Below, piece by piece: positions 1 through 64,000 of a DNA stretch of 64,000 nucleotides (its first letter is position 1; each line of letters starts with the position of its first letter). A model generated the notes under the pieces. It was given only the letters and a program-made list of their open reading frames with translations. It had not been told where the DNA came from and made no database searches. Location: positions 124,001-188,000 of the forward strand of contig NC_014011.1 in assembly GCF_000025885.1 (NCBI RefSeq). The letters are read 5' to 3'. The translations under genes were made by a program, and so were the position numbers. The stretch comes from Aminobacterium colombiense DSM 12261 (GTDB taxonomy: Bacteria; Synergistota; Synergistia; Synergistales; Aminobacteriaceae).

Positions 1-124
1 GGGCATAATTCTTTTCCCGCTCTTAGGTCTTTTCGGGTTGACATTGTTTCTTAGAGAAACTTGTTGGTCAGGACTTTCATAGTAACAAAAAGCGAGATTT
101 CATCCTTTGTTTTAGTTTCTTTAA

Positions 125-675
125 CTAACCCACAATTTTATTTTCCCCCAACATTCTTTTTGCTTCCATATACCCTATTTCGATTATATTCTCAGCTTTG
201 CTGATATCGAATGTGTTGAAAGGGGAAAGGTCTGGCCTGATAAGAATATCGCTTTCCTCTGTTTGCAGTTTTGTAGCGGTTTCCAGTGCGATGTGGAAGG
301 ATTTGAATAGCACTTCTATGATATTCTCTGGTTTTTTTGCTTTAATTTGCCAAAGAGATCAACGCTGATGATGAAGTTAGCTCCCATATCCTTAAGGGGT
401 GTTATGGGGACATTTTCAACAAGTTCGCCGTCGACGAGGAGCCGATTGTCTATCTCCACAGGAATAAAAATACCTGGGATGCACGAGCTTGCCATTACGG
501 CAGCTGCCACATTTCCATTTTTAAGCGCCACTTTTTCACCGCTTGTAATATCCGTTGCTATCATCGCGAGGGGAATACAGGCTTCGTCAAAGGTAACATC
601 TCCGAGATTGTCTGTTATGAGCAGTGCCAAGAACGGCGCCTCCCCCAAGGGCTAGTCCTATTTTTTTCTTTCTCC
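125..675 (-). pseudogene. Patatin-like phospholipase remnant (copy 1)
   Basis: This is a broken second copy of the patatin-family gene at 11678-12453, in the same orientation, and nearly identical where they align. Two lesions are visible. About 211 bp present in copy 2 (between its two TATGAG hexamers at 12170 and 12381) are missing here, with a single TATGAG at 616-621 at the junction. This removes the G-T-S-I-G nucleophile region. A T-tract near 330 has seven Ts instead of eight, which shifts the frame, so the C-terminal part (from about 313 down to the TAG at 125) lies in another frame. The D-G-E active-site segment (LLVDGELVENVP) remains in the upstream half. The homology ends near 675 in a CTCC tract. 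The product cannot be functional. Confidence 0.85.
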
Positions 676-1014
676 ATGAGGTCTGTTACGATTTCCAGCG
701 CGGCCGCGGGATTCCCAGATTGCCACAAGCGTTGCTATCATGATGTCATGGCGGGTTACCTCCTGTTTCCTTTATTTTGGTTGTGTGAGCAACACCAGTA
801 TAAAGGAGAGGTGCCCGCCTTTTTCAATATCTCTTTCACTTTACCTAAGTAAACGGAACGAAACTCTGGACCATCTACAGAAGGGTTACCCGTGACAATT
901 GACAAATCATGGTATGTGGTATACCATGTACCAAACAAATAAAACATTTTTCAAACTTCCCACTTAACTTCCCACTTGAATTCCTATTCCTAATAGTAGA
1001 GAGGTAAAGACGCC
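676..1014. other. Gene-free interval with an unrecognised ORF remnant and gntR control region
   Basis: The patatin homology stops near 675. On the minus strand, 756-947 is open for 63 codons and contains a protein-like stretch (VTGNPSVDGPEFRSVYLG), but I do not recognise a family. Its putative start lies over a palindrome at 910-933 and has no good ribosome-binding site, so it is at best a decayed gene end. A second minus-strand fragment at about 676-735 reads G-N-P-A-A-A-L-E-I-V-T-D-L but is interrupted by stops. A 12-bp tandem duplication (AACTTCCCACTT, 954-977) lies between the palindrome and the gntR start. The interval probably holds debris from the rearrangement that brought in the neighbouring module. 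Confidence 0.4.
910..933. promoter_or_regulatory. 24-bp palindrome, candidate GntR/FadR-type operator
   Basis: The core is the perfect palindrome TGGTATACCA (917-926). It lies inside a larger 24-bp inverted repeat whose outer arms are TGGTA and TACCA. Only the 2-nt steps next to the core break the symmetry. FadR-subfamily GntR regulators typically bind TGGT-N-ACCA-like palindromes, and such a regulator starts about 80 bp downstream at 1015. Autoregulation is inferred from this arrangement. I did not find a second good copy in front of dctP. Confidence 0.5.
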
Positions 1015-1725
1015 ATGTCGCTTTCTATGTTTGAGGAAATAAAAACTCGTACGTTGCAAGAGCAAATTTTAGAAAAGTTAAAAGACCTCATAAAAGATGG
1101 GTCGCTAAAGGCGGGCCAATTTTTACCTTCTGAGAGAGATTTAGCAAAGACACTTGGAGTGAGCCGAATTCCCCTTAGGGAAGCGCTTAACAAGCTCCAA
1201 GTTCTTGGTGTGGTTGAAAGGCAGCATGGGAGAAGAACCTTGATCAAAGGGCTTGGAGGCATTCCCATTACGGAAATTATTGAAATAATTTCTGACAGCG
1301 GGGATGAAATTGAAACAGTTAATCAGCTAAAAGAGATAAGACTGATTCTTGAAGTAGAAGCAGCAGGTTTGGCATCTCAAAGAAGGGACAAAGATGATTT
1401 AAAGAGGTTGGAAGAGTTGGTTGAACAGATGGAGAAGGAATATAAAGAAGTGGAAAAGCTTCAAGTACTATCTCTTCGTTTCCACATGGCAATTGTCGAA
1501 GCGGCTAAGAATAGAATCCTGTCTTTGGTTTATCTTTTTTTTCACGATCTTCAACAACGCAGCCGTAAATATTCAAAGAGAATTCATAGTGATCCAATTG
1601 GCATAGTCAAAGACCATAAAGAGATTTTCAAGGCGATTCAAGAAAAGGACCGCAAATTAGCAGAAGAGCTAATGAGGAGTCACCTTGACCAAGTGACATT
1701 TATTTTGCCCTATCAAGAGAAATGA
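1015..1725 (+). CDS. GntR family transcriptional regulator (FadR subfamily)
   Basis: This 236-residue protein has the two-domain layout of FadR-type GntR regulators. An N-terminal winged helix-turn-helix (about residues 10-80) carries the typical LKDLIKDGSLKAGQFLPSE and LGVSRIPLREALNKL segments. A C-terminal all-helical FCD ligand-binding domain (about 95-225) contains a characteristic R-x-x-L-E-x-E-A-A segment and later histidines (in FHMAIVEAA and in the C-terminal SHLDQV segment) that in this family often hold a metal bound to a carboxylate effector. A GAGAGG ribosome-binding site precedes the ATG. It lies upstream of and co-directional with the TRAP/fumarase operon and probably controls that operon in response to a carboxylic acid. 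The effector cannot be told from sequence. Confidence 0.9.
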   Translation: MSLSMFEEIKTRTLQEQILEKLKDLIKDGSLKAGQFLPSERDLAKTLGVSRIPLREALNKLQVLGVVERQHGRRTLIKGLGGIPITEIIEIISDSGDEIETVNQLKEIRLILEVEAAGLASQRRDKDDLKRLEELVEQMEKEYKEVEKLQVLSLRFHMAIVEAAKNRILSLVYLFFHDLQQRSRKYSKRIHSDPIGIVKDHKEIFKAIQEKDRKLAEELMRSHLDQVTFILPYQEK

Positions 1726-2045
1726 CAAAGTATTTCATGATCATTTTTAAGAACCTATTGTGCAACATTAAAAGCAAAAGGTCTAGGGCAGGTTTTAAAA
1801 GTTCGCATTATTGCGTTTCCATGCAATATACATCGATAGTTCACCCTTATCACGTGGTGTGCTAGCTGTTCGGGAAGTTAGTTCGAACCAACGAGCTGTA
1901 TTCGAGGGGGGGATGTTAATCAACAAGAAGCAATAAGCGAGATGTCAAGGGTGATAAATTGATGGGTCGTTATTATTGCCTGTTGGAAGAAGTCTTAATA
2001 ATTTATGCAGGTGGCTGATATGGCCAAAAGGAGGAGGTTTAACAT
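1726..2045 (+). promoter_or_regulatory. 320-bp intergenic region upstream of the TRAP operon
   Basis: There is no ORF with coding character. The stretch contains a 16-bp near-palindrome, GTTAGTTCGAACCAAC (1877-1892, two mismatches), that could be an operator. A strong Shine-Dalgarno sequence (AAAGGAGGAGG) lies just before dctP. No convincing sigma-70 promoter pair or terminator was identified. The length suggests that the TRAP operon has its own promoter here and does not depend only on read-through from gntR. Confidence 0.4.
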
Positions 2046-3050
2046 ATGAAAAGGTTTCTACGAGGACTTGCTTTGTTTGTCGTAATGGGCCTGATTTTCG
2101 GACTGGTTGGCACTCTTGGAATGGGAAGCGCTTTTGCTAGTTCTGATACGTATGTTTTTAAGCTTGCCATCGAGATGCCGGAGAGGCACCCCTATTGGAT
2201 GGGAGCTACTAAATTTAACGAGTTGTTGCAGGAGAAAACTGGAGGACGTGTCAAGATAGATATCTATCCAAGTGGTCAGCTTGGTACGCAGAAGGATACT
2301 GCGGAGGCAGTGGCCATGGGCGCTTTGGAGTTTTCATTGGTGTCAGGTGCTGTTTTAGAAAGATATGACCCTCGAGCTGAGGTGGTACAGCTTCCCTTTG
2401 TTTTTAGAGACTTGGATCATGCCCATAAAACAATGTTCGGAGACTTTGGTAAAAAGATGGGCAGCTGGTTCGAGGCAAAAGGCATTATGGTGCCCTCCTT
2501 CCTCCTCAATGGCCCTAAGCATGTAACATCAACAATGGAAATCGGCAGCCCAGCAGACATGAAGGGTATCAAGCTGAGAACCCAGCAAGCCCCCACAATG
2601 ATTGAATTCGGAAAAGCGCTTGGCTGCGTAGTGAGCCCAATGCCGTATGGGGAGGTCTATACGGCCCTTCAACTTAACACTGTAGACGCTGAAGTTCAAT
2701 GTGTGGCCAACGTTCTATTTGATAAACATTACGAAGTTGCAAAGAATATGAACGATGTAACACTTTTTGTCTACCTTGAACCGCTTTTAATGAGCAAGAA
2801 GGTTTACGATGGCTTACCCAAGGATATTCAGGAAGCTATTTTGGAATGTGCTGTCGAAGCAGCGGACTGGCAGTGGAACTACTACAGAAGTAATATGCAC
2901 GAAACGTTTATACCTGAACTCACCAAGCTAGGCGTGAAGTTTAACGCAGGCGACGCAGCAGAATGGAAAAAGGCATTAGAAGATGCAGGCTACTACAATA
3001 AATTCGAGCAGCACAAGCCCCTAATGGATGAAATTGCAGAAGTCAAGTAA
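2046..3050 (+). CDS. dctP: TRAP transporter solute-binding protein, DctP family
   Basis: This 334-residue exported binding protein has a signal peptide at residues 1-32 (MKRFLRGLALFVV to GSAFA, cleavage before SSDTY). The mature part has the DctP fold, with signatures such as HPYWMGATKFNELLQEKTGGRVKI, YPSGQLGTQKD and MKGIKLRTQQAPTMIEFGKALG. The conserved Arg in KLRTQ normally clamps the substrate carboxylate. In the periplasm it delivers an organic acid to DctQ/DctM. It is the first gene of a run dctP-dctQ-dctM-hydratase-fumarase-malic enzyme-MmgE/PrpD, so the ligand is probably a C4-like dicarboxylate. A strong RBS (GGAGGAGG, 7-9 nt upstream) fixes the start. Confidence 0.93.
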   Translation: MKRFLRGLALFVVMGLIFGLVGTLGMGSAFASSDTYVFKLAIEMPERHPYWMGATKFNELLQEKTGGRVKIDIYPSGQLGTQKDTAEAVAMGALEFSLVSGAVLERYDPRAEVVQLPFVFRDLDHAHKTMFGDFGKKMGSWFEAKGIMVPSFLLNGPKHVTSTMEIGSPADMKGIKLRTQQAPTMIEFGKALGCVVSPMPYGEVYTALQLNTVDAEVQCVANVLFDKHYEVAKNMNDVTLFVYLEPLLMSKKVYDGLPKDIQEAILECAVEAADWQWNYYRSNMHETFIPELTKLGVKFNAGDAAEWKKALEDAGYYNKFEQHKPLMDEIAEVK

Positions 3051-3065
3051 CTAGATTATTGCTCA

Positions 3066-3102
3066 GAGCGGGTGGTCAAACTTTGTATGGGGCCACCCGC
3101 TC
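3066..3102 (+). other. Intercistronic stem-loop between dctP and dctQ
   Basis: GAGCGGGTGG (3066-3075) pairs perfectly with CCACCCGCTC (3093-3102) around a 17-nt loop. No T-run follows, so it is unlikely to be a full terminator. It sits between the binding-protein gene and the membrane genes, where such structures commonly protect the upstream mRNA from 3' exonucleases and give excess binding protein. The same arrangement recurs at 15817, 30838 and 58683. Confidence 0.75.
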
Positions 3103-3150
3103 CTCATAGTGGCAGTGTTGGCGAATAGATTAATGTAGGGGTGATGCAAA

Positions 3151-3696
3151 ATGACAAAGAAAGCAACAATGGGGGCGAGTTCTACGAGATCTGCTATTAC
3201 GTACCTATGTGATGGTATTGAGGCAGTATTGGATCGTTTTCTGGTTCCCCTCCTAATGGCAAGCCTTGCATTTATAGTCTTTTTTCAGGTGATCAACAGG
3301 TTTATTCTTCACATTCCAGCCGCATGGACTGAGGAAATGGGTCGGTACCTGTTTGTATGGGCTTCATTATTGGGTGCTGTCAGCGGGGTCCGTAAGGGCG
3401 CCCATTTAAATGTAGAAATTGTTCAGAATGCAGTTAAAGGTAGTTTTCGGCGTATTCTCATGTTGGCAAGTGATATATTCTGCTTGATTTTCTTTGGAGT
3501 CCTGGGCTACCAGGGCCTATATTGGGTCAAAACTAGTGGAATTAACGTTTTGGCGGACAGTATGGATATACCAATGCTTTACATACAAGTAATAGTTCCT
3601 GTGAGCGCGATCTTGATGCTGATATTTACTGCAGAACATATACATCGCGTTATCGTTAAACATAACGACAAGGAAGCGGGGGACTGCAAATGTTAA
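3151..3696 (+). CDS. dctQ: TRAP transporter small permease, DctQ family
   Basis: This 181-residue integral membrane protein has four predicted helices, roughly residues 27-50, 65-85, 105-127 and 145-165. It carries the DctQ signature around WTEEMGRYLFVWASLLGAVSGVRKGAHL, where the family's conserved E-E-x-x-R-x-x-F/L-x-W motif lies. With DctM it forms the sodium-driven transporter that accepts substrate from DctP. An RBS (GGGGTGATG) precedes the ATG, and its 3' end overlaps the dctM start by 7 bp, implying translational coupling. The start could be slightly downstream because the N-terminus is longer than usual. Confidence 0.9.
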   Translation: MTKKATMGASSTRSAITYLCDGIEAVLDRFLVPLLMASLAFIVFFQVINRFILHIPAAWTEEMGRYLFVWASLLGAVSGVRKGAHLNVEIVQNAVKGSFRRILMLASDIFCLIFFGVLGYQGLYWVKTSGINVLADSMDIPMLYIQVIVPVSAILMLIFTAEHIHRVIVKHNDKEAGDCKC

Positions 3697-4973
3697 CGGC
3701 GTGGTTGCTAGCAATTTTGGCTATAAGCATCGCCGTTGGTGCTCCGATAGCTGTTTCTCTTGGGCTTACCGCGGTTGGCTATTTTTTGCTCAAAGGCCAG
3801 GCTTCTTTTCTCTTTTTGGTTGCTCAGAGACTTTTTGCTGGATGCAACTCTTTTGAACTCATAGCTATTCCATTGTTTGTCCTATCAGGGGATCTCATGC
3901 TTGACGGTGCAATTTCTAAAGCATTAGTAGATCTGGCAAAAAGCATGTTTGGCTGGGTGCGTGGAAACCTAGCGTTGACAACTACGCTGGGATCCATGCT
4001 TTTCGGTGCTGTGTCTGGATCAGGACCTGCCACAGCTTCCGCTATTGGATCAATAGTAGCTGAGCCAATGGCAGAAGAAGGTTACCCGAGGGCGTACACA
4101 AGTGCGGTGATTGCGGCTTCGTCGCCGTTGGGCTCTCTTATTCCTCCGAGTATCCTTATGGTAGTTTATGGTGCTGCCTCAGGGGCCTCAATAGCAAAGA
4201 TGCTCATGTCTGGGATTGGCCCTGGCATTCTATTTGGCGTTCTTTTCATGGTTTATGAGATACACGTTGGCAGAAGAGCGCAATATGGCAGTGTGTCTCC
4301 ATTTTCCTTATCTCAATTTCTTGTTGCTTTAAGGAAGGGAGTATGGGCGCTTATTGCTCCAGTGATAATTTTGGGTGGGATATATTCAGGGATTTTTACT
4401 CCGACGGAGGCAGCCGCTGTAACAGTTTTCTATAGCCTGTTTGTTGGAATGGTTGTGAACCGAACCATAAAGCTGAAAAACCTCCCTTCGATACTTCTCC
4501 GAAGTGGTGTTACTTCTGGAGCGATTTTATTTGTGCTTGGTACCGTGGCTGCTTTTGGTTACGTCATTACGAGGGAGGGGATTCCTCAGCAGCTGACGAT
4601 AGCAGCTACCTCTATTATAAAAACTCCTATCATGTTCCTTATAGTATCCCAGGTGATCCTGGTTGTGGCTGGAATGCTTATGAATGGCTCAGCTGCAATA
4701 ATGCTTTTGGTGCCCCTTTTTCTTCCCACAGTGCGACAGTATGGAATAGACCCAGTCTACTTCGGCGGCTTGATGGTGGCGAACCTTTCTATAGGTATGT
4801 ATACCCCACCAGTGGCAGTAACTTCGTATGTTGCGTCTAGAATAGCTGGTGCGTCGTTTGATGAGACAAACAGGGCATTGGTTCCCTTTTTAGTAGTTTC
4901 ATTTATAGCAATAGTCATATTGCTGCTTGTGCCGGGAATCATCACCTTCCTTCCGCATTACCTTTTAGATTGA
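3690..4973 (+). CDS. dctM: TRAP transporter large permease, DctM family
   Basis: This 427-residue protein has about 12 hydrophobic segments and the typical DctM motifs: IPLFVLSGDLM near the N-terminus, GSGPATASAIGSIVAEPM with the GYPRAYTSAVIAASSPLGSLIPPSI segment after it, and a second repeat-like half ending in NLSIGMYTPPVAV. It is the catalytic sodium/solute symport subunit of the IT superfamily. The start overlaps the dctQ stop. With dctP and dctQ it makes a complete three-component TRAP system. A 90-bp gap follows before the hydratase genes. Confidence 0.93.
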   Translation: MLTAWLLAILAISIAVGAPIAVSLGLTAVGYFLLKGQASFLFLVAQRLFAGCNSFELIAIPLFVLSGDLMLDGAISKALVDLAKSMFGWVRGNLALTTTLGSMLFGAVSGSGPATASAIGSIVAEPMAEEGYPRAYTSAVIAASSPLGSLIPPSILMVVYGAASGASIAKMLMSGIGPGILFGVLFMVYEIHVGRRAQYGSVSPFSLSQFLVALRKGVWALIAPVIILGGIYSGIFTPTEAAAVTVFYSLFVGMVVNRTIKLKNLPSILLRSGVTSGAILFVLGTVAAFGYVITREGIPQQLTIAATSIIKTPIMFLIVSQVILVVAGMLMNGSAAIMLLVPLFLPTVRQYGIDPVYFGGLMVANLSIGMYTPPVAVTSYVASRIAGASFDETNRALVPFLVVSFIAIVILLLVPGIITFLPHYLLD

Positions 4974-5063
4974 TAGTGGCGTGGCTGTTTGTATATATGA
5001 AGAAAATATCGCACAGTCATTTGCCCTTACGAGGGCTCGAATTATTACAAGGAGGGGGTTAAT

Positions 5064-5954
5064 TTGGTACGGTATCCAAATCTTTATCAAGATGTTTACG
5101 ATATGATTTATCGTTCTACTACATCTATTTCATCGGATGTTAAAGAAATGATGCAAGCCGCTCTGGAGAGAGAAACAAATGATACGGCCAAAAGCATGAT
5201 GCAGGCCATGCTTGACGACGCGAAAATGGCGGGGGAGAAAGTAAAGCCTTTATGCCAGTCTCCAGGATTTCCCACCATATACGTAAGTTTTGGAGACAAA
5301 TCTTCTCCGAGAGAGGATATTAAAAAAATTTGGGCAAATGCTCTTGTTGAGGGAACCAAGAATCATCTTCTTCGGCCGAGTATGGTTGATACACTCACAC
5401 GAGAAAACCCGGGGGATAACTCTGGTGTTGGGGTACCAAACTTTGAATTCGACTATTGTCCAGACCAAGAGTATCTCGATATGCTTTTGAGTTTTAAGGG
5501 ATGTGGGGCAGAGTTGGCCAACGCTATGAAGATCTTCACTGTTGCTCAGCTAGAAAAAGATAAAGACTTCGCTGGTTTGAAGAGGTGGGTTCTTGACACA
5601 GTAATTAAAGGAGGAGGCAAACCCTGCCCTCCAGGTGCCATAGGCATAGGTCTGGGTGGTCAGATGGACGTTGCTTGCAAACTTGCCAGAAAAGCGGTAA
5701 GTACTCGCAGGTGGAACGATGTTCACCCGGACCCCCGGTATGCCGCCCTTGAAAAAGAACTTCTTGAGAACATAAACAGCCTTGGTTTAGGTGCCGCAGG
5801 CACAGGTGGAGATACGACCCTTCTCGCGGTAAAGATAGCAGCCGTATCTACCCACACAGCCATAGCCCCCGCGGCTATCTCTTTTCATTGCTGGGCAGCG
5901 CGGCGCACCCATGTAAGGCTTTACCCTGATGGCAGAAAAGAAATTCTTTTATAA
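5064..5954 (+). CDS. Class I fumarase/tartrate dehydratase-type hydro-lyase, alpha subunit (divergent)
   Basis: This 296-residue protein matches the alpha subunit of oxygen-sensitive [4Fe-4S] hydratases (FumA N-terminal/TtdA family). Cys64 (in LCQSPG), Cys147 (in KGCGAELANAMKI) and Cys188 (in PCPPGAIGIGLGG) are the likely cluster ligands. Key segments differ from ordinary fumarases: CQSPGFP replaces the usual C-Q-D-T-G, and KGCGAEL replaces K-G-x-G-S-E-N. The substrate may therefore not be fumarate. The start is a TTG at 5064, chosen because a GGAGGGGG Shine-Dalgarno ends 5 nt before it. The beta subunit follows 15 bp downstream. A class II fumarase in the same operon also argues for a different hydratase role. 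Confidence 0.82.
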   Translation: MVRYPNLYQDVYDMIYRSTTSISSDVKEMMQAALERETNDTAKSMMQAMLDDAKMAGEKVKPLCQSPGFPTIYVSFGDKSSPREDIKKIWANALVEGTKNHLLRPSMVDTLTRENPGDNSGVGVPNFEFDYCPDQEYLDMLLSFKGCGAELANAMKIFTVAQLEKDKDFAGLKRWVLDTVIKGGGKPCPPGAIGIGLGGQMDVACKLARKAVSTRRWNDVHPDPRYAALEKELLENINSLGLGAAGTGGDTTLLAVKIAAVSTHTAIAPAAISFHCWAARRTHVRLYPDGRKEILL

Positions 5955-5969
5955 GGGGGGCTATGTGAA

Positions 5970-6557
5970 ATGGCAGAGAAATTATTGACTGTACCGCTTA
6001 AAGAAGAAGAAGTACGAGAGTTAAAGGCGGGGGACGTAGTTTACCTTAAGGGCCCCATCTTCACCTCCAGAGATATGGGACACATCAATATAAAGCAGCT
6101 TCTGGAAAAGAACGAAAAGCTGCCAGTAGACTTTAATGGTTCAGCCATTTTTCATGCAGGACCAGTCGTTAATAAGAAAGAAGACGGGACGTACGAATTG
6201 GTAGTTATCGGTCCTACCACCAGCATCCGTATGGAACCCTACTATAAGATGGTTGCCGATCTGGGGGTCAGGGCCATTATTGGCAAGGGGGGGTTAGCTG
6301 AAGACAGTTTGAGGCAGTTTGCTGAAACAGGACAGGTGTATCTTCAGGCCGCTCCCGGCTGTGCTGTGGTACTTGCCGAGGGAATATCTAAAATTAAAGA
6401 AGTGCATTGGCTTGAGCTAGGGGTTCCTGAGGCCTTATGGGTACTAGACGCACACAAATTTGGTCCTCTTGTTGTTGGAATGGACTCCCATGGCACAAGT
6501 GTCTATAAGGAACTGAGGGAAAAAGCAGAAACGAGAAACAAAGAACTATACGGTTAA
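5970..6557 (+). CDS. Class I fumarase/tartrate dehydratase-type hydro-lyase, beta subunit
   Basis: This 195-residue protein matches the C-terminal/beta domain of class I fumarases and TtdB. Recognisable parts are LKAGDVVYLKGPIFTSRDMGH near the N-terminus, GPTTSIRMEPYYKMVADLGVRAIIGKGG in the middle, and VVGMDSHGTSVYKEL near the end, where the D-S-H-G segment belongs to the active site. It should assemble with the product of 5064-5954 into an alpha2-beta2 iron-sulfur hydratase in the cytoplasm. The ATG at 5970 follows a GGGGGGC-rich RBS 15 bp after the alpha stop. Substrate identity is open, as for the alpha subunit. Confidence 0.85.
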   Translation: MAEKLLTVPLKEEEVRELKAGDVVYLKGPIFTSRDMGHINIKQLLEKNEKLPVDFNGSAIFHAGPVVNKKEDGTYELVVIGPTTSIRMEPYYKMVADLGVRAIIGKGGLAEDSLRQFAETGQVYLQAAPGCAVVLAEGISKIKEVHWLELGVPEALWVLDAHKFGPLVVGMDSHGTSVYKELREKAETRNKELYG

Positions 6558-6605
6558 GCCTGGTGTTTTTTTATATAGGTAAAAATGTTCTAAGGAGGCA
6601 GTCTT

Positions 6606-8003
6606 ATGGAATATAGAATCGAGAAAGATTCGATGGGTGAAGTAAAAGTTCCGGTAGATAAATTATATGGGGCTCAATCTCAACGGAGCATTGATAATTT
6701 CAAAATAGGCATAGAGAAAATGCCTAAAGAAGTTATCGAAGCCTTTGCGATCCTCAAAAAGGCTGCTGCACTTGCCAATAACAAGCTTGGTGTTCTTGAT
6801 GATGTGAGAGCTAAGGCTATCGCCAAGGCAGCAGATGAAGTTCTGGAAGGCAAACTGGAAGGTAACTTTGGCCTTGCAGTATGGCAGACTGGAAGTGGAA
6901 CGCAGTCTAATATGAACGTGAACGAAGTTCTTGCGAATAGAGCGAACCAGATACTGAATGATCCCGAACATAAGGTTCACCCAAACAACCATGTGAATAA
7001 GTCTCAAAGCTCAAACGATACTTTCCCCACAGCTATGCATATAACAGCTGTTTTAACTTTGGAAAATGATCTTCTTCCTTCTTTAAAACAATTGAAAGAT
7101 ACACTACATGAAAAATCTGTCCAATATATGGATATCGTTAAGACAGGCAGAACCCATCTTCAGGATGCAACACCCTTGACGTTGGGGCAGGAAATTAGCG
7201 GCTGGGTGAGGATGCTTGAAAGAAGTGAAGAAATGATTCTCTCCGGCGTATCTTTCCTTAAGGATCTGGCTCTTGGTGGTACGGCTGTGGGTACAGGTCT
7301 GAATGCTGCCGTTGGCTTTGATGTAGAGGTCGCAGCCCAGATAAGTGCCCTTACAGGAAAGAATTTCAAGACAGCACCCAATAAATTCCATTCACTTACT
7401 AGCAAGGATGAGCTTGTCTTTGCTCATGGAGCTTTGAAAGCATTGGCAGCAGATCTTTTAAAGATAGTGAATGACATTAGGTGGCTTGCTGCCGGACCAC
7501 GATGCAGCATTGGGGAGCTTTTAATTCCAGAAAACGAGCCGGGAAGCTCTATAATGCCGGGAAAAGTCAATCCTACCCAGTGTGAAGCAGTTTCCATGGT
7601 GGTTGCCCAGGTAATGGGCAATGATGTCACTGTAGGATTTGCAGCTAGCCAGGGGAACTTTGAACTTAATGTCTATATGCCCGTTCTTATCCTTAACTTC
7701 TTGCAGTCCTCCCGCCTTCTTGCCGATTGCATGAGATCTTTTAATGATCATTGTGCGTCTGGACTTGAGGCAGATGAGGAAAGGATCAGCCATTTCGTAA
7801 CCAACTCTCTCATGAATGTCACGGCTCTCAACCCTTACATCGGCTATGACAAATCGGCAGAGATCGCTAAAAAGGCCCATAAAGACGGTTCTACTTTAAA
7901 AGAAGCAGCTTTGGCACTAGGGTATCTTTCCGAGGAAGAGTTCGATAAATATATGGACCTCAAGGCCATGTGTGCGCCTAAAACAGTAAAGGTAAAAGAG
8001 TAA
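6606..8003 (+). CDS. fumC: Class II fumarate hydratase
   Basis: This 465-residue protein is a full-length class II (iron-free) fumarase of the aspartase/fumarase superfamily. It carries [14 protein letters not shown], the [10 protein letters not shown] and [10 protein letters not shown] segments that form the substrate sites, and the superfamily signature [15 protein letters not shown] at about residues 312-326 on the flexible active-site loop. It interconverts fumarate and L-malate. A good AAGGAGG RBS precedes the ATG. In this operon its malate product feeds the malic enzyme immediately downstream. The closely related aspartase is less likely given the fumarase-type loop and the operon context. 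Confidence 0.92.
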
Positions 8004-8056
8004 AAGAAGCACCTATTCGAATTTTTGACGTGGAAGACATTAAGGAGGCCAAAATT

Positions 8057-9385
8057 ATGCTCAGCAAAGAAGATCTTCTCAAAAAAGCGAAGAAACCAGC
8101 AGAAGATGCCATGAAGCTTCACCCCTTCTATAAGGGAAAGATGCAGACATCACTAAAATGCTGCATCAGGAATGTTGACGATTTTGCGATTTGGTACACT
8201 CCAGGCGTTGCGGCGCCTTGTAAGGCGATTAAAGAAGACATTGATTTGTCTTATGAATTTACTAACCGGGCAAACACTGTTGCTGTTGTTAGTGACGGCA
8301 CAAGAGTTCTTGGTCTTGGCGATATAGGTCCTGAAGCAGGAATGCCTGTCATGGAAGGTAAGGCTCTTCTCTTTAAGTATCTTGGCGGAGTAGATGCTGT
8401 GGCAATTTGTCTTGATACTAAAGACCCTGACAAGATCATTGAAGCAGTTAGGCTTATAGCTCCAAGTTTTGGCGGTATTAATCTCGAAGACATTGCTCAG
8501 CCCAAGTGCTTTTACATTTTAGACGAGCTTCGCAAAGATTGTAAAATTCCTGTGTGGCATGATGACCAGCAGGGAACAGCGGCGGTAAACCTCGCTGGTC
8601 TATATAGCGCGTTGAAGATTGTAGGGAAAAAGATAGAGGAAGCGAAAGTCCGTTTCTTTGGAGCAGGGGCAGCAAGTGTTGCCACAGCGAGAATATTAAT
8701 TAGTGCTGGAGTAAAGCCTGAAAATATCATAATGTCAGATAGCAAGGGAACCCTTCATAAGGGAAGGACAGAGCTCAAGGGAGAGTTCGACGCGAAGTGG
8801 CATCTTGCCCAGATCACAAATCCCGAAGGGATAGAGGGCGGCCCCGAGGTGCTATTCGAAGGTGCAGATGCGGTTTATTGCTACACTAAACCGGGTCCCG
8901 GCGTAGTTAAGAAAGAATGGGTTTCCCGCATGGCCAAGGATGCCATTCTTTTCGCATGCGCAAACCCGATCCCCGAGATTTGGCCTTGGGAAGCCAAAGA
9001 AGCGGGTGCTAGAATAGTCGCCACGGGAAGATCTGACTTCCCCAACCAGGTAAACAACTCCCTTGGATTCCCCGGCATATTCCGAGGGACGCTAGATGTC
9101 CAGGCGAGAACGATAACAGATGAAATGTGTATTGCCGCAGCTCAGACTCTCTCAAAATGTGCAGAGAAAAAAGGACTCTCAGAAGAGTATCTGATCCCCA
9201 CAATGGATGAAGCCTGGGTTTACCCGGAAGTCGCTACAGCAGTGGCGTTGAAGGCAATTGAGCAGGGAATAGCCAGAAAGGTCTTCTCTAGAGAAGAACT
9301 GCTGAAGATGGCTACTGAAAAGATTCAGTACGCCCAGAACATGACAAAGTGCCTCACCGAAAATAATTTCATAAAGATGCCCTAA
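8057..9385 (+). CDS. NAD(P)-dependent malic enzyme (oxaloacetate-decarboxylating)
   Basis: This 442-residue protein is of the short bacterial malic enzyme type. It has AIWYTPGVAAPCKAI near residues 50-65, the malate/metal site GLGDIGPEAGMPVMEGKALLFK, and HDDQQGTA followed by a Rossmann segment (FFGAGAASVATARIL). It converts L-malate to pyruvate and CO2. The open frame extends upstream to a GTG at 8030, but a perfect AAGGAGG at 8043-8048 lies inside that extension, 8 nt before the ATG at 8057, so 8057 is taken as the start. The gene lies directly downstream of fumC and completes a fumarate-to-pyruvate route. Confidence 0.92.
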   Translation: MLSKEDLLKKAKKPAEDAMKLHPFYKGKMQTSLKCCIRNVDDFAIWYTPGVAAPCKAIKEDIDLSYEFTNRANTVAVVSDGTRVLGLGDIGPEAGMPVMEGKALLFKYLGGVDAVAICLDTKDPDKIIEAVRLIAPSFGGINLEDIAQPKCFYILDELRKDCKIPVWHDDQQGTAAVNLAGLYSALKIVGKKIEEAKVRFFGAGAASVATARILISAGVKPENIIMSDSKGTLHKGRTELKGEFDAKWHLAQITNPEGIEGGPEVLFEGADAVYCYTKPGPGVVKKEWVSRMAKDAILFACANPIPEIWPWEAKEAGARIVATGRSDFPNQVNNSLGFPGIFRGTLDVQARTITDEMCIAAAQTLSKCAEKKGLSEEYLIPTMDEAWVYPEVATAVALKAIEQGIARKVFSREELLKMATEKIQYAQNMTKCLTENNFIKMP

Positions 9386-9500
9386 AATAAACTAAGATCG
9401 ATACAGGAGTCAGTGGCAAAGAAATTTGCCACCGACTTCTGTTGTCTTAGTATTATGTAAAAAAGCGGGAGAGATAAATAGAAACGAAGGAGTGTTGGAT

Positions 9501-10856
9501 ATGGCCAGTATTACAAAGGGAATCAGCAGGCAATGCGCTGATTTCGTATCTTTTCTTTCCTTTTCTGATTTGGAGCAGAAAACAGTATCTATTACTAAGA
9601 AATGCATTATAGACTGGTTGGGATGTGTTCTTGGGGGTTCCTCTACTCCGGCAGCTTCTATTATTGAAAGTCTTATGGCAGATATGGGAGGAAAGTCACA
9701 AGCCACATTTATAGGGAGTTTCAATAAGGGAACGACCCTTCAAGCAGCTATGGTGAATGCTTATAACTGCCATATTCTTGAAATGGATGACGTTCATAAA
9801 AGCTCCATATCCCATCCTGCTGCACCTGTAATTTCTGCCGCTTTTTCCCTTGCGGAGTATTTGGAGAGTTCCGGAAAAGATTTAATAGAAGCCATAGTGG
9901 CTGGTTATGACGTAATGATACGGATTGGAGAGGCAGTATCCCCTTCCCATTATGCTATTTGGCATACAACTTCTACCTGTGGTGCATTTGGTGCAGCAGC
10001 TGCAACGGCAAAGCTTTTGCATCTGGATGAAGTAGAAACCCTTTATTCTTTGGGCAACGCAGGTACTCAGGCTGCGGGTTTTTGGGAGTTTGCAACCGAT
10101 AAGGCTATGACAAAGTATCTTCACTGTGGTAAAGCGGCCTATAACGGGCTTATCTCTTCTCTCATGTCAAAAAAAGGTTTTACAGGAGCGACAAGAATAC
10201 TAGAAGGGGATAGAGGTTTTTTTAGAGCTTGTTCTACTGAGACGAATTTTAGTGAGAGTTTTAAAGATATGGGACAGAATTACAGAATAAATGAGACTGT
10301 TTATAAGCCCTATGCTTCTTGCCGTCACACCCACGGTCCAATTAACGCTACGTTGGAGCTCCGTAATCAAAAAGGTTTTTCGTACGAAGATGTTGAAGAT
10401 ATAACTGTAGAAACCTACGATACAGCGTTAAGACTTGTCGGAAACACGGATTTTTCCACGTCACCAGCGGCAAAATTTTGCCTTCCTTATTGTCTGGCTA
10501 GTGCCTTAGTGTTCGGGAAGGTTGGGGTTACAGAATTTCAAGAAGAAAAACTAAAGGATCCTCGTATTAAGAGAATTGTTCCCGTAGTTAAAATCATGCC
10601 CACTGACGAAATGAATTCTTTATACCCTTCGAAATGGGCTTCGAGGATCACAGTTAAAACAATACAAGGTGATTTATATAGCTCTTTTATCGAGTATCCA
10701 AAGGGCGATCCTGAAAACACCATGACGGATGCCGAAATAGAAGATAAATATCTCGAGTTGGCGACCCTTAAAGTAGAAAAATCAAAAGCCCTTGAATTAT
10801 TGCATAAATGTCGTTCTATTGAAGATTGCGATAATCTAAAGAACTTTTTTGTTTAA
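9501..10856 (+). CDS. MmgE/PrpD family protein
   Basis: This 451-residue protein belongs to the MmgE/PrpD superfamily, which includes 2-methylcitrate dehydratase, cis-aconitate decarboxylase and iminodisuccinate epimerase. Recognisable parts are DWLGCVLGGSSTPAA near the N-terminus, the active-site region EMDDVHKSSISHPAAPVI, a conserved GYDVMIRIGEAV, and KPYASCRHTHGPINA in the second half. An upstream extension to 9426 is open, but an AAGGAG RBS at 9486 points to the ATG at 9501. It is the last gene of the TRAP/fumarase/malic enzyme operon and is followed by a terminator. It probably acts on a substituted di- or tricarboxylate imported by the TRAP system. The exact reaction is unknown. Confidence 0.88.
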   Translation: MASITKGISRQCADFVSFLSFSDLEQKTVSITKKCIIDWLGCVLGGSSTPAASIIESLMADMGGKSQATFIGSFNKGTTLQAAMVNAYNCHILEMDDVHKSSISHPAAPVISAAFSLAEYLESSGKDLIEAIVAGYDVMIRIGEAVSPSHYAIWHTTSTCGAFGAAAATAKLLHLDEVETLYSLGNAGTQAAGFWEFATDKAMTKYLHCGKAAYNGLISSLMSKKGFTGATRILEGDRGFFRACSTETNFSESFKDMGQNYRINETVYKPYASCRHTHGPINATLELRNQKGFSYEDVEDITVETYDTALRLVGNTDFSTSPAAKFCLPYCLASALVFGKVGVTEFQEEKLKDPRIKRIVPVVKIMPTDEMNSLYPSKWASRITVKTIQGDLYSSFIEYPKGDPENTMTDAEIEDKYLELATLKVEKSKALELLHKCRSIEDCDNLKNFFV

Positions 10857-10903
10857 TTTGGAATAATGGCCCGTACTTAATTTTTAAAGGTATTTATAGA
10901 AAA

Positions 10904-10952
10904 CATCTGGGCCCCCACCATAAAATAGGATGGGGGTTCCTAGGTGTTTTTT
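10904..10952 (+). terminator. Intrinsic terminator after the MmgE/PrpD gene
   Basis: An imperfect hairpin has CCCCCA and TGGGGG arms in the core, flanked by partly pairing ACATCT and AGGTGT. It ends in a run of six Ts at 10947-10952. It closes the plus-strand operon and separates it from the convergent DUF1847 gene. Confidence 0.7.
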
Positions 10953-10979
10953 ACAACGGTTATTTGAAAAACGAACATT

Positions 10980-11552
10980 TTATTTTAGCTCCTTGCCGAG
11001 ATCTGAGCGTATATAAGGGCAATAAAGAGCTGCCACAGGATTATGACCCAATTTTCGGTCTTTTGTTACTATTGTTGTGACAGGGGCTTTTGAGTACTTA
11101 TAAAAAAGAGAGTCGTGACCAACACATAGCCCTAAAACTATATTAAACTCTGTGCCTTCGTTGTTAAGAATTCTTGCTTGTTCGATAGGATTACATGAAT
11201 ATTCCCCTATCCGAGGGTTTTTTGCCATTTCAAATTCATCTTTTTTTATGCTCCCTACCTTGCAACACACGGAGTGCACTTCAAATTCTTTTGAAAAAAT
11301 TTCACCAAGTATTTTTGCTTCTTTTCTCATGCCGAGGCAAAAGGCAATGCCAATTTTTTTAAAATTCATTCTTCTCGTAAATTCAAGGGTTTCGTCTACT
11401 CGGCATATTTCTTTATAGAAAAGAGCTTCGATCTCTGCTGCAACAACCAAAAGCTTGCGGTCGAGAGGATCGTCGTAAAGAGAAATGCTATCTGTCTTTT
11501 TACAGGGATCACCTATGTAGCATGATTTTTCTTTGCAAAGATGACATTTCAT
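10980..11552 (-). CDS. DUF1847 family cysteine-rich protein
   Basis: This 190-residue protein resembles the DUF1847 family of presumed metal-binding proteins in anaerobes. The N-terminus MKCHLCKEKSCYIGDPC has clustered Cys residues spaced like a metal or iron-sulfur site. Later parts include IGIAFCLGMRKEAKIL, ARILNNEGTEFNIVLGLCVGHDSLFYKYS and a final KLGHNPVAALYC. The frame opens at 11567, but GGGAGG lies just upstream of the ATG at 11552, so that start is preferred. It stands alone, convergent with the MmgE/PrpD operon and next to a damaged patatin gene. The function is unknown; the family is often found beside organic-acid or corrinoid genes. Confidence 0.8.
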   Translation of the reverse strand: MKCHLCKEKSCYIGDPCKKTDSISLYDDPLDRKLLVVAAEIEALFYKEICRVDETLEFTRRMNFKKIGIAFCLGMRKEAKILGEIFSKEFEVHSVCCKVGSIKKDEFEMAKNPRIGEYSCNPIEQARILNNEGTEFNIVLGLCVGHDSLFYKYSKAPVTTIVTKDRKLGHNPVAALYCPYIRSDLGKELK

Positions 11553-11677
11553 GTCTAGACCTCCCATTATAATTACGAATATTCTAATTCTGAAAAAGGG
11601 ACGGCCACCAATTTAGGGCTTAAAAGAACAATATATAATCCCCCGTAAAGATAACCTTAGATAGTGACTTTGTCCAA

Positions 11678-12453
11678 CTAATGCACAACTTTATTTTCTC
11701 CCAACATTCTTTTTGCTTCCAGGTATCCTATTTCAATTATATTCTCAGCTTTGCTGATATCGAATGTGTTGAAAGGGGAAAGGTCTGGCCTTATAAGAAT
11801 ATCGCTTTCCTCTGTCTGCAGTTTTGTAGCGGTTTCCAGCGCGATGTGGAAGGATTTGAATAGCACTTCTATGATATTCTCTGGTTTTTTTTGCTTTAAT
11901 TTGCCAAAGAGATCAACGCTGATGATGAAGTTAGCTCCCATATCCTTAAGGGGTGTTATGGGGACATTTTCCACAAGTTCGCCGTCGACGAGGAGCCGAT
12001 TGTCTATCTCCACAGGAATAAAAATACCTGGGATGCACGAGCTTGCCATTACGGCAGCTGCCACATTTCCATTTTTAAGCGCCACTTTTTCACCGCTTGT
12101 AATATCCGTTGCTATCATCGCGAGGGGAATACAGGCTTCGTCAAAGGTAACATCTCCGAGATTGTCTGTTATGAGTTTGCCGAGTTTTTTATTTGATAGC
12201 AGCCCGAATTGTGATAGAGAGATTCTTGAAATGTCCAGCCAGTTCAACCCTTTCAGAAGGATTGCCATTTCTTCCCAGTTTTTGCCAAAGGCGTAAAAGG
12301 CAGAGATGATTGCTCCAATGCTTGTTCCAGCAATATAGCTGATGGGATGTTGAACTCTTCGATTGCTTTTAACACCCCGATATGAGCAGCGCCAAGAACG
12401 GCGCCTCCCCCAAGGGCTAGTCCTATTTTTTTCTTTCTCCTGAATATTCTCAT
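11678..12453 (-). pseudogene. Patatin-like phospholipase, frameshifted (copy 2)
   Basis: Read across one frameshift, this is a complete patatin-family lipid hydrolase of about 258 residues. The oxyanion-hole motif GLALGGGAVLGAAHIGVLKA sits just after the start, then come the nucleophile motif YIAGTSIGAI and the catalytic D-G-E in LLVDGELVENVP. The first motif and the other two are in different frames. The shift lies near 12340-12343, where E-E-F-N-I-P must continue as I-S-Y-I-A-G and one base is missing beside a GGG tract. The preferred start is the ATG at 12453 with GGAG 6 nt upstream. It may be a true pseudogene or a sequencing error. It is the parent-like copy of the remnant at 125-675. 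Confidence 0.8.
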
Positions 12454-12661
12454 GTTTTTTCTCCATGTTGTTGGTCTTTTCCACATATAAGTATACCTTA
12501 GTGAACCCTAGAAAATGATTGCGTTAGTAACCCTCTTAATGAAAGCAAAAGTCAACATAAAAAATGATCCTAATGGTCAGCCTTTTCAAAAAGATAAAAA
12601 TTTATTTTTATATTCCAATAGAAATATGGTAATATATTTTCAAAGAGAGGTGGGAGGGAAC

Positions 12662-13528
12662 ATGAAACGTATTAAAATGGCCTATCCCAAAAGTAAGGGA
12701 ACTCAAGAAAAGTTGATTCGATTTATCCTTGATTATCCAGATGTTGCTGCTTTTCTCGCAATTGGCGATCTCGCAGAAAAAATAGGCATAAGCACATCCT
12801 CTATTTCTCGTGCGGCAGTGGATATGGGATATTCTGGATTTCCTGAGATGCAAAAGGAGATCCAGCAACATTTGCGGCGGAGAATACTCCCTACTGAACG
12901 TATGGAAAGAGCTGTCACCAAAGACGGTAATTTCACATTTCGCGATTCTGTGCGCAACGATATTGAAAATGTTAAAAAAACTCTCTCAAGAATTCCCGAC
13001 ACTTTGTTTAACGATGCCGTAACTTTGCTATCGAAGGCAAATGAGGTATTTGTTGTTGGCTTGGGGACTCAGCACCCTTCAGCAATGTATTTTAGCGGTG
13101 TTATGAAACAGATTCGAGATCGTGTGACGTTGATTTCTCATGAAACAACAGAGTATTTTGACTGTTTTTCCAGAATATCCTCAAGGGACGTTCTCCTCCC
13201 TATATGTTTGCCACGTTACAGTCGTTTTACAGTTCATGCGGCACAAGAAGCTGAAAAAACCGGTTGCAAAATCATAGCGATAACAGATAGCGAGATTTCT
13301 CCTACGGGAATATTGGCGGATATTGTATTGCAAGTTGAATACGAAAGCATGAGTTTTTTCAACTCGAATGTCGCGGTTATGGCTGTTCTTAATGCTCTTG
13401 CAACATCTGTTGCTATGGAAGATTGGGAGCACGCGCGTGAGCGGGTGGGGAAATTCAGCGAAGTAGCATTGAATTGGAACGCATTCTATCAAGAAAACTC
13501 TGGAGAAAGTATGGGGGAAAGATTATGA
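12662..13528 (+). CDS. MurR/RpiR family transcriptional regulator with SIS domain
   Basis: This 288-residue protein has an N-terminal RpiR helix-turn-helix (about residues 8-80), with AIGDLAEKIGISTSSISRAAVDMGYSGFPEMQ as the recognition part. A SIS domain (about 120-250) begins KANEVFVVGLGTQHPSAMYF and usually binds a phosphosugar. Here it would sense a metabolite of the pathway. The open frame starts at 12515, but a GGTGGGAGGG Shine-Dalgarno places the start at the ATG 12662. The stop overlaps the aminotransferase ATG (ATGA, 13525-13528). It heads a six-gene operon with the TctCBA transporter and an aldolase-like enzyme and probably controls it. Confidence 0.9.
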   Translation: MKRIKMAYPKSKGTQEKLIRFILDYPDVAAFLAIGDLAEKIGISTSSISRAAVDMGYSGFPEMQKEIQQHLRRRILPTERMERAVTKDGNFTFRDSVRNDIENVKKTLSRIPDTLFNDAVTLLSKANEVFVVGLGTQHPSAMYFSGVMKQIRDRVTLISHETTEYFDCFSRISSRDVLLPICLPRYSRFTVHAAQEAEKTGCKIIAITDSEISPTGILADIVLQVEYESMSFFNSNVAVMAVLNALATSVAMEDWEHARERVGKFSEVALNWNAFYQENSGESMGERL

Positions 13529-14724
13529 GAATAAGTGACAGAATTGCCCGTATGAAACCTTCAGCTACATCTTTAATGGCAGCAAAAGCCCGTGAAAAAA
13601 GAAGCCAGGGATTTAAGGTAATTTCTTTTACAACCGGAGAACCCGATTACGATTCACCGTCAGAAGCAGTGATAGCTGCGCGGAAGGCCATGGATGAAAG
13701 ACAAACACATTATCCTCCGACAAGTGGAATAACCTCACTTCGCGAAGCAGTAGGGGAGTATTATCGCGATCATATGGGGCTGATCTATGATCCATCGCGT
13801 GAAATTGTTGTAGGAACCGGTGCTAAACAGTTAATTTATGAAGCGCTGGGTGCTCTTGTCAACCCAGGTGATGAAGTAATAGTTTTTCCGCCGGCATGGG
13901 TGAGCTATGTAGAGCAAATCAGGCTTTTTGAAGGTGTCCCGGTGGAAGTGGAAACGTCAGATACGAATTTCATTCCAGATATTGAGAGGACAGAAAAGGC
14001 TATAACCCCCAGGACGGTGGCAATGATCATAAATTCCCCTAACAATCCAACAGGGGCTATCTACCCAGAAGAGTGTTTGAGAGGGTTGGCTGAACTAGCT
14101 TGTAAAAAGGGCATCATGATTATTAATGATGAGATCTATGAACGGCTTGTCTTTGATCAAGAAGAATGCCCCCAGATATTGAAGGTTTGCCCTGAAGCAA
14201 GAAATTGGGTGCTGAATGTCAATGGCGTTAGCAAAGCCTTTGCAATGACGGGATGGAGGATAGGCTATGCCCTTGGTCCTGGAAAGCTCATAAAAGCGAT
14301 CTCAGACTTCCAGGGTCATCTTACTTCGGGAACGAGCACCATTTCCCAATGGGCCTCTGTAGGGGCACTGGTTAAGTCGCAAGAATACTGCGAAACCATG
14401 CGTAAAGGTTTTTTTGAACGAAGAAATCTTATTGTAGATTTGCTATCACAGATTGAATACATCAATTTTGTGAAACCTCAGGGAGCCTTTTATGTTTTTG
14501 TAGATATTTCTTCATGTCTGAAAAGAGAGAATGGCATTTATTTAGAAAATGACGTTGCTTTTTGTGAAGGGCTTCTAGAACGTAAAAATGTAGCTATGGT
14601 ACCGGGAACCGCATTTTTGTCTCCTGGTTTTGTACGTATTTCTTATTCCTGTTCAAAAGAAGATATTTGTGAGGGGGTGAAGCGTTTCATCGAATATTTG
14701 GAAGAAATCCATGCAGTGAATTAA
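13525..14724 (+). CDS. Pyridoxal-phosphate aminotransferase, class I/II (AspC-like)
   Basis: This 399-residue protein is a fold-type I aminotransferase of the bacterial aspartate aminotransferase (I-gamma-like) group. It has FTTGEPDYDSP near residue 40, YPPTSGITSLREAV, INSPNNPTGAIYP, NDEIYERLVFD, and the Schiff-base lysine at about Lys237 in NGVSKAFAMTGWRIGYA. The ATG at 13525 overlaps the upstream stop and has GGGGGAAAG as RBS. An in-frame extension to 13474 inside the regulator gene is rejected. Because it sits with TctCBA and a DRE-TIM lyase, it may convert an imported amino acid to a 2-oxo acid or make an amino acid from the lyase product. The specificity is unknown. Confidence 0.88.
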   Translation: MRISDRIARMKPSATSLMAAKAREKRSQGFKVISFTTGEPDYDSPSEAVIAARKAMDERQTHYPPTSGITSLREAVGEYYRDHMGLIYDPSREIVVGTGAKQLIYEALGALVNPGDEVIVFPPAWVSYVEQIRLFEGVPVEVETSDTNFIPDIERTEKAITPRTVAMIINSPNNPTGAIYPEECLRGLAELACKKGIMIINDEIYERLVFDQEECPQILKVCPEARNWVLNVNGVSKAFAMTGWRIGYALGPGKLIKAISDFQGHLTSGTSTISQWASVGALVKSQEYCETMRKGFFERRNLIVDLLSQIEYINFVKPQGAFYVFVDISSCLKRENGIYLENDVAFCEGLLERKNVAMVPGTAFLSPGFVRISYSCSKEDICEGVKRFIEYLEEIHAVN

Positions 14725-14794
14725 TATGCGCAGAATGAACGTCTCCAGTATGTATCCTGGTCAAGAAGTTGCTTTCAAAAGGAGAGTGGTCTTT

Positions 14795-15763
14795 ATGAAG
14801 AAGATTCTTGTTGCCGTTGTTCTGATATTCCTGGTCGTTTTTTCTGGAACGGCCTTTGCTGCATATCCCACGAAACCAGTCAACATGATAGTTGCATATG
14901 CGGCTGGCGGAAGTACGGATATCCTTGCACGGATTACAGCCAAGTATCTTGAGGCTGAACTCAAGCAGCCTTTTGTAGTCGTCAATAAACCAGGTGCTGG
15001 TGGAAGTGTAGGATTTACTTCCATTGCAAAAGCTAATCCTGATGGCTACACAATAGGGCTGATCAATCTTAGCGGGGTTATCGTAAATCCTATTGTTCAA
15101 CCTGATGTAGTGCGTTATAGAATTACCGATTTTGTTGGCATTGCTAATGTTGTAACTGACCCCGGCATTTTCTGCGTGAGTCCAGATAGCCCGATTAAGA
15201 CGTTAGAAGATCTTGTAAAAGAAGCAAAAGCTAACCCAGGAAAGTTATCCATTTCCCACGAAGGCTTTGGCGCAGGGGATCATCTTGGAGTTGCAGAGTT
15301 CATGAAACAGGCTGGAGTAGAACTTAATCCTGTTCTTTACGAAGGGGATGCTCCTGCCAAAGCGGCTCTTCTTGGCGGCCATATCGATGTTATTGCTGTG
15401 AATGTTTCAGAAGTGGCTGAAATGGTAAAGGCAGGACAGCTACACGCCTTAGCTGTCCAGGATACGAAGCGTTCTGCAGAATTGCCAGATGTTCCTACCT
15501 TCTCAGAACTTGGATACCCCACCGTAATGCAAGGGACAGCGTCTCGGGGTTTTGCTGCACCCAAAGACATTCCTGCAGAAGCACTTGATATTCTGGTAGA
15601 AGCAATGAAAAAAATAGTGGCTACGCCAGAATATCAGAGCGAACTTAAAAACTTAAATATGCCCATCGATTTCATTCCTGGGGAAGAGTTTACGACGCTG
15701 TTGATAGAGCAAGATAAACTCTGGTCCGATCTTTGGAAAACATCCCCTTGGATTAAAAAGTAG
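14795..15763 (+). CDS. tctC: Tripartite tricarboxylate transporter binding protein, TctC family
   Basis: This 322-residue exported protein has a signal peptide (MKKILVAVVLIFLVVFSGTA, cleaved before AYPTKP). Typical TctC features follow: YPTKPVNMIVAYAAGGSTDILAR at the mature N-terminus, VVNKPGAGGSVGFTSIAKANPDGYT, and a LPDVPTFSELGYP segment. It binds a carboxylate in the periplasm for the TctA/TctB permease. A longer frame from 14726 is open, but GGAGAG at 14781 and the signal peptide support 14795. It is separated from tctB by a perfect stem-loop. The substrate is not deducible; the neighbouring aminotransferase and lyase suggest a hydroxylated or oxo acid. Confidence 0.92.
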   Translation: MKKILVAVVLIFLVVFSGTAFAAYPTKPVNMIVAYAAGGSTDILARITAKYLEAELKQPFVVVNKPGAGGSVGFTSIAKANPDGYTIGLINLSGVIVNPIVQPDVVRYRITDFVGIANVVTDPGIFCVSPDSPIKTLEDLVKEAKANPGKLSISHEGFGAGDHLGVAEFMKQAGVELNPVLYEGDAPAKAALLGGHIDVIAVNVSEVAEMVKAGQLHALAVQDTKRSAELPDVPTFSELGYPTVMQGTASRGFAAPKDIPAEALDILVEAMKKIVATPEYQSELKNLNMPIDFIPGEEFTTLLIEQDKLWSDLWKTSPWIKK

Positions 15764-15816
15764 GAATAAATTCATGTTTATTCCATGATGTCAGAATAGA
15801 ATTTCAAGGAACACAA

Positions 15817-15850
15817 CGAGGGAGTAGTTCCTCCGGGGTCAACTCCCTCG
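15817..15850 (+). other. Intercistronic stem-loop between tctC and tctB
   Basis: CGAGGGAGT (15817-15825) pairs with ACTCCCTCG (15842-15850) over a 16-nt loop. No T-run follows. The position after the binding-protein gene and before the permease genes matches the structures at 3066, 30838 and 58683, suggesting differential expression of the exported component. Confidence 0.7.
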
Positions 15851-15884
15851 GTTTCTATCTCTGGTAAGAAGGGAGAGTCAGGGA

Positions 15885-16319
15885 TTGAAAAAAGCTGATT
15901 TTGGAGTCTCTTTCTTGATGTTTTTTGTTGGAATCGCTGCCTTGGCAAGAGCTTTAAGCTATCCTGCTCAAACAAAAATGATGCCAATCATTTACAGTGT
16001 CGCATTAATTATCCTATCTTTTCTTCTGGGATTACGAACGATCAGAAAAGAAAACTCTTCTGAAGAGAATGTTGTGCGGACAGAAGAACCGCTTTCAAGG
16101 GTTTTTTTGGTAGGAAGCATTATTTTTGCTTATATAGCATCTATACAAATACTTGGGTTCTTTTCCTCGACGATCCTTTTTTTGCTTTCGTTCATGTTTT
16201 TGATGCGCGCTGCCTCATGGGTAGTTACCACTCTTGTCTCATTGGTGACGACTACGGTTATCTATTTATTTTTTGAAACTTTGCTCAACATTCCTATACC
16301 CAAAGGAATCTTTTTTTAA
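15885..16319 (+). CDS. tctB: Tripartite tricarboxylate transporter small permease, TctB family
   Basis: This 144-residue membrane protein has four hydrophobic segments (about residues 5-22, 33-50, 75-100 and 103-135) and a charged loop between segments 2 and 3 (RTIRKENSSEENVVRTEEP), as in TctB. The start is a TTG at 15885 preceded by GGGAGAG; no ATG is available near the first helix. The gene lies 35 bp after the intercistronic hairpin and 10 bp before tctA. TctB sequences are poorly conserved, so the call rests on size, topology and position between tctC and tctA. Confidence 0.85.
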   Translation: MKKADFGVSFLMFFVGIAALARALSYPAQTKMMPIIYSVALIILSFLLGLRTIRKENSSEENVVRTEEPLSRVFLVGSIIFAYIASIQILGFFSSTILFLLSFMFLMRAASWVVTTLVSLVTTTVIYLFFETLLNIPIPKGIFF

Positions 16320-16329
16320 GGAAGGTTGA

Positions 16330-17841
16330 ATGACAATGATGGAATATCTTCTCCCAGCTTTGGGAAATATTTTTGAACCAGAAGCCATTTTTATCCTATT
16401 TGTAGGGACAATAGCTGGTCTTATTGTCGGATCGCTTCCAGGCCTGTCATCAACAATGGGAGTCGCTCTGGCTATCCCACTAACCTTTGGCATGGATCCC
16501 AAAATGGGATTGATGCTTCTTGGGGCAGTCTATTGCAGCTCTGTTTATGGCGGCTCTTTGACAGCTATACTTATTCGCACGCCTGGTACTGATGCATCTA
16601 TTGCAACTACCTTTGACGGTTTCCCATTGACACAGCAAGGGCTGGCAGGAAAGGCAATTGGTATTTCGACCATATCTTCTTTAGTGGGCGGTATTATTAG
16701 CGCTATGGCTCTTCTTTGTATTGCCCCTTTCCTTGCGAAAATGGCTTTGAAATTTGGGCCCTCAGAATATTTCCTCGTAGGCTTGTTTGGCTTGTCAGTG
16801 ATTATTAGCGTTTCTTCAGGGAGTTACCTGAAAGGGCTGATGACAGGAGCTTTTGGTTTGTTGATTGCAACAACTGGTATGGATAATTTTACAGGGTTCC
16901 CCCGTTTTATTTTTAATAATGATTCTTTGCTCGACGGTATTCCTATTCTGCCTGCCCTTATTGGTCTTTTTTCTCTTTCTCAGGCGATAAAGATTTCTGT
17001 GAGCGATAAAACTTCAATAATTGACAATCCAGAGAATCTAAAATTTACAGATCGCATCCTTCCAGAGAAAGAAGACATGAAGCGCACTTGGAAAACCATG
17101 TTGCGATCTTCTATCATTGGAGTGATAGTAGGAATAATGCCTGGAGCGGGAACAGGTATAGCGGCCTTTCTTAGCTATAATGAGGCTAAAAGAGCTTCTA
17201 AAAACCCGGAGTCATTTGGAAAGGGAAATATCGAGGGAGTTGCAGCCCCGGAAGCTGCTAATAATGCAGTAACGGGAGGATCTCTTGTCCCAGCTCTTAC
17301 ATTAGGTATCCCTGGCAATGCGGTAACGGCAGTTTTTATAGGAGGCCTTACTATCCAGGGATTGATACCAGGTCCGAATCTTTTCACAAAATATGGAGAG
17401 ATAACGTATACCCTTCTGCTCTCTCTCTTTGTTGCAAACATAATGTTTGCAATTATAGGACTTGCTTTTGCCAAGCAGTTTGTGAAGATTGTCAAAACCC
17501 CTACGAAAGTGCTTGCCCCAATAATTTGTGTTCTAAGCATTATAGGGGCGTATTCGATCAGAAACAATTTTCTCGATGTCTGGCTGCTTTTTGGATTCGG
17601 TATTCTTGGATATTTTATGGAGAGGTTTGAGTTTTCACCCACTCCCATAGTTCTTGCCCTTATCCTTGGCCCTATGGTGGAAGCGGAGTTTAGACGAACT
17701 CTTACTCTCTTTCAAGGGAGTCTTGTCCCTGTTCTCTTCAGGCCGATCAGCCTTTTCATTATAGTTTTGATAATTATTTCGGTTGTTTTTCCGTTGGTGA
17801 GGGAATTAAGAAGGGAAAGGCAATTAGCGAGCGAAAAATAA
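16330..17841 (+). CDS. tctA: Tripartite tricarboxylate transporter large permease, TctA family
   Basis: This 503-residue protein has about 11-12 membrane segments and clear TctA motifs. The N-terminal GTIAGLIVGSLPGLSSTMGVALAIPLTFGM is matched by a second internal GVIVGIMPGAGTGIAAFLSYNEAKRASK, followed by GVAAPEAANNAVTGGSLVPALTLGIPGN. It is the main transport subunit of the TTT system, moving a carboxylate with cation symport. AAGGAAGG precedes the ATG at 16330, and the next gene follows 16 bp after the stop. Confidence 0.94.
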   Translation: MTMMEYLLPALGNIFEPEAIFILFVGTIAGLIVGSLPGLSSTMGVALAIPLTFGMDPKMGLMLLGAVYCSSVYGGSLTAILIRTPGTDASIATTFDGFPLTQQGLAGKAIGISTISSLVGGIISAMALLCIAPFLAKMALKFGPSEYFLVGLFGLSVIISVSSGSYLKGLMTGAFGLLIATTGMDNFTGFPRFIFNNDSLLDGIPILPALIGLFSLSQAIKISVSDKTSIIDNPENLKFTDRILPEKEDMKRTWKTMLRSSIIGVIVGIMPGAGTGIAAFLSYNEAKRASKNPESFGKGNIEGVAAPEAANNAVTGGSLVPALTLGIPGNAVTAVFIGGLTIQGLIPGPNLFTKYGEITYTLLLSLFVANIMFAIIGLAFAKQFVKIVKTPTKVLAPIICVLSIIGAYSIRNNFLDVWLLFGFGILGYFMERFEFSPTPIVLALILGPMVEAEFRRTLTLFQGSLVPVLFRPISLFIIVLIIISVVFPLVRELRRERQLASEK

Positions 17842-17857
17842 GGGGTGGTGTATTTAT

Positions 17858-18847
17858 ATGGTGGAACTGCTTGACTGTACTCTACGGGATGGCGGCAACG
17901 TAGTAGGCGCAGGCTTCCCAAAAGAGCTTACTGAAAAAATAATGAAAGGTCTCATTGATAGCAATATAAAAGTTATAGAATACGGGCATCCTAGTGGATT
18001 AGGAGGGAACAAAGCCGGTGTAAAAAATGCGCCTTTGTCTGATGAGGAGTATCTGGAGATTGGCTCGCCTTATTTTTCACAGGCAGAGGTGGGAATGTTT
18101 TGCCAACCGAAACATGCCACTATAAGTGAGATTAAACTAGCTGCTCAGAAAGGGTTGGGATTTCTTCGCGTAGGTATAAATGCTGGGGATTCTGCAAAAG
18201 CTAAGGATTTGATTAAAGAAATAAGAGGGTGTGGAATAAAAGTACGTACAAGCCTTATGAAAGGCTACATTCTCCCTCCAGATGAACTGGCTGAGGAAGC
18301 ACGTTCTCTTGAAAGATATGGTGCTCAGGCTGTAACTATAATGGATTCTGCCGGCTATATGCTTCCTGATGAAGTTAAAAAGTATGTTGAGGCTATGATA
18401 AAGAAAGTTTCAATTCCCATTGGATTTCATGGCCATAATAATCTGGGACTTGCGGTAGCAAATGGACTTGCGGCATTACAGGCCGGTGCTACTTCTATTG
18501 ATTGTGGAGTAATGGGGATGGCCCGCAGCGTAGGGAATATTCCGACAGAGGTTTTTATTGCTGCCCTGCTTCGTTCTGGAGAGAGTGTGGAATATGATCT
18601 CTTTTCGCTTTTGTCCTTTATAGATAAAGACCTTGCGCAAGATCTCCAACATTGCTATCACAATCCTAATCCACCGGAGCAATTGATACTTGGTCTTTCT
18701 GGATGTCACTCAAGTTTTCTTCCCTTGTTTAAGGGAGTAGCAGAAGCGAGTTCCGTTGATCTTTATAAGCTTATAATAAATGTTTCTGCTCAGAATATGA
18801 AAGCTCCTACCAAGGAGCTTATTGAAGAATTTGCAAAGAGGTTATAA
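17858..18847 (+). CDS. DRE-TIM metallolyase, 4-hydroxy-2-oxovalerate aldolase-like
   Basis: This 329-residue protein is of the HMGL-like/DRE-TIM family. The defining metal and catalytic motif D-C-T-L-R-D-G-G is at residues 6-13, and the late metal-ligand pair is in GFHGHNNLGLAVANG. GATSIDCGVMGMARSVGNIPTE matches the end of the barrel. The sequence most resembles 4-hydroxy-2-oxovalerate/4-hydroxy-2-oxoglutarate-type aldolases (MhpE/BphI), which release pyruvate from 4-hydroxy-2-oxo acids. An RBS (AAGGGGTGGTG) precedes the ATG. It closes the RpiR-aminotransferase-TctCBA operon. A Claisen-type or HMG-CoA-lyase-like reaction is the alternative. Confidence 0.82.
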   Translation: MVELLDCTLRDGGNVVGAGFPKELTEKIMKGLIDSNIKVIEYGHPSGLGGNKAGVKNAPLSDEEYLEIGSPYFSQAEVGMFCQPKHATISEIKLAAQKGLGFLRVGINAGDSAKAKDLIKEIRGCGIKVRTSLMKGYILPPDELAEEARSLERYGAQAVTIMDSAGYMLPDEVKKYVEAMIKKVSIPIGFHGHNNLGLAVANGLAALQAGATSIDCGVMGMARSVGNIPTEVFIAALLRSGESVEYDLFSLLSFIDKDLAQDLQHCYHNPNPPEQLILGLSGCHSSFLPLFKGVAEASSVDLYKLIINVSAQNMKAPTKELIEEFAKRL

Positions 18848-18890
18848 GTTAAGATGGCTTGGCCGTCTACAACAGATTTTGATCCGCCAG

Positions 18891-18918
18891 TTGACACTTT
18901 TTGAATTTCCTCTATAAT
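18891..18918 (+). promoter_or_regulatory. Consensus sigma-70 promoter for metK
   Basis: TTGACA (18891-18896) and TATAAT (18913-18918) are both perfect matches to the sigma-70 consensus, separated by 16 bp. Transcription would begin near 18925-18930, about 25 nt upstream of the SAM-I aptamer. This is the strongest-looking promoter in the window. Confidence 0.85.
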
Positions 18919-18953
18919 TCTAAAGCTGGTGTTTTAAAACTTTACAAATGTAT

Positions 18954-19060
18954 CTCTTATCCTGAGAGGTGGAGGGACTGGCCCGATGAAGCCCGGCAAC
19001 CTGCCAATAGCAGCAAGGCATGGTGCCAATACCTGCAGCCTTATGGCTGGATGATAAGAG
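18954..19060 (+). promoter_or_regulatory. SAM-I (S-box) riboswitch
   Basis: The aptamer is closed by an 8-bp P1 helix, CTCTTATC (18954-18961) with GATAAGAG (19053-19060). Inside are the highly conserved S-box segments GAGAGGTGGAGGGACTGG, then CCCGATGAAGCCCGGCAACC, and the later A-GGTGCCAAT-CCTGCAG block. It binds S-adenosylmethionine and favours the downstream terminator at 19088 when SAM is abundant. It controls metK 91 bp downstream, a direct product feedback. Confidence 0.95.
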
Positions 19061-19087
19061 AGGAATGTGTGACTTTTTGCGTGTGAA

Positions 19088-19120
19088 AAGAGCCCTTCCT
19101 CTTGGAAAGGGTTCTTTTTT
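19088..19120 (+). terminator. Riboswitch-controlled terminator before metK
   Basis: GAGCCCTTCC and GGAAAGGGTTC form a stem with a one-base bulge around a TCTT loop, followed by seven Ts (19114-19120). It lies between the SAM-I aptamer and the metK RBS, which fits the expression platform of a transcription-attenuating riboswitch. Confidence 0.85.
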
Positions 19121-19151
19121 TATCTATATCTGTTGAATTGGAGGTTGCTAA

Positions 19152-20360
19152 ATGGCAGACAGAAAGTTTTTGATTACGTCTGAATCCGTAACAGAAGGAC
19201 ACCCTGACAAAATTGCAGACCAGATCTCTGATGGAGTTCTCGATGCGATTCTGGCAGATGACCCCATGGGGCGAGTGGCGTGTGAAACTCTTGTGACCAC
19301 AGGCATGGTTATGGTGGCGGGAGAGATTAGTACATCCACATACGTGGATATTCCCAAATTGGCGAGAGATATTGTAAAAGAGATAGGGTACACCAGAGCG
19401 AAATATGGTTTCGACGGTGATACGTGTGCGGTTCTTACAGCCATAGATGAACAGTCTTCTGATATTGCCCAGGGTGTTGATACGGCCCTTGAAGTTCGAT
19501 CCCATACAGAAATGGGAGAGGCTGAAGTGGCTAAGGTCGGTGCGGGTGACCAAGGCATGATGATTGGGTATGCTTGTACCGAAACTGAGGAATATTTGCC
19601 TATGCCTATCGCATTGGCCCACCGGTTGGCACGGCGTTTGGCCCTGGTTCGTAAAAATGGGACCATTCCCTATCTTCGCCCCGATGGAAAGACCCAGGTG
19701 TCTCTTGAGTATGTAGACGGTCAGGCAATTAGGGCAGAAAACCTTGTTGTGTCTGCTCAGCATCATCCAGGAGCGACAGAAGCTCAGATTCGTGGTGATA
19801 TCATAGAGCACGTTATAAAGCCCGTGGTGCCAGAACACCTTTTGAGGCCTGATACGACAATTCTTGTCAACCCTACGGGACGGTTTGTCAAGGGAGGCCC
19901 TATGGCTGACACAGGGCTCACCGGCCGAAAGATTATTGTTGATACATACGGTGGCTGGGTGTCTCACGGCGGGGGTGCTTTTTCAGGCAAAGACCCCACT
20001 AAAGTAGACCGCTCCGGTGCATATATGACCCGTTACGCGGCTAAGAATATAGTCGCTGCAGGGTTAGCCGAAAAATGTATGATCCAGATCGCCTATGCTA
20101 TTGGAGTGGCCGAACCTGTTTCTCTTATGGTGGATACCTTTGGAACCGGCAAGATTTCAGACGAGGCCCTTACAGATCTTATTGAACGGCATTTCGATTT
20201 CAGGCCTGCTGCTATCATTCGAGACCTCGATTTGAGGAAACCACAGTATCGCCGTCTCGCTGCCTATGGGCACATGGGGCGTATTGACCTTGACCCCCTT
20301 CCTCAATGGGAGAGAACGGACCGTGCGGATGCCTTGGCAAGAGACGCTAAAAGGCTGTAA
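19152..20360 (+). CDS. metK: S-adenosylmethionine synthetase
   Basis: This 402-residue protein is a complete MetK that makes S-adenosylmethionine from methionine and ATP. The N-terminal [29 protein letters not shown] contains the ATP-site His. [13 protein letters not shown] is the hexapeptide-type signature, and [20 protein letters not shown] is the glycine-rich P-loop-like second signature. RBS GGAGG lies 8 nt before the ATG. The gene is monocistronic, behind a consensus promoter and a SAM-I riboswitch, and is followed by a bidirectional terminator. Its base composition is clearly GC-richer than the preceding operon, marking a compositional boundary. Confidence 0.97.
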
Positions 20361-20375
20361 ATAACAAGATAAAGA

Positions 20376-20410
20376 AAAAGGGCCGGCTTTGTACCGGCCC
20401 TTAATTTTTT
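20376..20410. terminator. Bidirectional terminator between metK and the beta-propeller gene
   Basis: AAGGGCCGG (20379-20387) pairs with CCGGCCCTT (20395-20403) over a 7-nt loop. AATTTTTTG follows on the plus strand and an A-rich tract precedes it, giving Us on the minus strand. It ends both the metK transcript and the convergent gene at 20415. Confidence 0.9.
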
Positions 20411-20414
20411 GTTT

Positions 20415-21464
20415 TTATTCTGTGGAAAAAGCGTAAACTTTCCCATCCATGCTGCCAAGGAACACTCTGCCGTCTCCCAGGGCTGGAGATGCCAGGATCT
20501 CTCTGTCTGTCTGATATTCCCAGATCATATTTCCGTCTATTGCAGAGATGGCCGCTACTTTGCCGGTAGCTGTTCCTATATAGACAATGTTATTGAAGGC
20601 TATAGGGGTCGCTTGCATGGCTCCTTCGGTTTCATAGGTCCAGAGCATCTGGCCGGTAATAGCGTCCACAGCGTGGAGAATTCCTTTCTGTGTGCCAAAG
20701 AACAGCCGGCCATCTTCTGGAGTTGCGGAAGTGGTAATAGCCGACTTGGCGTTATATTTCCATTGGGGGATAATGCCTTTTATCTTTACACAGGAGAGCA
20801 ATCCGTCCCAGCTTCCAAAATAGATGAATCCCTTCCATGTGGTTGTAGCCGTATCGATGGGACCGCCAGAACCGCCACCCCACTGTCTATTGCCCGTTTT
20901 GGGATCCAGGGCGTGAAAACGGCCTATATGATCTCCTACAAAGATCAGCCCCTCATGATAGAGAGGGGTAGAGCGAAGCTCCCGCCCAGTGTCGAAAGTC
21001 CAGAGAACCACTCCTGTTTCTGGGTCAAAAGCATAGATTCTGCCGTCTGCGCTGCCAGCAAAAAGACGTTCTGCTCCATATATGGGAGAGCCCCATATAG
21101 CGCCGGGAGCCAGGTCCAGGCCGAGAAGAGTTTGCCAGAGCAAATTGCCTGAAGATCTTTCAATGGCAAAGACACGTCCATCTGTTCCCCCTACAAAAAT
21201 AGTTTTTTCATTCATAGCGGCGGCGCCATTAATGGAAGTTCCAGCATCATACTGCCATATCAGTTCGCCTGTTTCGGCATTAAGAGCGTAGACTGCTCCC
21301 CCCTGATCTCCTATATATACAACACCTTTATCATAGGTTGGAGTTCCGGTAAGGGGCATCCCTGCTTCAAATTGCCAAAGCGGCTCTTTCTCTGCTGCTA
21401 GACCTGGAAGGGTGAAGACAAGCAGAAAAAATATGGCAAGCATAAGTATGTGGTTTTTTCTCAT
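20415..21464 (-). CDS. Exported PQQ-like beta-propeller repeat protein (BamB-like)
   Basis: This 349-residue protein has a signal peptide (MRKNHILMLAIFFLLVFTLPGLA, then AEKEPLWQF). About eight tandem repeats of roughly 38-40 residues follow, each with a GxVYALxAxTGxxxWxYxT-like core such as GGAVYALNAETGELIWQYDAG and GRIYAFDPETGVVLWTFDTG. These are PQQ-binding-like (PF13360) blades forming an eight-bladed propeller, the fold of BamB. There is no lipobox Cys at the signal cleavage site, unlike true BamB lipoproteins. It probably acts as a soluble envelope scaffold or binding protein. The gene stands alone and is divergent from yedE. Confidence 0.85.
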   Translation of the reverse strand: MRKNHILMLAIFFLLVFTLPGLAAEKEPLWQFEAGMPLTGTPTYDKGVVYIGDQGGAVYALNAETGELIWQYDAGTSINGAAAMNEKTIFVGGTDGRVFAIERSSGNLLWQTLLGLDLAPGAIWGSPIYGAERLFAGSADGRIYAFDPETGVVLWTFDTGRELRSTPLYHEGLIFVGDHIGRFHALDPKTGNRQWGGGSGGPIDTATTTWKGFIYFGSWDGLLSCVKIKGIIPQWKYNAKSAITTSATPEDGRLFFGTQKGILHAVDAITGQMLWTYETEGAMQATPIAFNNIVYIGTATGKVAAISAIDGNMIWEYQTDREILASPALGDGRVFLGSMDGKVYAFSTE

Positions 21465-21647
21465 TACTCAGCACTCCTTTCTAAAATTTTGTCAATATGT
21501 CCTTTTCTATTCTATCTCAGTCAACGAGAAAAGAAACATGGTATTTTAGCCAATCTTTATTTTGTTGTTGCATGAAGGTCAAAACAATGGTAATAATTAT
21601 TATTACTAAGTATAATAGGCTTATTCTATTTAAGTGAGGTGTTTGTG

Positions 21648-22739
21648 TTGAAAGGTTTTAATTCCCTTCTCATGTCACGTCTGGGCCCCATTATTACAGG
21701 TGGAGTGGTAGGTCTTCTGGCTGCTCTACTCGTTCGGTGGGGGAATCCGGGAAACATGGGAATCTGCGTCGCTTGTTTCACCAGAGATATTGCCGGAGCT
21801 CTCGGTTTGCACAGGGCTGCGGTTGTTCAATATCTTCGCCCTGAAATAGCTGGTTTTATTCTTGGTTCGTTTGTTTCTGCTCTTGTGTATCGTGAGTATG
21901 TTCCCCGAAGTGGTTCAGCTCCTGTCATTCGATTCTTTTTAGGAATGTTCGCCATGATCGGGGCCCTTGTCTTCCTTGGTTGCCCCTGGCGTGCCTATCT
22001 TCGTCTTGCCGGCGGAGACTGGAATGCTATTGCAGGTATTGCGGGATTGGTTGCGGGTATAGGCATTGGAATTGTTTTTCTGTGGAAGGGATTCAGCCTG
22101 GGACGTTCTTATGAAGCTCCCAAGGGGACTGGTTACTTTATGCCAGTAGCTGCTATTGCGCTGCTTGTTCTTGTGATCATGGCTCCTGCCTTTGGCAAAG
22201 ATGGGACTGGTCCCATCTTTTTCTCAGAGAGCGGTCCTGGCTCCGCTCACGCTCCCATAATCATTTCCCTCATCGTTGGCCTGCTTGTGGGCTGGATGGC
22301 TCAGAGAAGCCGTTTTTGCACCGTAGGAGCTATCCGTGACCTTGTCATGGTGCGGGATTCTCACCTTTTCAATGGCGTTTTAGCCTTTATTGTTATAGCT
22401 TTTGCAACGAATATTGTTATTGGCAAGTTTCATCCTGGCTTTGAAGGTCAGCCTATAGCCCATACCAATACTCTCTGGAATTTCATGGGGATGGTGCTTT
22501 CAGGATTGGCCTTTACTTTAGCTGGCGGTTGTCCTGGCCGTCAGTTGATTATGAGCGGCGAAGGTGACGGCGATGCGGCAGTCTTTGTGTTTGGCATGCT
22601 TGTGGGAGCGGCTGTGAGCCATAATTTCAGTTTGGCGAGTTCTGGAGCAGGCCCAGCTGCCTTTGGCCCTTCAGCAACAATAGTGGGTCTGGTTTTTTGT
22701 TTGGCCGTTGGCTTGATCATGAGGCAGCGTCTTAATTAG
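21648..22739 (+). CDS. yedE: YedE-family selenium/sulfur transporter
   Basis: This roughly 363-residue polytopic protein is of the YeeE/YedE family. The paired pore motifs are GNMGICVACFTRDIAGALGLHR near the N-terminus, FLGCPWRAYLRLAGGDWNA, SRFCTVGAIRDLVMVRD and LAGGCPGRQLIMSGEGDGDA, all with conserved Cys. The subfamily with this N-terminus is the one tied to selenium metabolism (seleno_YedE), and the TusA-like partner 12 bp downstream fits. The start is uncertain: GTG 21639, GTG 21645 and TTG 21648 are in frame. GAGGT at 21636-21640 gives the best spacing for the TTG. It would import selenium or reduced sulfur compounds. Confidence 0.87.
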   Translation: MKGFNSLLMSRLGPIITGGVVGLLAALLVRWGNPGNMGICVACFTRDIAGALGLHRAAVVQYLRPEIAGFILGSFVSALVYREYVPRSGSAPVIRFFLGMFAMIGALVFLGCPWRAYLRLAGGDWNAIAGIAGLVAGIGIGIVFLWKGFSLGRSYEAPKGTGYFMPVAAIALLVLVIMAPAFGKDGTGPIFFSESGPGSAHAPIIISLIVGLLVGWMAQRSRFCTVGAIRDLVMVRDSHLFNGVLAFIVIAFATNIVIGKFHPGFEGQPIAHTNTLWNFMGMVLSGLAFTLAGGCPGRQLIMSGEGDGDAAVFVFGMLVGAAVSHNFSLASSGAGPAAFGPSATIVGLVFCLAVGLIMRQRLN

Positions 22740-22751
22740 GAGGCATGGATA

Positions 22752-22970
22752 ATGAGTGAGTCAATTATTGTGGATGCACGAGGCCTTTCTTGTCCTCAAC
22801 CTGTGCTGGAAACCCGAAAAGCCCTTAAAGATCTTTCTGGAGGGCAAGTTGAAATTCTTGTTGATACAGTAACATCTCGAGAAAATGTTGCCCGTTTCGC
22901 ACGGAGCCAAAAATGGGATGTGGCAATTGAGCAGTATGAGGGTGGATATAAGGTTGTTTTAACAAAATAG
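22752..22970 (+). CDS. TusA/SirA-like sulfur (selenium) carrier protein
   Basis: This 72-residue protein is of the TusA family with the diagnostic D-x-x-G-L-x-C-P-x-P motif (residues 8-17, DARGLSCPQP); Cys15 is the persulfide or selenosulfide carrier residue. TSRENVARFARSQKWDV matches the second half of the fold. A TTAGGAGG RBS overlaps the yedE stop, so the two are co-translated. YedE-TusA pairs pass imported thiosulfate or selenium from membrane to cytoplasm. This protein is shorter than YedF, which carries an extra domain. Confidence 0.92.
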   Translation: MSESIIVDARGLSCPQPVLETRKALKDLSGGQVEILVDTVTSRENVARFARSQKWDVAIEQYEGGYKVVLTK

Positions 22971-22992
22971 CGAAACTGTTGTGTCGAATATG

Positions 22993-23033
22993 AAGGCTGT
23001 CAGAAGAATTTTCTTCTTTTGGCAGCCTTTTTG
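22993..23033 (+). terminator. Intrinsic terminator after yedE-tusA
   Basis: AAGGCTGTCAGAAGAA and TTCTTTTGGCAGCCTT form a long stem with two internal mismatches around a TTTTC loop. It is followed by TTTTTG at 23028-23033. Confidence 0.8.
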
Positions 23034-23124
23034 ATTTATTTTCTTGAAGGTTATCTCCTTTTTGAGATAGAATAAACAAGCTTGTTTTAAAATGAGACAA
23101 GATCAATGTATATAAAGAGGAGAG

Positions 23125-24222
23125 ATGTTGTTGAGCCGTTCCATTCCAGTTTTAAAAATAGGGAAATATCAACCGCGTTATCCCCTGATCCAGGGGGGTA
23201 TGGGCGTTGGCATATCCGGTCCTAATCTGGCTGGAAATGTGGCGCTACATGGAGGGGTCGGCACCATAGCCAGTGTAGGGCTGGCCTGTAATCAGCCTTA
23301 CTACACGGGGCGCAACTATTTTGAGGCGAATCAGAGAGCCGTACGAGAAGGTTTGATCAAGGCTCGTGAGATTGCCGGCGAAAAAGGAGTTCTCGCTGTA
23401 AACTGTATGGTTGCCCTGACCGATTATGAACTTCACGTGCGCTCAGCCTGTGAGGGCGGGGTGAATATCATTATTTCCGGAGCCGGATTGCCTATCAAGC
23501 TTCCCGACTATACGAAAGATTTTCCAGAAGTGGCTCTTGTTCCTATCGTAAGTTCTGCGAAAGCAGCCAGCCTCATCGCCCGGCGATGGGAAAGGCTCTA
23601 CAATCGCTTGCCTGATGGGTTTGTGGTTGAAACACCGCTGTATGCCGGCGGCCATCTTGGCGTAACAAAGATGGAGCAGGTTGAAAATGAAGAGTTCTCT
23701 CTTGAGAAAGTTGTACCAGAGGTTGTTGAGTATGTGGAGAAAGAGCTAAAAACCCCGACCCCAGTTATTGCAGCGGGAGGAATATGGACTCGCGAAGATA
23801 TTGAGCATGCTTTTGACCTTGGAGCCAGTGGCGTGCAGATGGGAACCCGTTTTGCCTGCACCTATGAGGGAGACGCATCAGATCGTTTCAAGCAGGCCTA
23901 TATTGATGCAACAGAAGAAGATGTGGTGATCATCCAGAGCCCGGCCGGCCTTCCAGGTCGTGCCCTACGGTCTCCCTTTATAGATAAGTATTTGCGTGAA
24001 GGCACCGTTGGAAACAAGCCCTGCATTGCAAACTGCCTGACCCATTGCCGATATCGAACTGAGCGGAAGACTTTCTGTATCGCACAGGCCCTTATCGATG
24101 CTTTTTTCGGTAATTGGGAAGAAGGGTTATTCTTCTGCGGTACAAATGTAACGAGAATTACCAAAAAAGAATACGTAGCGGATATTATTGCAGAACTATT
24201 TGGTCCGCAAGAAAATAAGTAA
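23125..24222 (+). CDS. Nitronate monooxygenase/FabK-like flavoprotein
   Basis: This roughly 365-residue TIM-barrel flavoprotein is of the 2-nitropropane dioxygenase family. It has the N-terminal YPLIQGGMGVGISGPNLAGNVALHGGVGTIASVG (FMN loop), AVNCMVALTDYE, IISGAGLP, ETPLYAGGHLG with the family's catalytic-region His, and the phosphate-binding VIAAGGIWTREDIEHAFDLGASGVQMGTRFACT. A Cys-rich C-terminal section (KPCIANCLTHCRYRTERKTFC) is characteristic of the longer anaerobe subgroup and may bind a metal or cluster. The start is ambiguous (ATG 23125, TTG 23128 or TTG 23131) because AGGAG ends only 2 nt before the ATG. It may oxidise nitronates or act as an enoyl reductase. Confidence 0.85.
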   Translation: MLLSRSIPVLKIGKYQPRYPLIQGGMGVGISGPNLAGNVALHGGVGTIASVGLACNQPYYTGRNYFEANQRAVREGLIKAREIAGEKGVLAVNCMVALTDYELHVRSACEGGVNIIISGAGLPIKLPDYTKDFPEVALVPIVSSAKAASLIARRWERLYNRLPDGFVVETPLYAGGHLGVTKMEQVENEEFSLEKVVPEVVEYVEKELKTPTPVIAAGGIWTREDIEHAFDLGASGVQMGTRFACTYEGDASDRFKQAYIDATEEDVVIIQSPAGLPGRALRSPFIDKYLREGTVGNKPCIANCLTHCRYRTERKTFCIAQALIDAFFGNWEEGLFFCGTNVTRITKKEYVADIIAELFGPQENK

Positions 24223-24261
24223 AATTTCTTTTTCTCTGTAAAAAGACTATGAGATAATAAT

Positions 24262-24289
24262 GAGCGGGCTGAAAAGCCCGCCTTTTATT
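24262..24289 (+). terminator. Intrinsic terminator
   Basis: GCGGGCT (24264-24270) and AGCCCGC (24275-24281) form a perfect stem with a GAAA tetraloop, followed by CTTTTATT. It separates the nitronate monooxygenase-like gene from the mechanosensitive channel gene. Confidence 0.9.
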
Positions 24290-24308
24290 ATCCGGGAGTG
24301 ATGAGAAG

Positions 24309-26618
24309 ATGAAAAAGACATGGCCCGCAAGGTTGCCAAGGGCGTGGATTTTGTTGCTTTTAATGTCTATATTCATGGCTTTGCCCACTGCAGGCTGTGG
24401 TGCGGTGTTGCCCTTGCCAGGCTCAGTGCCTTTGAGCAGCAGCGGTGAGGGAGTTGCTCAGGAGGAGTCTTTTTTCACTCCAGAAAAGATAAAGCAGCGT
24501 ATTGTTGAAATAGAGAAAACCATAGAAACTCTTCAGTCTTCCCAGCCTCTGCTTACTTCTGAGCAGGTGGGGCTAACAGAAGGGGAAATAAACAGTCGAC
24601 TGAAAGGGCTTGAATCCCTTATCGCTCTCTATCAGCGGTATCTTTCTGTTGCTGAACGGGCAAAAAAAACGCAGAGTGATTTTGAGAAGCAGAAGGCGGA
24701 AAGTCAAAAGGATATAGCCGCCCTTGTTCCAGACAATCCCCCCTACTCTCTGAGCTTCTACGAAAACTACCGAGGTCGTCTTGAGACTCTATCTCAGGAA
24801 ATAGATACAGTGACCTACGCCATCCGCCTGTCTGAGAGTGCCATTGTTTCCCTTAAAGAAAAAATTCGCCAGAATGAACAGCATTTAGCCATGCTGAAAG
24901 AGGAACAAACTCCCTCAAAATTCTCAGAATGGGTTCAACAGGAAGTGGAACTAGAAACCGAGAAGAACCGTCTTTCCCTTGCCTTTCGTGAAAAGAATGT
25001 GGAAGAAAGCCGTCTTCGTTTCGATATGCTCGAAATGGAACGGAAAAATGTAACCGAAGGGATGAAGTGGATTGCCCAGCATTTGCAATATGATGAAGCA
25101 GACCTTAAGCGTCAGGTGTCCTTGATCAAGGAGAGAGAAAGGCAGCTTCAGGAACAGGCAGAGACCCTTCGCCAAGAATCAGAGAAGGCGAGGGAGGAGT
25201 TTATGAATGCCCAGGCAAGGGCCGAGTCGGCATCGGATGCTGAGAATCTTTCATTATATCGTGCCCAGCAAAGCGAAAAAGAAACGTGGTACGTCTATTA
25301 TCAGGCTGCCATGGACCAGGCGGAACAGGCACAGGTATGGGCGGAAGAGACGCGGGAAATTTGGGAAACACGCTATTCCCTCCTCGAAAAAAAATTACCT
25401 ACGGCAGAGCTGATAAAAAGACGTACTGAAACAGAGATGCGAAAAAAGGATCTCGACAACGTCCTGCTAGGGTTGCAGAAGATGCAGGTCTCATTGCAAT
25501 CAAGGCTGCTGACCCTCGATAGCTCTATGGCATCGGAAAGCGAGTCCTCTCCTCTATATCGCGTACTGCGGCAGGAGAGCGAAGGGTTGAAAAAACAGAT
25601 AGAACTCAATGGGCAATATATGACGAGCCTGCTGAGCATCTCTATGCTTAACACCCGATTGCTTGAAGAGCTTGAATCACTGTTATCGTCAGTAACCATT
25701 ACTGAAAAGGTTTCGGTGGCCAGCCTTGAGCGGCTGCGAGCCTTTTTAAATTTTCAGCTCTGGTCGGGTGACGGGTTCTCTGTTTCTGTTAAGAAGTTGA
25801 TTTTAGCCGTTATTATCGTACTCCTTGGATTTATAGCCAGCAGAAAAGCGACAAAGGGCGTCAAGCAGTATCTCCTCCGTCGCTTTGAAATGGATCCTAC
25901 AGCAGCCATGGCTATACAGAAGGGCCTTTTTGCTATCCTTGTATTCATATGTATTCTTGCGGCTCTCGATATGGTCAACATCCCATTGACGGCCTTTGCC
26001 TTCTTGGGTGGTGCCCTTGCTCTCGGTGTTGGTATCGGGGCTCAGAATATATTTAGCAACCTCATAAGCGGTCTCATCCTGTTTTTCAGTAAACCCTTCA
26101 GAGTTCACGATATTGTTGAGATCGAAGACATTGTGGGAACAGTTGAGGAGATAGAATCCCGTTCCACCCGAATTCGCACATTTGATAATGTGGACGTTCT
26201 TGTACCCAACCGATATTTTCTCGAGAATCGTATTGTGAACTGGACGCGCACCGATCAGGTCATTCGCGGCAAAGTGAAAGTGGGGGTGGCCTACGGCTCG
26301 CCAGCCAGGGAGGTGGAGCGGCTACTCCTCGTAGCGGCTTCCTCCCACAAAGATATTCTTACTATGCCTGAACCCTACGTTATTTTCAATGATTTTGGTT
26401 CAAGCTCCCTTGATTTCGATCTTTACTTTTGGGTGGATATGAGAAAAGCATCTCGTTTTGTAGCTCAGAGTGATCTTCGGTATAAGATTATAGAGCTTTT
26501 TGAAGAACGTAATATAACAATAGCCTTTCCCCAGCTGGATATTCACTTTGATAAAGATGTTTCTCATAATATGGCCATTGTCAACCACCCACAAGGCAAG
26601 GAGGCGTCAAGGGAATGA
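24309..26618 (+). CDS. MscS-family mechanosensitive ion channel with long coiled-coil N-terminus
   Basis: This 769-residue protein has a hydrophobic leader (WILLLLMSIFMALPTAGCG) that may be a signal or lipoprotein-type peptide, with a weak lipobox (TAGC). It is followed by about 430 residues of charged heptad-rich coiled coil (EKIKQRIVEIEKTIETLQS and onward). The C-terminal 270 residues contain the MscS module: membrane segments near residues 490-515, 530-560 and 570-600 with the pore helix ALALGVGIGAQNIFSNLISGLILFFSKPFRV, and the beta domain VEEIESRSTRIRTFDNVDVLVPN. It resembles MscK/KefA-type large channels that release solutes on hypo-osmotic shock. Its stop overlaps the next start (ATGA). 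Confidence 0.9.
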   Translation: MKKTWPARLPRAWILLLLMSIFMALPTAGCGAVLPLPGSVPLSSSGEGVAQEESFFTPEKIKQRIVEIEKTIETLQSSQPLLTSEQVGLTEGEINSRLKGLESLIALYQRYLSVAERAKKTQSDFEKQKAESQKDIAALVPDNPPYSLSFYENYRGRLETLSQEIDTVTYAIRLSESAIVSLKEKIRQNEQHLAMLKEEQTPSKFSEWVQQEVELETEKNRLSLAFREKNVEESRLRFDMLEMERKNVTEGMKWIAQHLQYDEADLKRQVSLIKERERQLQEQAETLRQESEKAREEFMNAQARAESASDAENLSLYRAQQSEKETWYVYYQAAMDQAEQAQVWAEETREIWETRYSLLEKKLPTAELIKRRTETEMRKKDLDNVLLGLQKMQVSLQSRLLTLDSSMASESESSPLYRVLRQESEGLKKQIELNGQYMTSLLSISMLNTRLLEELESLLSSVTITEKVSVASLERLRAFLNFQLWSGDGFSVSVKKLILAVIIVLLGFIASRKATKGVKQYLLRRFEMDPTAAMAIQKGLFAILVFICILAALDMVNIPLTAFAFLGGALALGVGIGAQNIFSNLISGLILFFSKPFRVHDIVEIEDIVGTVEEIESRSTRIRTFDNVDVLVPNRYFLENRIVNWTRTDQVIRGKVKVGVAYGSPAREVERLLLVAASSHKDILTMPEPYVIFNDFGSSSLDFDLYFWVDMRKASRFVAQSDLRYKIIELFEERNITIAFPQLDIHFDKDVSHNMAIVNHPQGKEASRE

Positions 26619-28270
26619 CCCATCCCCCCTCTCCAGAGAGACTTTTCTCTTTGTGTATTGACCTGGCTTCTATACCAAGCGTAACGGGGCTTCCCGGAAG
26701 GGAAAATGAGGCAGCTTACTCTATATATCGGTGGCTGGGCGACCTGCCCTATTTTCATGAGCGGCCAGAGAATATTTTTTTAATTCCCGTACAGAACGAT
26801 GGGCTCAAACGACATTGTATAGCTGCCCTTGTGGAGGCCGATCCTCCATGCAAGGAGACAATTATTATCACTGGACATTTTGATGTGGTGGATGCGAAGG
26901 GATATGGTTCACTGGAATCCCTGGCCTTTCAGCCCCAAAACTATACAGAGCGGTTGAAGAAAGAGGCACTTCCCAAAGATGCTCGCGCAGACCTCGAAAG
27001 CGGACAGTACCTTTTTGGCCGGGGCATGGCCGATATGAAATATGGCCTGGCCCTGGAAATGGCTTGTATGGAGAAATTCTCGGAGAGCCCTGAAAAAATG
27101 CAGGCGAACCTGCTTTTTCTGGCTGTTTGCGATGAAGAGGGGATGTCTGCCGGAATGCGAAGCGCAGTACCCTGGCTCAGGGGGCTTCAAAAAAAGAAAA
27201 ACCTGGAATATCTTGTCTGCATCAATACGGAACCCTCAGTGGGGGAGTCAGCGGAGAGGGGTTACCTTTATTTAGGAACCATCGGAAAAATAATGCCCCT
27301 TTTCTTCTGTGTTGGAAGAGAAGCCCATGTGGGGGAATATTTTAAGGGCATCAGCGCGCCTCTAATAGCGTCGTGCCTTATGACGCTTGTTGAGGGAGAT
27401 GCTGAAAGCGCGGACAGGTGGAAAGACAGAGTTTTTCCTCCAATGGCGTGTTTAAAACTAGCCGATCTCAGAGAACAGTATGCCGTTACTTTACCGGAGA
27501 TGGCGGTGGTCTTCTTTAATAGTCTGGTAGTGCAGAAAACACCCGGTCAAGTTCTCGAGTATATGAATAAGAGAGCAGAAGAGGCCTTATCGAGGGCTCT
27601 TGCCCTTAGGGAGGGCGAGAGGCAAAAACTGTCTTTCAGTTTCGATCAAGAAGAAAAAGAGCAAGGTGTAGTTCTGACCATTCAAGAGCTTATTCAAGAT
27701 GTGGCCGGGCAAAAGGGTTGTTTGCCTCAGGATGTGCTGGGACCGATCCTTTCAGGAATCCATTCTGGAAAAACCATACATGATCGTGGAATAGAAGCAG
27801 TTCGCCTTCTTTTGCGGGAATCGAACAGACGAGGTCCCCTTATCATTACGGGTTTTCTCCCGCCGTGGTATCCTCCCCGGTGCAACAGGGATGCAAGCCG
27901 GGGAGATAGGGTCATACGCATGGTAGCCCAGGAAATTGTGGAGGAGAGCGCAGATTTAACCGAAGAACCTCTGGAGATAAAAGAGGTCTTTGAAGGGATA
28001 ATGGACCTCAGCTACATGGGGTTTCAGGGAGAAGAACATGATATGGAGGCCGTTGCCGCAAATATGCCTCTATGGGGAGCGGATTATCATTTCCCCGCAG
28101 AAGATTTGCTTTCTCTGGATGTGCCCGTGATGAATCTTGGGCCTATTGGAAAAGATGTCCATCAGTATACAGAACGAATTAATCTCTCTTATGCTCTTCA
28201 CGTGCTTCCACCCCTTTTTGTGAAGGCTATAGAGAGAATTCCAAAGGTCTACAGGTCTCTTTTATATTGA
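26615..28270 (+). CDS. M20-family metallopeptidase, RocB-like
   Basis: This 551-residue protein is of the M20 family in the RocB (arginine utilisation) subgroup. The metal and active-site regions are visible: ITGHFDVVDAKGYG (His and Asp ligands), GRGMADMKYGLALEM (bridging Asp) and LAVCDEEGMSAGMRSAVPWL (Glu-Glu general base and ligand), with a later HQYTERINLSYAL His. M20 peptidases remove a residue or acyl group from peptides or N-acyl amino acids. An AAGGAGG RBS sits inside the MscS gene end, and the two reading frames overlap by 4 bp. It is convergent with an ornithine-cyclodeaminase-like gene, hinting at arginine/ornithine breakdown. Confidence 0.87.
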   Translation: MTHPPSPERLFSLCIDLASIPSVTGLPGRENEAAYSIYRWLGDLPYFHERPENIFLIPVQNDGLKRHCIAALVEADPPCKETIIITGHFDVVDAKGYGSLESLAFQPQNYTERLKKEALPKDARADLESGQYLFGRGMADMKYGLALEMACMEKFSESPEKMQANLLFLAVCDEEGMSAGMRSAVPWLRGLQKKKNLEYLVCINTEPSVGESAERGYLYLGTIGKIMPLFFCVGREAHVGEYFKGISAPLIASCLMTLVEGDAESADRWKDRVFPPMACLKLADLREQYAVTLPEMAVVFFNSLVVQKTPGQVLEYMNKRAEEALSRALALREGERQKLSFSFDQEEKEQGVVLTIQELIQDVAGQKGCLPQDVLGPILSGIHSGKTIHDRGIEAVRLLLRESNRRGPLIITGFLPPWYPPRCNRDASRGDRVIRMVAQEIVEESADLTEEPLEIKEVFEGIMDLSYMGFQGEEHDMEAVAANMPLWGADYHFPAEDLLSLDVPVMNLGPIGKDVHQYTERINLSYALHVLPPLFVKAIERIPKVYRSLLY

Positions 28271-28287
28271 GGCCGCTCTTCTTTACT

Positions 28288-28395
28288 TTAGCTTTTGAAA
28301 AACCGCATTATGTACATGATTCCCAGCACAAGGGCCAGGAGAAGATGTAGAAAGAGTCAGGGTGGGCATCGCCCGATCCATTTCTTCCATGTCAT
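28288..28395 (-). CDS. Candidate 35-residue membrane selenoprotein (in-frame TGA, C-P-P-U)
   Basis: Starting at the ATG 28395, the frame reads MTWKKWIGRCPP, then TGA (28359-28357), then LFLHLLLALVLGIMYIMRFF-KS and TAA. If the TGA is read as selenocysteine, the result is a single-helix membrane protein with a basic N-terminus, a C-P-P-U redox-like motif at the membrane face and a basic tail. GAGGA lies 8 nt before the ATG, and the ATG is 15 nt after the stop of the cyclodeaminase-like gene, suggesting coupling. Downstream of the TGA, TCCTGGC and GCTGGGA (28340-28334 and 28327-28321) form a 7-bp hairpin with a 6-nt loop at a distance usual for a bacterial SECIS. A plain stop or decayed gene is the alternative. 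Confidence 0.4.
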
Positions 28396-28410
28396 GGCAT
28401 GTTCCTCACT

Positions 28411-29499
28411 TTAGGGAACGAGATTATTGCGCAGGTGAACCAGAAAATCCTGTACGTTGGTAACGATAGGTGTTACGGACAGGCTTCCCCTGTCGCGGAG
28501 TTTGTTCACTGCAAATTCTGAAACGTCAATGGAGTAGAAGTATACAGGCCGGATGCGCCCTTCCCTATTGACATAACAGGGAGTGATATTTCCAGTGGCA
28601 ATAGTGTGGAGCTGAGTAGCCAGGGCTATGACGGTGGTAGCTTTTTTTGTACAGGCTCTCATGGCATCCTGAGCGTCGTAGACATTGCCAATAACGGTTG
28701 GCAGCGGGCCGTCGTCACGGATAGATCCGGCAAGGATTACCGGGATGCCTTTTTTTATGGCTGAATACATAACGCCGTCATTAATATTTTCCTCTTCTAT
28801 GAATTTTTCAATGGAACCGTATTGCAAAACAGTGTTTATAAGATCAAGATGGTGATAATGGCCGAGGGGACGCTGTTCCTGGGTATAGATATCTTGTCCC
28901 AAGGCCGTTCTCTTCATGCTTCCTTCCAGATCGTGGGTTGCCATGGCGTTTCCGGAGAGTAGCGCATGGGCATATCCGTGTTCGATAAGTTCAGATAGAG
29001 CCTTTTTGGAGTCGTGATCGAATATCACAGCTGGGCCAAGGACCCAGATAATATAACCGTGGTCACGCTCGTATCGCATGAGTTCGTAAAGGTTGTCGTA
29101 ATCCCGGGAATAGGCCGTTTCACGGGAACGCCCGGTGCGGAAAGAAAAGACGTCGCCGCTTTCTTCGGGCATGGCAAAGGGGGTTGCATGGAGGTAAATT
29201 CCGTAACGGCCATCTTCTGAGCGGCCTACGATGACTTTGTCCCCTACATGAAGATTACGAAACTCGACAGCTTCGATTATTCCCTCGTTTCGCACGACAG
29301 GAACACAGTCCATGCGACTTTCCCTTACAAGGGACCATTGGCTGTTGACTTTAAAATATTCAGGATAAATAGATAAGGCATGATAACCTGGTGGTGCTAC
29401 TCCTTCCGCTTCAACTTTGCATATTCCCGCATCAGGAGCTGAAACAAAAGGCTCTTTATCGAAGTTTGGTTCGACATATATTGGCAACTGAAAAGCCAT
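28411..29499 (-). CDS. TIGR00300/LOR-SDH family protein, ornithine cyclodeaminase-like
   Basis: This 362-residue protein matches the TIGR00300 (LOR/SDH bifunctional region) family, whose archaeal member from Methanococcus is an alternative ornithine cyclodeaminase and whose cyanobacterial relatives are fused to arginine dihydrolase. Recognisable parts are ALSIYPEYFKVNSQW near the N-terminus, VVGPAVIFDHDSKKAL-like VLGPAVIFDHDS, HALLSGNAMATHDLE (NAD-binding region), LGHYHHLDLINTV, ILAGSIRDDGPLPTVIGNVYDAQDAM and AIATGNITPCYVN. The frame opens at 29565, but GAGGAGG lies upstream of the ATG at 29499. The expected reaction is ornithine to proline plus ammonia with NAD. It sits beside a RocB-like peptidase gene. 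Confidence 0.85.
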   Translation of the reverse strand: MAFQLPIYVEPNFDKEPFVSAPDAGICKVEAEGVAPPGYHALSIYPEYFKVNSQWSLVRESRMDCVPVVRNEGIIEAVEFRNLHVGDKVIVGRSEDGRYGIYLHATPFAMPEESGDVFSFRTGRSRETAYSRDYDNLYELMRYERDHGYIIWVLGPAVIFDHDSKKALSELIEHGYAHALLSGNAMATHDLEGSMKRTALGQDIYTQEQRPLGHYHHLDLINTVLQYGSIEKFIEEENINDGVMYSAIKKGIPVILAGSIRDDGPLPTVIGNVYDAQDAMRACTKKATTVIALATQLHTIATGNITPCYVNREGRIRPVYFYSIDVSEFAVNKLRDRGSLSVTPIVTNVQDFLVHLRNNLVP

Positions 29500-29634
29500 T
29501 TCATATTCCTCCTCAAGATGATTATGTAAAATAAGCAAAATTGCTACAATTTCTGATTGCATCACTTAATGCTTTGTCTGTACAATGAACATACTGATTA
29601 TAACCTATATCATAAATCATTTAGGAGGTGGTAG

Positions 29635-30816
29635 GTGGTGAAAAGAGGCAATATATGGCGTAAGGGGCTTATAGGTTTTTTATTCGTGGCTCTTTTAATT
29701 GGAGTTGTGGGTGTTACCCCTATATCAGCGCAAGAAAAACCTATAAAAATTGGGTACCTGGCGGCATTGACCGGCGACTGGGCAGCCTATGGCCAGACCG
29801 AAGAAAAATCCGCAAAGCTGGCTGTTGATGAGATCAATGCTAAAGGCGGGGTGCTGGGAAGAAAGATAGAACTCGTAGTGTACGATTTTAGAACCCGGGC
29901 AGAAGATGCTGTGAACGCAGTGCGGCGTATGATTGAAGAAGATAAGGTTGTCGCTCTTGTCGGTGCGAACGGCAGCGGAATAAATATTGCTACGGCTCCG
30001 CTGGTCAACAGATATGGCGTGGCTCAGATCGGAACTGTTTCTACCAACCCCCTGGTGACTGTAGATGAAAAAGGTAATGTTCGTCCCTTTTCCTTCAGAA
30101 TATGTTTCACTGATCCCTACCAAGGCAAGCTCATTGCGTATTTTGCAGCGAAAGAACTTGGAAGAATGAACGCGGCGATTCTTTACGACGTAGGAAACGA
30201 TTATTCCCATGGCCTTCGGGAGTTCTTCATGGCGAGCTACGGTGGATATGGAGGAACCGTGGTGGCAGACCTCGGCTTTAGAGGAGGTCAGGATGTGGAC
30301 TTCAGGGCTCAGCTTACGGAAATTCGCGACAAAAAAGCAGATGTGCTGATCCTCCCCAATATGGGAAAGGAAATGGCCCTTATTATGAAACAGGCACGTG
30401 AACTTGGCATGAACGAAATTGTTTTTGTTGGCGGTGACGGATACGGCGAATTTATGTGGGAGATCGCAGGGGACGCAATGGAAAATTCCTACTGGATCAA
30501 CCACGTAGCACCGGAAGACCCAGCCATGCAGCTTTTCTTCAAAGCATACAAAGAGAAATGGAATGATGAATGTAAGGAGTTTGTAAACGGTGTACTTGGC
30601 TATGATTCCGTCTACTGGCTTGTGGACGCTATCGCCCGCGCAGGCAGCGACGATCCCAAGGCTATCCGTGACGCTCTTGCCGCTACATCTAATCTTGCCC
30701 TTCACCATGCTACTATTACTATAGATCCAGCAAACAATACGCCGAAGGATAAAGATGGCGTTGTATTGGTGGCCAAAGAAGGCAGAGGGCAATTCTACAA
30801 GAAGATTAAACCTTAA
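29635..30816 (+). CDS. livJ: Branched-chain amino-acid-type ABC transporter binding protein
   Basis: This 393-residue exported protein is of the Leu/Ile/Val-binding (type I periplasmic) family. A signal peptide (GLIGFLFVALLIGVVGVTPISA, then QEKPIKIGYLAALTGDWAAYG) leads into the mature fold. Conserved parts are KLAVDEINAKGGVLGRKIELVVYDFR, VALVGANGSGINIATAPLVNRYGVAQI, and GYDSVYWLVDAIARAGSDDPKAIRDAL. Two GTG starts (29635 and 29638) follow TAGGAGGTGG; the first is used. It is the first gene of the livJHMGF operon, separated from livH by a strong stem-loop. The ligand may be any neutral amino acid or a related compound. Confidence 0.93.
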   Translation: MVKRGNIWRKGLIGFLFVALLIGVVGVTPISAQEKPIKIGYLAALTGDWAAYGQTEEKSAKLAVDEINAKGGVLGRKIELVVYDFRTRAEDAVNAVRRMIEEDKVVALVGANGSGINIATAPLVNRYGVAQIGTVSTNPLVTVDEKGNVRPFSFRICFTDPYQGKLIAYFAAKELGRMNAAILYDVGNDYSHGLREFFMASYGGYGGTVVADLGFRGGQDVDFRAQLTEIRDKKADVLILPNMGKEMALIMKQARELGMNEIVFVGGDGYGEFMWEIAGDAMENSYWINHVAPEDPAMQLFFKAYKEKWNDECKEFVNGVLGYDSVYWLVDAIARAGSDDPKAIRDALAATSNLALHHATITIDPANNTPKDKDGVVLVAKEGRGQFYKKIKP

Positions 30817-30837
30817 AAAACAAAACACAGGTCAGGC

Positions 30838-30872
30838 AATACGAGGCGGAGGGGTTGTTTCCGCCTCGTATT
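30838..30872 (+). other. Intercistronic stem-loop between livJ and livH
   Basis: A perfect 13-bp stem, AATACGAGGCGGA (30838-30850) with TCCGCCTCGTATT (30860-30872), closes a 9-nt loop. Only two Ts end the right arm, so read-through is expected. It is the strongest of the four hairpins that separate a binding-protein gene from its permease genes in this window. Confidence 0.85.
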
Positions 30873-30896
30873 CTCAGGAAAGAGGTGAGATCATAG

Positions 30897-31778
30897 GTGG
30901 CCACTTTTTTGCAGCAAGTGATTAACGGACTTTCCCTTGGTTCTGTGTATGCCCTCATTGCCGTTGGTTACTCTCTTGTTTATTCCGTATTGCTTTTTTC
31001 AAATTTTGCCCACGGCGGGTTTCTTGTGATCGGAGGGTACATTTGTTATGGGGCCTTGAAATCTATGGGGGTCAATATCTGGCTGGCTGGCATGCTTTCT
31101 CTTGCGGGAGCTGGCATAGCAGCGGCTTTGACGGAGAGGATAGCCTATAAGCCCATCCGTGAGCGGACCAATGTAACCCTTTATTTGCTCATTGCTTCTA
31201 TGGGCATGAGTATTGTAATTGAAAATATTTTTGTTATCGTAGCCGGCGGGCGTTTCAGAGCCCTCCCCCCGGTGATACCCACCTACCCAGTTCAATTGTT
31301 CGGTCTTGCTACCACGAGTGCTTTCGATCTCCTTTCCTTTCTCATAGCCCTTATTGCTCTTGGATGTCTTCAGTTATTTCTTTCCAGAACGAAGTGGGGG
31401 CTTGCTATTCGGGCGGCAGCCTGCGATCTGCGTACGGCTGGCCTTATGGGTGTAAATGTTAACCTTCTTATTTCTATTGTCTTTTTTACCGCCGGAGCCT
31501 TGGCGGCTATTGGGGGAATATTTCTTTCAGTTCGGTATACTCTCTATCCCCAGCTAGGGGCCATTACCATCAAAGCCTTTGTCGCCGCAGTTATTGGAGG
31601 GTTAGGGTCTCTTCCCGGCGCAGTCGTGGGGAGCCTGATTCTTGGTTTGGCGGAAATGCTGGCTGCTGGTTTTATTTCGAGCCAAATGAGGGATCTAGTG
31701 GTTTTCTCATTGCTTGTCATCACTTTGCTTATCAAGCCCTCAGGTCTTTTTGGCAAGCAAATGAGCGAAAAGATATAG
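30897..31778 (+). CDS. livH: ABC transporter permease, LivH family
   Basis: This 293-residue inner-membrane permease is of the branched-chain amino acid type with about eight helices. It begins FLQQVINGLSLGSVYALIAVGYSLVYSVL, typical of LivH, and includes the permease loop NLLISIVFFTAGALAAIGGIFL and the C-terminal AAVIGGLGSLPGAVVGSLILGLAEML. The start is a GTG at 30897 with AGAGGTGAG 7 nt upstream. It pairs with LivM to form the channel for LivJ-delivered substrate. The livM gene follows 10 bp after its stop. Confidence 0.93.
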   Translation: MATFLQQVINGLSLGSVYALIAVGYSLVYSVLLFSNFAHGGFLVIGGYICYGALKSMGVNIWLAGMLSLAGAGIAAALTERIAYKPIRERTNVTLYLLIASMGMSIVIENIFVIVAGGRFRALPPVIPTYPVQLFGLATTSAFDLLSFLIALIALGCLQLFLSRTKWGLAIRAAACDLRTAGLMGVNVNLLISIVFFTAGALAAIGGIFLSVRYTLYPQLGAITIKAFVAAVIGGLGSLPGAVVGSLILGLAEMLAAGFISSQMRDLVVFSLLVITLLIKPSGLFGKQMSEKI

Positions 31779-31788
31779 GTGTTTCCCC

Positions 31789-32655
31789 ATGTCTGGATAT
31801 ACTGAGGGAATCATAACGCTTTTGTGCATTAACGCTATTGCTGCTATGGGAGTTTCTCTTCTCACTGGTTTTACTGGCATTTTTTCCCTGGGGCATGCGG
31901 CCTACATGGCTCTTGGCGCCTATACCTCTGCCATTCTGACAGTGCATTATGGGGTACACTGGCTGCCGGCTATACTCCTTGGCGGCGGAGTAGCGGTTAT
32001 AGTGGCTTATGGTATAGGAATTCCGACCCTTCGGCTTATGGGCGACTATTTTGCCATTGCTTCCATAGGTTTGGGAGAAGCGATTCGTCTTATCCTCGAA
32101 AACTGGCAGTCGCTAACTCGTGGAGCCCGGGGGTATCCCGGCATTGAACCCTATACGACATTGCCGGTAGCCCTGACTTTTTTTGTCATCATGGCCCTCT
32201 GCATGTTCAATCTGATCAATAGCCGGTATGGACGAGCCTTTAAAGCCTGTCGCGATGACTATGTGGCGGCCTCATTGCTTGGTTTCCATACAGCCAGGCT
32301 GCGGGTGCTCAGCCTGATGATCTCCGCTTTTTATTGTGGAGTGGCCGGAGCTCTTCTTGCCGGTTTTCTTTCTTTTATACAACCCATTATGTTCGATATG
32401 CTGAAGTCCACAGAGTTAACGGCCGTGGTGGTTTTTGGAGGCCTTGGATCTATGGCCGGGACCATGGTAGGAACTCTCGTAATAACTCTGGTTACCGAGC
32501 TTTTCAGGCCTATTTCGCAATATCGAATGCTTATTTACGGGGCCGTTCTCGTAATCATTATGGTGATTCGCCCCGAGGGTATTATGGGTGGACTCAATGG
32601 CGGGGGGCTACTGAACAAGATTTTCAGGAGGAAAGATAATGGCGGCACTGCTTGA
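31789..32655 (+). CDS. livM: ABC transporter permease, LivM family
   Basis: This 288-residue permease has LivM hallmarks: CINAIAAMGVSLLTGFTGIFSLGHAAYMALGAYTSAIL at the N-terminus, LRLMGDYFAIASIGLGEAIRLILENW, and GLGSMAGTMVGTLVITLVTELFRPISQYRMLIYGAVLVIIM near the end. About eight membrane helices are expected. It is co-transcribed with livH and its last 17 bp overlap livG. The Shine-Dalgarno is weak (AGGTG), so translation may depend on coupling to livH. Confidence 0.92.
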   Translation: MSGYTEGIITLLCINAIAAMGVSLLTGFTGIFSLGHAAYMALGAYTSAILTVHYGVHWLPAILLGGGVAVIVAYGIGIPTLRLMGDYFAIASIGLGEAIRLILENWQSLTRGARGYPGIEPYTTLPVALTFFVIMALCMFNLINSRYGRAFKACRDDYVAASLLGFHTARLRVLSLMISAFYCGVAGALLAGFLSFIQPIMFDMLKSTELTAVVVFGGLGSMAGTMVGTLVITLVTELFRPISQYRMLIYGAVLVIIMVIRPEGIMGGLNGGGLLNKIFRRKDNGGTA

Positions 32656-33412
32656 GCTGAACGGAGTGGATAAATTCTTTGGCGGAGTCCATGCTGTTCA
32701 GAGTATGAGTTTTGCTTTGAACGAAAAAGAGATTGTTGGTCTCATCGGCCCAAACGGCGCGGGGAAAACAACAATTTTCAATGTGGTAACGGGTGTCTAT
32801 GATCCTGATGGGGGCCGGATACTTTTCGATGGGGAAGATATTACCCCTCTCAAGACCTACGAAGTGATTCGAAAAGGGATCGCGCGGACTTTTCAGAATT
32901 TGCGGCTCTTCCCCCGTTCTTCAGTTCTTGAGAACGTTATGACAGCAGCACAACAGCATGAAGCCTATTCTTTTGTAGAGGCTGTGACTCATTTTGGCAA
33001 GTGGAGGATGAAAGAAACATCCATACGGGATCGAAGTATGGAATTGCTCAACCGAGTAGGCCTTGCGGATCGGGCCCTTCAACCTGCAGGGACCCTGCCC
33101 TATGGGTATCAGCGCCGTCTTGAGATAGCACGGGCCCTGGCCCTTGATCCCCGTTTGTTGCTTCTTGACGAACCGGCAGCAGGAATGAATCCTGAAGAAG
33201 TTATGGCGTTGAACGAGCTTATAAAGTCTATTCATATGGAATTCCAGCTAGCCATTCTCGTGATAGAACATCATATGGACCTGGTGATGGAAATTTGCCC
33301 CCGGATCATCTGCATGAACTTCGGGGCGAAGATCGCGGAGGGGTCCCCTGAGGAGATACAGGCCAATTCTGAAGTATTAAAAGCCTATCTGGGAGAGGAG
33401 GACGAAGAATGA
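32639..33412 (+). CDS. livG: ABC transporter ATPase, LivG family
   Basis: This 257-residue ATPase has Walker A GPNGAGKTT at about residues 39-47, the Q-loop in ARTFQNLRLF, an ABC signature region that reads LPYGYQRRLEIARAL (the usual L-S-G-G-Q replaced by L-P-Y-G-Y, as is normal for LivG), Walker B RLLLLDEPAAGMNPEE and the switch His in VIEHHMD. It powers import together with LivF. The ATG follows CAGGAGG and lies inside the end of livM. The stop overlaps the livF ATG. Confidence 0.95.
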   Translation: MAALLELNGVDKFFGGVHAVQSMSFALNEKEIVGLIGPNGAGKTTIFNVVTGVYDPDGGRILFDGEDITPLKTYEVIRKGIARTFQNLRLFPRSSVLENVMTAAQQHEAYSFVEAVTHFGKWRMKETSIRDRSMELLNRVGLADRALQPAGTLPYGYQRRLEIARALALDPRLLLLDEPAAGMNPEEVMALNELIKSIHMEFQLAILVIEHHMDLVMEICPRIICMNFGAKIAEGSPEEIQANSEVLKAYLGEEDEE

Positions 33413-34152
33413 GCGATGTAGAAAATATCCTCCTGGACGTGCAGAACCTTCAAGTAAGCTATGGTGCCATTCGCGCTCTTCGCGGCATTTCACTTCAGGT
33501 TAAAGAAGGCGAAATAGTCTGTGTCATTGGGGCTAATGGCGCGGGAAAATCAACGTTGATGAACGCACTTATGAGCGAAGTTCGCAGGGAAAAAGGGCTC
33601 ATTAATTTTTCGGGAGCGCCTTTGGCCCAGCGAAGTTATGATGTGGTGAAACAGGGCATATCCCTCGTCCCGGAGGGGCGGCGGGTATTCGCCCCTCTCA
33701 CCGTCTACGAAAATTTGATGATGGGGGCTTTTCCCCGTAAGGAGCCGGAAAAGGTGAAACAGGACCTTCAGTGGGTCTTCTCCCTCTTCCCTCGCCTTGA
33801 AGAGCGGCGTGACCAATATGCCGGAACTCTCTCAGGGGGTGAACAGCAGATGCTGGCCATCGGACGGGCCCTTATGTCCCGCCCCCGCCTTTTGCTTTTA
33901 GATGAGCCTTCTCTGGGCCTTGCCCCTATTATCATTAGGGATATTTTTAAGGAGCTCCGCCGGATAAACTCTGAGGGAGTTACCATTTTACTGGTTGAGC
34001 AAAATGCCCGACAGGCTCTGTTGCTTTCCCACCGAGGCTATGTGCTGCAGACAGGAAGCATTATTATGGCAGGAACATCAGAAGATTTGCTGAATAGCGC
34101 AGATATCAGGAATGCCTATTTAGGAGCGGGACGAAAAAAGGGCCTTCTGTAG
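33409..34152 (+). CDS. livF: ABC transporter ATPase, LivF family
   Basis: This 247-residue ATPase has Walker A GANGAGKSTLMNAL, the LivF-typical LVPEGRRVFAPLTVYENLMMGAF, a canonical signature LSGGEQQMLAIGRALMSRP, Walker B LLLLDEPSLGLAP and the switch His/Gln region LLVEQNARQALLLSHRGYVL. It forms the heterodimer with LivG. Its start overlaps the livG stop (ATGA) and a terminator follows, closing the five-gene operon. Confidence 0.95.
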   Translation: MSDVENILLDVQNLQVSYGAIRALRGISLQVKEGEIVCVIGANGAGKSTLMNALMSEVRREKGLINFSGAPLAQRSYDVVKQGISLVPEGRRVFAPLTVYENLMMGAFPRKEPEKVKQDLQWVFSLFPRLEERRDQYAGTLSGGEQQMLAIGRALMSRPRLLLLDEPSLGLAPIIIRDIFKELRRINSEGVTILLVEQNARQALLLSHRGYVLQTGSIIMAGTSEDLLNSADIRNAYLGAGRKKGLL

Positions 34153-34190
34153 TTTGCTATGAATTTGCAGGAAGGCTTTATTTATAAGAT

Positions 34191-34234
34191 TCAGGAGCCA
34201 ATCTTTGTAGAGAGGAGAGGCTCCTGATTTTTTT
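34191..34234 (+). terminator. Intrinsic terminator after livF
   Basis: TCAGGAGCC (34191-34199) pairs with GGCTCCTGA (34219-34227) over a 19-nt loop and is followed by seven Ts. It ends the liv operon and faces the convergent aminotransferase gene. Confidence 0.9.
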
Positions 34235-34246
34235 ACTGAAAGCAGA

Positions 34247-35368
34247 TTACCCTTTGCGATTGTTCAGAAAGACTTCAAACTGTTTGAGGGCTTCTGAAAA
34301 GGTGGCTCGCCCGAACCCCACCCTAAAACGATTTTCCTTTGATCCGAATAGAGTGCCGGGTATTATTAATACTCCGTATTGATCTATAGCCTCCTGACAA
34401 AAGGCCTCTATAGGGATGTTCCCTTTCAGGGCGGGGAAGGCTATAGACCCTCCCTTGGGAGGAACCCAGTGGAGAAGGTCATCATGTTTGTGGAAAAGGG
34501 TTTCAATTTCTTCAAGGTTGCTTGCTATAAGAGCCCTGTTCCGCTGCAGGATTTTTTCTTTTGCCCGAAGGCTCATGAGAGAAAGAATTTCAGAAGGAGA
34601 ACTTCCGCAAATAGTGGTGTAGTCTTTCAACTGGGCTGTAATATTGAGGATCTCACGGTCCTGAGCTGCTAGCCATCCCATTCGCAGCCCTGGAAGGCCA
34701 AAAGCCTTGGAAAGTCCGCCTAGTGTAACAGCTTTTTCATAAACAGTGCATGCAGAAGGAAGACGGGACATTTCGTCAAACTCAAGGAATCGATACATTT
34801 CATCAGAGAAAAGATAGAGATCGTGGCGAGATGCTATATCCACTATTTTAAGAAAATCTTTTTTCTCTGGCAGATACCCCGTTGGATTGTGGGGAAAATT
34901 CACGACGATCATTTTTGTTGCGGGTCTGATCATCCCTTCTAGTTCATCAAGGTCTAGGGTCCACTCCCCATTTTTTTCCTTTACAGACCAATAGGAGACT
35001 TCGCAGCCCATCCCTTCCGGGATGGAATAAAGGGACTGATAGGCTGGAGAGATGGCTATAACATGATCTCCAGGTTCGAGTATTCCGTTGAAAGCCAAAA
35101 ATATTCCTTCTTCTGGAACGGCAAGCAGCACATCTTCCTTCGAGAGACCAGTATAGAGAGCGGCTATTTCTTCTCTCAGTAGAGGGTGTCCCAAGGATTC
35201 CGTGTATCCGAGCCGGAGGTTTTTCCAGAGGGAAAGACTTTCAGTATCGGCCATTTGCAATAGTTCGGAGAGAGAAAAGCTCTCGCAATCCGATGGGCAA
35301 AGTAGAAACTCGGTTTTAAATTCGTAGCGGGCGAAATAGCGTTCAATTTTAAAAGCTGGCAGTTTCAT
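34247..35368 (-). CDS. Pyridoxal-phosphate aminotransferase, class I/II
   Basis: This 373-residue fold-type I aminotransferase is of the small-subunit type often labelled capreomycidine-synthase- or AspC-like. It contains LGYTESLGHPLLREEIAALY, VVNFPHNPTGYLPEK (cofactor Asn), FSDEMYRFLEFD (Asp/Tyr) and the Schiff-base Lys at about residue 221 in GGLSKAFGLPGLRMGWLA. A C-terminal Arg in NRFRVGFGR would bind the substrate carboxylate. GAGGAGG precedes the ATG. It lies 21 bp downstream of the MoaD-like gene in the same direction, so the two are probably one transcript. The substrate is unknown. Confidence 0.87.
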   Translation of the reverse strand: MKLPAFKIERYFARYEFKTEFLLCPSDCESFSLSELLQMADTESLSLWKNLRLGYTESLGHPLLREEIAALYTGLSKEDVLLAVPEEGIFLAFNGILEPGDHVIAISPAYQSLYSIPEGMGCEVSYWSVKEKNGEWTLDLDELEGMIRPATKMIVVNFPHNPTGYLPEKKDFLKIVDIASRHDLYLFSDEMYRFLEFDEMSRLPSACTVYEKAVTLGGLSKAFGLPGLRMGWLAAQDREILNITAQLKDYTTICGSSPSEILSLMSLRAKEKILQRNRALIASNLEEIETLFHKHDDLLHWVPPKGGSIAFPALKGNIPIEAFCQEAIDQYGVLIIPGTLFGSKENRFRVGFGRATFSEALKQFEVFLNNRKG

Positions 35369-35389
35369 GGTGTCTTCCTCCTCATTCTT

Positions 35390-35671
35390 TTAACCGCCCC
35401 CTACCGGTGGAAAAATATTGACCACGTCTTCGTCACAAAGAGGTGTATCAAGACCGTTAAGATGGGCTATATGTTTGCCATTGACCATAATAATAGTACC
35501 TGCCATAAGACGGTGGGGAACTTCGTTGCTTGACCAGATCCATTTATCAAAGGGTTCTCCGAAACGGTTAGAAAAGTCCTCCAAGAGCTGCCTGATGGTG
35601 GCAGGAGCTTTCATGTCAAATTCTTTTTCTCCAGTAGCATAAATAAGAAAGGCATGGACACGGAGCTTCAT
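35390..35671 (-). CDS. MoaD/ThiS-family ubiquitin-like sulfur carrier
   Basis: This 93-residue beta-grasp protein ends in PPVGGG, the C-terminal di-glycine that is adenylated and thiocarboxylated in MoaD and ThiS. The hydrophobic pattern TIIMVNGKHIAHLNGLDTPLCDEDVVNIFPPV matches the last strands of MoaD. It is divergent from iscR, and a ThiF/MoeB-like activating enzyme lies at 37909 beside a cysteine desulfurase, so the sulfur-transfer chain is locally complete. Close to the AOR gene at 39174, it may be a MoaD for a tungsten pterin cofactor. A carrier with another client is possible. Confidence 0.85.
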   Translation of the reverse strand: MKLRVHAFLIYATGEKEFDMKAPATIRQLLEDFSNRFGEPFDKWIWSSNEVPHRLMAGTIIMVNGKHIAHLNGLDTPLCDEDVVNIFPPVGGG

Positions 35672-35757
35672 GGGCAGTCCTCCTCCTTTTTAATTGTCTG
35701 CTTCAGCCTTATTATCTTTTTTCGCCTGAAAGAATGCAAATAGCAGCTGTTTTATTC

Positions 35758-35803
35758 TTGACAAATCCAGTAGGGTATAGTATGAATACTTATAATGCAA
35801 GCT
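35758..35803 (+). promoter_or_regulatory. Candidate iscR promoter/operator
   Basis: TTGACA (35758-35763) is a perfect -35 hexamer. The -10 is ambiguous (GTATAG/TAGTAT near 35776-35783, or a TATAAT at 35791 that is too distant). An imperfect inverted repeat TATAGTAT-GA-ATACTTATA (35776-35794) overlaps it and could be an Rrf2/IscR operator for autoregulation. Confidence 0.4.
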
Positions 35804-35825
35804 TATAAAAAGAAGGTGAAACGTA

Positions 35826-36242
35826 ATGAAACTGTCTACAAAGACACGATATGGGCTCAGGGCGTTGCTAGAGCTTGTCCGTCAGTATGATGGCCGTACA
35901 CCGCTGAGCATAACAGATATTGCATCGAAAGAAAACATTTCAGAGCGTTATCTCGAACAGCTTTTTTTGAAGCTGCGGAGAGATGGGCTTATTGAGAGTG
36001 TTCGTGGTCCTCAAGGAGGATACCTCCTCAGCAGGGCTCCCATGGAAATTACTGTTGCTGAGGTTGTGGAGGTTCTGGAGGGAAACATTCAGATAGCTGA
36101 TTGTCTCGAAGGACCGGAGTGCATGAGAGAGAGTGCGTGCCCGGCCAGGAAGCTCTGGCTGAGGCTGCGCGACAGTATTGATAATGTATTGGTCTCAACA
36201 ACGCTGAAAGATCTTATAGAAGATCATGATCTTCAGAAATAG
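35826..36242 (+). CDS. iscR: Rrf2-family regulator IscR
   Basis: This 138-residue protein has the Rrf2 winged helix-turn-helix (MKLSTKTRYGLRALLEL at the start, then ITDIASKENISERYLEQLFLKLRRDGLIESVRGPQGGYLLSR). Three cysteines in DCLEGPECMRESACPARKLW (about residues 97, 103 and 108) fit the [2Fe-2S] site of IscR. It senses cluster status and represses the isc operon. It is the first gene of iscR-iscS-iscU-thiF-tag, which supports the assignment over CymR or other Rrf2 members. Confidence 0.92.
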   Translation: MKLSTKTRYGLRALLELVRQYDGRTPLSITDIASKENISERYLEQLFLKLRRDGLIESVRGPQGGYLLSRAPMEITVAEVVEVLEGNIQIADCLEGPECMRESACPARKLWLRLRDSIDNVLVSTTLKDLIEDHDLQK

Positions 36243-36267
36243 TTTGAGAGAAAGGCAGGCTATTAAT

Positions 36268-37473
36268 ATGATGCGACAGGTCTATATGGATCATGCGGCT
36301 ACTACTCCAGTGGCTTCCGAAGTTCTCAAAGAGATGATGCCCTATTTCACTGAGTCTTTTGGGAACCCTTCATCTCTTTATACGCTGGGACAGCAGAACA
36401 AAGAGGTTGTGAGAGCTGCCCGCGAAAAGGTTGCCGAGGTGCTGAACGCATCGCCCGATGAGATATATTTTACGAGCGGCGGTACAGAATCGGATAATTG
36501 GGCTTTGAAAGGAGTGGCTTTTACCTATCGAAATAAAGGGAATCACATTATCACAACAAAAATAGAACATCACGCGGTGCTTCATTCAGCAGAGTATCTT
36601 GCTGGCCTTGGCTATGATATTACCTACCTCGGCGTAGATGAAGAGGGTCGTGTCTCTGTAGATGATGTAAGAAAGGCCATCACAGAGAAGACGGTTCTTG
36701 TTTCGGTGATGTTTGCAAACAACGAGATAGGGACCATTCAGCCCATTGCCGAGATCGGAAGGCTATGCCGGGAAAAGGGCGTGCTCTTTCACACAGACGC
36801 TGTTCAGGCGGTAGCTCACATACCTATTGATGTGAAAGCCATGGATATTGACCTGCTCTCTCTTTCAGCCCATAAATTTTACGGCCCCAAGGGAACGGGC
36901 GTCATGTATATTCGGAAAGGCGTAAAGCTCGATAACTTTATCCATGGAGGCGGCCAGGAAAAAGGCCGCAGGGCCACAACTGAGAATGTGGCAGGCATTG
37001 TGGGCCTGGGCATCGCCATAGAGCGGGCAGCAGGGAAGATAAGCTCGGAAAAAAGTCGTCTTACCGCTTTGAGGGATGGTTTAATAGAAGAAATCATGGC
37101 TCGGATCCCTTATGCAAAACTCAATGGTGCAGCGGGGGATGGCAGGCTGCCCAATAATGTGAATGTAAGCCTAATAGGGGTAGAAGGTGAGACACTTCTC
37201 ATGGATCTTGACATGTTCGACATAGCGGCGTCTACAGGAAGCGCCTGTTCTTCCGGTTCCCTCGATCCATCCCATGTGCTTATGGCAATAGGGCTGACCC
37301 ACGAACAGGCTCACGGTTCCCTTCGTCTCACCCTTGGGGAATCCACCACAGAAGAAGATGTGGCCTATGTTGTTGAAAAACTTGCAGGAATAGTAGAGCG
37401 GCGTAGAAACATGTCGCCTTTATGGGAAGATTTTCTGAAGGCAGAGGAAAGGAGCGAGAAGAATGCTCTATAG
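36268..37473 (+). CDS. iscS: Cysteine desulfurase
   Basis: This 401-residue PLP enzyme is of the IscS/NifS class. YMDHAATTPVASEVLKEMMPYF is at the N-terminus, then TSGGTESDNWALKG, the PLP lysine at about 203 in SLSAHKFYGPKGTG, and the active-site loop Cys at about 327 in STGSACSSGSLDPSHVL. It mobilises sulfur from cysteine as a persulfide for Fe-S cluster assembly and probably for the MoaD/ThiF-type pathway nearby. The frame is open from 36226, inside iscR, but AAAGGCAGG favours the ATG at 36268. Its end overlaps iscU by 11 bp. Confidence 0.95.
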   Translation: MMRQVYMDHAATTPVASEVLKEMMPYFTESFGNPSSLYTLGQQNKEVVRAAREKVAEVLNASPDEIYFTSGGTESDNWALKGVAFTYRNKGNHIITTKIEHHAVLHSAEYLAGLGYDITYLGVDEEGRVSVDDVRKAITEKTVLVSVMFANNEIGTIQPIAEIGRLCREKGVLFHTDAVQAVAHIPIDVKAMDIDLLSLSAHKFYGPKGTGVMYIRKGVKLDNFIHGGGQEKGRRATTENVAGIVGLGIAIERAAGKISSEKSRLTALRDGLIEEIMARIPYAKLNGAAGDGRLPNNVNVSLIGVEGETLLMDLDMFDIAASTGSACSSGSLDPSHVLMAIGLTHEQAHGSLRLTLGESTTEEDVAYVVEKLAGIVERRRNMSPLWEDFLKAEERSEKNAL

Positions 37474-37906
37474 TGAAATAGTAATGGATCACTTTCAGAA
37501 TCCCCGCAATGTGGGAGAGATAAAGGATGCAGACGGCGTTGGGGAAGCGGGAAACCCAAGATGCGGCGATATTATGAAGATATATATCAAGGTTGAGAAT
37601 GACCATATTGTGGATATTAAGTTTAAGACCTTCGGCTGCGCGTCAGCCATCGCTTCTTCAAGTATGGCCACAGAGCTTGTAATGGGAAAGACTATAGAGG
37701 AAGCATGGAATATAACGAACAGCGCTGTGGCGAAAGCTCTTGATGGACTTCCACCGATAAAAATGCATTGCTCTGTACTGGCAGAGGAGGCCATTCATGG
37801 GGCAATAAACGACTATCGCCGGCGTCAGGGCCTTGAACCCTGGGAAGACAAAAGCCATGATGAACTGGTGGACGAGCACTCCCACCACTTTCATCATCAG
37901 GGATAA
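37463..37906 (+). CDS. iscU: Fe-S cluster scaffold IscU/NifU with His-rich tail
   Basis: This 147-residue scaffold has the three conserved cluster-binding cysteines, in GNPRCGDIM, TFGCASAIASSS and KMHCSVLAEEAI. It builds [2Fe-2S] and [4Fe-4S] clusters with sulfur from IscS, whose gene it overlaps. The C-terminus HDELVDEHSHHFHHQG is unusually His-rich for IscU and could bind an extra metal. LPPIKMHCSVLAE replaces the LPPVKLHCS consensus only slightly. Confidence 0.94.
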   Translation: MLYSEIVMDHFQNPRNVGEIKDADGVGEAGNPRCGDIMKIYIKVENDHIVDIKFKTFGCASAIASSSMATELVMGKTIEEAWNITNSAVAKALDGLPPIKMHCSVLAEEAIHGAINDYRRRQGLEPWEDKSHDELVDEHSHHFHHQG

Positions 37907-37908
37907 CA

Positions 37909-38595
37909 ATGATTCCCCGCCGTTATGACCGGAACATAGCAAGTTTAGGAATGGAGGGACAGGAACGCCTCTTTCGATGCCACGTTCTTGTAGCTGGTTG
38001 CGGAGGACTCGGCGGGGTGGTTGTTGAAATTCTGGCCCGGGCAGGGGTAGGAACGCTCACCCTTGTAGATGGGGATGTGTTTTCAGAGAGTAATTTAAAT
38101 CGTCAGCTCTTGGCAAAGGAAGACAATTTTGGGCGATTAAAGGCTGAAGCGGCTGAGGCGAGAGTAAAAGAGATCAATGGCCATGTCAACGTGTGGGCGG
38201 TTCCTCACATGTTGACTGAGGATAATTGTCAGTCACTTCTGGCAGGAGTGGATTTGGCAATTGATGCCCTTGATAGCAATTTGGCAAGGGCTGTTCTCTA
38301 TAAAGGGTGCAAGGAGGCGAAAGTTCCTGTCATCCATGGCGCTCTTGGGGGGATGATTGGGCAGGTGGGACGATATAGACCATGGGAAAAAACTCATTTT
38401 GATGTTTTTGAAGGGAGTCTCCCTGACGCGGGCATTGAGGTTGCGGCGGGAACTCCAAGTTTCACCCCTTATGTTATCGGTGCCCTTGAAGCGGCAGAGG
38501 CCATTAAATATCTGGCGGAGGTGGAAGAGATACGGTGGGGAACTCTTACGCTTGTAGATCTTGCCATCATGTCTATGGAGACTTTGGAACTATGA
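37909..38595 (+). CDS. ThiF/MoeB/HesA-family adenylyltransferase
   Basis: This 228-residue E1-like enzyme has RYDRNIASLGMEGQERLFRCHVLVAGCGGLGGVVVEILARAGVGTLTLVDGDVFSESNLNRQLL, which holds the nucleotide-binding G-x-G-G-L-G and the D-x-D and N-x-x-R residues that bind ATP and Mg. It ends without the C-terminal rhodanese domain of long MoeB types. It activates the C-terminal glycine of a MoaD/ThiS-like carrier; the candidate partner is encoded at 35390. The start is 2 bp after the iscU stop and the end overlaps tag. No CxxC zinc pair was recognised, as in HesA/TcdA-like members. Confidence 0.9.
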   Translation: MIPRRYDRNIASLGMEGQERLFRCHVLVAGCGGLGGVVVEILARAGVGTLTLVDGDVFSESNLNRQLLAKEDNFGRLKAEAAEARVKEINGHVNVWAVPHMLTEDNCQSLLAGVDLAIDALDSNLARAVLYKGCKEAKVPVIHGALGGMIGQVGRYRPWEKTHFDVFEGSLPDAGIEVAAGTPSFTPYVIGALEAAEAIKYLAEVEEIRWGTLTLVDLAIMSMETLEL

Positions 38596-39170
38596 TAGCC
38601 AATGAGGAAATGAAGCGCTGTCCCTGGGCGGAAACCCATCCATTGCTCACTGCGTATCACGATGAAGAATGGGGTGTTCCTCAATACGACGAAGAGCGCC
38701 TTTTCGAACTGTTGATTCTAGAATCGGCCCAGGCGGGATTGAGCTGGCTCACTGTTCTCAAGAAGAGAGAAGGCTATCGAGATGCCTTTGCCCAGTTCGA
38801 TGTTGAAAAAGTGGCGGCCTTTGATCAGCAAAAAATAGAGGGGCTCTGTCAGAGCCCCCACATCATACAAAACAGGCGAAAGATCGCGGCGGCGGTGAAC
38901 AATGCGCGCCAATTCATTGCCATTGCTGAAAAGCATGGTTCTTTTTCGCGCTTTTTATGGAGTTTTGTAGATAACAAACCCATAACCAATCACTGGAAAA
39001 ATCCGTCAGACGTACCGGCTTCCACCCCTCTTTCTGCCCGCTTGAGCGGGGAGCTGAAAAAAAGAGGATTTACCTTCGTCGGCCCCATCATCTGCTATTC
39101 CTATATGCAGGCAGTGGGGATGGTCAATGACCATCTCATCCATTGCTTTTGTCATGGAAAATCTTTTTAA
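38592..39170 (+). CDS. tag: DNA-3-methyladenine glycosylase I
   Basis: This 192-residue protein is of the Tag family, with RCPWAETHPLLTAYHDEEWGVPQYDEERLFELLILESAQAGLSW at the N-terminus and VNDHLIHCFCH at the C-terminus. Zinc-snap ligands are expected at the early Cys and His and the late His and Cys. It removes 3-methyladenine from DNA. The ATG at 38592 overlaps the thiF stop (ATGA), with GGAG 10 nt upstream, and is preferred to an open extension from 38535. It is the last gene of the isc transcript and ends 3 bp from the convergent AOR gene. Confidence 0.93.
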   Translation: MIANEEMKRCPWAETHPLLTAYHDEEWGVPQYDEERLFELLILESAQAGLSWLTVLKKREGYRDAFAQFDVEKVAAFDQQKIEGLCQSPHIIQNRRKIAAAVNNARQFIAIAEKHGSFSRFLWSFVDNKPITNHWKNPSDVPASTPLSARLSGELKKRGFTFVGPIICYSYMQAVGMVNDHLIHCFCHGKSF

Positions 39171-39173
39171 TGT

Positions 39174-40994
39174 CTATAATGCGAATTCTTCAATCCCCAG
39201 TTTTTTCAATTGCTCATAGGTAGGAATGCCCTTTTCGTCCCAGCCTCTGGCTGCATAGTAGCATTCAAGTTGTTTCTGAAGGTCGGGAAGTGTGTCCGCG
39301 GCTCCTCCTGTTCCGCGCGGTTCGTGAAGAATCCGTTCTGGTAAAGTATCGTCATCCTTTGTGAAGCCGCACCGGGAGTTGAAAAGCCGCTTCAGTGTAA
39401 AGATGCGCTTACCTGTCTCTTCTAGCTCTTCTCTGGTCATCTCCCAGCCTGTAACGCCGTGAATCCATGTAAGGAGATCATCAATGGAGACACAGGCAAG
39501 GATTGGAAATTTGCATATTTTTAGAGAGTCGAGAACGCCCATAAAGTTCTGGAAAGGAACGTTCAGTTCTCCTTTCCCGTCATCGATGGTCCTGTCGAGG
39601 ACCTCTGTAATTCCAAAATCCTTATAAGTAGCGTTTCGTTCACAGGCGTATGTGTAGCCTGAAAGATGGCAGGCTCCGCGGCTTGATGTGGCATATCCGG
39701 CAGCCAGGCTTTTGTAGCAGCGAGGATCGTGGGCAGGAAGGTCAAGGCCTTTTACGTGAATTGCATATCGCTCAGCCCCATGTCCTATTATTTCAGCTGC
39801 CTTGCGGGTTCCTAGGCTGAGAATAGCGCCGAAGCCTTCTCTTTTTCCCATGGCTTCCACTATTCGGATCATGGCCTTTCCGTCTCCCCAATTAAGGGGA
39901 AATCCGATTTCTTTCTCTGTAACGATGCCCCGTTCAAAAAGCTCCATGGCAAAGGCTACTGCTGCCCCTGTCGAGATGGTGTCGAGGCCGTAGCGGTTAC
40001 AGATATCGGCAGCCCGGGCTATATCTTTCAGATCGTTGACAAGACAGTTGCTTCCCAACATGCCGATGGTTTCGTACTCAGGCCCTGCCCCAGCAATATT
40101 ATCGAAGGCAACTTCTCTCCCGCAACGGATGGGACACGCAACGCAGCCGTAATTTTCTGTGAGGATTGTGTCGGCCATGGCTTCACCCGTAATAGACAAG
40201 ACTTCTGGTTTCCATGAGCCTTGCTGCCAGTTTTTAATGGGCAAATCCCCGTATTCTTCGGCCAAGGATACTCCGCCGGCAGTTCCAAAACGGGTCATAC
40301 CTGCCAATTTCTGAGAAAATAAAAGGTGTTTTTCTTTTGAGAGGGCCCGCACTTTTTCTTCGTCGAACAGGCCTGGTCTAAAAGTCCCCCCAGCGACAAT
40401 GGCTTTTAGATTTTTACTTCCCATGACTGCGCCAAGGCCGCATCGACCAGCAGCTCGAGCATGGGGTCCGTCGTGCATTATTCCTGCTATGAGGGCCATT
40501 TTTTCTCCTGCCGGGCCTATGCATGAAACACCGCAAGCTCCTCCAAACTCCTCTTTAAGCATCTGTTCGGTTTCAAAGGAATCTTTTCCCCATAAAAGAG
40601 ATGCGTCGCGAAGAGAAACTTCTCCGTTGCGAATGACTATATAGACAGGCTTTTCAGCTTTCCCCTCCACAATAAGGCCGTAAAAGCCCCCTCGCAAAAG
40701 ATGAAATCCAAAAGTTCCGCCAGCGTCTGATTCGCCGTGGGCCCCTGTCAGGGGAGATTTTGAAACGATCTGATGTCGGCCGCTGGTGGGTATTCCAGTG
40801 CCCTGAAAGGGTCCATTCATAAAAATAAGCGGGTTTTCCGCCCCTAAAGGGTCAATTTCCGGACGGGAATATTTGAAGTAAAAATAGGTGCCGAGGCCTG
40901 AACCTCCTATGAAACGGCGAGCTACCCCCTCTTCCACTGAGAACGTATCTATTGTCCCAGTGGAAAGATCGATATGGACCATTTGCATTTTCAT
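39174..40994 (-). CDS. Aldehyde:ferredoxin oxidoreductase family tungsten enzyme
   Basis: This 606-residue AOR-family protein has an N-terminal domain with FIGGSGLGTYFYFKYS and SKSPLTGAHGESDAGGTFG, which binds the bis-pterin. The [4Fe-4S] motif C-V-A-C-P-I-R-C-G lies at about residues 283-291, and the fourth ligand is probably the Cys in SLKICKFP. GPEYETIGMLGSNC and DTISTGAAVAFAMEL match the family core. It oxidises an aldehyde to the acid with ferredoxin, useful for 2-oxo-acid fermentation. GGGGGAG lies 7 nt upstream of the ATG at 40994; a TTG at 41000 is also in frame. The aldehyde specificity is unknown. Confidence 0.92.
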   Translation of the reverse strand: MKMQMVHIDLSTGTIDTFSVEEGVARRFIGGSGLGTYFYFKYSRPEIDPLGAENPLIFMNGPFQGTGIPTSGRHQIVSKSPLTGAHGESDAGGTFGFHLLRGGFYGLIVEGKAEKPVYIVIRNGEVSLRDASLLWGKDSFETEQMLKEEFGGACGVSCIGPAGEKMALIAGIMHDGPHARAAGRCGLGAVMGSKNLKAIVAGGTFRPGLFDEEKVRALSKEKHLLFSQKLAGMTRFGTAGGVSLAEEYGDLPIKNWQQGSWKPEVLSITGEAMADTILTENYGCVACPIRCGREVAFDNIAGAGPEYETIGMLGSNCLVNDLKDIARAADICNRYGLDTISTGAAVAFAMELFERGIVTEKEIGFPLNWGDGKAMIRIVEAMGKREGFGAILSLGTRKAAEIIGHGAERYAIHVKGLDLPAHDPRCYKSLAAGYATSSRGACHLSGYTYACERNATYKDFGITEVLDRTIDDGKGELNVPFQNFMGVLDSLKICKFPILACVSIDDLLTWIHGVTGWEMTREELEETGKRIFTLKRLFNSRCGFTKDDDTLPERILHEPRGTGGAADTLPDLQKQLECYYAARGWDEKGIPTYEQLKKLGIEEFAL

Positions 40995-41093
40995 AACCAA
41001 TCTCCCCCTTTATTGCCTTTTTTACTCTTTTCATTATATACTGCAAATATTTCTTGAGCATTTATTATTACAACAAAAAGGAGCCCTGCTTTC

Positions 41094-42041
41094 ATGGAAT
41101 TCAACCGAGGGGAACGTGCCCTATTAGTGACATCCGTAGGTTTTTGGATTAATCTGATTCTTACCATTGTAAAATATGCGGCAGGATTCACCGCTCATAG
41201 CGGAGCCATGATTGCTGACGCTACCCATTCTCTCTCAGATCTTGTTACCGATGTAGTGGTATTTTTCGGTTTTAAAGTGGTCAACAAGCCTGCAGATAAA
41301 GATCATCGGTATGGCCATGGAAAGGTGGAAACTCTTTTAGCTTCTTTATGCGGAGTGGTCTTATTTGTGGCAGGCACAGGGATTTTGCTTGAAGCCGCTC
41401 ATAAAATTATTATGATCTTGAGAGGAGAGGCTCTTCCCCGGCCTGGAATGCTTGCCTTGGGGGCTGCCTTTTTGTCCATTGTGGTAAAAGAACTTCTATA
41501 CCGATATACAGCCCACTGGGCCAAAAATATAAACAGCCCGGCTCTTTTGGCCAAGGCTTGGGACCATCGTTCCGATGCTTTTTCGTCCATAGGCGTTCTT
41601 TTTGGCATCGCAGGGGCCCGTTTTTTAGGAGGCGGAGGCCGCATCCTCGATCCCATTGCGGCAGCTGCTGTAAGTTTTTTTATCATTCGAGTCTCGCTGC
41701 CGATAATGCTTGAGAGCTTGAATGAACTTCTTGAGGGAGCTCTCGATAGAGAAACGGAAGAGCGGATCATAGCCCTTATAAGGGAGTCGAAGGAGATTCG
41801 CGAAGTCCACCATTTGCGAACTCGTCGGGTCGGTCCCTATATTGCCATGGAAACCCATGTTCTCGTCGATAGGTCTATGAGCCTGGTGGAAGCCCATTAT
41901 ATAGCCTCAGTGGTGGAAGACAGGCTTCATCAGGAGTTTGGGCCGGAAACCCTCATCTCCCTTCATGTTGAACCTCTTCCGGAAAGAGGGAAAGATCACG
42001 TTGATGACCACGTGTCGGAACATCCGAACCACCCCCATTAA
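41094..42041 (+). CDS. Cation diffusion facilitator (CDF) metal exporter
   Basis: This 315-residue CDF protein has six predicted helices in the N-terminal 210 residues and a cytoplasmic ferredoxin-like domain. Metal-site motifs are HSLSDLVTD (helix 2), HRYGHGKVE (loop) and AWDHRSDAFSS (helix 5, H-x-x-x-D). The C-terminal tail KDHVDDHVSEHPNHPH is His-rich, probably for metal sensing. The H-D/D-D pattern suggests zinc, iron or manganese export. AAGGAG is 12 nt upstream of the ATG. It is divergent from the AOR gene and followed by a terminator. Confidence 0.92.
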   Translation: MEFNRGERALLVTSVGFWINLILTIVKYAAGFTAHSGAMIADATHSLSDLVTDVVVFFGFKVVNKPADKDHRYGHGKVETLLASLCGVVLFVAGTGILLEAAHKIIMILRGEALPRPGMLALGAAFLSIVVKELLYRYTAHWAKNINSPALLAKAWDHRSDAFSSIGVLFGIAGARFLGGGGRILDPIAAAAVSFFIIRVSLPIMLESLNELLEGALDRETEERIIALIRESKEIREVHHLRTRRVGPYIAMETHVLVDRSMSLVEAHYIASVVEDRLHQEFGPETLISLHVEPLPERGKDHVDDHVSEHPNHPH

Positions 42042-42055
42042 ATAAGAAATCTGAG

Positions 42056-42084
42056 GCCCGGGTACATAGGTTGCCCGGGCTTTT
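42056..42084 (+). terminator. Intrinsic terminator after the CDF gene
   Basis: GCCCGGG (42056-42062) and CCCGGGC (42074-42080) form a perfect stem, followed by TTTTCC. Its right arm overlaps the likely -35 element of the next gene (TTGCCC at 42071). Confidence 0.8.
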
Positions 42085-42118
42085 CCTTTGTCGTATAATA
42101 ATTGGTTAGCAAAGGTCA
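42071..42118 (+). promoter_or_regulatory. dnaJ-like gene promoter with CtsR-like direct repeat
   Basis: TTGCCC (42071-42076) and TATAAT (42094-42099) are spaced by 17 bp. Four bases downstream, GGTTA and GGTCA (starts at 42104 and 42114) form a direct repeat with a 10-nt period, reading GGTTAGC-AAA-GGTCAGG. This is close to the known CtsR heptad repeat (R-G-T-C-A-A-A, N-A-N, R-G-T-C-A-A-A). The 15-nt block GGTTAGYAAAGGTCA is shared with the clpB promoter. Confidence 0.6.
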
Positions 42119-42133
42119 GGGAAGGGTGATGGC

Positions 42134-43108
42134 ATGCCTGTAACATATAAAGATTACTACGCTGTTCTCGGGATTGATCGCAACGCCACCCAGGATGATG
42201 TTCGCAAGGCCTATCGTAATTTAGCGAAAAAGTACCATCCTGATGTAAACAAATCGCCGGGAAGTGAAGAGCGGTACAAAGAGATCAACGAAGCCTATGA
42301 AGTGCTTAAGGATTCTGATAAACGTCAGAGGTACGATACTTTAGGCAATCAGTGGAGAGAGGGCCAAACCTTTACTCCTCCGCCAGAATGGGGACAGGGT
42401 GGCACTTTCCGCATGGATTTTGGTGAAGGAGGGGGCTCTGACTTCAGTGAATTCTTCAAGACCATTTTTGGAGGTTTTGGAGGTGTCCAGGGCGGGGCTG
42501 AGGACTTTTTCTTCAGAGGTGCGCCTCGGCGCCGCAAGGGGGAAGATATTGAAGTTCAGATGGAGCTGACTCTCTCAGATGTGATTTGCCGTGATTCCAA
42601 GACTATTTCGCTAGAACGGTATGAGATTGGGGCTGATGGCCGGCGGATTCCTCGAACTCAGACTCTTACTATCAACTTCCCCCAGGGTATTACCGACGGC
42701 AGCCGGATACGCCTTCCCGGAAAAGGGGGCCAGGGAATGGGCGAGGGGCCAAATGGAGATCTCTATATCACGATAAAGCTGAGAAAGGATCCACACTTTC
42801 AAGTGGATCAATATGATTTGACCACTGTCATGCGCGTTTCACCCTGGGAAGCGGCATTAGGAACCTCCCTTTCGGTGAAAACTCTTCAGGGAGTGGTGAG
42901 TATGAAGCTTCCGGCAGGAACACAGAGCGGGCAGCGTCTTCGCTTGAGGGGGAAAGGACTGCCGCGAAGGAAAGGAGCTCAGCCTGGAAACTTATATGTG
43001 ATCGTAGAGATCGCTGTTCCTAAAAGCTTGTCACAAAAGGAGCGGGAGCTCTTTGAAGAGTTGGCGAAAGTTTCATCCTTTAACCCTCGCGGCATGAAAG
43101 ATCAATGA
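42134..43108 (+). CDS. DnaJ-class co-chaperone (CbpA-like)
   Basis: This 324-residue protein has an N-terminal J domain (residues 5-70) with the H-P-D tripeptide (KKYHPDVNKSP). A Gly/Phe-rich linker follows (about 85-135, with FGGFGGVQGG), then two C-terminal peptide-binding domains including IRLPGKGGQGMGEGPNGDLYITI and LRLRGKGLPRRKGAQPGNLYVIV. The Cys-rich zinc finger of true DnaJ is absent, so it belongs with CbpA and stimulates DnaK. It has a CtsR-like operator at its promoter. Its stop codon overlaps the convergent pbpC stop by 7 bp. Confidence 0.92.
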   Translation: MPVTYKDYYAVLGIDRNATQDDVRKAYRNLAKKYHPDVNKSPGSEERYKEINEAYEVLKDSDKRQRYDTLGNQWREGQTFTPPPEWGQGGTFRMDFGEGGGSDFSEFFKTIFGGFGGVQGGAEDFFFRGAPRRRKGEDIEVQMELTLSDVICRDSKTISLERYEIGADGRRIPRTQTLTINFPQGITDGSRIRLPGKGGQGMGEGPNGDLYITIKLRKDPHFQVDQYDLTTVMRVSPWEAALGTSLSVKTLQGVVSMKLPAGTQSGQRLRLRGKGLPRRKGAQPGNLYVIVEIAVPKSLSQKERELFEELAKVSSFNPRGMKDQ

Positions 43109-45312
43109 AGTTCAAGGAGAGGGGCAGACTGAGGTTTGGGAGAAGAAAGAGAAAGAACTTCAATAGATATGGAATCGCTTCGCCCCTGCTCATCCATTAC
43201 AGAAATACTATGACGCCCCGGAGAGAGCTTCCAGAAGAGCTCTTTCGGGGCTTTGCTTTGCCCGAAAAACTCATTATCCAAATACCAGAAAAGAATATCC
43301 TTGCTTCCTTCACATCGGAGGGCTATCTTTTGTCCCCTTCCTTCGGGGGTGAGAAAGAATTGAGATTGGGGCAGAGGCGATGTGATAGTTAGTTTCTGCG
43401 GTTCTTGAGTAAGGGGTATATCTGGCTGTCCTTTGCCTTTTTGGTGAATGGAGCAGCGGTCGTTTCTTGAAATGCCTGGAATGTACCAGTCCATTCTGTG
43501 GGCGGGGCAATTTTTTGTGGGAGGAAGGCCTGAAAGGGCGCAGACCTCTCGTTGGGCAAGAGCGGCAGGGGGCATGTACCACTTACATTTTCCTTTTGTG
43601 GCGGCCTGGATCATTTCTATGGCGGCGGAAGACGCAATTTTTAACCCCGTAAGAAGAGGATGGGGGAAACCCGCGGGGTCTCCAAACCAGACAACTATCG
43701 TATGTTCAGGGGTATAGGCTGCGGTCCAGGCATCCCTCAATCCGTAGGATGTTCCCGTTTTAAAGGCTATGGACATATTCTGGTTGGCCATTCCCTCCTG
43801 ATGTACAGGAAGTAAACGGCCTGGATCCCTTAATATATCTGCAATAAGAAAGCAGCTCGCCTCGTCAAAAATCCGTTTTTCGTAGGGAGCATCATTTTCC
43901 TTTACCATTTGAAGGGGGCGTTGAATGCCTAAATTGGCCAGGGTTTCGTAGGCCAGGGCCATTTGGGTTACAGTGGTTTCGCACCCTCCGAGAATCAGGG
44001 AATCCCCATAATGGGACGGTTCGTGAGTGAGGGATGCAATGCCGGCAGCTCGCAGTGTTTGAAGAAGAGTCTCTGTCCCTACGGTGCGAAGAACTCTCAC
44101 AGCCGGAACGTTCAGTGAAAGGGCGAGGGCTTTTCTTGCTGAAACGGGACCCCGGTAGGTAAGGTCAAAGTTTCGGGGAGCGAGGCCGCCGAAGGAAAGA
44201 GGCGAGTCCACAAGAAGGGAAGAAGGGGTAAGAAGACCTCTTCTGAAAGCTTCGAGATAGACAAAGGGTTTAAGGGCTGAACCTGGTGAACGCAGAGCCT
44301 GACAGCAGTCAATCCAGCTCCCCCACTGTTTTGTTCCCAGCCGCCCATTCCCTACATAGGCCAGGATAGCGCCAGTGGGATTATGAACGACCATGGCGGC
44401 TCCAGTAATAGAAGGGGGGAGGCCGCTAAGGGTTCTCTGAATAACATGCTCTGCTCGCTTCTGAAGTTGCATGTCCAGGGTTGTTGTAATGACAAGAGCT
44501 TCAGACTGAGAGAGCACTTGGTGGGCAAAATGGAAGGCCAAGGCTGGCATGGAATAGGTTTGGTCTGGAAGTGGGGTTCCAGCCCTTTTCGCGGCGAAAC
44601 TTTTTGATATGAGTTTTTGATCCGCAATAGCGGCCAATATCTGGTTTCGGAGCGTCATGGCTCTCTTGGGGTTTCTGTCCGGCCTGAATAGGGAGGGGCC
44701 TCGGAGCATGCCGATGAGGAGGGCCGCTTCTTCTACGTTAAGGGTGGCGGCCGGCTTGCCAAACCAGATTCGGCTCGCTGCTTCTACCCCTCGAATGTTG
44801 CTTCCGAAAGGCGCTCTATTGAGATAGATTTCAAGAATTTCTTTTTTTGAAAGAAGTCTTTCCAGTTTCATGGCCTGAAGGAACTCCGCTATTTTCATGG
44901 GGATGGTTCGCGGCCTTGAAATAGAGAGGCGGATGACCTGGCTTGTGATAGTAGAGGCACCGGAAACGACTTTCTTAGCTCGGATGTTTTGCAATCCTGC
45001 CCGGGCAATGGCAAAAAAATCTACGCCATGGTGAGACCAGAATTTGCGGTCTTCAATAGCTACGGCGATATGGGGGAGCCAAGCGCCCATTTGTTCGTAA
45101 GATATGGGAATGCACCATTCTGAAGAGGAAGAAAGGCTCACGAAAAAAGGACGCAGCTTTTCATCGAGAAGGATAGGTGAAGTTGGCCATTCTCTGACCT
45201 TTTCAATATGTAATGGTATGAGAAGAGGGCTGACCCAGAGGAGAAAAAGGAGAGCTCCGCCCAGGACCAGCCCTTTACGCCATTTTTTATTCAATGGTGA
45301 GCGTGCCTCCAT
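43102..45312 (-). CDS. pbpC: Penicillin-binding protein 1C
   Basis: This 736-residue bifunctional murein synthase has one N-terminal membrane anchor (about residues 14-33). The glycosyltransferase domain includes the catalytic Glu in IEDRKFWSHHGVD, SGASTITSQVIRL and ILEIYLNRAPFGSNIRGVEAAS. The transpeptidase domain has S-x-x-K in RSPGSALKPF and K-T-G in AFKTGTSYGLRDAWT. The last roughly 90 residues match the BiPBP_C domain typical of PbpC. It starts inside the end of the alpha-2-macroglobulin gene (26-bp overlap), the classic pairing in diderm bacteria. Confidence 0.95.
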   Translation of the reverse strand: MEARSPLNKKWRKGLVLGGALLFLLWVSPLLIPLHIEKVREWPTSPILLDEKLRPFFVSLSSSSEWCIPISYEQMGAWLPHIAVAIEDRKFWSHHGVDFFAIARAGLQNIRAKKVVSGASTITSQVIRLSISRPRTIPMKIAEFLQAMKLERLLSKKEILEIYLNRAPFGSNIRGVEAASRIWFGKPAATLNVEEAALLIGMLRGPSLFRPDRNPKRAMTLRNQILAAIADQKLISKSFAAKRAGTPLPDQTYSMPALAFHFAHQVLSQSEALVITTTLDMQLQKRAEHVIQRTLSGLPPSITGAAMVVHNPTGAILAYVGNGRLGTKQWGSWIDCCQALRSPGSALKPFVYLEAFRRGLLTPSSLLVDSPLSFGGLAPRNFDLTYRGPVSARKALALSLNVPAVRVLRTVGTETLLQTLRAAGIASLTHEPSHYGDSLILGGCETTVTQMALAYETLANLGIQRPLQMVKENDAPYEKRIFDEASCFLIADILRDPGRLLPVHQEGMANQNMSIAFKTGTSYGLRDAWTAAYTPEHTIVVWFGDPAGFPHPLLTGLKIASSAAIEMIQAATKGKCKWYMPPAALAQREVCALSGLPPTKNCPAHRMDWYIPGISRNDRCSIHQKGKGQPDIPLTQEPQKLTITSPLPQSQFFLTPEGRGQKIALRCEGSKDILFWYLDNEFFGQSKAPKELFWKLSPGRHSISVMDEQGRSDSISIEVLSLSSPKPQSAPLLELH

Positions 45313-48300
45313 GGCTCAGGCTCCTTATGCCCGGATTATACATGTCTTCCACTGACACTGGCGGAAGGGCAAAGGTGCCCCGGGTTACAGCTCTTGTTGT
45401 GTATCGATATATAAGGGGGCCTTTAAGGTTTGTAATGAAAAGGATAAGGCGGTCGTCCCTTTTTTCTGCCCTGATCTCGCCCCCGTCAGCGGGCATATAG
45501 TAGATTTCTCCTGTGGATTCTATTTCCAACCCGCCGGGAAGAAGATCTGAGAGCACAAGGGTTGTCGTTGGGGCCAAGGGAGTGACATAAAGCTCCACAG
45601 AAAGCTTCTGCCCGAGGGAGGCGCTGCTGTTTACAACCCGCCGTACTTCAATTCCCTTATTGTAAGCTTCTACCGCTGCCTCTGGCACTCCCGAAAGGGA
45701 CAGGCCGTAATAAAGGGGTCCTTCCCCTTTAAGGCGAAGGATCAGGTCGTGAGAAACAGCGTCTAAAGGAAGGGCGATCTCTTCTTTCTCTGAGATTTTT
45801 GCAAGGGGCGATCCCTCAGAAAGAAACACTTCTGCAGTAAAAGGCTTCTTTTGAAGAGGCAAAGTGCTTTCCATATATCGTCCCAGTGCGAGAAGGACTA
45901 AGGCGTTTTCCTGAGTTGTTTCCCACGTTTCTTTATAAAGCTGTTCAGTAAGTTCGGATGCAAGGGCTATTGTTTCTGGCGCCAGAGGGTCGAGAGCGTT
46001 CCACATTAGCAGCAGCAGGGCTTTGTTTCTCCAGTACAGTTCGTAGGTAGGGCCCCCCACCCCTTCTTCTGTTGAAAAAAGTACTTGGCCGAGCTCTTTT
46101 AATGGGGCGGTGTTTTTCTGATAAAGAGAGTAGGCTCCGGCCAGAAAGATCCGCCCTGAATCAGTCATTGCCTGTCTGTGCCCTTTCAGGTGCTCCATCC
46201 AGCCCAAGGGAGGTTCCCCGTTCAATGTAAGAACATAAGAGGCATAGGCTCTGACTGCTAGTTTTTCAGGCCCTTCTTCATCGCTAAGAGAAAGAATCTG
46301 GCGCAGATAGGACAAAGCCCCTTCCAGCAGACCTTCTGGAAGAGGAATATTCTTTTTGGCTGTTTCTACAAGAAAATGGGAGGCGTAGACGCTGCCCCAT
46401 AAGTGGGGAATGCCCTCACCGCTCCACGAAACGAAACTGCCGTCAAAAAGCTGAAGGTTTCCAAGGCGGCGAAGAATGGATTCTAGCTGCTTCTCCACCT
46501 CTTTTTTAGAGGAGAGAAGAGGATCAATGTGTTTTGCCAAATTAGGCATCACAAGCAGTGGCCAGCCCCTCGATACGGTTTGTTCAAGACAGCTGTAGGG
46601 ATAATAATGCACGAAATTGAAAGCGCCGGTGAGGTTGGCCGTGGGAAGGGCCGATAGAATCAGCGTTCCCTTTTGTGTTCCAGAGAACCATCCACCGGAA
46701 ACTGGAAGAGTATGGTCTCCTTCTTCTGTGATAACGCCGCTTTGAGTTGTGGTGATTTTGGGATAGGGCGGACGGATTGTTATCTCTTTAGAAAGGGTGA
46801 AGCTTTTCTCTCCCCACTGAGCTTCAATGTCAAGGCTTCCTGTTCCGGCTTTTGCCCCTGCGGTTACGGGCATTGCCGTGCTAATTCTGCCCTTTGCCGG
46901 GACAGAAAGGGTGACCACTTTATTGTCATCTATGGTCATGCCCTGGACCTCCTTGACCCGAAGGGTCACTTTTTGTTCAACATCCCCCTGGGAGAAAAGG
47001 GTGACAGGCATTATAAAATGATCCCCAGGGGCAACAGCCCGTGGAAGGGAAGGTTCTACAACTATGTCACGCTGAATGACCACTGATTGCGCAAAAGATC
47101 CAAAAGCAGAACCTGCCACAGCTACAGCCATGAGGCGCCCTTTGCCGCTGAATTCGGGGATGTCAAGGTCTATGACCGCCTTGCCTTCATGGTTTGTCCC
47201 TGCCTCCCCTTCAAAAAGAGAGAGGATGGTAAAGGATCGTCCTGTAAGGAGGGGTGAGAGCAGGCCGCCCATTGCAGCGTCATACATAGCTTCAGCGCTG
47301 TCTCCTCCCGAGGGATGAAGAAGAGGAGTTTTCCGGGATTCAAGGGGCATAAGCTGGTCGTACATGTCGTTTGTGAAAGCTGACAGCTCTCTTTTGCCCA
47401 AAAAGAATGTATCCGGGGCAGGAGTTTCATATCCGGTTAGCCCTAAAATGCCCTCATCAACTAAAGCCAGGGCAACGTACCCCTCCACAGGTCTTTGCTT
47501 GAAATCTTTGAGCCAGACCGTTACGGGAAGACGGGAGCCAGGTTCTATTTCCTGTGGGCTTTCTATTGAAACGGATAAGTGAGATTCTGGTTTATCGACG
47601 AAAAGGGGGATTGTTCCTAAAGCGCGGTGCGCCCCCCATGCGTCGTAATCTTTATCTGAAACAGAACGAATGACCCAGGCAGTGCAATAGGCGTTGGGAA
47701 CCATATCTTCCGTAATCTTAACCTTGAGAGAGGTTTCTCCGGATTTCATTTCTTCTATTTTTCGAATAAGCTGTCTATCTGTATCCACTGTAAAGAGAAG
47801 CAGTCCCTGGAAAGGGGATTGGATGTTGACAGTGGCAGTTTCCCCAGGGACATATTTTTCTTTATCGGTGGAGATGATAACCCTGTCGATAAGGGGAGAG
47901 CCCCCTTCCCCGGATCCAAAAGAGTACCAGACTTGCAGCCTTGTTGACGCTGAACTGCCCGTTTCCTGATCTTCAAATTGCAGAAGGTACTCTCCAGGCT
48001 CCTGGGGAGTGAAGGTAAAAAGGCCGATTCCCTGGGAAAGAGCGACTTCTTTGACTTCAGGTGTGCCAATTTCTTCCTGTTCTTCCATGCGGGTCTGGTC
48101 AGCATACCGTTTCAAGGTGTAATGTTTCATGATCTTTGACACAGACACGGTGAGGGAGTGAAGAGGAGCCGGGGTTCCGTCAGGGATCACTGCTGCCACT
48201 CTGATTTCATAAGGTTTTTGTGGGAGCGGGGCGTCTTTGCTTTTCTCTATGCCAATCATGTAGGGGGCGGGATAGCAGGGTATGGAAACTGTTTGGGGGA

Positions 48301-50566
48301 CCCACCGTCCACCCTCTTCCCTCACCCTGATGGTAAAAAGAAAGTTTAAGACTGACGGAGCCATGAGTTCTCCCCTCGCTTTATAAGAGAGAGATCCCTT
48401 GCCTGTTTCATCGAGATTGCCTTGTCCAATGAATTCATTGACAGGTTCCGATTTTTTTTCCGGATCTCCAAAAATGTAGGCTTTCCATTTGGGGTGAGCA
48501 AAGGAAGAAGAAACAGCCCTTACCTCTCCTTCCCAGGGGAGATCAGAGGCAGGGGCTCCGAAAAGGTAGCGGGAAGAAAATGAAAGCAGTAATTCCTCTT
48601 CTGGCTTGAGGGCCTTGACACTTTCTTCAATGAGGACCTCGAGGCGTGGAGGGGCAAACTCTTCAACATAGAAGGTCATGGTTCCAAGGGGGGTTTTTTC
48701 ATTTCCTGGCATAAGAAGGGCCAGCTGATAGGCTCCTGTCATAATGTTTTCAGGGATTTCCCATGAGTAGAGGAGCGTTCCTTCTTGAGAAAGTTTCGCT
48801 GTGGAACGGGAGAGTTCTTTCCCATGGCTGGAAGTGATGGTAAGAAGGAGAGGGAAGGAAGATGGCGCCTGGTGTGCTCCATCTCTCACAATTGCCTTGA
48901 ATTGGGCGGTTTCTCCCGGTCTGAAAATATTGCGAGGAGCGAAACAGAAAGCTTCGTATCCCTTTCGAAGATAGGGGCGGCCAGAAATGTCAAAACCGTT
49001 GTCAGCGACGACGTTTCTATCCAAAGGCAGAAAAGACATATCCCCGTCTTTCTCTACGGTAATAAGGAAGGGGCGGAGTTCATCGTTCCATGGCGCTGTG
49101 CGGTGAAGCATAAAAATGCCGTCCCGTCCTGTTTTTCCTTCTGCTATGAGTTGGTTGCTTCGGGAATAGACGCGCACTTCAGCTTTCACCAAAGCTTCGA
49201 GTTTCCGAATGGAGTTGGCCCAGACCATGATCCCCTCAGAATAGGTTCTTGCCATAATTCCTATATCGGTGAGGGCCACCACTTGCTGGGCTTCCTGCCA
49301 TGTGTTTGGAGCGGTGTTTCTTGCAGTGAGCAGAAAAACCCCCTTCTCGTCCTTTGCCAGTTCTCGAAGGTCTATGGCCCGCCTTTCAGCAATATTGGGG
49401 GTGCCCTGGATTTTTGCTTTTTTCTGAGCCGTAAGGTTTGAAAGTTCCCGTGGGACAGAATTAATGCCTGTCATCACCGCATAGGGTATGTTATTTTCGT
49501 AAAGACGCCACAGGCTCATTTCCACTTCATCTATATTGACTGTTTCAAGAGGGATTCGAGAGTCTTCCGCGGGGGAGAGGAACATTCCTCCCGTGGGAAA
49601 GGCAATAGAAGGTTCAACATCTGAAAAAACAAACGCTTTTTTGAATTCTTCGCCTAACTGACTTCCAGTTCGGGTGGAGAGTTCCTTTTTCAAGGTGAGG
49701 ACATAGCGCTGGCGGGGTTGAAAGGGACCATCAATTGTAAATCCGTTGTATTCAGGGTTTACTGTAAAGGGGATCTTAGGCTCAAGAGATATGAAATTGC
49801 TGGCTTTTGCCATATCTATCGGCGAGGATGTCTGGATCATAATAGATCCGCGGTTCGGTCCCTGAAGATAATTCCATGATCCACGAACGGCCAAAGCAGA
49901 GGATAGCAGTATTTTTTGCTCAATGGGCTTTTCGAGGCCGAGGGGGCCTGCTTCGCTGGTCAGCCCACTGGCAATGGAAAGAAGAAGCTCATTTCCGTCA
50001 AAGGGTCGGGTTGTAAGAGTAATTGAGGTGGAGGGATGTTCCCCTGAAACAGAGTAGGGTACCATTCTTCCATAGGAGTCTTTGAGGGTTGCGAATCCGC
50101 GAATTCGAATGGGAGAAACAGGAGCGGAAAAAAGAAGTTCGAGGGTAGCGAGGCCATCCTCTGTAAGATCAATTTGACGGCACTCAACAAAAGTCAAAGA
50201 CGGGGTCTGGAAGCGGAAAGAGTGGCGGCCCGCCAATAGCCGTCCTTTTTCATCACGCAGGTCTTCTTTCATTTCTACAGTATATTGAGTGGCGGAAGAA
50301 AGAGGTTTGATGAGTTTCAGTGTGAAGGTTTGAGGATCGTTCCATGTTCCTTCAGCCGGAATGGCAGGGTATATGGATAAGGGCCATGTTTCAGAAGGCG
50401 TGACTGGGGCCGAAAAAACAACAGTTATAAGGGGCGCTCTTTCTTCTATTGATCCTTGCGGCTTGAAATCTGTGACTACAAAGTCTTCAGCGGCCCAAAG
50501 GTGTCCCGAAACCAAAAAGAGAACGAGGATGACAAAAGTCAGAAGAGGAATATTTTTCTTCTTCAT
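45287..50566 (-). CDS. Bacterial alpha-2-macroglobulin with thioester motif
   Basis: This 1759-residue exported protein has a signal peptide (IPLLTFVILVLFLVSGHLWA, then AEDF). Repeated macroglobulin-type beta domains cover most of the N-terminal two thirds. A bait-like region is followed by the A2M domain (GEAGTNHEGKAVIDLDIPEFSGKGRLMAVAVA). The internal thioester motif C-L-E-Q lies at about residue 1325 (YPYSCLEQTVSRGWPLLV), then the alpha/alpha-toroid and a C-terminal receptor-like domain. It traps proteases in the periplasm to protect the envelope. It differs from E. coli YfhM in having no lipobox Cys at the signal cleavage site. It is co-transcribed with pbpC. Confidence 0.94.
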   Translation of the reverse strand: MKKKNIPLLTFVILVLFLVSGHLWAAEDFVVTDFKPQGSIEERAPLITVVFSAPVTPSETWPLSIYPAIPAEGTWNDPQTFTLKLIKPLSSATQYTVEMKEDLRDEKGRLLAGRHSFRFQTPSLTFVECRQIDLTEDGLATLELLFSAPVSPIRIRGFATLKDSYGRMVPYSVSGEHPSTSITLTTRPFDGNELLLSIASGLTSEAGPLGLEKPIEQKILLSSALAVRGSWNYLQGPNRGSIMIQTSSPIDMAKASNFISLEPKIPFTVNPEYNGFTIDGPFQPRQRYVLTLKKELSTRTGSQLGEEFKKAFVFSDVEPSIAFPTGGMFLSPAEDSRIPLETVNIDEVEMSLWRLYENNIPYAVMTGINSVPRELSNLTAQKKAKIQGTPNIAERRAIDLRELAKDEKGVFLLTARNTAPNTWQEAQQVVALTDIGIMARTYSEGIMVWANSIRKLEALVKAEVRVYSRSNQLIAEGKTGRDGIFMLHRTAPWNDELRPFLITVEKDGDMSFLPLDRNVVADNGFDISGRPYLRKGYEAFCFAPRNIFRPGETAQFKAIVRDGAHQAPSSFPLLLTITSSHGKELSRSTAKLSQEGTLLYSWEIPENIMTGAYQLALLMPGNEKTPLGTMTFYVEEFAPPRLEVLIEESVKALKPEEELLLSFSSRYLFGAPASDLPWEGEVRAVSSSFAHPKWKAYIFGDPEKKSEPVNEFIGQGNLDETGKGSLSYKARGELMAPSVLNFLFTIRVREEGGRWVPQTVSIPCYPAPYMIGIEKSKDAPLPQKPYEIRVAAVIPDGTPAPLHSLTVSVSKIMKHYTLKRYADQTRMEEQEEIGTPEVKEVALSQGIGLFTFTPQEPGEYLLQFEDQETGSSASTRLQVWYSFGSGEGGSPLIDRVIISTDKEKYVPGETATVNIQSPFQGLLLFTVDTDRQLIRKIEEMKSGETSLKVKITEDMVPNAYCTAWVIRSVSDKDYDAWGAHRALGTIPLFVDKPESHLSVSIESPQEIEPGSRLPVTVWLKDFKQRPVEGYVALALVDEGILGLTGYETPAPDTFFLGKRELSAFTNDMYDQLMPLESRKTPLLHPSGGDSAEAMYDAAMGGLLSPLLTGRSFTILSLFEGEAGTNHEGKAVIDLDIPEFSGKGRLMAVAVAGSAFGSFAQSVVIQRDIVVEPSLPRAVAPGDHFIMPVTLFSQGDVEQKVTLRVKEVQGMTIDDNKVVTLSVPAKGRISTAMPVTAGAKAGTGSLDIEAQWGEKSFTLSKEITIRPPYPKITTTQSGVITEEGDHTLPVSGGWFSGTQKGTLILSALPTANLTGAFNFVHYYPYSCLEQTVSRGWPLLVMPNLAKHIDPLLSSKKEVEKQLESILRRLGNLQLFDGSFVSWSGEGIPHLWGSVYASHFLVETAKKNIPLPEGLLEGALSYLRQILSLSDEEGPEKLAVRAYASYVLTLNGEPPLGWMEHLKGHRQAMTDSGRIFLAGAYSLYQKNTAPLKELGQVLFSTEEGVGGPTYELYWRNKALLLLMWNALDPLAPETIALASELTEQLYKETWETTQENALVLLALGRYMESTLPLQKKPFTAEVFLSEGSPLAKISEKEEIALPLDAVSHDLILRLKGEGPLYYGLSLSGVPEAAVEAYNKGIEVRRVVNSSASLGQKLSVELYVTPLAPTTTLVLSDLLPGGLEIESTGEIYYMPADGGEIRAEKRDDRLILFITNLKGPLIYRYTTRAVTRGTFALPPVSVEDMYNPGIRSLSHGGTLTIE

Positions 50567-50739
50567 GGTTTTCCCTCCATTAAAAAAGTCTTTTCATACC
50601 ATACATATTATATCTTCTTCTTTTGTTCTCACCATAAGAGTTTTCTTATAAAATAGAAGTAATTAGAAGATAAAAAGAGAAATTAAGATTAAAATGACAG
50701 AAATAGAGAATAAAGCACTTTCAGCAACATTAAGCCCTC

Positions 50740-50791
50740 TTGAATGACCAATGCTGACCTTTATAATACTTAATGGTTAGTAAAGGTCAAA
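50740..50791 (+). promoter_or_regulatory. clpB promoter with two CtsR-like boxes
   Basis: TTGAAT (50740-50745) and TATAAT (50762-50767) are 16 bp apart. Between them, TGACC at 50745 and 50755 forms a 10-nt-period repeat, read on the other strand as GGTCA-N5-GGTCA. Downstream of the -10, GGTTAGT-AAA-GGTCAAA (50775-50791) forms a second box on the plus strand. The inner arms TGACCTTTA and TAAAGGTCA are a perfect 9-bp inverted repeat. Known CtsR operators are R-G-T-C-A-A-A tandem heptads with 3-nt spacing, so heat-shock repression by CtsR or an analogue is inferred. Confidence 0.65.
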
Positions 50792-50834
50792 CACGCCAGG
50801 ATCGAAGGGCGGTTTCACGGGGAGGTATATGATA

Positions 50835-53459
50835 ATGGATATTTCAAAATTTACAAAAAAATCACAAGAAGCACTGTCTTCAGCTCAAGACATGGCCCTT
50901 CGCTGGGGGCAGCAGGAAGTAGATGGTGAACATTTGCTTCTGGCCCTTCTCGAGCAGTCTGAAGGGCTGATTCCCCGTATACTTCAGAAAATGAACGTGC
51001 CTGTTGATGCCTTGAAAAAGGATGTGGAGCGGGAACTAGAAAAACGTCCGCGAGTTTCCGGGCCGGGATTGGAGCCGGGGAAGATCTATATTTCTCGCCG
51101 TGTTTCTCAAATTCTTGTACAGGCGCAGGAACGGGCAGAGCGATTGAAAGATGAATATGTTTCTGTGGAGCACATTTTTTCATGCTTTTTAGAAGAGGGT
51201 TCCGCTACAGCAGCGGGTCGGATTATTGCCGGATACAACATAACCATAGAGTCTTTTCTTGAAACATTGACCGCGGTTCGGGGATCTCAGCGGGTAAGCA
51301 GCGAAAATCCGGAAGAAACCTACGAGGCCCTTGATAAATACGGTCGAGACCTGGTAAAAATGGCACGCCTTGGAAAGCTGGATCCTGTGATAGGCAGGGA
51401 TGAGGAAGTGCGGAGGGTTATTCGGATACTCAGCCGAAAAACGAAGAACAATCCTGTGCTGATAGGCGATCCGGGCGTGGGTAAAACAGCCATTGTTGAA
51501 GGGCTTGCCCAGCGGATTGTTCGGGGGGACGTTCCGGAAGGGCTAAAGGATCGAAGCATTTTTGCCCTCGATATGGGGTCTCTTGTGGCCGGAGCTAAAT
51601 ATAGAGGGGAGTTTGAAGAACGCCTTAAGGCTGTTTTGAATGAAATAAAGACCAGCGAGGGGCGGATTATTCTTTTTATTGATGAACTGCATACCATAGT
51701 AGGAGCAGGCGCGGCGGAAGGGGCTATTGATGCGGGGAACATGCTGAAGCCCATGCTGGCCAGGGGAGAGCTTCACTGTATTGGCGCTACAACTATCGAT
51801 GAATATCGGAAGCGTATCGAAAAGGACGCGGCTCTGGCCCGGCGTTTCCAGCCGGTTTTGGTAGAACAGCCTGATGTGGAAGATACCATTTCTATTTTGA
51901 GGGGTTTGAAAGAACGACTGGAGGTCCATCACGGCGTGCGTATTCGGGACAATGCCCTTGTGGGGGCGGCGGTACTTTCAAACCGTTATATAACTGATCG
52001 CTTTTTGCCTGATAAAGCCATTGATCTTGTTGATGAGGCCTGTGCCATGATCCGGACGGAGATCGATTCTTTGCCCGCTGAACTCGACGCGGCATCCCGA
52101 AAGGTGATGCAGCTTGAGATAGAGGAGGCGGCGCTCAAAAAAGAAAAAGACGCGGCCAGTCTTGAACGTCTGAGTGTTCTCCAGAAGGAACTTCAGGAGG
52201 CCCGGGAAGAAGCAGATGCCCTTCGTGCTCAGTATGAGAGCGAAAAAGAAGTCATCTCTAAAGTTCGCAAGATGCGCGAAGAAATTGACGCTGTAAAAAG
52301 AGAGATAGAAAAGGCTGAGCGGGAATATGATTTGAATAAGGCGGCGGAATTAAAACACGGGCGCCTTCCAGAATTACAGCAGCAGTTGAAAAAAGAAGAG
52401 GGGGCTCATGCCGCTGGACAAGAAGGGGATCAGCTTTTGCGGGAAGAAGTTACTGAAGATGAGATTGCCGAGATCGTTAGCCGCTGGACAGGCATTCCTG
52501 TGACTCGCCTTATGGAGGGGGAGCGGGAGAAACTTTTGAAGCTCGACGAGATTCTCCATCAGCGGGTTATTGGACAAGACGAGGCTGTTGAACTTGTGGC
52601 TGATGCGGTGATACGGGCACGGTCAGGCATCAAGGATCCCCGCAGGCCTGTAGGGTCCTTTATTTTTCTTGGTCCCACAGGGGTGGGAAAGACTGAGCTG
52701 GCTAAGACCCTTGCCGAGGCGTTGTTCGATAGTGAAGATAATATGATCCGTATCGATATGTCGGAATACATGGAAAAATTCTCTGTATCAAGGCTTATCG
52801 GAGCCCCCCCTGGCTATGTTGGATATGAGGAAGGTGGTCAGCTTACTGAGGCGGTGCGGCGTCGCCCCTATTCTGTGATTCTTTTTGATGAGATAGAGAA
52901 AGCTCACCACGATGTTTTCAATGTTTTGCTTCAAATCCTTGACGATGGCAGGGTTACAGACAGTCAGGGCCATGTGGTGGATTTTAAGAATACAGTAATC
53001 ATCATGACGAGTAATATAGGGGCTCCCCTTCTTCTTGAGGGGATCACTGGAGACGGGCAGATCAAAGAAGATGCTCGCGAGGCTGTGATGAAAGAGCTGC
53101 GCCAGGCCTTTCGGCCGGAATTTCTGAACAGGGTTGATGATGTGGTTCTATTCAAGCCACTCCAGAGGCATGAGATACGCCAGATTGTCAAGCTATTAGC
53201 ACAAGAGCTTCAGAAGCGTTTGAAAGATCATAGGATTGATCTTGAATTGTCAGAAGAAGCGGTAGACTATATTGCCGATGCAGGGTACGATCCAGTTTTT
53301 GGAGCCCGTCCCTTGAAGCGTTTCATCGTAAAACAGCTGGAAACCAGAATGGCACGATCTCTTGTGGCTGGAGAGGTTCGGGAAGGGAGCAAGGTATATG
53401 TCACAGTGAAAGACAAGGCCCTTGCATTTCAAACGAATCCTCCCCATCCTGACTGTTAA
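50835..53459 (+). CDS. clpB: ATP-dependent disaggregase ClpB
   Basis: This 874-residue Hsp100 has the N-terminal Clp-N repeat domain (residues 1-145) and AAA-1 with Walker [14 protein letters not shown] at about 212 and [16 protein letters not shown] long coiled-coil M domain (about 410-530) distinguishes ClpB from ClpA/ClpC, and AAA-2 has Walker [14 protein letters not shown] at about 612. The C-terminal ClpB D2-small domain follows ([20 protein letters not shown]). It has no ClpP-binding loop, as expected for ClpB. GGAGG is 3 nt from the ATG at 50829 but 9 nt from the ATG at 50835, so the latter is preferred. It works with DnaK/DnaJ on protein aggregates. Confidence 0.96.
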
Positions 53460-53502
53460 AGCAGAGAGTTGGCAACCTTCGTTATATTAATTGGGTATAC
53501 AT

Positions 53503-53535
53503 AAACGGGCCGGGATTTTCCAGGCCCGTTTGTAT
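53503..53535 (+). terminator. Intrinsic terminator after clpB
   Basis: AAACGGGCC (53503-53511) and GGCCCGTTT (53523-53531) form a perfect 9-bp stem over an 11-nt loop, followed by G and a short T-containing tract. It closes clpB before the dipeptidase operon. Confidence 0.8.
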
Positions 53536-53600
53536 CGTATAATGGAACCTCTATAGTCTAGGGAAAATTGCTTTTAACTCTTTTCAAAGGGGCTGACAAC

Positions 53601-55217
53601 GTGAATCGGAGAAAAAAATGCCTTGGGCTTGCGTGGGCGGTGCCTTTCTGTTGCTTATTAGTACTCGTTTCCACTCCTTCCTGGGCTTGTACAGCTGTTC
53701 TTGTGGGGAGATCCGCGAGCGCGGATGGTTCTGTGATCAATTCTCATACTGCTGATAATTGGTATGATGCAAATCTAAGGGTGGTAAAAGGACAAAAATA
53801 CTCTCCGGGAACGATGATGGATGTTTACATCAACCTTTTAGGAGAAGACGCGAACCCGCCTCGGGTGATCGGCCAAATTCCTCAGGCTGAAGAAACCTAC
53901 ACATATTTCCACATAGGCTATTCCTGCTTCAACGAGCATCAGCTCTCCATCGGTGAGAGTACTGTTGGGCAGAAAGACGAATTAAGCGCTTTCCTTCCTG
54001 ATGCGAAAGGGATTCTTACCATTGAGCAGTTGGAAATTATAGCTCTTCAACGAACAAAAACTGCTCGCGAAGCCATTAAACTTATGGGGGAGCTTGCTGA
54101 AACCTATGGATTTCTTCCTTCCTGTGTTGGTCAGGGCGAGGCTCTTACCATTGCCGATCCCAATGAGGCCTGGATTTTTGAGATTCGCAGTGTTGGTTTC
54201 ATGTGGAAACCGGGAAGCGGCATCCCGGGGGCTGTCTGGGCAGCTCAGCGAGTGCCTGACGATGAAGTTGCTGTGGTAACCAACGGAAGCGTTATTACAG
54301 AGATTGATCTGAGTCAGCCCAGCTATTTTATGGCTTCTAAGAATTATCAGGATGTAGCTATACAGCATGGCTGGTACAAGCCAGGCTCCGGATGCCCTTT
54401 TAACTGGAGGGAAGCCTACTCCCCCCGTTCTGGGTATTGGTCTATGTATAGCGACTGGATTCGGCAAAGGCTCCATTATCTTTTTAAAACACTGGATCCT
54501 TCCAAGGAATGGGATCCGAACGCAGATGTTTCTTTTTATCCCTTTTCTATTAAGCCAAAGAAAAAAATATCCGTTCAAGATGTGATGACCATGCAACGTT
54601 CTACCCTTGAAGGAACGCCTTTCAACATGGAGGATAATCCAGCCTGGCTTGTTCCCGATGTTAATGGCAAACTTGTAAAAAGCGAGTTGGCAACTCCCTT
54701 CCCAGACAACTCTATGCGTGACCTCTTGAATATTCCATATCACCGGCCTATTTCGGCTAAAACATCCTATAGTTTTGTTTCACAATCCAGAAGCTGGCTT
54801 CCTGCCCCTGTAGGCGGAATATTGTGGTTTTCTATGGGACATCCCCATATGGGAGTTTATGTGCCGGTTTATGCTGGAACCACCATTATCCCGAAAGAAT
54901 GGCAAAATTTCAAGATAGGCCGTTTTGACCAATCTTCTGCCAGATGGGTATTCTATTTGGCTGCTGATCTGGTGAATCGGCGTTATCAATTAGCTTTTCG
55001 AGATATGGAGCAGGTTCGCGTTCCCTTTGAAAGGGAATTGTTTGAGAAACAGGCAGAGATTGAAAAAAAGGCAGTGAAATTGTGGAGCTCTTCTCCAGAG
55101 TTGGGTACCGCTTATTTGAATGAGATTTCTAACAATGGGATGAAAGATGCCATGGAAAAATGGTGGGATCTCTGTACCCTTCTCATCTCCAAATATATGT
55201 GGGGCAGGGTCTGGTGA
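53601..55217 (+). CDS. Secreted C69-family dipeptidase (copy 1)
   Basis: This 538-residue protein is of peptidase family C69 (PepD-like Ntn hydrolases). The signal peptide ends S-W-A before Cys30, which becomes the N-terminal nucleophile (CTAVLVGRSASADGSVINSHTADN). GESTVGQKDELSAF, ALQRTKTAREAIKLMGELAETYGF and WIFEIRSVGFMWKPGSG are family-typical. It would hydrolyse dipeptides in the envelope or outside. The start is the GTG at 53601, with AAGGGG upstream; an extension to 53568 is open but lacks an RBS. The stop overlaps the start zone of the sensor kinase gene. A paralogue of identical length lies at 61568. Confidence 0.92.
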   Translation: MNRRKKCLGLAWAVPFCCLLVLVSTPSWACTAVLVGRSASADGSVINSHTADNWYDANLRVVKGQKYSPGTMMDVYINLLGEDANPPRVIGQIPQAEETYTYFHIGYSCFNEHQLSIGESTVGQKDELSAFLPDAKGILTIEQLEIIALQRTKTAREAIKLMGELAETYGFLPSCVGQGEALTIADPNEAWIFEIRSVGFMWKPGSGIPGAVWAAQRVPDDEVAVVTNGSVITEIDLSQPSYFMASKNYQDVAIQHGWYKPGSGCPFNWREAYSPRSGYWSMYSDWIRQRLHYLFKTLDPSKEWDPNADVSFYPFSIKPKKKISVQDVMTMQRSTLEGTPFNMEDNPAWLVPDVNGKLVKSELATPFPDNSMRDLLNIPYHRPISAKTSYSFVSQSRSWLPAPVGGILWFSMGHPHMGVYVPVYAGTTIIPKEWQNFKIGRFDQSSARWVFYLAADLVNRRYQLAFRDMEQVRVPFERELFEKQAEIEKKAVKLWSSSPELGTAYLNEISNNGMKDAMEKWWDLCTLLISKYMWGRVW

Positions 55218-55219
55218 GA

Positions 55220-57169
55220 ATGAGAAAAAGGTTTCGGATAGCAGCTTTTCTTTTTACCGCTTTTCTGATTGTTTTTATCTCTCTTTCTCCGAGCCGGGGG
55301 GCTGGCGCGGGAGGCCGAGTTATTTATGCGGTAGGGGACCGGGCACTGGATCCCTTTGAATTTATTAGCGAAACACAAGTACCGACGGGGTTCCTTGTTG
55401 AGCTTTTACAATCTATCGCCAGACAGAAAGAGCTTTCTTTAAACTTCAGAATGGTACGTTGGCAAGAAGTTCCAGCGCTTCTTTATTCTTCCCATGTGGA
55501 TCTGTTGCTAGGAGTGGCAGATGCTCGTGGCAATGATGCCATATTGCCTCGTTTAGCGCCTGTGGTAAATATTCCACCGTCTTCTTCACAAACAGACCAG
55601 CGTGGAGTTGGGTTGCCTAATGTTTCTGGAAAAGAAATAGGACAATATTATTTCTCCCTTCCAGTGCTTAAAGTTCCCTATTCCATTTTTACACGAAAAG
55701 GCTTGGGCGGCAGCCGCTTGAGTGACGTTTCCGGTAAAGCCATTGTTGTAGAGCAGGGCAGCGCTGAAGAAGAATATCTCCGCTTGAGCGGCCTGGCTTC
55801 AGAGATCGTATTGGCAAGCCATCCGGTGGAGATCGTTCATCTTCTTTCATCGGGGCAATATGACTTTGCCCTCATGAACCTTTATCAGGGATTGGCTATC
55901 TGTAAAAAAATTTCTATTGCAAATGTGGTCGCCACGTCTTTGAACCTTTTTAGCAAAGATTGGGGATACACTGTTGCCCATGGGGATATATCTTTGGCGG
56001 GGATATTACGAGAAGGCCTTGCTGATTCCCGCCGCAATGGTACTTACGACAGGCTCTATCGCAAGTGGTTTGATGAATACAGGCAGGATGGGAGAATCGA
56101 TAAAGGACTGATAATAAAAGTAGTAGGCGGCTTTGCCATTGCTATAATCCTTATTCTCTTATGGAACTTGTCCCTTAAAAGACAGGTGACCAGGATTGTA
56201 AGAGAGAGAGAGAGGCTGATAGACTTTATTCGTGATGGTATTTTAGCTATAGATAATCGCGGTCGTATCACCCTTATTAACCGTTCTGCGCGCAAGCTTC
56301 TGAATATGACTTCTGATGTAGAAGGGCAGGATGTAGACAGCCTTGTGCCTGAAATCAACCTCACAGGGGTTCTAACGTCTGGGGAAACAGCCTATGACCT
56401 CGAACAGAACGTTGGGGGAACCCCCCTGGTAATAAACAAAATTCCTGTGGTGTTAAATAATCAAGTGGCTGGGGCCATTGCCAGTTTTCGTGACATGTCT
56501 GAAATTCATGCGATGGCAGAAGAGATGACAGGCGTTCGTATGTACGTGGATTCCTTACGGGTCCAGAACCATGAGTTTGTAAATAAACTCCAGGCCATCT
56601 CCGGTCTTATACAGCTGGGCAAATATGAGCGGGCTTTGACTTTTATCGCTCAGGAACAAGCTCCGGGACAAATAACGGCTTCTTTGATTGCAGAAAGAAT
56701 TAAGAACCCCGCGGTAGGGGGTATCCTTTTGGGGAAATTAGGGCGATGCCGAGAGTTGGGTATAGAGTGCGAGATTACTCCCGATAGTTATTGCGGCGAG
56801 CTTGCAGCAATCAGCGACCAGGCACTTGTCATTATCATCGGGAACCTCATGGAAAATGCCATAGAAGCTGTACTCAATCTTCGTGACCGGAAAGGTAAAA
56901 TATCTTTTTCTATTTTTGACGAGTCGAATCAGATAATGCTATGTGTTTGGGATAACGGGGGAAAACTTTCTAAAGAAAAGGCAAGTAAAATTTTTGAGAA
57001 AGGGTTTTCCACCAAAGCCCGTCCCCGTACTTCTGGATATGGACTTTACAACATCAGGAGAATGGTGGATGCGCTGGGGGGAGACATCTCTTTAGATTTC
57101 AGTTTTGATGAATTTACTGAGTTTATTGTTACCCTTCCCAATAGAGAAGGAGGAGATTTTTTTGAATAA
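55220..57169 (+). CDS. Sensor histidine kinase with amino-acid-binding-protein-like sensor (CitA/DcuS-type kinase)
   Basis: This roughly 649-residue protein has a signal or first helix (RIAAFLFTAFLIVFISLSP) and a periplasmic solute-binding family 3-like domain (about residues 35-285; LDPFEFISETQVPTGFLVELLQSIARQ, FTRKGLGGSRLSDVSGKAIVVEQGSAEEEYL). A membrane helix lies at about 296-318, and a PAS domain begins FIRDGILAIDNRGRITLINRSARKLLNM. The Spo0B-like H box has the phospho-acceptor His near residue 450 (RVQNHEFVNKLQAISGLIQLG), and the ATPase domain has N and G boxes (NLMENAIEAVLN, GYGLYNIRRMVDALGG). The start is ATG 55220 or GTG 55214, both coupled to the dipeptidase stop. It probably senses an extracellular amino acid or peptide product. 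Confidence 0.9.
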   Translation: MRKRFRIAAFLFTAFLIVFISLSPSRGAGAGGRVIYAVGDRALDPFEFISETQVPTGFLVELLQSIARQKELSLNFRMVRWQEVPALLYSSHVDLLLGVADARGNDAILPRLAPVVNIPPSSSQTDQRGVGLPNVSGKEIGQYYFSLPVLKVPYSIFTRKGLGGSRLSDVSGKAIVVEQGSAEEEYLRLSGLASEIVLASHPVEIVHLLSSGQYDFALMNLYQGLAICKKISIANVVATSLNLFSKDWGYTVAHGDISLAGILREGLADSRRNGTYDRLYRKWFDEYRQDGRIDKGLIIKVVGGFAIAIILILLWNLSLKRQVTRIVRERERLIDFIRDGILAIDNRGRITLINRSARKLLNMTSDVEGQDVDSLVPEINLTGVLTSGETAYDLEQNVGGTPLVINKIPVVLNNQVAGAIASFRDMSEIHAMAEEMTGVRMYVDSLRVQNHEFVNKLQAISGLIQLGKYERALTFIAQEQAPGQITASLIAERIKNPAVGGILLGKLGRCRELGIECEITPDSYCGELAAISDQALVIIIGNLMENAIEAVLNLRDRKGKISFSIFDESNQIMLCVWDNGGKLSKEKASKIFEKGFSTKARPRTSGYGLYNIRRMVDALGGDISLDFSFDEFTEFIVTLPNREGGDFFE

Positions 57170-57842
57170 GATAGAGGTTCTCGTAGTTGAGGATGATCCT
57201 ATGGTGGCGGAGATACACCAAAATTTTATTAATAGCTTAGAAGATTTTCGCGTTGTTGCAGTGGCTGGAGATGGCGCAAAAGCTCTTGAGCTGTTAGATG
57301 TGTTGCCGATTCGCCTTTTAATCCTTGATATCTTTCTTCCAGGTCTTGACGGTTTGAATACTCTGCGTAAAATACGAGAACTGCAAAAGAATGTTGACGT
57401 AATTATCGTTTCAGCATCCAGAGATGTAAGCACTGTAAACGAAGCTATTCAGGCTGGAGCATTCGATTATATTGTAAAGCCCTTTGTATATGAACGGTTG
57501 AAAGCCTCTTTGGAATCTTTCAGACAAATGGAAGTTAAGCTTAAAAGAGGGCCACGAGACGTGGATCAAGCAGATATAGACAGCCTTTTTCAGGTTAAAA
57601 GCTATAAAAATTACCAATCATCACTTCCTAAAGGTTTGAATCCGGAAATGCTGAAAAAGGTGGAGAGCCTTTTGCGGCGAACCAGCGATTCCCTTTCTGC
57701 TGTGGAAGTGGCGGAATCCCTTAATGTTTCGCGAATAACCGCAAGGCGGTATTTGGAATATTTTGTAGCTTCTGGGAAAGCTATAATGAAAAGGGAATAT
57801 CAGGATGTAGGACGTCCTATTAACAAATATAAACTCATTTAA
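57162..57842 (+). CDS. CitB/DcuR-type response regulator
   Basis: This 226-residue protein has an N-terminal receiver (VLVVEDDPMVAEIHQNF, phospho-acceptor Asp56 in LLILDIFLPGLDG, Lys in FDYIVKPF). A C-terminal helix-turn-helix of the CitB type follows (SLSAVEVAESLNVSRITARRYLEYFV). The start is the TTG at 57162, placed by AAGGAGGAG; it overlaps the kinase gene by 8 bp. With the upstream kinase it forms a CitAB-like system that may control the dipeptidases and the cluster at 58086. A strong terminator follows. Confidence 0.92.
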   Translation: MNKIEVLVVEDDPMVAEIHQNFINSLEDFRVVAVAGDGAKALELLDVLPIRLLILDIFLPGLDGLNTLRKIRELQKNVDVIIVSASRDVSTVNEAIQAGAFDYIVKPFVYERLKASLESFRQMEVKLKRGPRDVDQADIDSLFQVKSYKNYQSSLPKGLNPEMLKKVESLLRRTSDSLSAVEVAESLNVSRITARRYLEYFVASGKAIMKREYQDVGRPINKYKLI

Positions 57843-57870
57843 ACATAGCTACAGATTAATTTAGACGTTA

Positions 57871-57902
57871 TAGGGGGGCTTAAAGCCCCCCTATTGTTTT
57901 GT
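57871..57902 (+). terminator. Intrinsic terminator after the two-component operon
   Basis: TAGGGGGGCTT and AAGCCCCCCTA (57871-57893) form a nearly loopless perfect palindrome, followed by TTGTTTTGTT. It ends the C69-kinase-regulator operon. The remaining gap to 58085 is AT-rich and should hold the promoter of the next operon, though no consensus pair stands out. Confidence 0.9.
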
Positions 57903-58085
57903 TCATTTAGTTCAAATCTATAAAGCCAGACGTAGACTATATTGAGGATCTTTTTTTATTCTTTAATTTTAAACAAAACATTACACTCGTGAACGAAAAA
58001 AACTAAAATCTTGTTGTCCTGCCCTCTTCAAGCTACCATTTCATGCGAAAAATTGAACTTATTTATCTATTGAGGAGGGAAACAT

Positions 58086-58676
58086 ATGAAACTTAAGACA
58101 ATGAACCCAAAAAGCTTCTTGCTTTTTGGAGTGGTATTCCTTTCTGCCGCTCTTTTTTTTGCAGGCGCAGCAAGTGCTGCTGAAATGCCTGCTGTGGAAG
58201 CACCTGTTATTGTAACTACCTGTGGACAGAGTCCGGGCGCCGTCATGGTAAAAATGTCTCTTATGCAGTCTCAGATAACCCCTGCAGAGAATAAGAACAC
58301 CATTATCGCCAGCGATCTCGCCGGGAAAGGGTATAAGACCCTCATCGTCACCACTGGAACCAGCGGAAAGGGAATGGGGGCCGCGGGCACAGACGTCAAC
58401 AAAGAAATAGCCCGCTGCAAAGAACTCATAGAAGCCGCCAAAGCTGAGGGCATAGTTGTCATCACAGCCCACGTGGAAGGAATGGCCCGGCGGACAGACA
58501 GCGCTGACCAGGCTTCCATAGATGAAATAATGCCTCTTGGCGACGCCATACTCATCGTGGCCGGCAGCAACCCGGACGGTTACTTCACGAAGCTCGCGCA
58601 GGACAATGACAAGCCCCTTATTGAAGCAAAGGACGCTCTTTCCATTGGATCAAGCCTGAAGGAATTGAATAAGTAG
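58086..58676 (+). CDS. Exported DUF6305-like protein
   Basis: This 196-residue protein has a signal peptide (SFLLFGVVFLSAALFFAGAASA, cleaved before AEMPAVEAP). The mature part alternates strands and helices: APVIVTTCGQSPGAVMVKMSLMQ, GYKTLIVTTGTSGKGMGAAGTDVNKEIARCKELIEAAKAEGIVVITAHVEGMARRTD, then AILIVAGSNPDGYF. I believe it matches DUF6305, seen in Synergistota and relatives, though this is from memory of the family. No function is known. A strong RBS (GAGGAGG) precedes the ATG. It heads an operon with a DctM-like permease and is separated from it by a hairpin, so it may act as the substrate-binding component. Confidence 0.75.
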   Translation: MKLKTMNPKSFLLFGVVFLSAALFFAGAASAAEMPAVEAPVIVTTCGQSPGAVMVKMSLMQSQITPAENKNTIIASDLAGKGYKTLIVTTGTSGKGMGAAGTDVNKEIARCKELIEAAKAEGIVVITAHVEGMARRTDSADQASIDEIMPLGDAILIVAGSNPDGYFTKLAQDNDKPLIEAKDALSIGSSLKELNK

Positions 58677-58682
58677 CATCAT

Positions 58683-58705
58683 AGCCCCCGATGGAATCGG
58701 GGGCT
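58683..58705 (+). other. Intercistronic stem-loop between the DUF6305-like gene and the permease gene
   Basis: AGCCCCCGAT (58683-58692) pairs perfectly with ATCGGGGGCT (58696-58705) around a GGA loop, followed by AGTTTCC. The T-run is too short for an efficient terminator. It matches the hairpins after dctP, tctC and livJ in position. Confidence 0.75.
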
Positions 58706-58746
58706 AGTTTCCTCTACAACGAGAGATCAAGAAAGGAAATGACCTC

Positions 58747-60075
58747 ATGTTTATACATGCAGAAGTGATTTTACTTGTAATTGCCGTGGCCTTCTTTCTC
58801 CCGAAGGCCATGAAGCTGAGCACGGAGCTTTCCATGTTCGTTGCCGCCCTTGCGGGAGCGGCCGCCCACTCTGTAATGCTCCGCGTCACAGGAAGCCCTC
58901 ACAATCCCGTATCCATTCTTCCCATCCGGCATATTGTGGAAGGGGCCTTCACCTACTTTGACGTCTGCCTCATCTTCCTCACCGCCACCTTCTTCATGGC
59001 CCTTCTTCGTGAAAGCGGCGGGGTGGCCTTCATTGTACGGAAGATCGTTTCTACCTTCCACAAAAGACGAACAATCTGCCTTCTGCTCCTTACTTTCGTT
59101 CTCCTTCTTCCCGGAGCCCTTACCGGGTCGGGAGCGACAACGGTTCTTACCGTAGGCGCCCTTGTGGGAGCAGTGCTTTCAGCTATGGGCGTGGATGAGA
59201 CGAAACGGGCCGCCATCATCTTTTTAGGAGCGGCCATGAGCGCCGCGGCGCCTCCCATCAACCTCTGGGCCATGATGGCCGCCGCAGGCGCCAACATGCC
59301 CTATGTGGGGTTTGGGAAACCCCTTCTTGTCCTTTCAGTGGCGGGAGCCCTTTTCTCAATGTTCTGGCTCGCGGGACGGGGAGAGGGACAGGTGGACCTC
59401 GACAAGGCTCTGGCGAACCTGCCTGAAGTTCAGGAGGGGCAGAGCTGGTTCAGGGTGACCTTCCCCTTCGCCCTGCTGCTGGCCCTTGTTCTGGCGGGAC
59501 GGATCTGGCCTTTCTCCATGCCCGTATTGGGACTGCCCCTGCTTTTCATGATCGCGTCCTTTGCCGTCGTGCTGCTGAGCCCCAAACGCCTTCATGTCTG
59601 GTCAGTCGCCTGCGCAACCGTCCATAACCTGACCACCCTCGTGGGGATCATGGTGGTGGTGGGCATCCTGATCCAGATCATGGCCCTGAGCGGAGCCCGG
59701 GGGCTCATCTCCCTGGCGGTGGTCACCCTTCCCCTGGGCGTGCTCTTTGCCACCCTCTTCATTATCCTGCCCCTTTCGGAAGGGCTGGTGCAGTATGCGG
59801 TGGCCCCCCTTATCGGCGTGCCCCTCATCATGCTTTTCAACATGCGGGGTTTAGATCCCATCATAGCCCTGTCGGCCATGGCCGTCATATGGCCTCTGGG
59901 CGACTGTCTGCCTCCCACCGCCGTTGTGGGACGGGCCACAGTAATGGAGCTGGGATATACGGGGCGGTACTTTCAGGATTTTGTGAAGGCCTGCCTGGTG
60001 CCCATGGCCTTCATCGCCATGCTGGGGACCCTCTTTCTCATATTTAGCACCAGATTGTCATTTCTTGGAGGCTAG
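58747..60075 (+). CDS. DctM-like permease (ion transporter superfamily)
   Basis: This 442-residue polytopic protein has about 11-12 hydrophobic segments. PGALTGSGATTVLTVGALVGAVLSAMGVDETKRAAIIFLGAAMSAAAPPINLWAMMAA closely parallels the G-S-G-A-x-x-A-T-I-G ... P-P-S segment of DctM. A second half has LPLSEGLVQYAVAPLIGVPLIMLF and PLGDCLPPTAVVGRATVME, as in the two-repeat IT superfamily. It is likely the transport subunit of an organic-acid or amino-acid-derivative uptake system with the exported protein upstream. Its stop (TAG) directly abuts the next ATG. Codon use is strongly C/G-ending compared with neighbours, suggesting different ancestry. Confidence 0.8.
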   Translation: MFIHAEVILLVIAVAFFLPKAMKLSTELSMFVAALAGAAAHSVMLRVTGSPHNPVSILPIRHIVEGAFTYFDVCLIFLTATFFMALLRESGGVAFIVRKIVSTFHKRRTICLLLLTFVLLLPGALTGSGATTVLTVGALVGAVLSAMGVDETKRAAIIFLGAAMSAAAPPINLWAMMAAAGANMPYVGFGKPLLVLSVAGALFSMFWLAGRGEGQVDLDKALANLPEVQEGQSWFRVTFPFALLLALVLAGRIWPFSMPVLGLPLLFMIASFAVVLLSPKRLHVWSVACATVHNLTTLVGIMVVVGILIQIMALSGARGLISLAVVTLPLGVLFATLFIILPLSEGLVQYAVAPLIGVPLIMLFNMRGLDPIIALSAMAVIWPLGDCLPPTAVVGRATVMELGYTGRYFQDFVKACLVPMAFIAMLGTLFLIFSTRLSFLGG

Positions 60076-60246
60076 ATGACCATGATACTTACAAATACCA
60101 TCGTTATGTACCTGTATTACGCCATAACCCTCTTCTTCGGGGGGGCAATAGTGTACAACCTCATCAAGACAGAAAAAGCCCAGGACGCGGTGCTCTACTG
60201 CATCATCCTCATGCCCTTCGTGCTGAGGCTCCTTCGGTTGAAGTAG
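60076..60246 (+). CDS. Small membrane protein (56 aa)
   Basis: This short ORF, MTMILTNTIVMYLYYAITLF to LRLLRLK, starts immediately after the permease stop and has TTGGAGG as RBS at 60065-60070. Two hydrophobic stretches (about residues 3-27 and 38-52) flank a charged turn IKTEKAQDA, giving a two-helix hairpin with a basic C-terminus. Base composition matches the surrounding operon. No family is recognised. By position and topology it could be the small permease subunit of a tripartite system, analogous to DctQ or TctB but much smaller. Confidence 0.75.
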   Translation: MTMILTNTIVMYLYYAITLFFGGAIVYNLIKTEKAQDAVLYCIILMPFVLRLLRLK

Positions 60247-60262
60247 AAGTGAGGTGGGGAGA

Positions 60263-61432
60263 ATGAAAAACAATCTGAAAATCATCAAGATCATTTCTTT
60301 AGTCATAGCCCTGGCCTTTGCGGCCATAGCCGGACGAGATTTTTACGAGCACCGGCATTTTATGGAGCCGGTGGTTCCATCGCCGTCTTTAACTGAAGTG
60401 AAGAAGCTCTCTGATTACGAACCGAGCCTCAAGGGAACAGTCAACGACAGCAACGTGTACGTTTTCGACAGCGGCGTGCCTGGAGGGACGGCCCTGCTTA
60501 TTGGAGGAAGCCATCCCGAAGAGCCTGCTGCAAACCTCACGGCTTCCCTTGTCGCCGAAAACGTGAAGGTCGAACAGGGACGGCTCTTCGTGATCATACG
60601 GTCGAGCCGGAGCGCTTCCACCTGCACTCGTATGGGCGAAGCCTATCCTGACTTTTACCATGTAAAGACCCCATGGGGCGACAAGCGTTTCCGTATGGGA
60701 GACCGGTGTACCAACCCCCTGGACTCGTGGCCTGACCCTGAGGTCTACCTCCACTACCCAAGCCGCCAGATGCTGGCCTATATGGATATACGGAATTTGA
60801 ACCGGACGTGGCCTGGACGGCCCAATGGAGCTATCACCGAGCGCACGACATGGGCAATGACACAGCTTATACGCCGGGAGAAGGTGGATATGGCTGTTGA
60901 CCTTCATGAAGCGGAGCTCGAGTATCCGGTGGAAAACACCATCGTAACCCATGAGAAGGGGCAATCTGTCGCGGCCATGACCTCCATGGTGCTCACGGCG
61001 GAACTCTTCGAAGTGCCCCTGAGCATGGAGTTCTCGCCTCAAGCCCTTCATGGCCTCTCCCACCGGGAGATCGGTGACCATACGGACGCAATGTCTCTGC
61101 TGGTTGAGGTGGCGGAACCCATGATAGACCGTATCCGGGGCATTACAGATGAATATCTGCTCATGACTGGCCGGGACGAGTTTGTGATGAAGGCCGGAGA
61201 GCACAAGTTGCTCTATGCTCCCATCGACGAGCGGGGCTGGCCCATCGATGTGCGGGTGGGGCGTCATTCCTCGACCTTCCAGAAGATGCTTGAATTCTAC
61301 TCTTTGGAGTCACCCGACCGTCCTATCGTCATTTCAGGGGTGCCGGGCTATACGGAGGTTATAGAGAACACATTGGGAGCATATTTGTACAATCCGGAAG
61401 AGGCTCCAGAGCATAAAGTGTTTTACGACTAA
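60263..61432 (+). CDS. Membrane-anchored AstE/aspartoacylase-like (M14 clan) amidohydrolase
   Basis: This 389-residue protein has an N-terminal hydrophobic segment (IIKIISLVIALAFAAIAG) that would anchor or export it. The zinc site typical of succinylglutamate desuccinylase/aspartoacylase is visible: G-G-S-H-P-E-E-P with His84 and Glu87, and the third ligand His215 in VDLHEAELEYP. DIRNLNRTWPG resembles the N-x-N/R substrate segment of carboxypeptidase-like folds. It may deacylate or trim an N-acyl amino acid outside the membrane, before uptake by the linked permease. ATG 60263 follows GAGGTGGGG; a GTG at 60254 is also in frame. It is the last gene of the GC-rich cluster. Confidence 0.82.
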   Translation: MKNNLKIIKIISLVIALAFAAIAGRDFYEHRHFMEPVVPSPSLTEVKKLSDYEPSLKGTVNDSNVYVFDSGVPGGTALLIGGSHPEEPAANLTASLVAENVKVEQGRLFVIIRSSRSASTCTRMGEAYPDFYHVKTPWGDKRFRMGDRCTNPLDSWPDPEVYLHYPSRQMLAYMDIRNLNRTWPGRPNGAITERTTWAMTQLIRREKVDMAVDLHEAELEYPVENTIVTHEKGQSVAAMTSMVLTAELFEVPLSMEFSPQALHGLSHREIGDHTDAMSLLVEVAEPMIDRIRGITDEYLLMTGRDEFVMKAGEHKLLYAPIDERGWPIDVRVGRHSSTFQKMLEFYSLESPDRPIVISGVPGYTEVIENTLGAYLYNPEEAPEHKVFYD

Positions 61433-61567
61433 CAAATAGGGGGGATGAAATAAAAGAGGTACGGGAGGAGAAAGAATCCTTAAGCTTGTATTTATTTTTA
61501 CGAAACAGATTCAGCAAGATAGTAACAAAAAGCGTGTATGAAACTAATAAAAGAGAGGATGGTTAAG

Positions 61568-63184
61568 ATGAAGAAGTTGCGCCATGGAATGTTGGTAGTT
61601 TTTTCGTTCTTACTTATAGCCTTAATGGCGATGTCTGCTTGGGGTTGCACGGATATAGTAGTAGGTAAAGATGCTTCCGCAGATGGTTCTGTAATTACAT
61701 CCCATACAGCAGACGGGGCTTTTTACGATGCAAGAGTCCGCACTATTCCTGGTAAGACTTTCCCAGCAGGAAGCAAGGTAGATGTCTTCTGGAATATCGG
61801 TATGGATGAAGATTTTGAGCCTGTAAAAATTGGCGAGATTCCTCAGGTTGAAAAGACATATACCTATTTCCACGTAGGCTACCCCTTCATGAATGAGCAT
61901 GGTGTAGCTATTGGAGAAAGCACCATTGGCCAGAAAGATGAATTGAAAACTTTCCGACCAGATGCAAAAGCACTTTTGACCATTGAACAGCTTGAAGTCT
62001 TTGCCCTTCAGAGAGCAAAAACAGCCCGTGAAGCAATCACTGTTATTGGAGAACTTGCAGAGAAGCACGGGTTTCTTCCTTCATGCGGAACAGAGGGAGA
62101 AAGTCTCACCATCACCGACGCTGAGGAAGCCTGGCTTTTTGAGATTCGCAGCGCTGGCTTTATGTGGACTCCCGAAAGTGGCAAGCCCGGTGCTGTATGG
62201 GTAGCTCAGAGAGTTCCCGATGATGGCGTAGTTGTAATCCCTAACATGAGCCGTATCAGAGAGATCGATGTTAACGACAAAAAGAATTTTATGGCTTCAA
62301 AGGATTACATGCAGTTGGCCATCGACAACGGTTGGTACGATCCCAATAGCGGAAAGCCCTTTATCTGGCAGGAGGCTTACTCTCCCCTTACCGGAAACGA
62401 AGACTGGTCCCTTTCCTCCATGTGGATCCGCAATAGACTTTACACTCTTTACAGCCAGCTCGACCCCTCCCGCGAATGGGATCCCTATGCAGAAACTATG
62501 AGTTACCCCTTTGCAGTTAAGCCCCAGAAGAAACTTTCTGTGCAGGACGTAATGACAATGCTTCGTGGGCATATGGCAGGAACTCCCTTTGATATGGAAG
62601 CTGAAAATGCATGGAACGTTCGCGAAGGCGACAATATGGTAAAGAGCCCCCTCGCAACACCATTTGCAACAAAAGACGTTCGCAACCTTCTTGGAATCCC
62701 CTATAACAGACCCATATCAAAATGGGACTGTGCGTATAGCTTCGTTTCTCAGGTTCGTTCAGGCTATCCCGCACCAGTAAGAACAGTCCTTTGGTTTGGC
62801 TATGACAATCCTCACACAACATGCTATGTTCCTATCTATTCCGGTGTTCTTGAAACAAAGAAAAGCTGGAGAACCTTTGACCGCAATACCTTTAGCCTTG
62901 ATTCAGCCCAGTGGGCATTTATCTTGGCTGACGATCTTGTAAATCATCGTTACCAGGAAGCTATGGAAGATCTGAAAGCTGTTCGAGATCCTCTTGAGCA
63001 GGGTTTTGCCAAGCAGGTTCTTGAAGCAGATAAAAAGGCACTAGAGCTTGCGAAAAAAGATCCGGCGAAGGCTCAGGAGTATTTGACGAAATTTACAAGC
63101 GATTGCATGGAAAAAGCTGAAAAAGCCTGGTGGCAGCTTAACTGGGATCTTATTTCAAAGTACAATAACAACAAAAAGAAATAA
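61568..63184 (+). CDS. Secreted C69-family dipeptidase (copy 2)
   Basis: This 538-residue paralogue of the protein at 53601 has the same length and strong similarity throughout. The signal peptide (MLVVFSFLLIALMAMSAWG) precedes Cys27, the presumed N-terminal nucleophile in CTDIVVGKDASADGSVITSHTADG. GESTIGQKDELKTF, EQLEVFALQRAKTAREAITVIGELAEKHGFLPSCG and WLFEIRSAGFMWTPESG match copy 1. GAGAGG 9 nt before the ATG at 61568 decides the start over ATG 61538 and 61559. A strong C/A-ending codon preference suggests high expression. It likely supplies amino acids from dipeptides. Confidence 0.93.
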   Translation: MKKLRHGMLVVFSFLLIALMAMSAWGCTDIVVGKDASADGSVITSHTADGAFYDARVRTIPGKTFPAGSKVDVFWNIGMDEDFEPVKIGEIPQVEKTYTYFHVGYPFMNEHGVAIGESTIGQKDELKTFRPDAKALLTIEQLEVFALQRAKTAREAITVIGELAEKHGFLPSCGTEGESLTITDAEEAWLFEIRSAGFMWTPESGKPGAVWVAQRVPDDGVVVIPNMSRIREIDVNDKKNFMASKDYMQLAIDNGWYDPNSGKPFIWQEAYSPLTGNEDWSLSSMWIRNRLYTLYSQLDPSREWDPYAETMSYPFAVKPQKKLSVQDVMTMLRGHMAGTPFDMEAENAWNVREGDNMVKSPLATPFATKDVRNLLGIPYNRPISKWDCAYSFVSQVRSGYPAPVRTVLWFGYDNPHTTCYVPIYSGVLETKKSWRTFDRNTFSLDSAQWAFILADDLVNHRYQEAMEDLKAVRDPLEQGFAKQVLEADKKALELAKKDPAKAQEYLTKFTSDCMEKAEKAWWQLNWDLISKYNNNKKK

Positions 63185-63233
63185 CATCATTTTTTGATGT
63201 TTAGAGCATAACAAATTTTTAATAACGTAATGT

Positions 63234-63267
63234 TGAAAGGCGAAACCTGGAATGGTTTCGCCTTTCA
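63234..63267 (+). terminator. Stem-loop after the second C69 gene
   Basis: TGAAAGGCGAAACC (63234-63247) and GGTTTCGCCTTTCA (63254-63267) form a perfect 14-bp stem with a 6-nt loop. No T-run follows directly, so termination may be partial. A smaller AACATCA/TGATGTT hairpin lies just after the stop (63183-63201). Confidence 0.65.
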
Positions 63268-63296
63268 TGTATTATAGGTTGGCGGAGGTGAACAGG

Positions 63297-63623
63297 ATGA
63301 TAGAAAACGGAAATCTTTATAATCGTGCAGCGAGATTTCTTGATAAAGAGATAACAGAAACTCTTATTTCTCAGGGAGCGGTTCGAATAGAGCGCATTAT
63401 TTCAACAGGCCAGTGTTCGCCCAACAATTTTTGGTACGATCAGGCGGAAAATGAATGGGTCTGTGTCCTACAGGGGGAGGGGGTTATTGAGTGGCAAAAC
63501 GGTTCCCGGAACATTTTAAAGCCAGGAGATTGGGTTTTTGTTCCGCCTCATGAAAAACATAGGGTTCATAGCACAACAAGTAAGCCTCCTTGCATCTGGC
63601 TTGCCTTTTTTTGGCAAAAATAA
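63297..63623 (+). CDS. Cupin-domain protein
   Basis: This 108-residue single-domain cupin has a beta-barrel pattern with WVCVLQGEGVIEWQNGSRNILKPGDWVFVPPHEKHRVHST. The G-D-W-V-x-x-P-x-x-x-x-H segment is cupin motif 2. Motif 1 is degenerate: NNFWYDQAENEWVCVLQGEG has few His/Glu ligands. GGAGGTG places the start at the ATG 63297; an open extension to 63252 overlaps the hairpin. It may bind a small ligand or metal and could be regulatory or an isomerase; the role is unknown. Confidence 0.83.
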   Translation: MIENGNLYNRAARFLDKEITETLISQGAVRIERIISTGQCSPNNFWYDQAENEWVCVLQGEGVIEWQNGSRNILKPGDWVFVPPHEKHRVHSTTSKPPCIWLAFFWQK

Positions 63624-63702
63624 TACGCCCCGTGGGTTTTTTTTCCAGTTATAACGTGTTACGATATTCAAGGTTCTTATACTATTCAGGGGGCATTTAA
63701 TA

Positions 63703-64000
63703 ATGAGTGAACGAAGTGTAACTGTTGCAGATCGTCCAAACTTTAAGCTTTCTCTTCTTTCTATAGGGCATTTTTTTAACGACCTTTATGCCGCTTTTTT
63801 GCCGACATTTGTTCCTACAATTATTTCTAGGCTTGGGATTACCATGGCCCAGGCAGGGGCGCTCAACTCAGTGGTAGGAGTTATGCATATTTTTCTTCAG
63901 CCATTGCTAGGGTATGTTTCTGATCGTACGGCCCGTTCCTATCTTATAATGTGGGGTCCTATACTGACGTGTCTCGGTGCAACCTTTCTCCCTGGTTCCC
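63703..64000 (+). CDS. MFS transporter, Fsr-like (partial, runs off the window)
   Basis: The first 99 residues of a major facilitator superfamily protein are present. They read LLSIGHFFNDLYAAFLPTFVP in helix 1, MAQAGALNSVVGVMHIFLQP in helix 2 and the MFS loop GYVSDRTARSY, then helix 3. The G-H-x-x-N-D-x-Y-x-x-F-L-P start is typical of the fosmidomycin-resistance (Fsr)/arabinose-efflux-like group. A CAGGGGG RBS precedes the ATG at 63703. The 3' end lies outside the window. Confidence 0.88.
   Translation, partial: MSERSVTVADRPNFKLSLLSIGHFFNDLYAAFLPTFVPTIISRLGITMAQAGALNSVVGVMHIFLQPLLGYVSDRTARSYLIMWGPILTCLGATFLPGS

Follow-up and report, generated by a model that had tools for sequence, protein, structure and literature searches.

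Several families of bacterial selenoproteins carry a Cys-x-x-Sec motif, among them GrdA, a SelW-like protein, a DUF1858 protein and the CC/Se motif family NF041239 (PMC13188914, Table 1). The family described here resembles these catalogued proteins in its Cys-x-x-Sec motif, in-frame UGA and putative SECIS element, but it has no sequence match to them and its members are only 34–49 residues long, with a single membrane helix each; they contain no known domain, and we could find no Cys homologue. The likeness to thioredoxin-type CxxC and UxxC sites is one of analogy only. A thiol/selenol couple, a two-residue spacing and a position at the N-terminal end of a helix are common to both, whereas the new family lacks the thioredoxin fold and its helix is a predicted membrane anchor; the peptide of the anaerobe Aminobacterium colombiense, with 35 residues, one hydrophobic helix and no Pfam match, is too short to form that fold. 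A third comparison is with selenoproteins linked to metals and metalloids, namely Sec-containing arsenite methyltransferase (NF008823), the Sao proteins and the MerT-like proteins with a C/SxxU motif (PF02411). The shared elements are an arsenic or metal context, seen in one clade of the new family (f1), and Sec as a possible soft-metal ligand or redox residue. However, the sequences are unrelated, the family gene encodes a separate microprotein adjoining arsM, and no carrier in a second clade (f4) yielded an arsM match.

The family has apparently remained undescribed so far. The six members searched gave no match above the cut-off in NCBIfam r20 or Pfam-A, and a small single-helix CxxU membrane family is absent from the 119-family selenoprotein catalogue (PMC13188914, 2026). 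A literature search for CPPU or small membrane selenoproteins returned nothing relevant, although this search was limited and an earlier description could exist. Application of deep-Sep to Aminobacterium sp. MB27-C1 reported 13 known and 0 new selenoproteins (PMC12013277), and this method discards any candidate with neither a known Sec homologue nor two or more Cys homologues (PMC12013277). Our family does not meet that requirement, with no Cys homologue in 188 Synergistota or 793 other genomes. Because the filter needs Sec or Cys homologues, a Sec-only microprotein cannot pass it, and other tiny Sec-only proteins may therefore hide in selenium-using genomes.

The window, a stretch of 64,000 nucleotides from A. 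colombiense DSM 12261 (NC_014011.1, positions 124,001 to 188,000), had been proposed in an initial annotation to contain a tiny ORF for a membrane selenoprotein, with a C-P-P-U motif, a hydrophobic stretch and a TAA stop. All of these elements are present, but on the minus strand, which the initial annotation left unsaid (Table 1). The ORF has the layout MTWKKWIGRCPP-TGA-LFLHLLLALVLGIMYIMRFFKS-TAA and, with Sec written as U, translates to MTWKKWIGRCPPULFLHLLLALVLGIMYIMRFFKS. We interpret it as a single-pass membrane selenoprotein belonging to a new Synergistota family, with a probability of roughly 0.87; selenium incorporation is inferred, and there are no experimental data. This reading rests on a conserved in-frame UGA, on relatives that show both coding conservation past the UGA and a covarying hairpin, and on the complete Sec machinery of this genome.

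Table 1. Features at and near the selenoprotein locus in the A. colombiense window.
Feature	Coordinates	Strand	Basis or remark
ORF, 35-residue selenoprotein, TAA stop included	28288..28395	-	Syntenic congener homologue keeps the TGA
Start codon ATG	28395-28393	-	15 nt past the TAA of the upstream gene (28413-28411)
C-P-P-U motif	28357..28368	-	Cys codon 28368-28366, in-frame UGA codon 28359-28357; Cys and UGA invariant in the family
Predicted transmembrane helix, ~19 hydrophobic residues straight after Sec	28300..28356	-	Best 19-residue Kyte-Doolittle mean 2.33
SECIS-like hairpin, 7 bp, loop CCUUGU at 28333-28328	28321..28340	-	Corresponding stem covaries in 21 relatives
Terminal TAA	28290-28288	-	
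Shine-Dalgarno-like TGAGGA (contains GAGG), inside the 15-nt gap after the upstream stop	28403..28408	-	Sequence reading
Upstream gene, putative NPN-dependent ornithine cyclodeaminase	28411..29565	-	NF052526, 588 bits, cut-off 440
Next ORF downstream	26615-28270	opposite	
YedE-like transporter	21639-22739	+	Congener G001 also has a YedE/TusA pair
TusA-like protein	22752-22970	+	Paired with YedE

The surroundings of the ORF also agree with what had been proposed: the suggested ribosome-binding site corresponds to a GAGG element in the intergenic gap, the upstream gene is cyclodeaminase-like, and a YedE/TusA pair lies nearby. The cyclodeaminase gene and the selenoprotein ORF probably form one operon, and no same-strand gene follows closely downstream. 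Membrane topology could not be decided by the positive-inside rule, as basic residues flank the helix on both sides. A general functional tie to the cyclodeaminase-like gene was considered and rejected, since homologues of that gene in most relatives have no such ORF downstream. In-frame TGAs in homologues of the cyclodeaminase gene itself were likewise rejected as Sec codons; they fall within the first aligned residues and so were taken to lie upstream of the true start, a conclusion drawn from plus-strand loci, with minus-strand cases not individually checked.

The genome encodes the machinery whose absence would have argued against the initial annotation. It contains selA (573 bits), a tRNA-Sec gene (73 bits; anticodon TCA according to ARAGORN), selB and a Sec-containing selD. 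The ORFs flanking selA encode SelB on one side and a YedF/TusA-like protein on the other, as judged from their translations without a profile search (locus L060), and selD carries one in-frame TGA, with a hairpin just after it, in all three Aminobacterium congeners. With selA, selB, selC and selD all in the same genome, UGA is therefore very likely read as Sec in A. colombiense.

In the congener G001, taken to be Aminobacterium sp. MB27-C1, the sequence downstream of the same cyclodeaminase-like gene reads MKWRKFLASCPP-TGA-LFLYFFLAVVLGIMYIIRLLKN, with the TGA kept and 60% protein identity. The third congener (G002) has no such ORF at the syntenic place and no profile match elsewhere in its genome. 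A first profile made from four sequences led to more members, and a second one built from 24 sequences found matches at E ≤ 0.01 in 27 of 188 Synergistota genomes, distributed over 12 genera and four families (f1, f4, f6 and f7); most of the relatives' genomes are drafts. The window ORF itself matches the family profile at E = 1.4e-15 with one TGA in the match. In each of the 27 matches exactly one in-frame TGA occurs, and it marks the Sec position; this TGA is never swapped for TAA or TAG, while the final stops are a mixture of TAA, TAG and TGA. One member reads CSPU instead of CPPU, and thus Cys and UGA are the constant part of the motif. One further copy (L084, G102:C1:132170-132264) has a one-base frameshift past the TGA, reflecting either an assembly error or a decaying gene, and was excluded from the counts.

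Homologues with Cys in place of Sec (C-P-P-C) had been expected and did not materialize: in the profile search of the 188 Synergistota genomes, neither Cys nor any TGG or TGY codon occupied the TGA position in any member, no homologue with a sense codon there came up, and the family looks Sec-only. A profile search of 793 genomes from two other phyla, comprising 398 centred on a Clostridiaceae genome and 395 centred on a deltaproteobacterial one, also returned no homologue, Cys form included; the centre genomes were picked via a SelA scan, only these two phyla were sampled, and four weak matches were rejected as chance stretches. The family carriers all have a selA match (27 of 27, partial in two drafts), compared with 112 of the 161 other Synergistota genomes, without correction for relatedness. 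In the absence of selenium data, the UGA might be supposed to be read as another amino acid, such as Trp or Cys, through near-cognate suppression. We regard this as highly improbable given the selA match in every carrier, the SECIS-like hairpin in relatives and the lack of TGG or TGY at the position.

The stretch after the TGA evolves as coding sequence under purifying selection in f1 and f4. Over the 20 codons following the TGA, pN/pS in f1 was 0.46 in the reading frame, compared with 1.11 in frame +1 and 2.14 in frame +2; for f4, the three values were 0.38, 0.93 and 2.41. The Aminobacterium pair alone does not single out the reading frame (pN/pS of 0.33 in frame and 0.27 in frame +1). Coding conservation on both sides of an in-frame UGA is thus met by recurrence of the UGA and its flanking protein in 27 genomes and by selection in f1 and f4, so that the loss of conservation past the TGA that would have refuted the initial annotation was not observed. 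A functionless chance ORF or pseudogene might still be suspected in a reading frame of just 35 codons that is absent from the third congener, but the ORF is retained by 27 genomes from four families, with the TGA in every one, and shows covariation and in-frame selection, which leaves this explanation with almost no credibility. Another reading is that of a regulatory leader, in which a short Pro-Pro-stop peptide stalls the ribosome and the hairpin then controls the next gene. In favor of such an arrangement, the TGA taken as a stop leaves a short peptide with CPP at its end, and a hairpin comes soon after. However, purifying selection acts on the frame beyond the TGA, a membrane helix is encoded there in every case, and the final stops vary; TAA or TAG never takes the place of the TGA; and a leader in the window copy would have no same-strand gene close behind it to control. 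We therefore consider a leader very unlikely and retain the selenoprotein reading.

The hairpin proposed as a SECIS element was found exactly where the initial annotation had placed it, with the stem TCCTGGC/GCTGGGA. Its 7-bp stem, 6-nt loop beginning 23 nt after the UGA and free energy of -11.2 kcal/mol satisfy the stem, loop-size, distance and stability criteria of a published bacterial SECIS model, which calls for a stem of 4–16 bp and a loop of 3–9 nt located 16–37 nt after the UGA, with MFE ≤ -7.5 kcal/mol (PMC13188914). Only 1% of synonymous recodings reach the local stability of the window hairpin. Covariation was assessed in 21 relatives whose sequences align without gaps, in which a 7-bp stem encloses a 4-nt loop that likewise starts 23 nt after the TGA. 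In this alignment, 92.5% of cells are paired, and both sides have changed in 4 of the 7 pairs; none of 500 shuffles equalled the real alignment in pairing, in double changes or in covariation score, and versions of the stem slid along the alignment scored lower in both pairing and covariation. RNAalifold recovered 6 of the 7 stem pairs.

The reservation that the loop lacks an early G proved correct for the A. colombiense copy, whose loop (CCUUGU) fails the loop-G criterion of the published model (PMC13188914), but it does not extend to the congener or to the main hairpin register of the family. The loop of the congener MB27-C1 (CGUUGU) meets this criterion, and each of the 23 members sharing the main register has a G among its first two loop nucleotides; two f7 members do not fit this register. 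At the codon level, the difference corresponds to Val GTT in the congener and Leu CTT in A. colombiense. Since some documented SECIS elements do not conform to the standard model (PMC13188914), the missing G weakens the claim for the A. colombiense copy and not for the family, and it bears on whether this copy is decoded efficiently. These observations raise the alternative that the family consists of true selenoproteins, while loss of the G from its SECIS loop has left the A. colombiense copy decaying or poorly decoded. The contrast with MB27-C1 and with the G shared by the main-register loops speaks for this alternative, but the copy retains an intact ORF, its stem exceeds 99% of synonymous recodings in stability, and non-standard SECIS elements are known. 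Decay or poor decoding thus seems unlikely, although it cannot be dismissed, and we continue to favor a decoded selenoprotein at this locus.

The genomic neighborhoods of the family differ among clades. Copies in f1 lie in arsenic clusters, in several of which arsM adjoins the ORF in the same orientation; the clusters also contain arsR and genes for an ArsE-like thioredoxin and a SaoE/ArsP-like permease, with arsC in one. An arsM gene is present in 10 of 11 f1 carriers versus 7 of 72 f1 non-carriers, with the f1 total counted from ranges of genome labels and relatedness not corrected for. Within Aminobacterium, arsM is found in both carriers and missing from the non-carrier, but it is located far from the ORF. 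In f4, the gene for an HdeD/DUF308 membrane protein begins 0–16 nt downstream in all 12 loci examined (L096 and L099-L109), forming a tight operon, and in five f4 loci a redox pair, TlpA-like and CcdA/DsbD-like, is encoded close by. Three side observations concern f1 copies and arsM. Several f1 copies (L062, L064, L066, L068, L069, L070, L072 and L073) are preceded by a TAT(A)AT-like sequence that runs straight into a CCCC-AGGGGGT palindrome overlapping the Shine-Dalgarno element, for example TATAATACCCCCAGGGGGTGAT, which suggests that they have their own promoter with an operator; the palindrome resembles operators of the CsoR/CstR type. At one locus (L093, 6395-7648, minus strand), an arsenite methyltransferase fused to the arsenic-resistance acetyltransferase ArsN2 adjoins the family gene. 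Several Synergistota arsM homologues also contain an in-frame TGA (G012, G015, G030, G007, G150, G142 and others), which is no surprise given that a Sec form of arsenite methyltransferase is known.

Because the neighborhoods differ, no single function follows from them. The features shared across clades are a membrane location and thiol chemistry, which favors a Cys/Sec redox or soft-metalloid-binding element. Under the model we propose, SelB and tRNA-Sec would decode the UGA as Sec, a step that is inferred without any sign of translation past the UGA, and the peptide would then insert into the cytoplasmic membrane, which is also inferred. Cys10 and Sec13 would be placed where the helix begins, at the membrane surface, a position comparable to that of the CxxC at a helix N-terminus in thioredoxin, and the peptide may act as a minimal redox or metalloid-binding element that serves partner proteins. 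Likely partners in f1 would be the arsenic system (ArsM, ArsR, the ArsE-like thioredoxin, the SaoE/ArsP-like permease and ArsC), and in f4 the HdeD/DUF308 protein encoded directly downstream; the partner in Aminobacterium is unknown. The redox or metalloid role is a tentative inference to which we give slightly less than even odds. A broader reading is possible but more speculative, in which these are Sec-obligate one-helix membrane microproteins with no Cys form, minimal selenol redox or metalloid-binding peptides taken on as partners by a variety of membrane and detoxification systems.

In summary, our analysis extends by one family a selenoprotein catalogue that was considered well mined, and it shows why such families get missed. 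If our interpretation is correct, a Sec-obligate family has escaped ORF callers as well as selenoprotein finders that filter by homology. The place of the gene in f1 arsenic operons makes a physiological test direct, and the family would offer a very small system for asking why Sec, and not Cys, is required.
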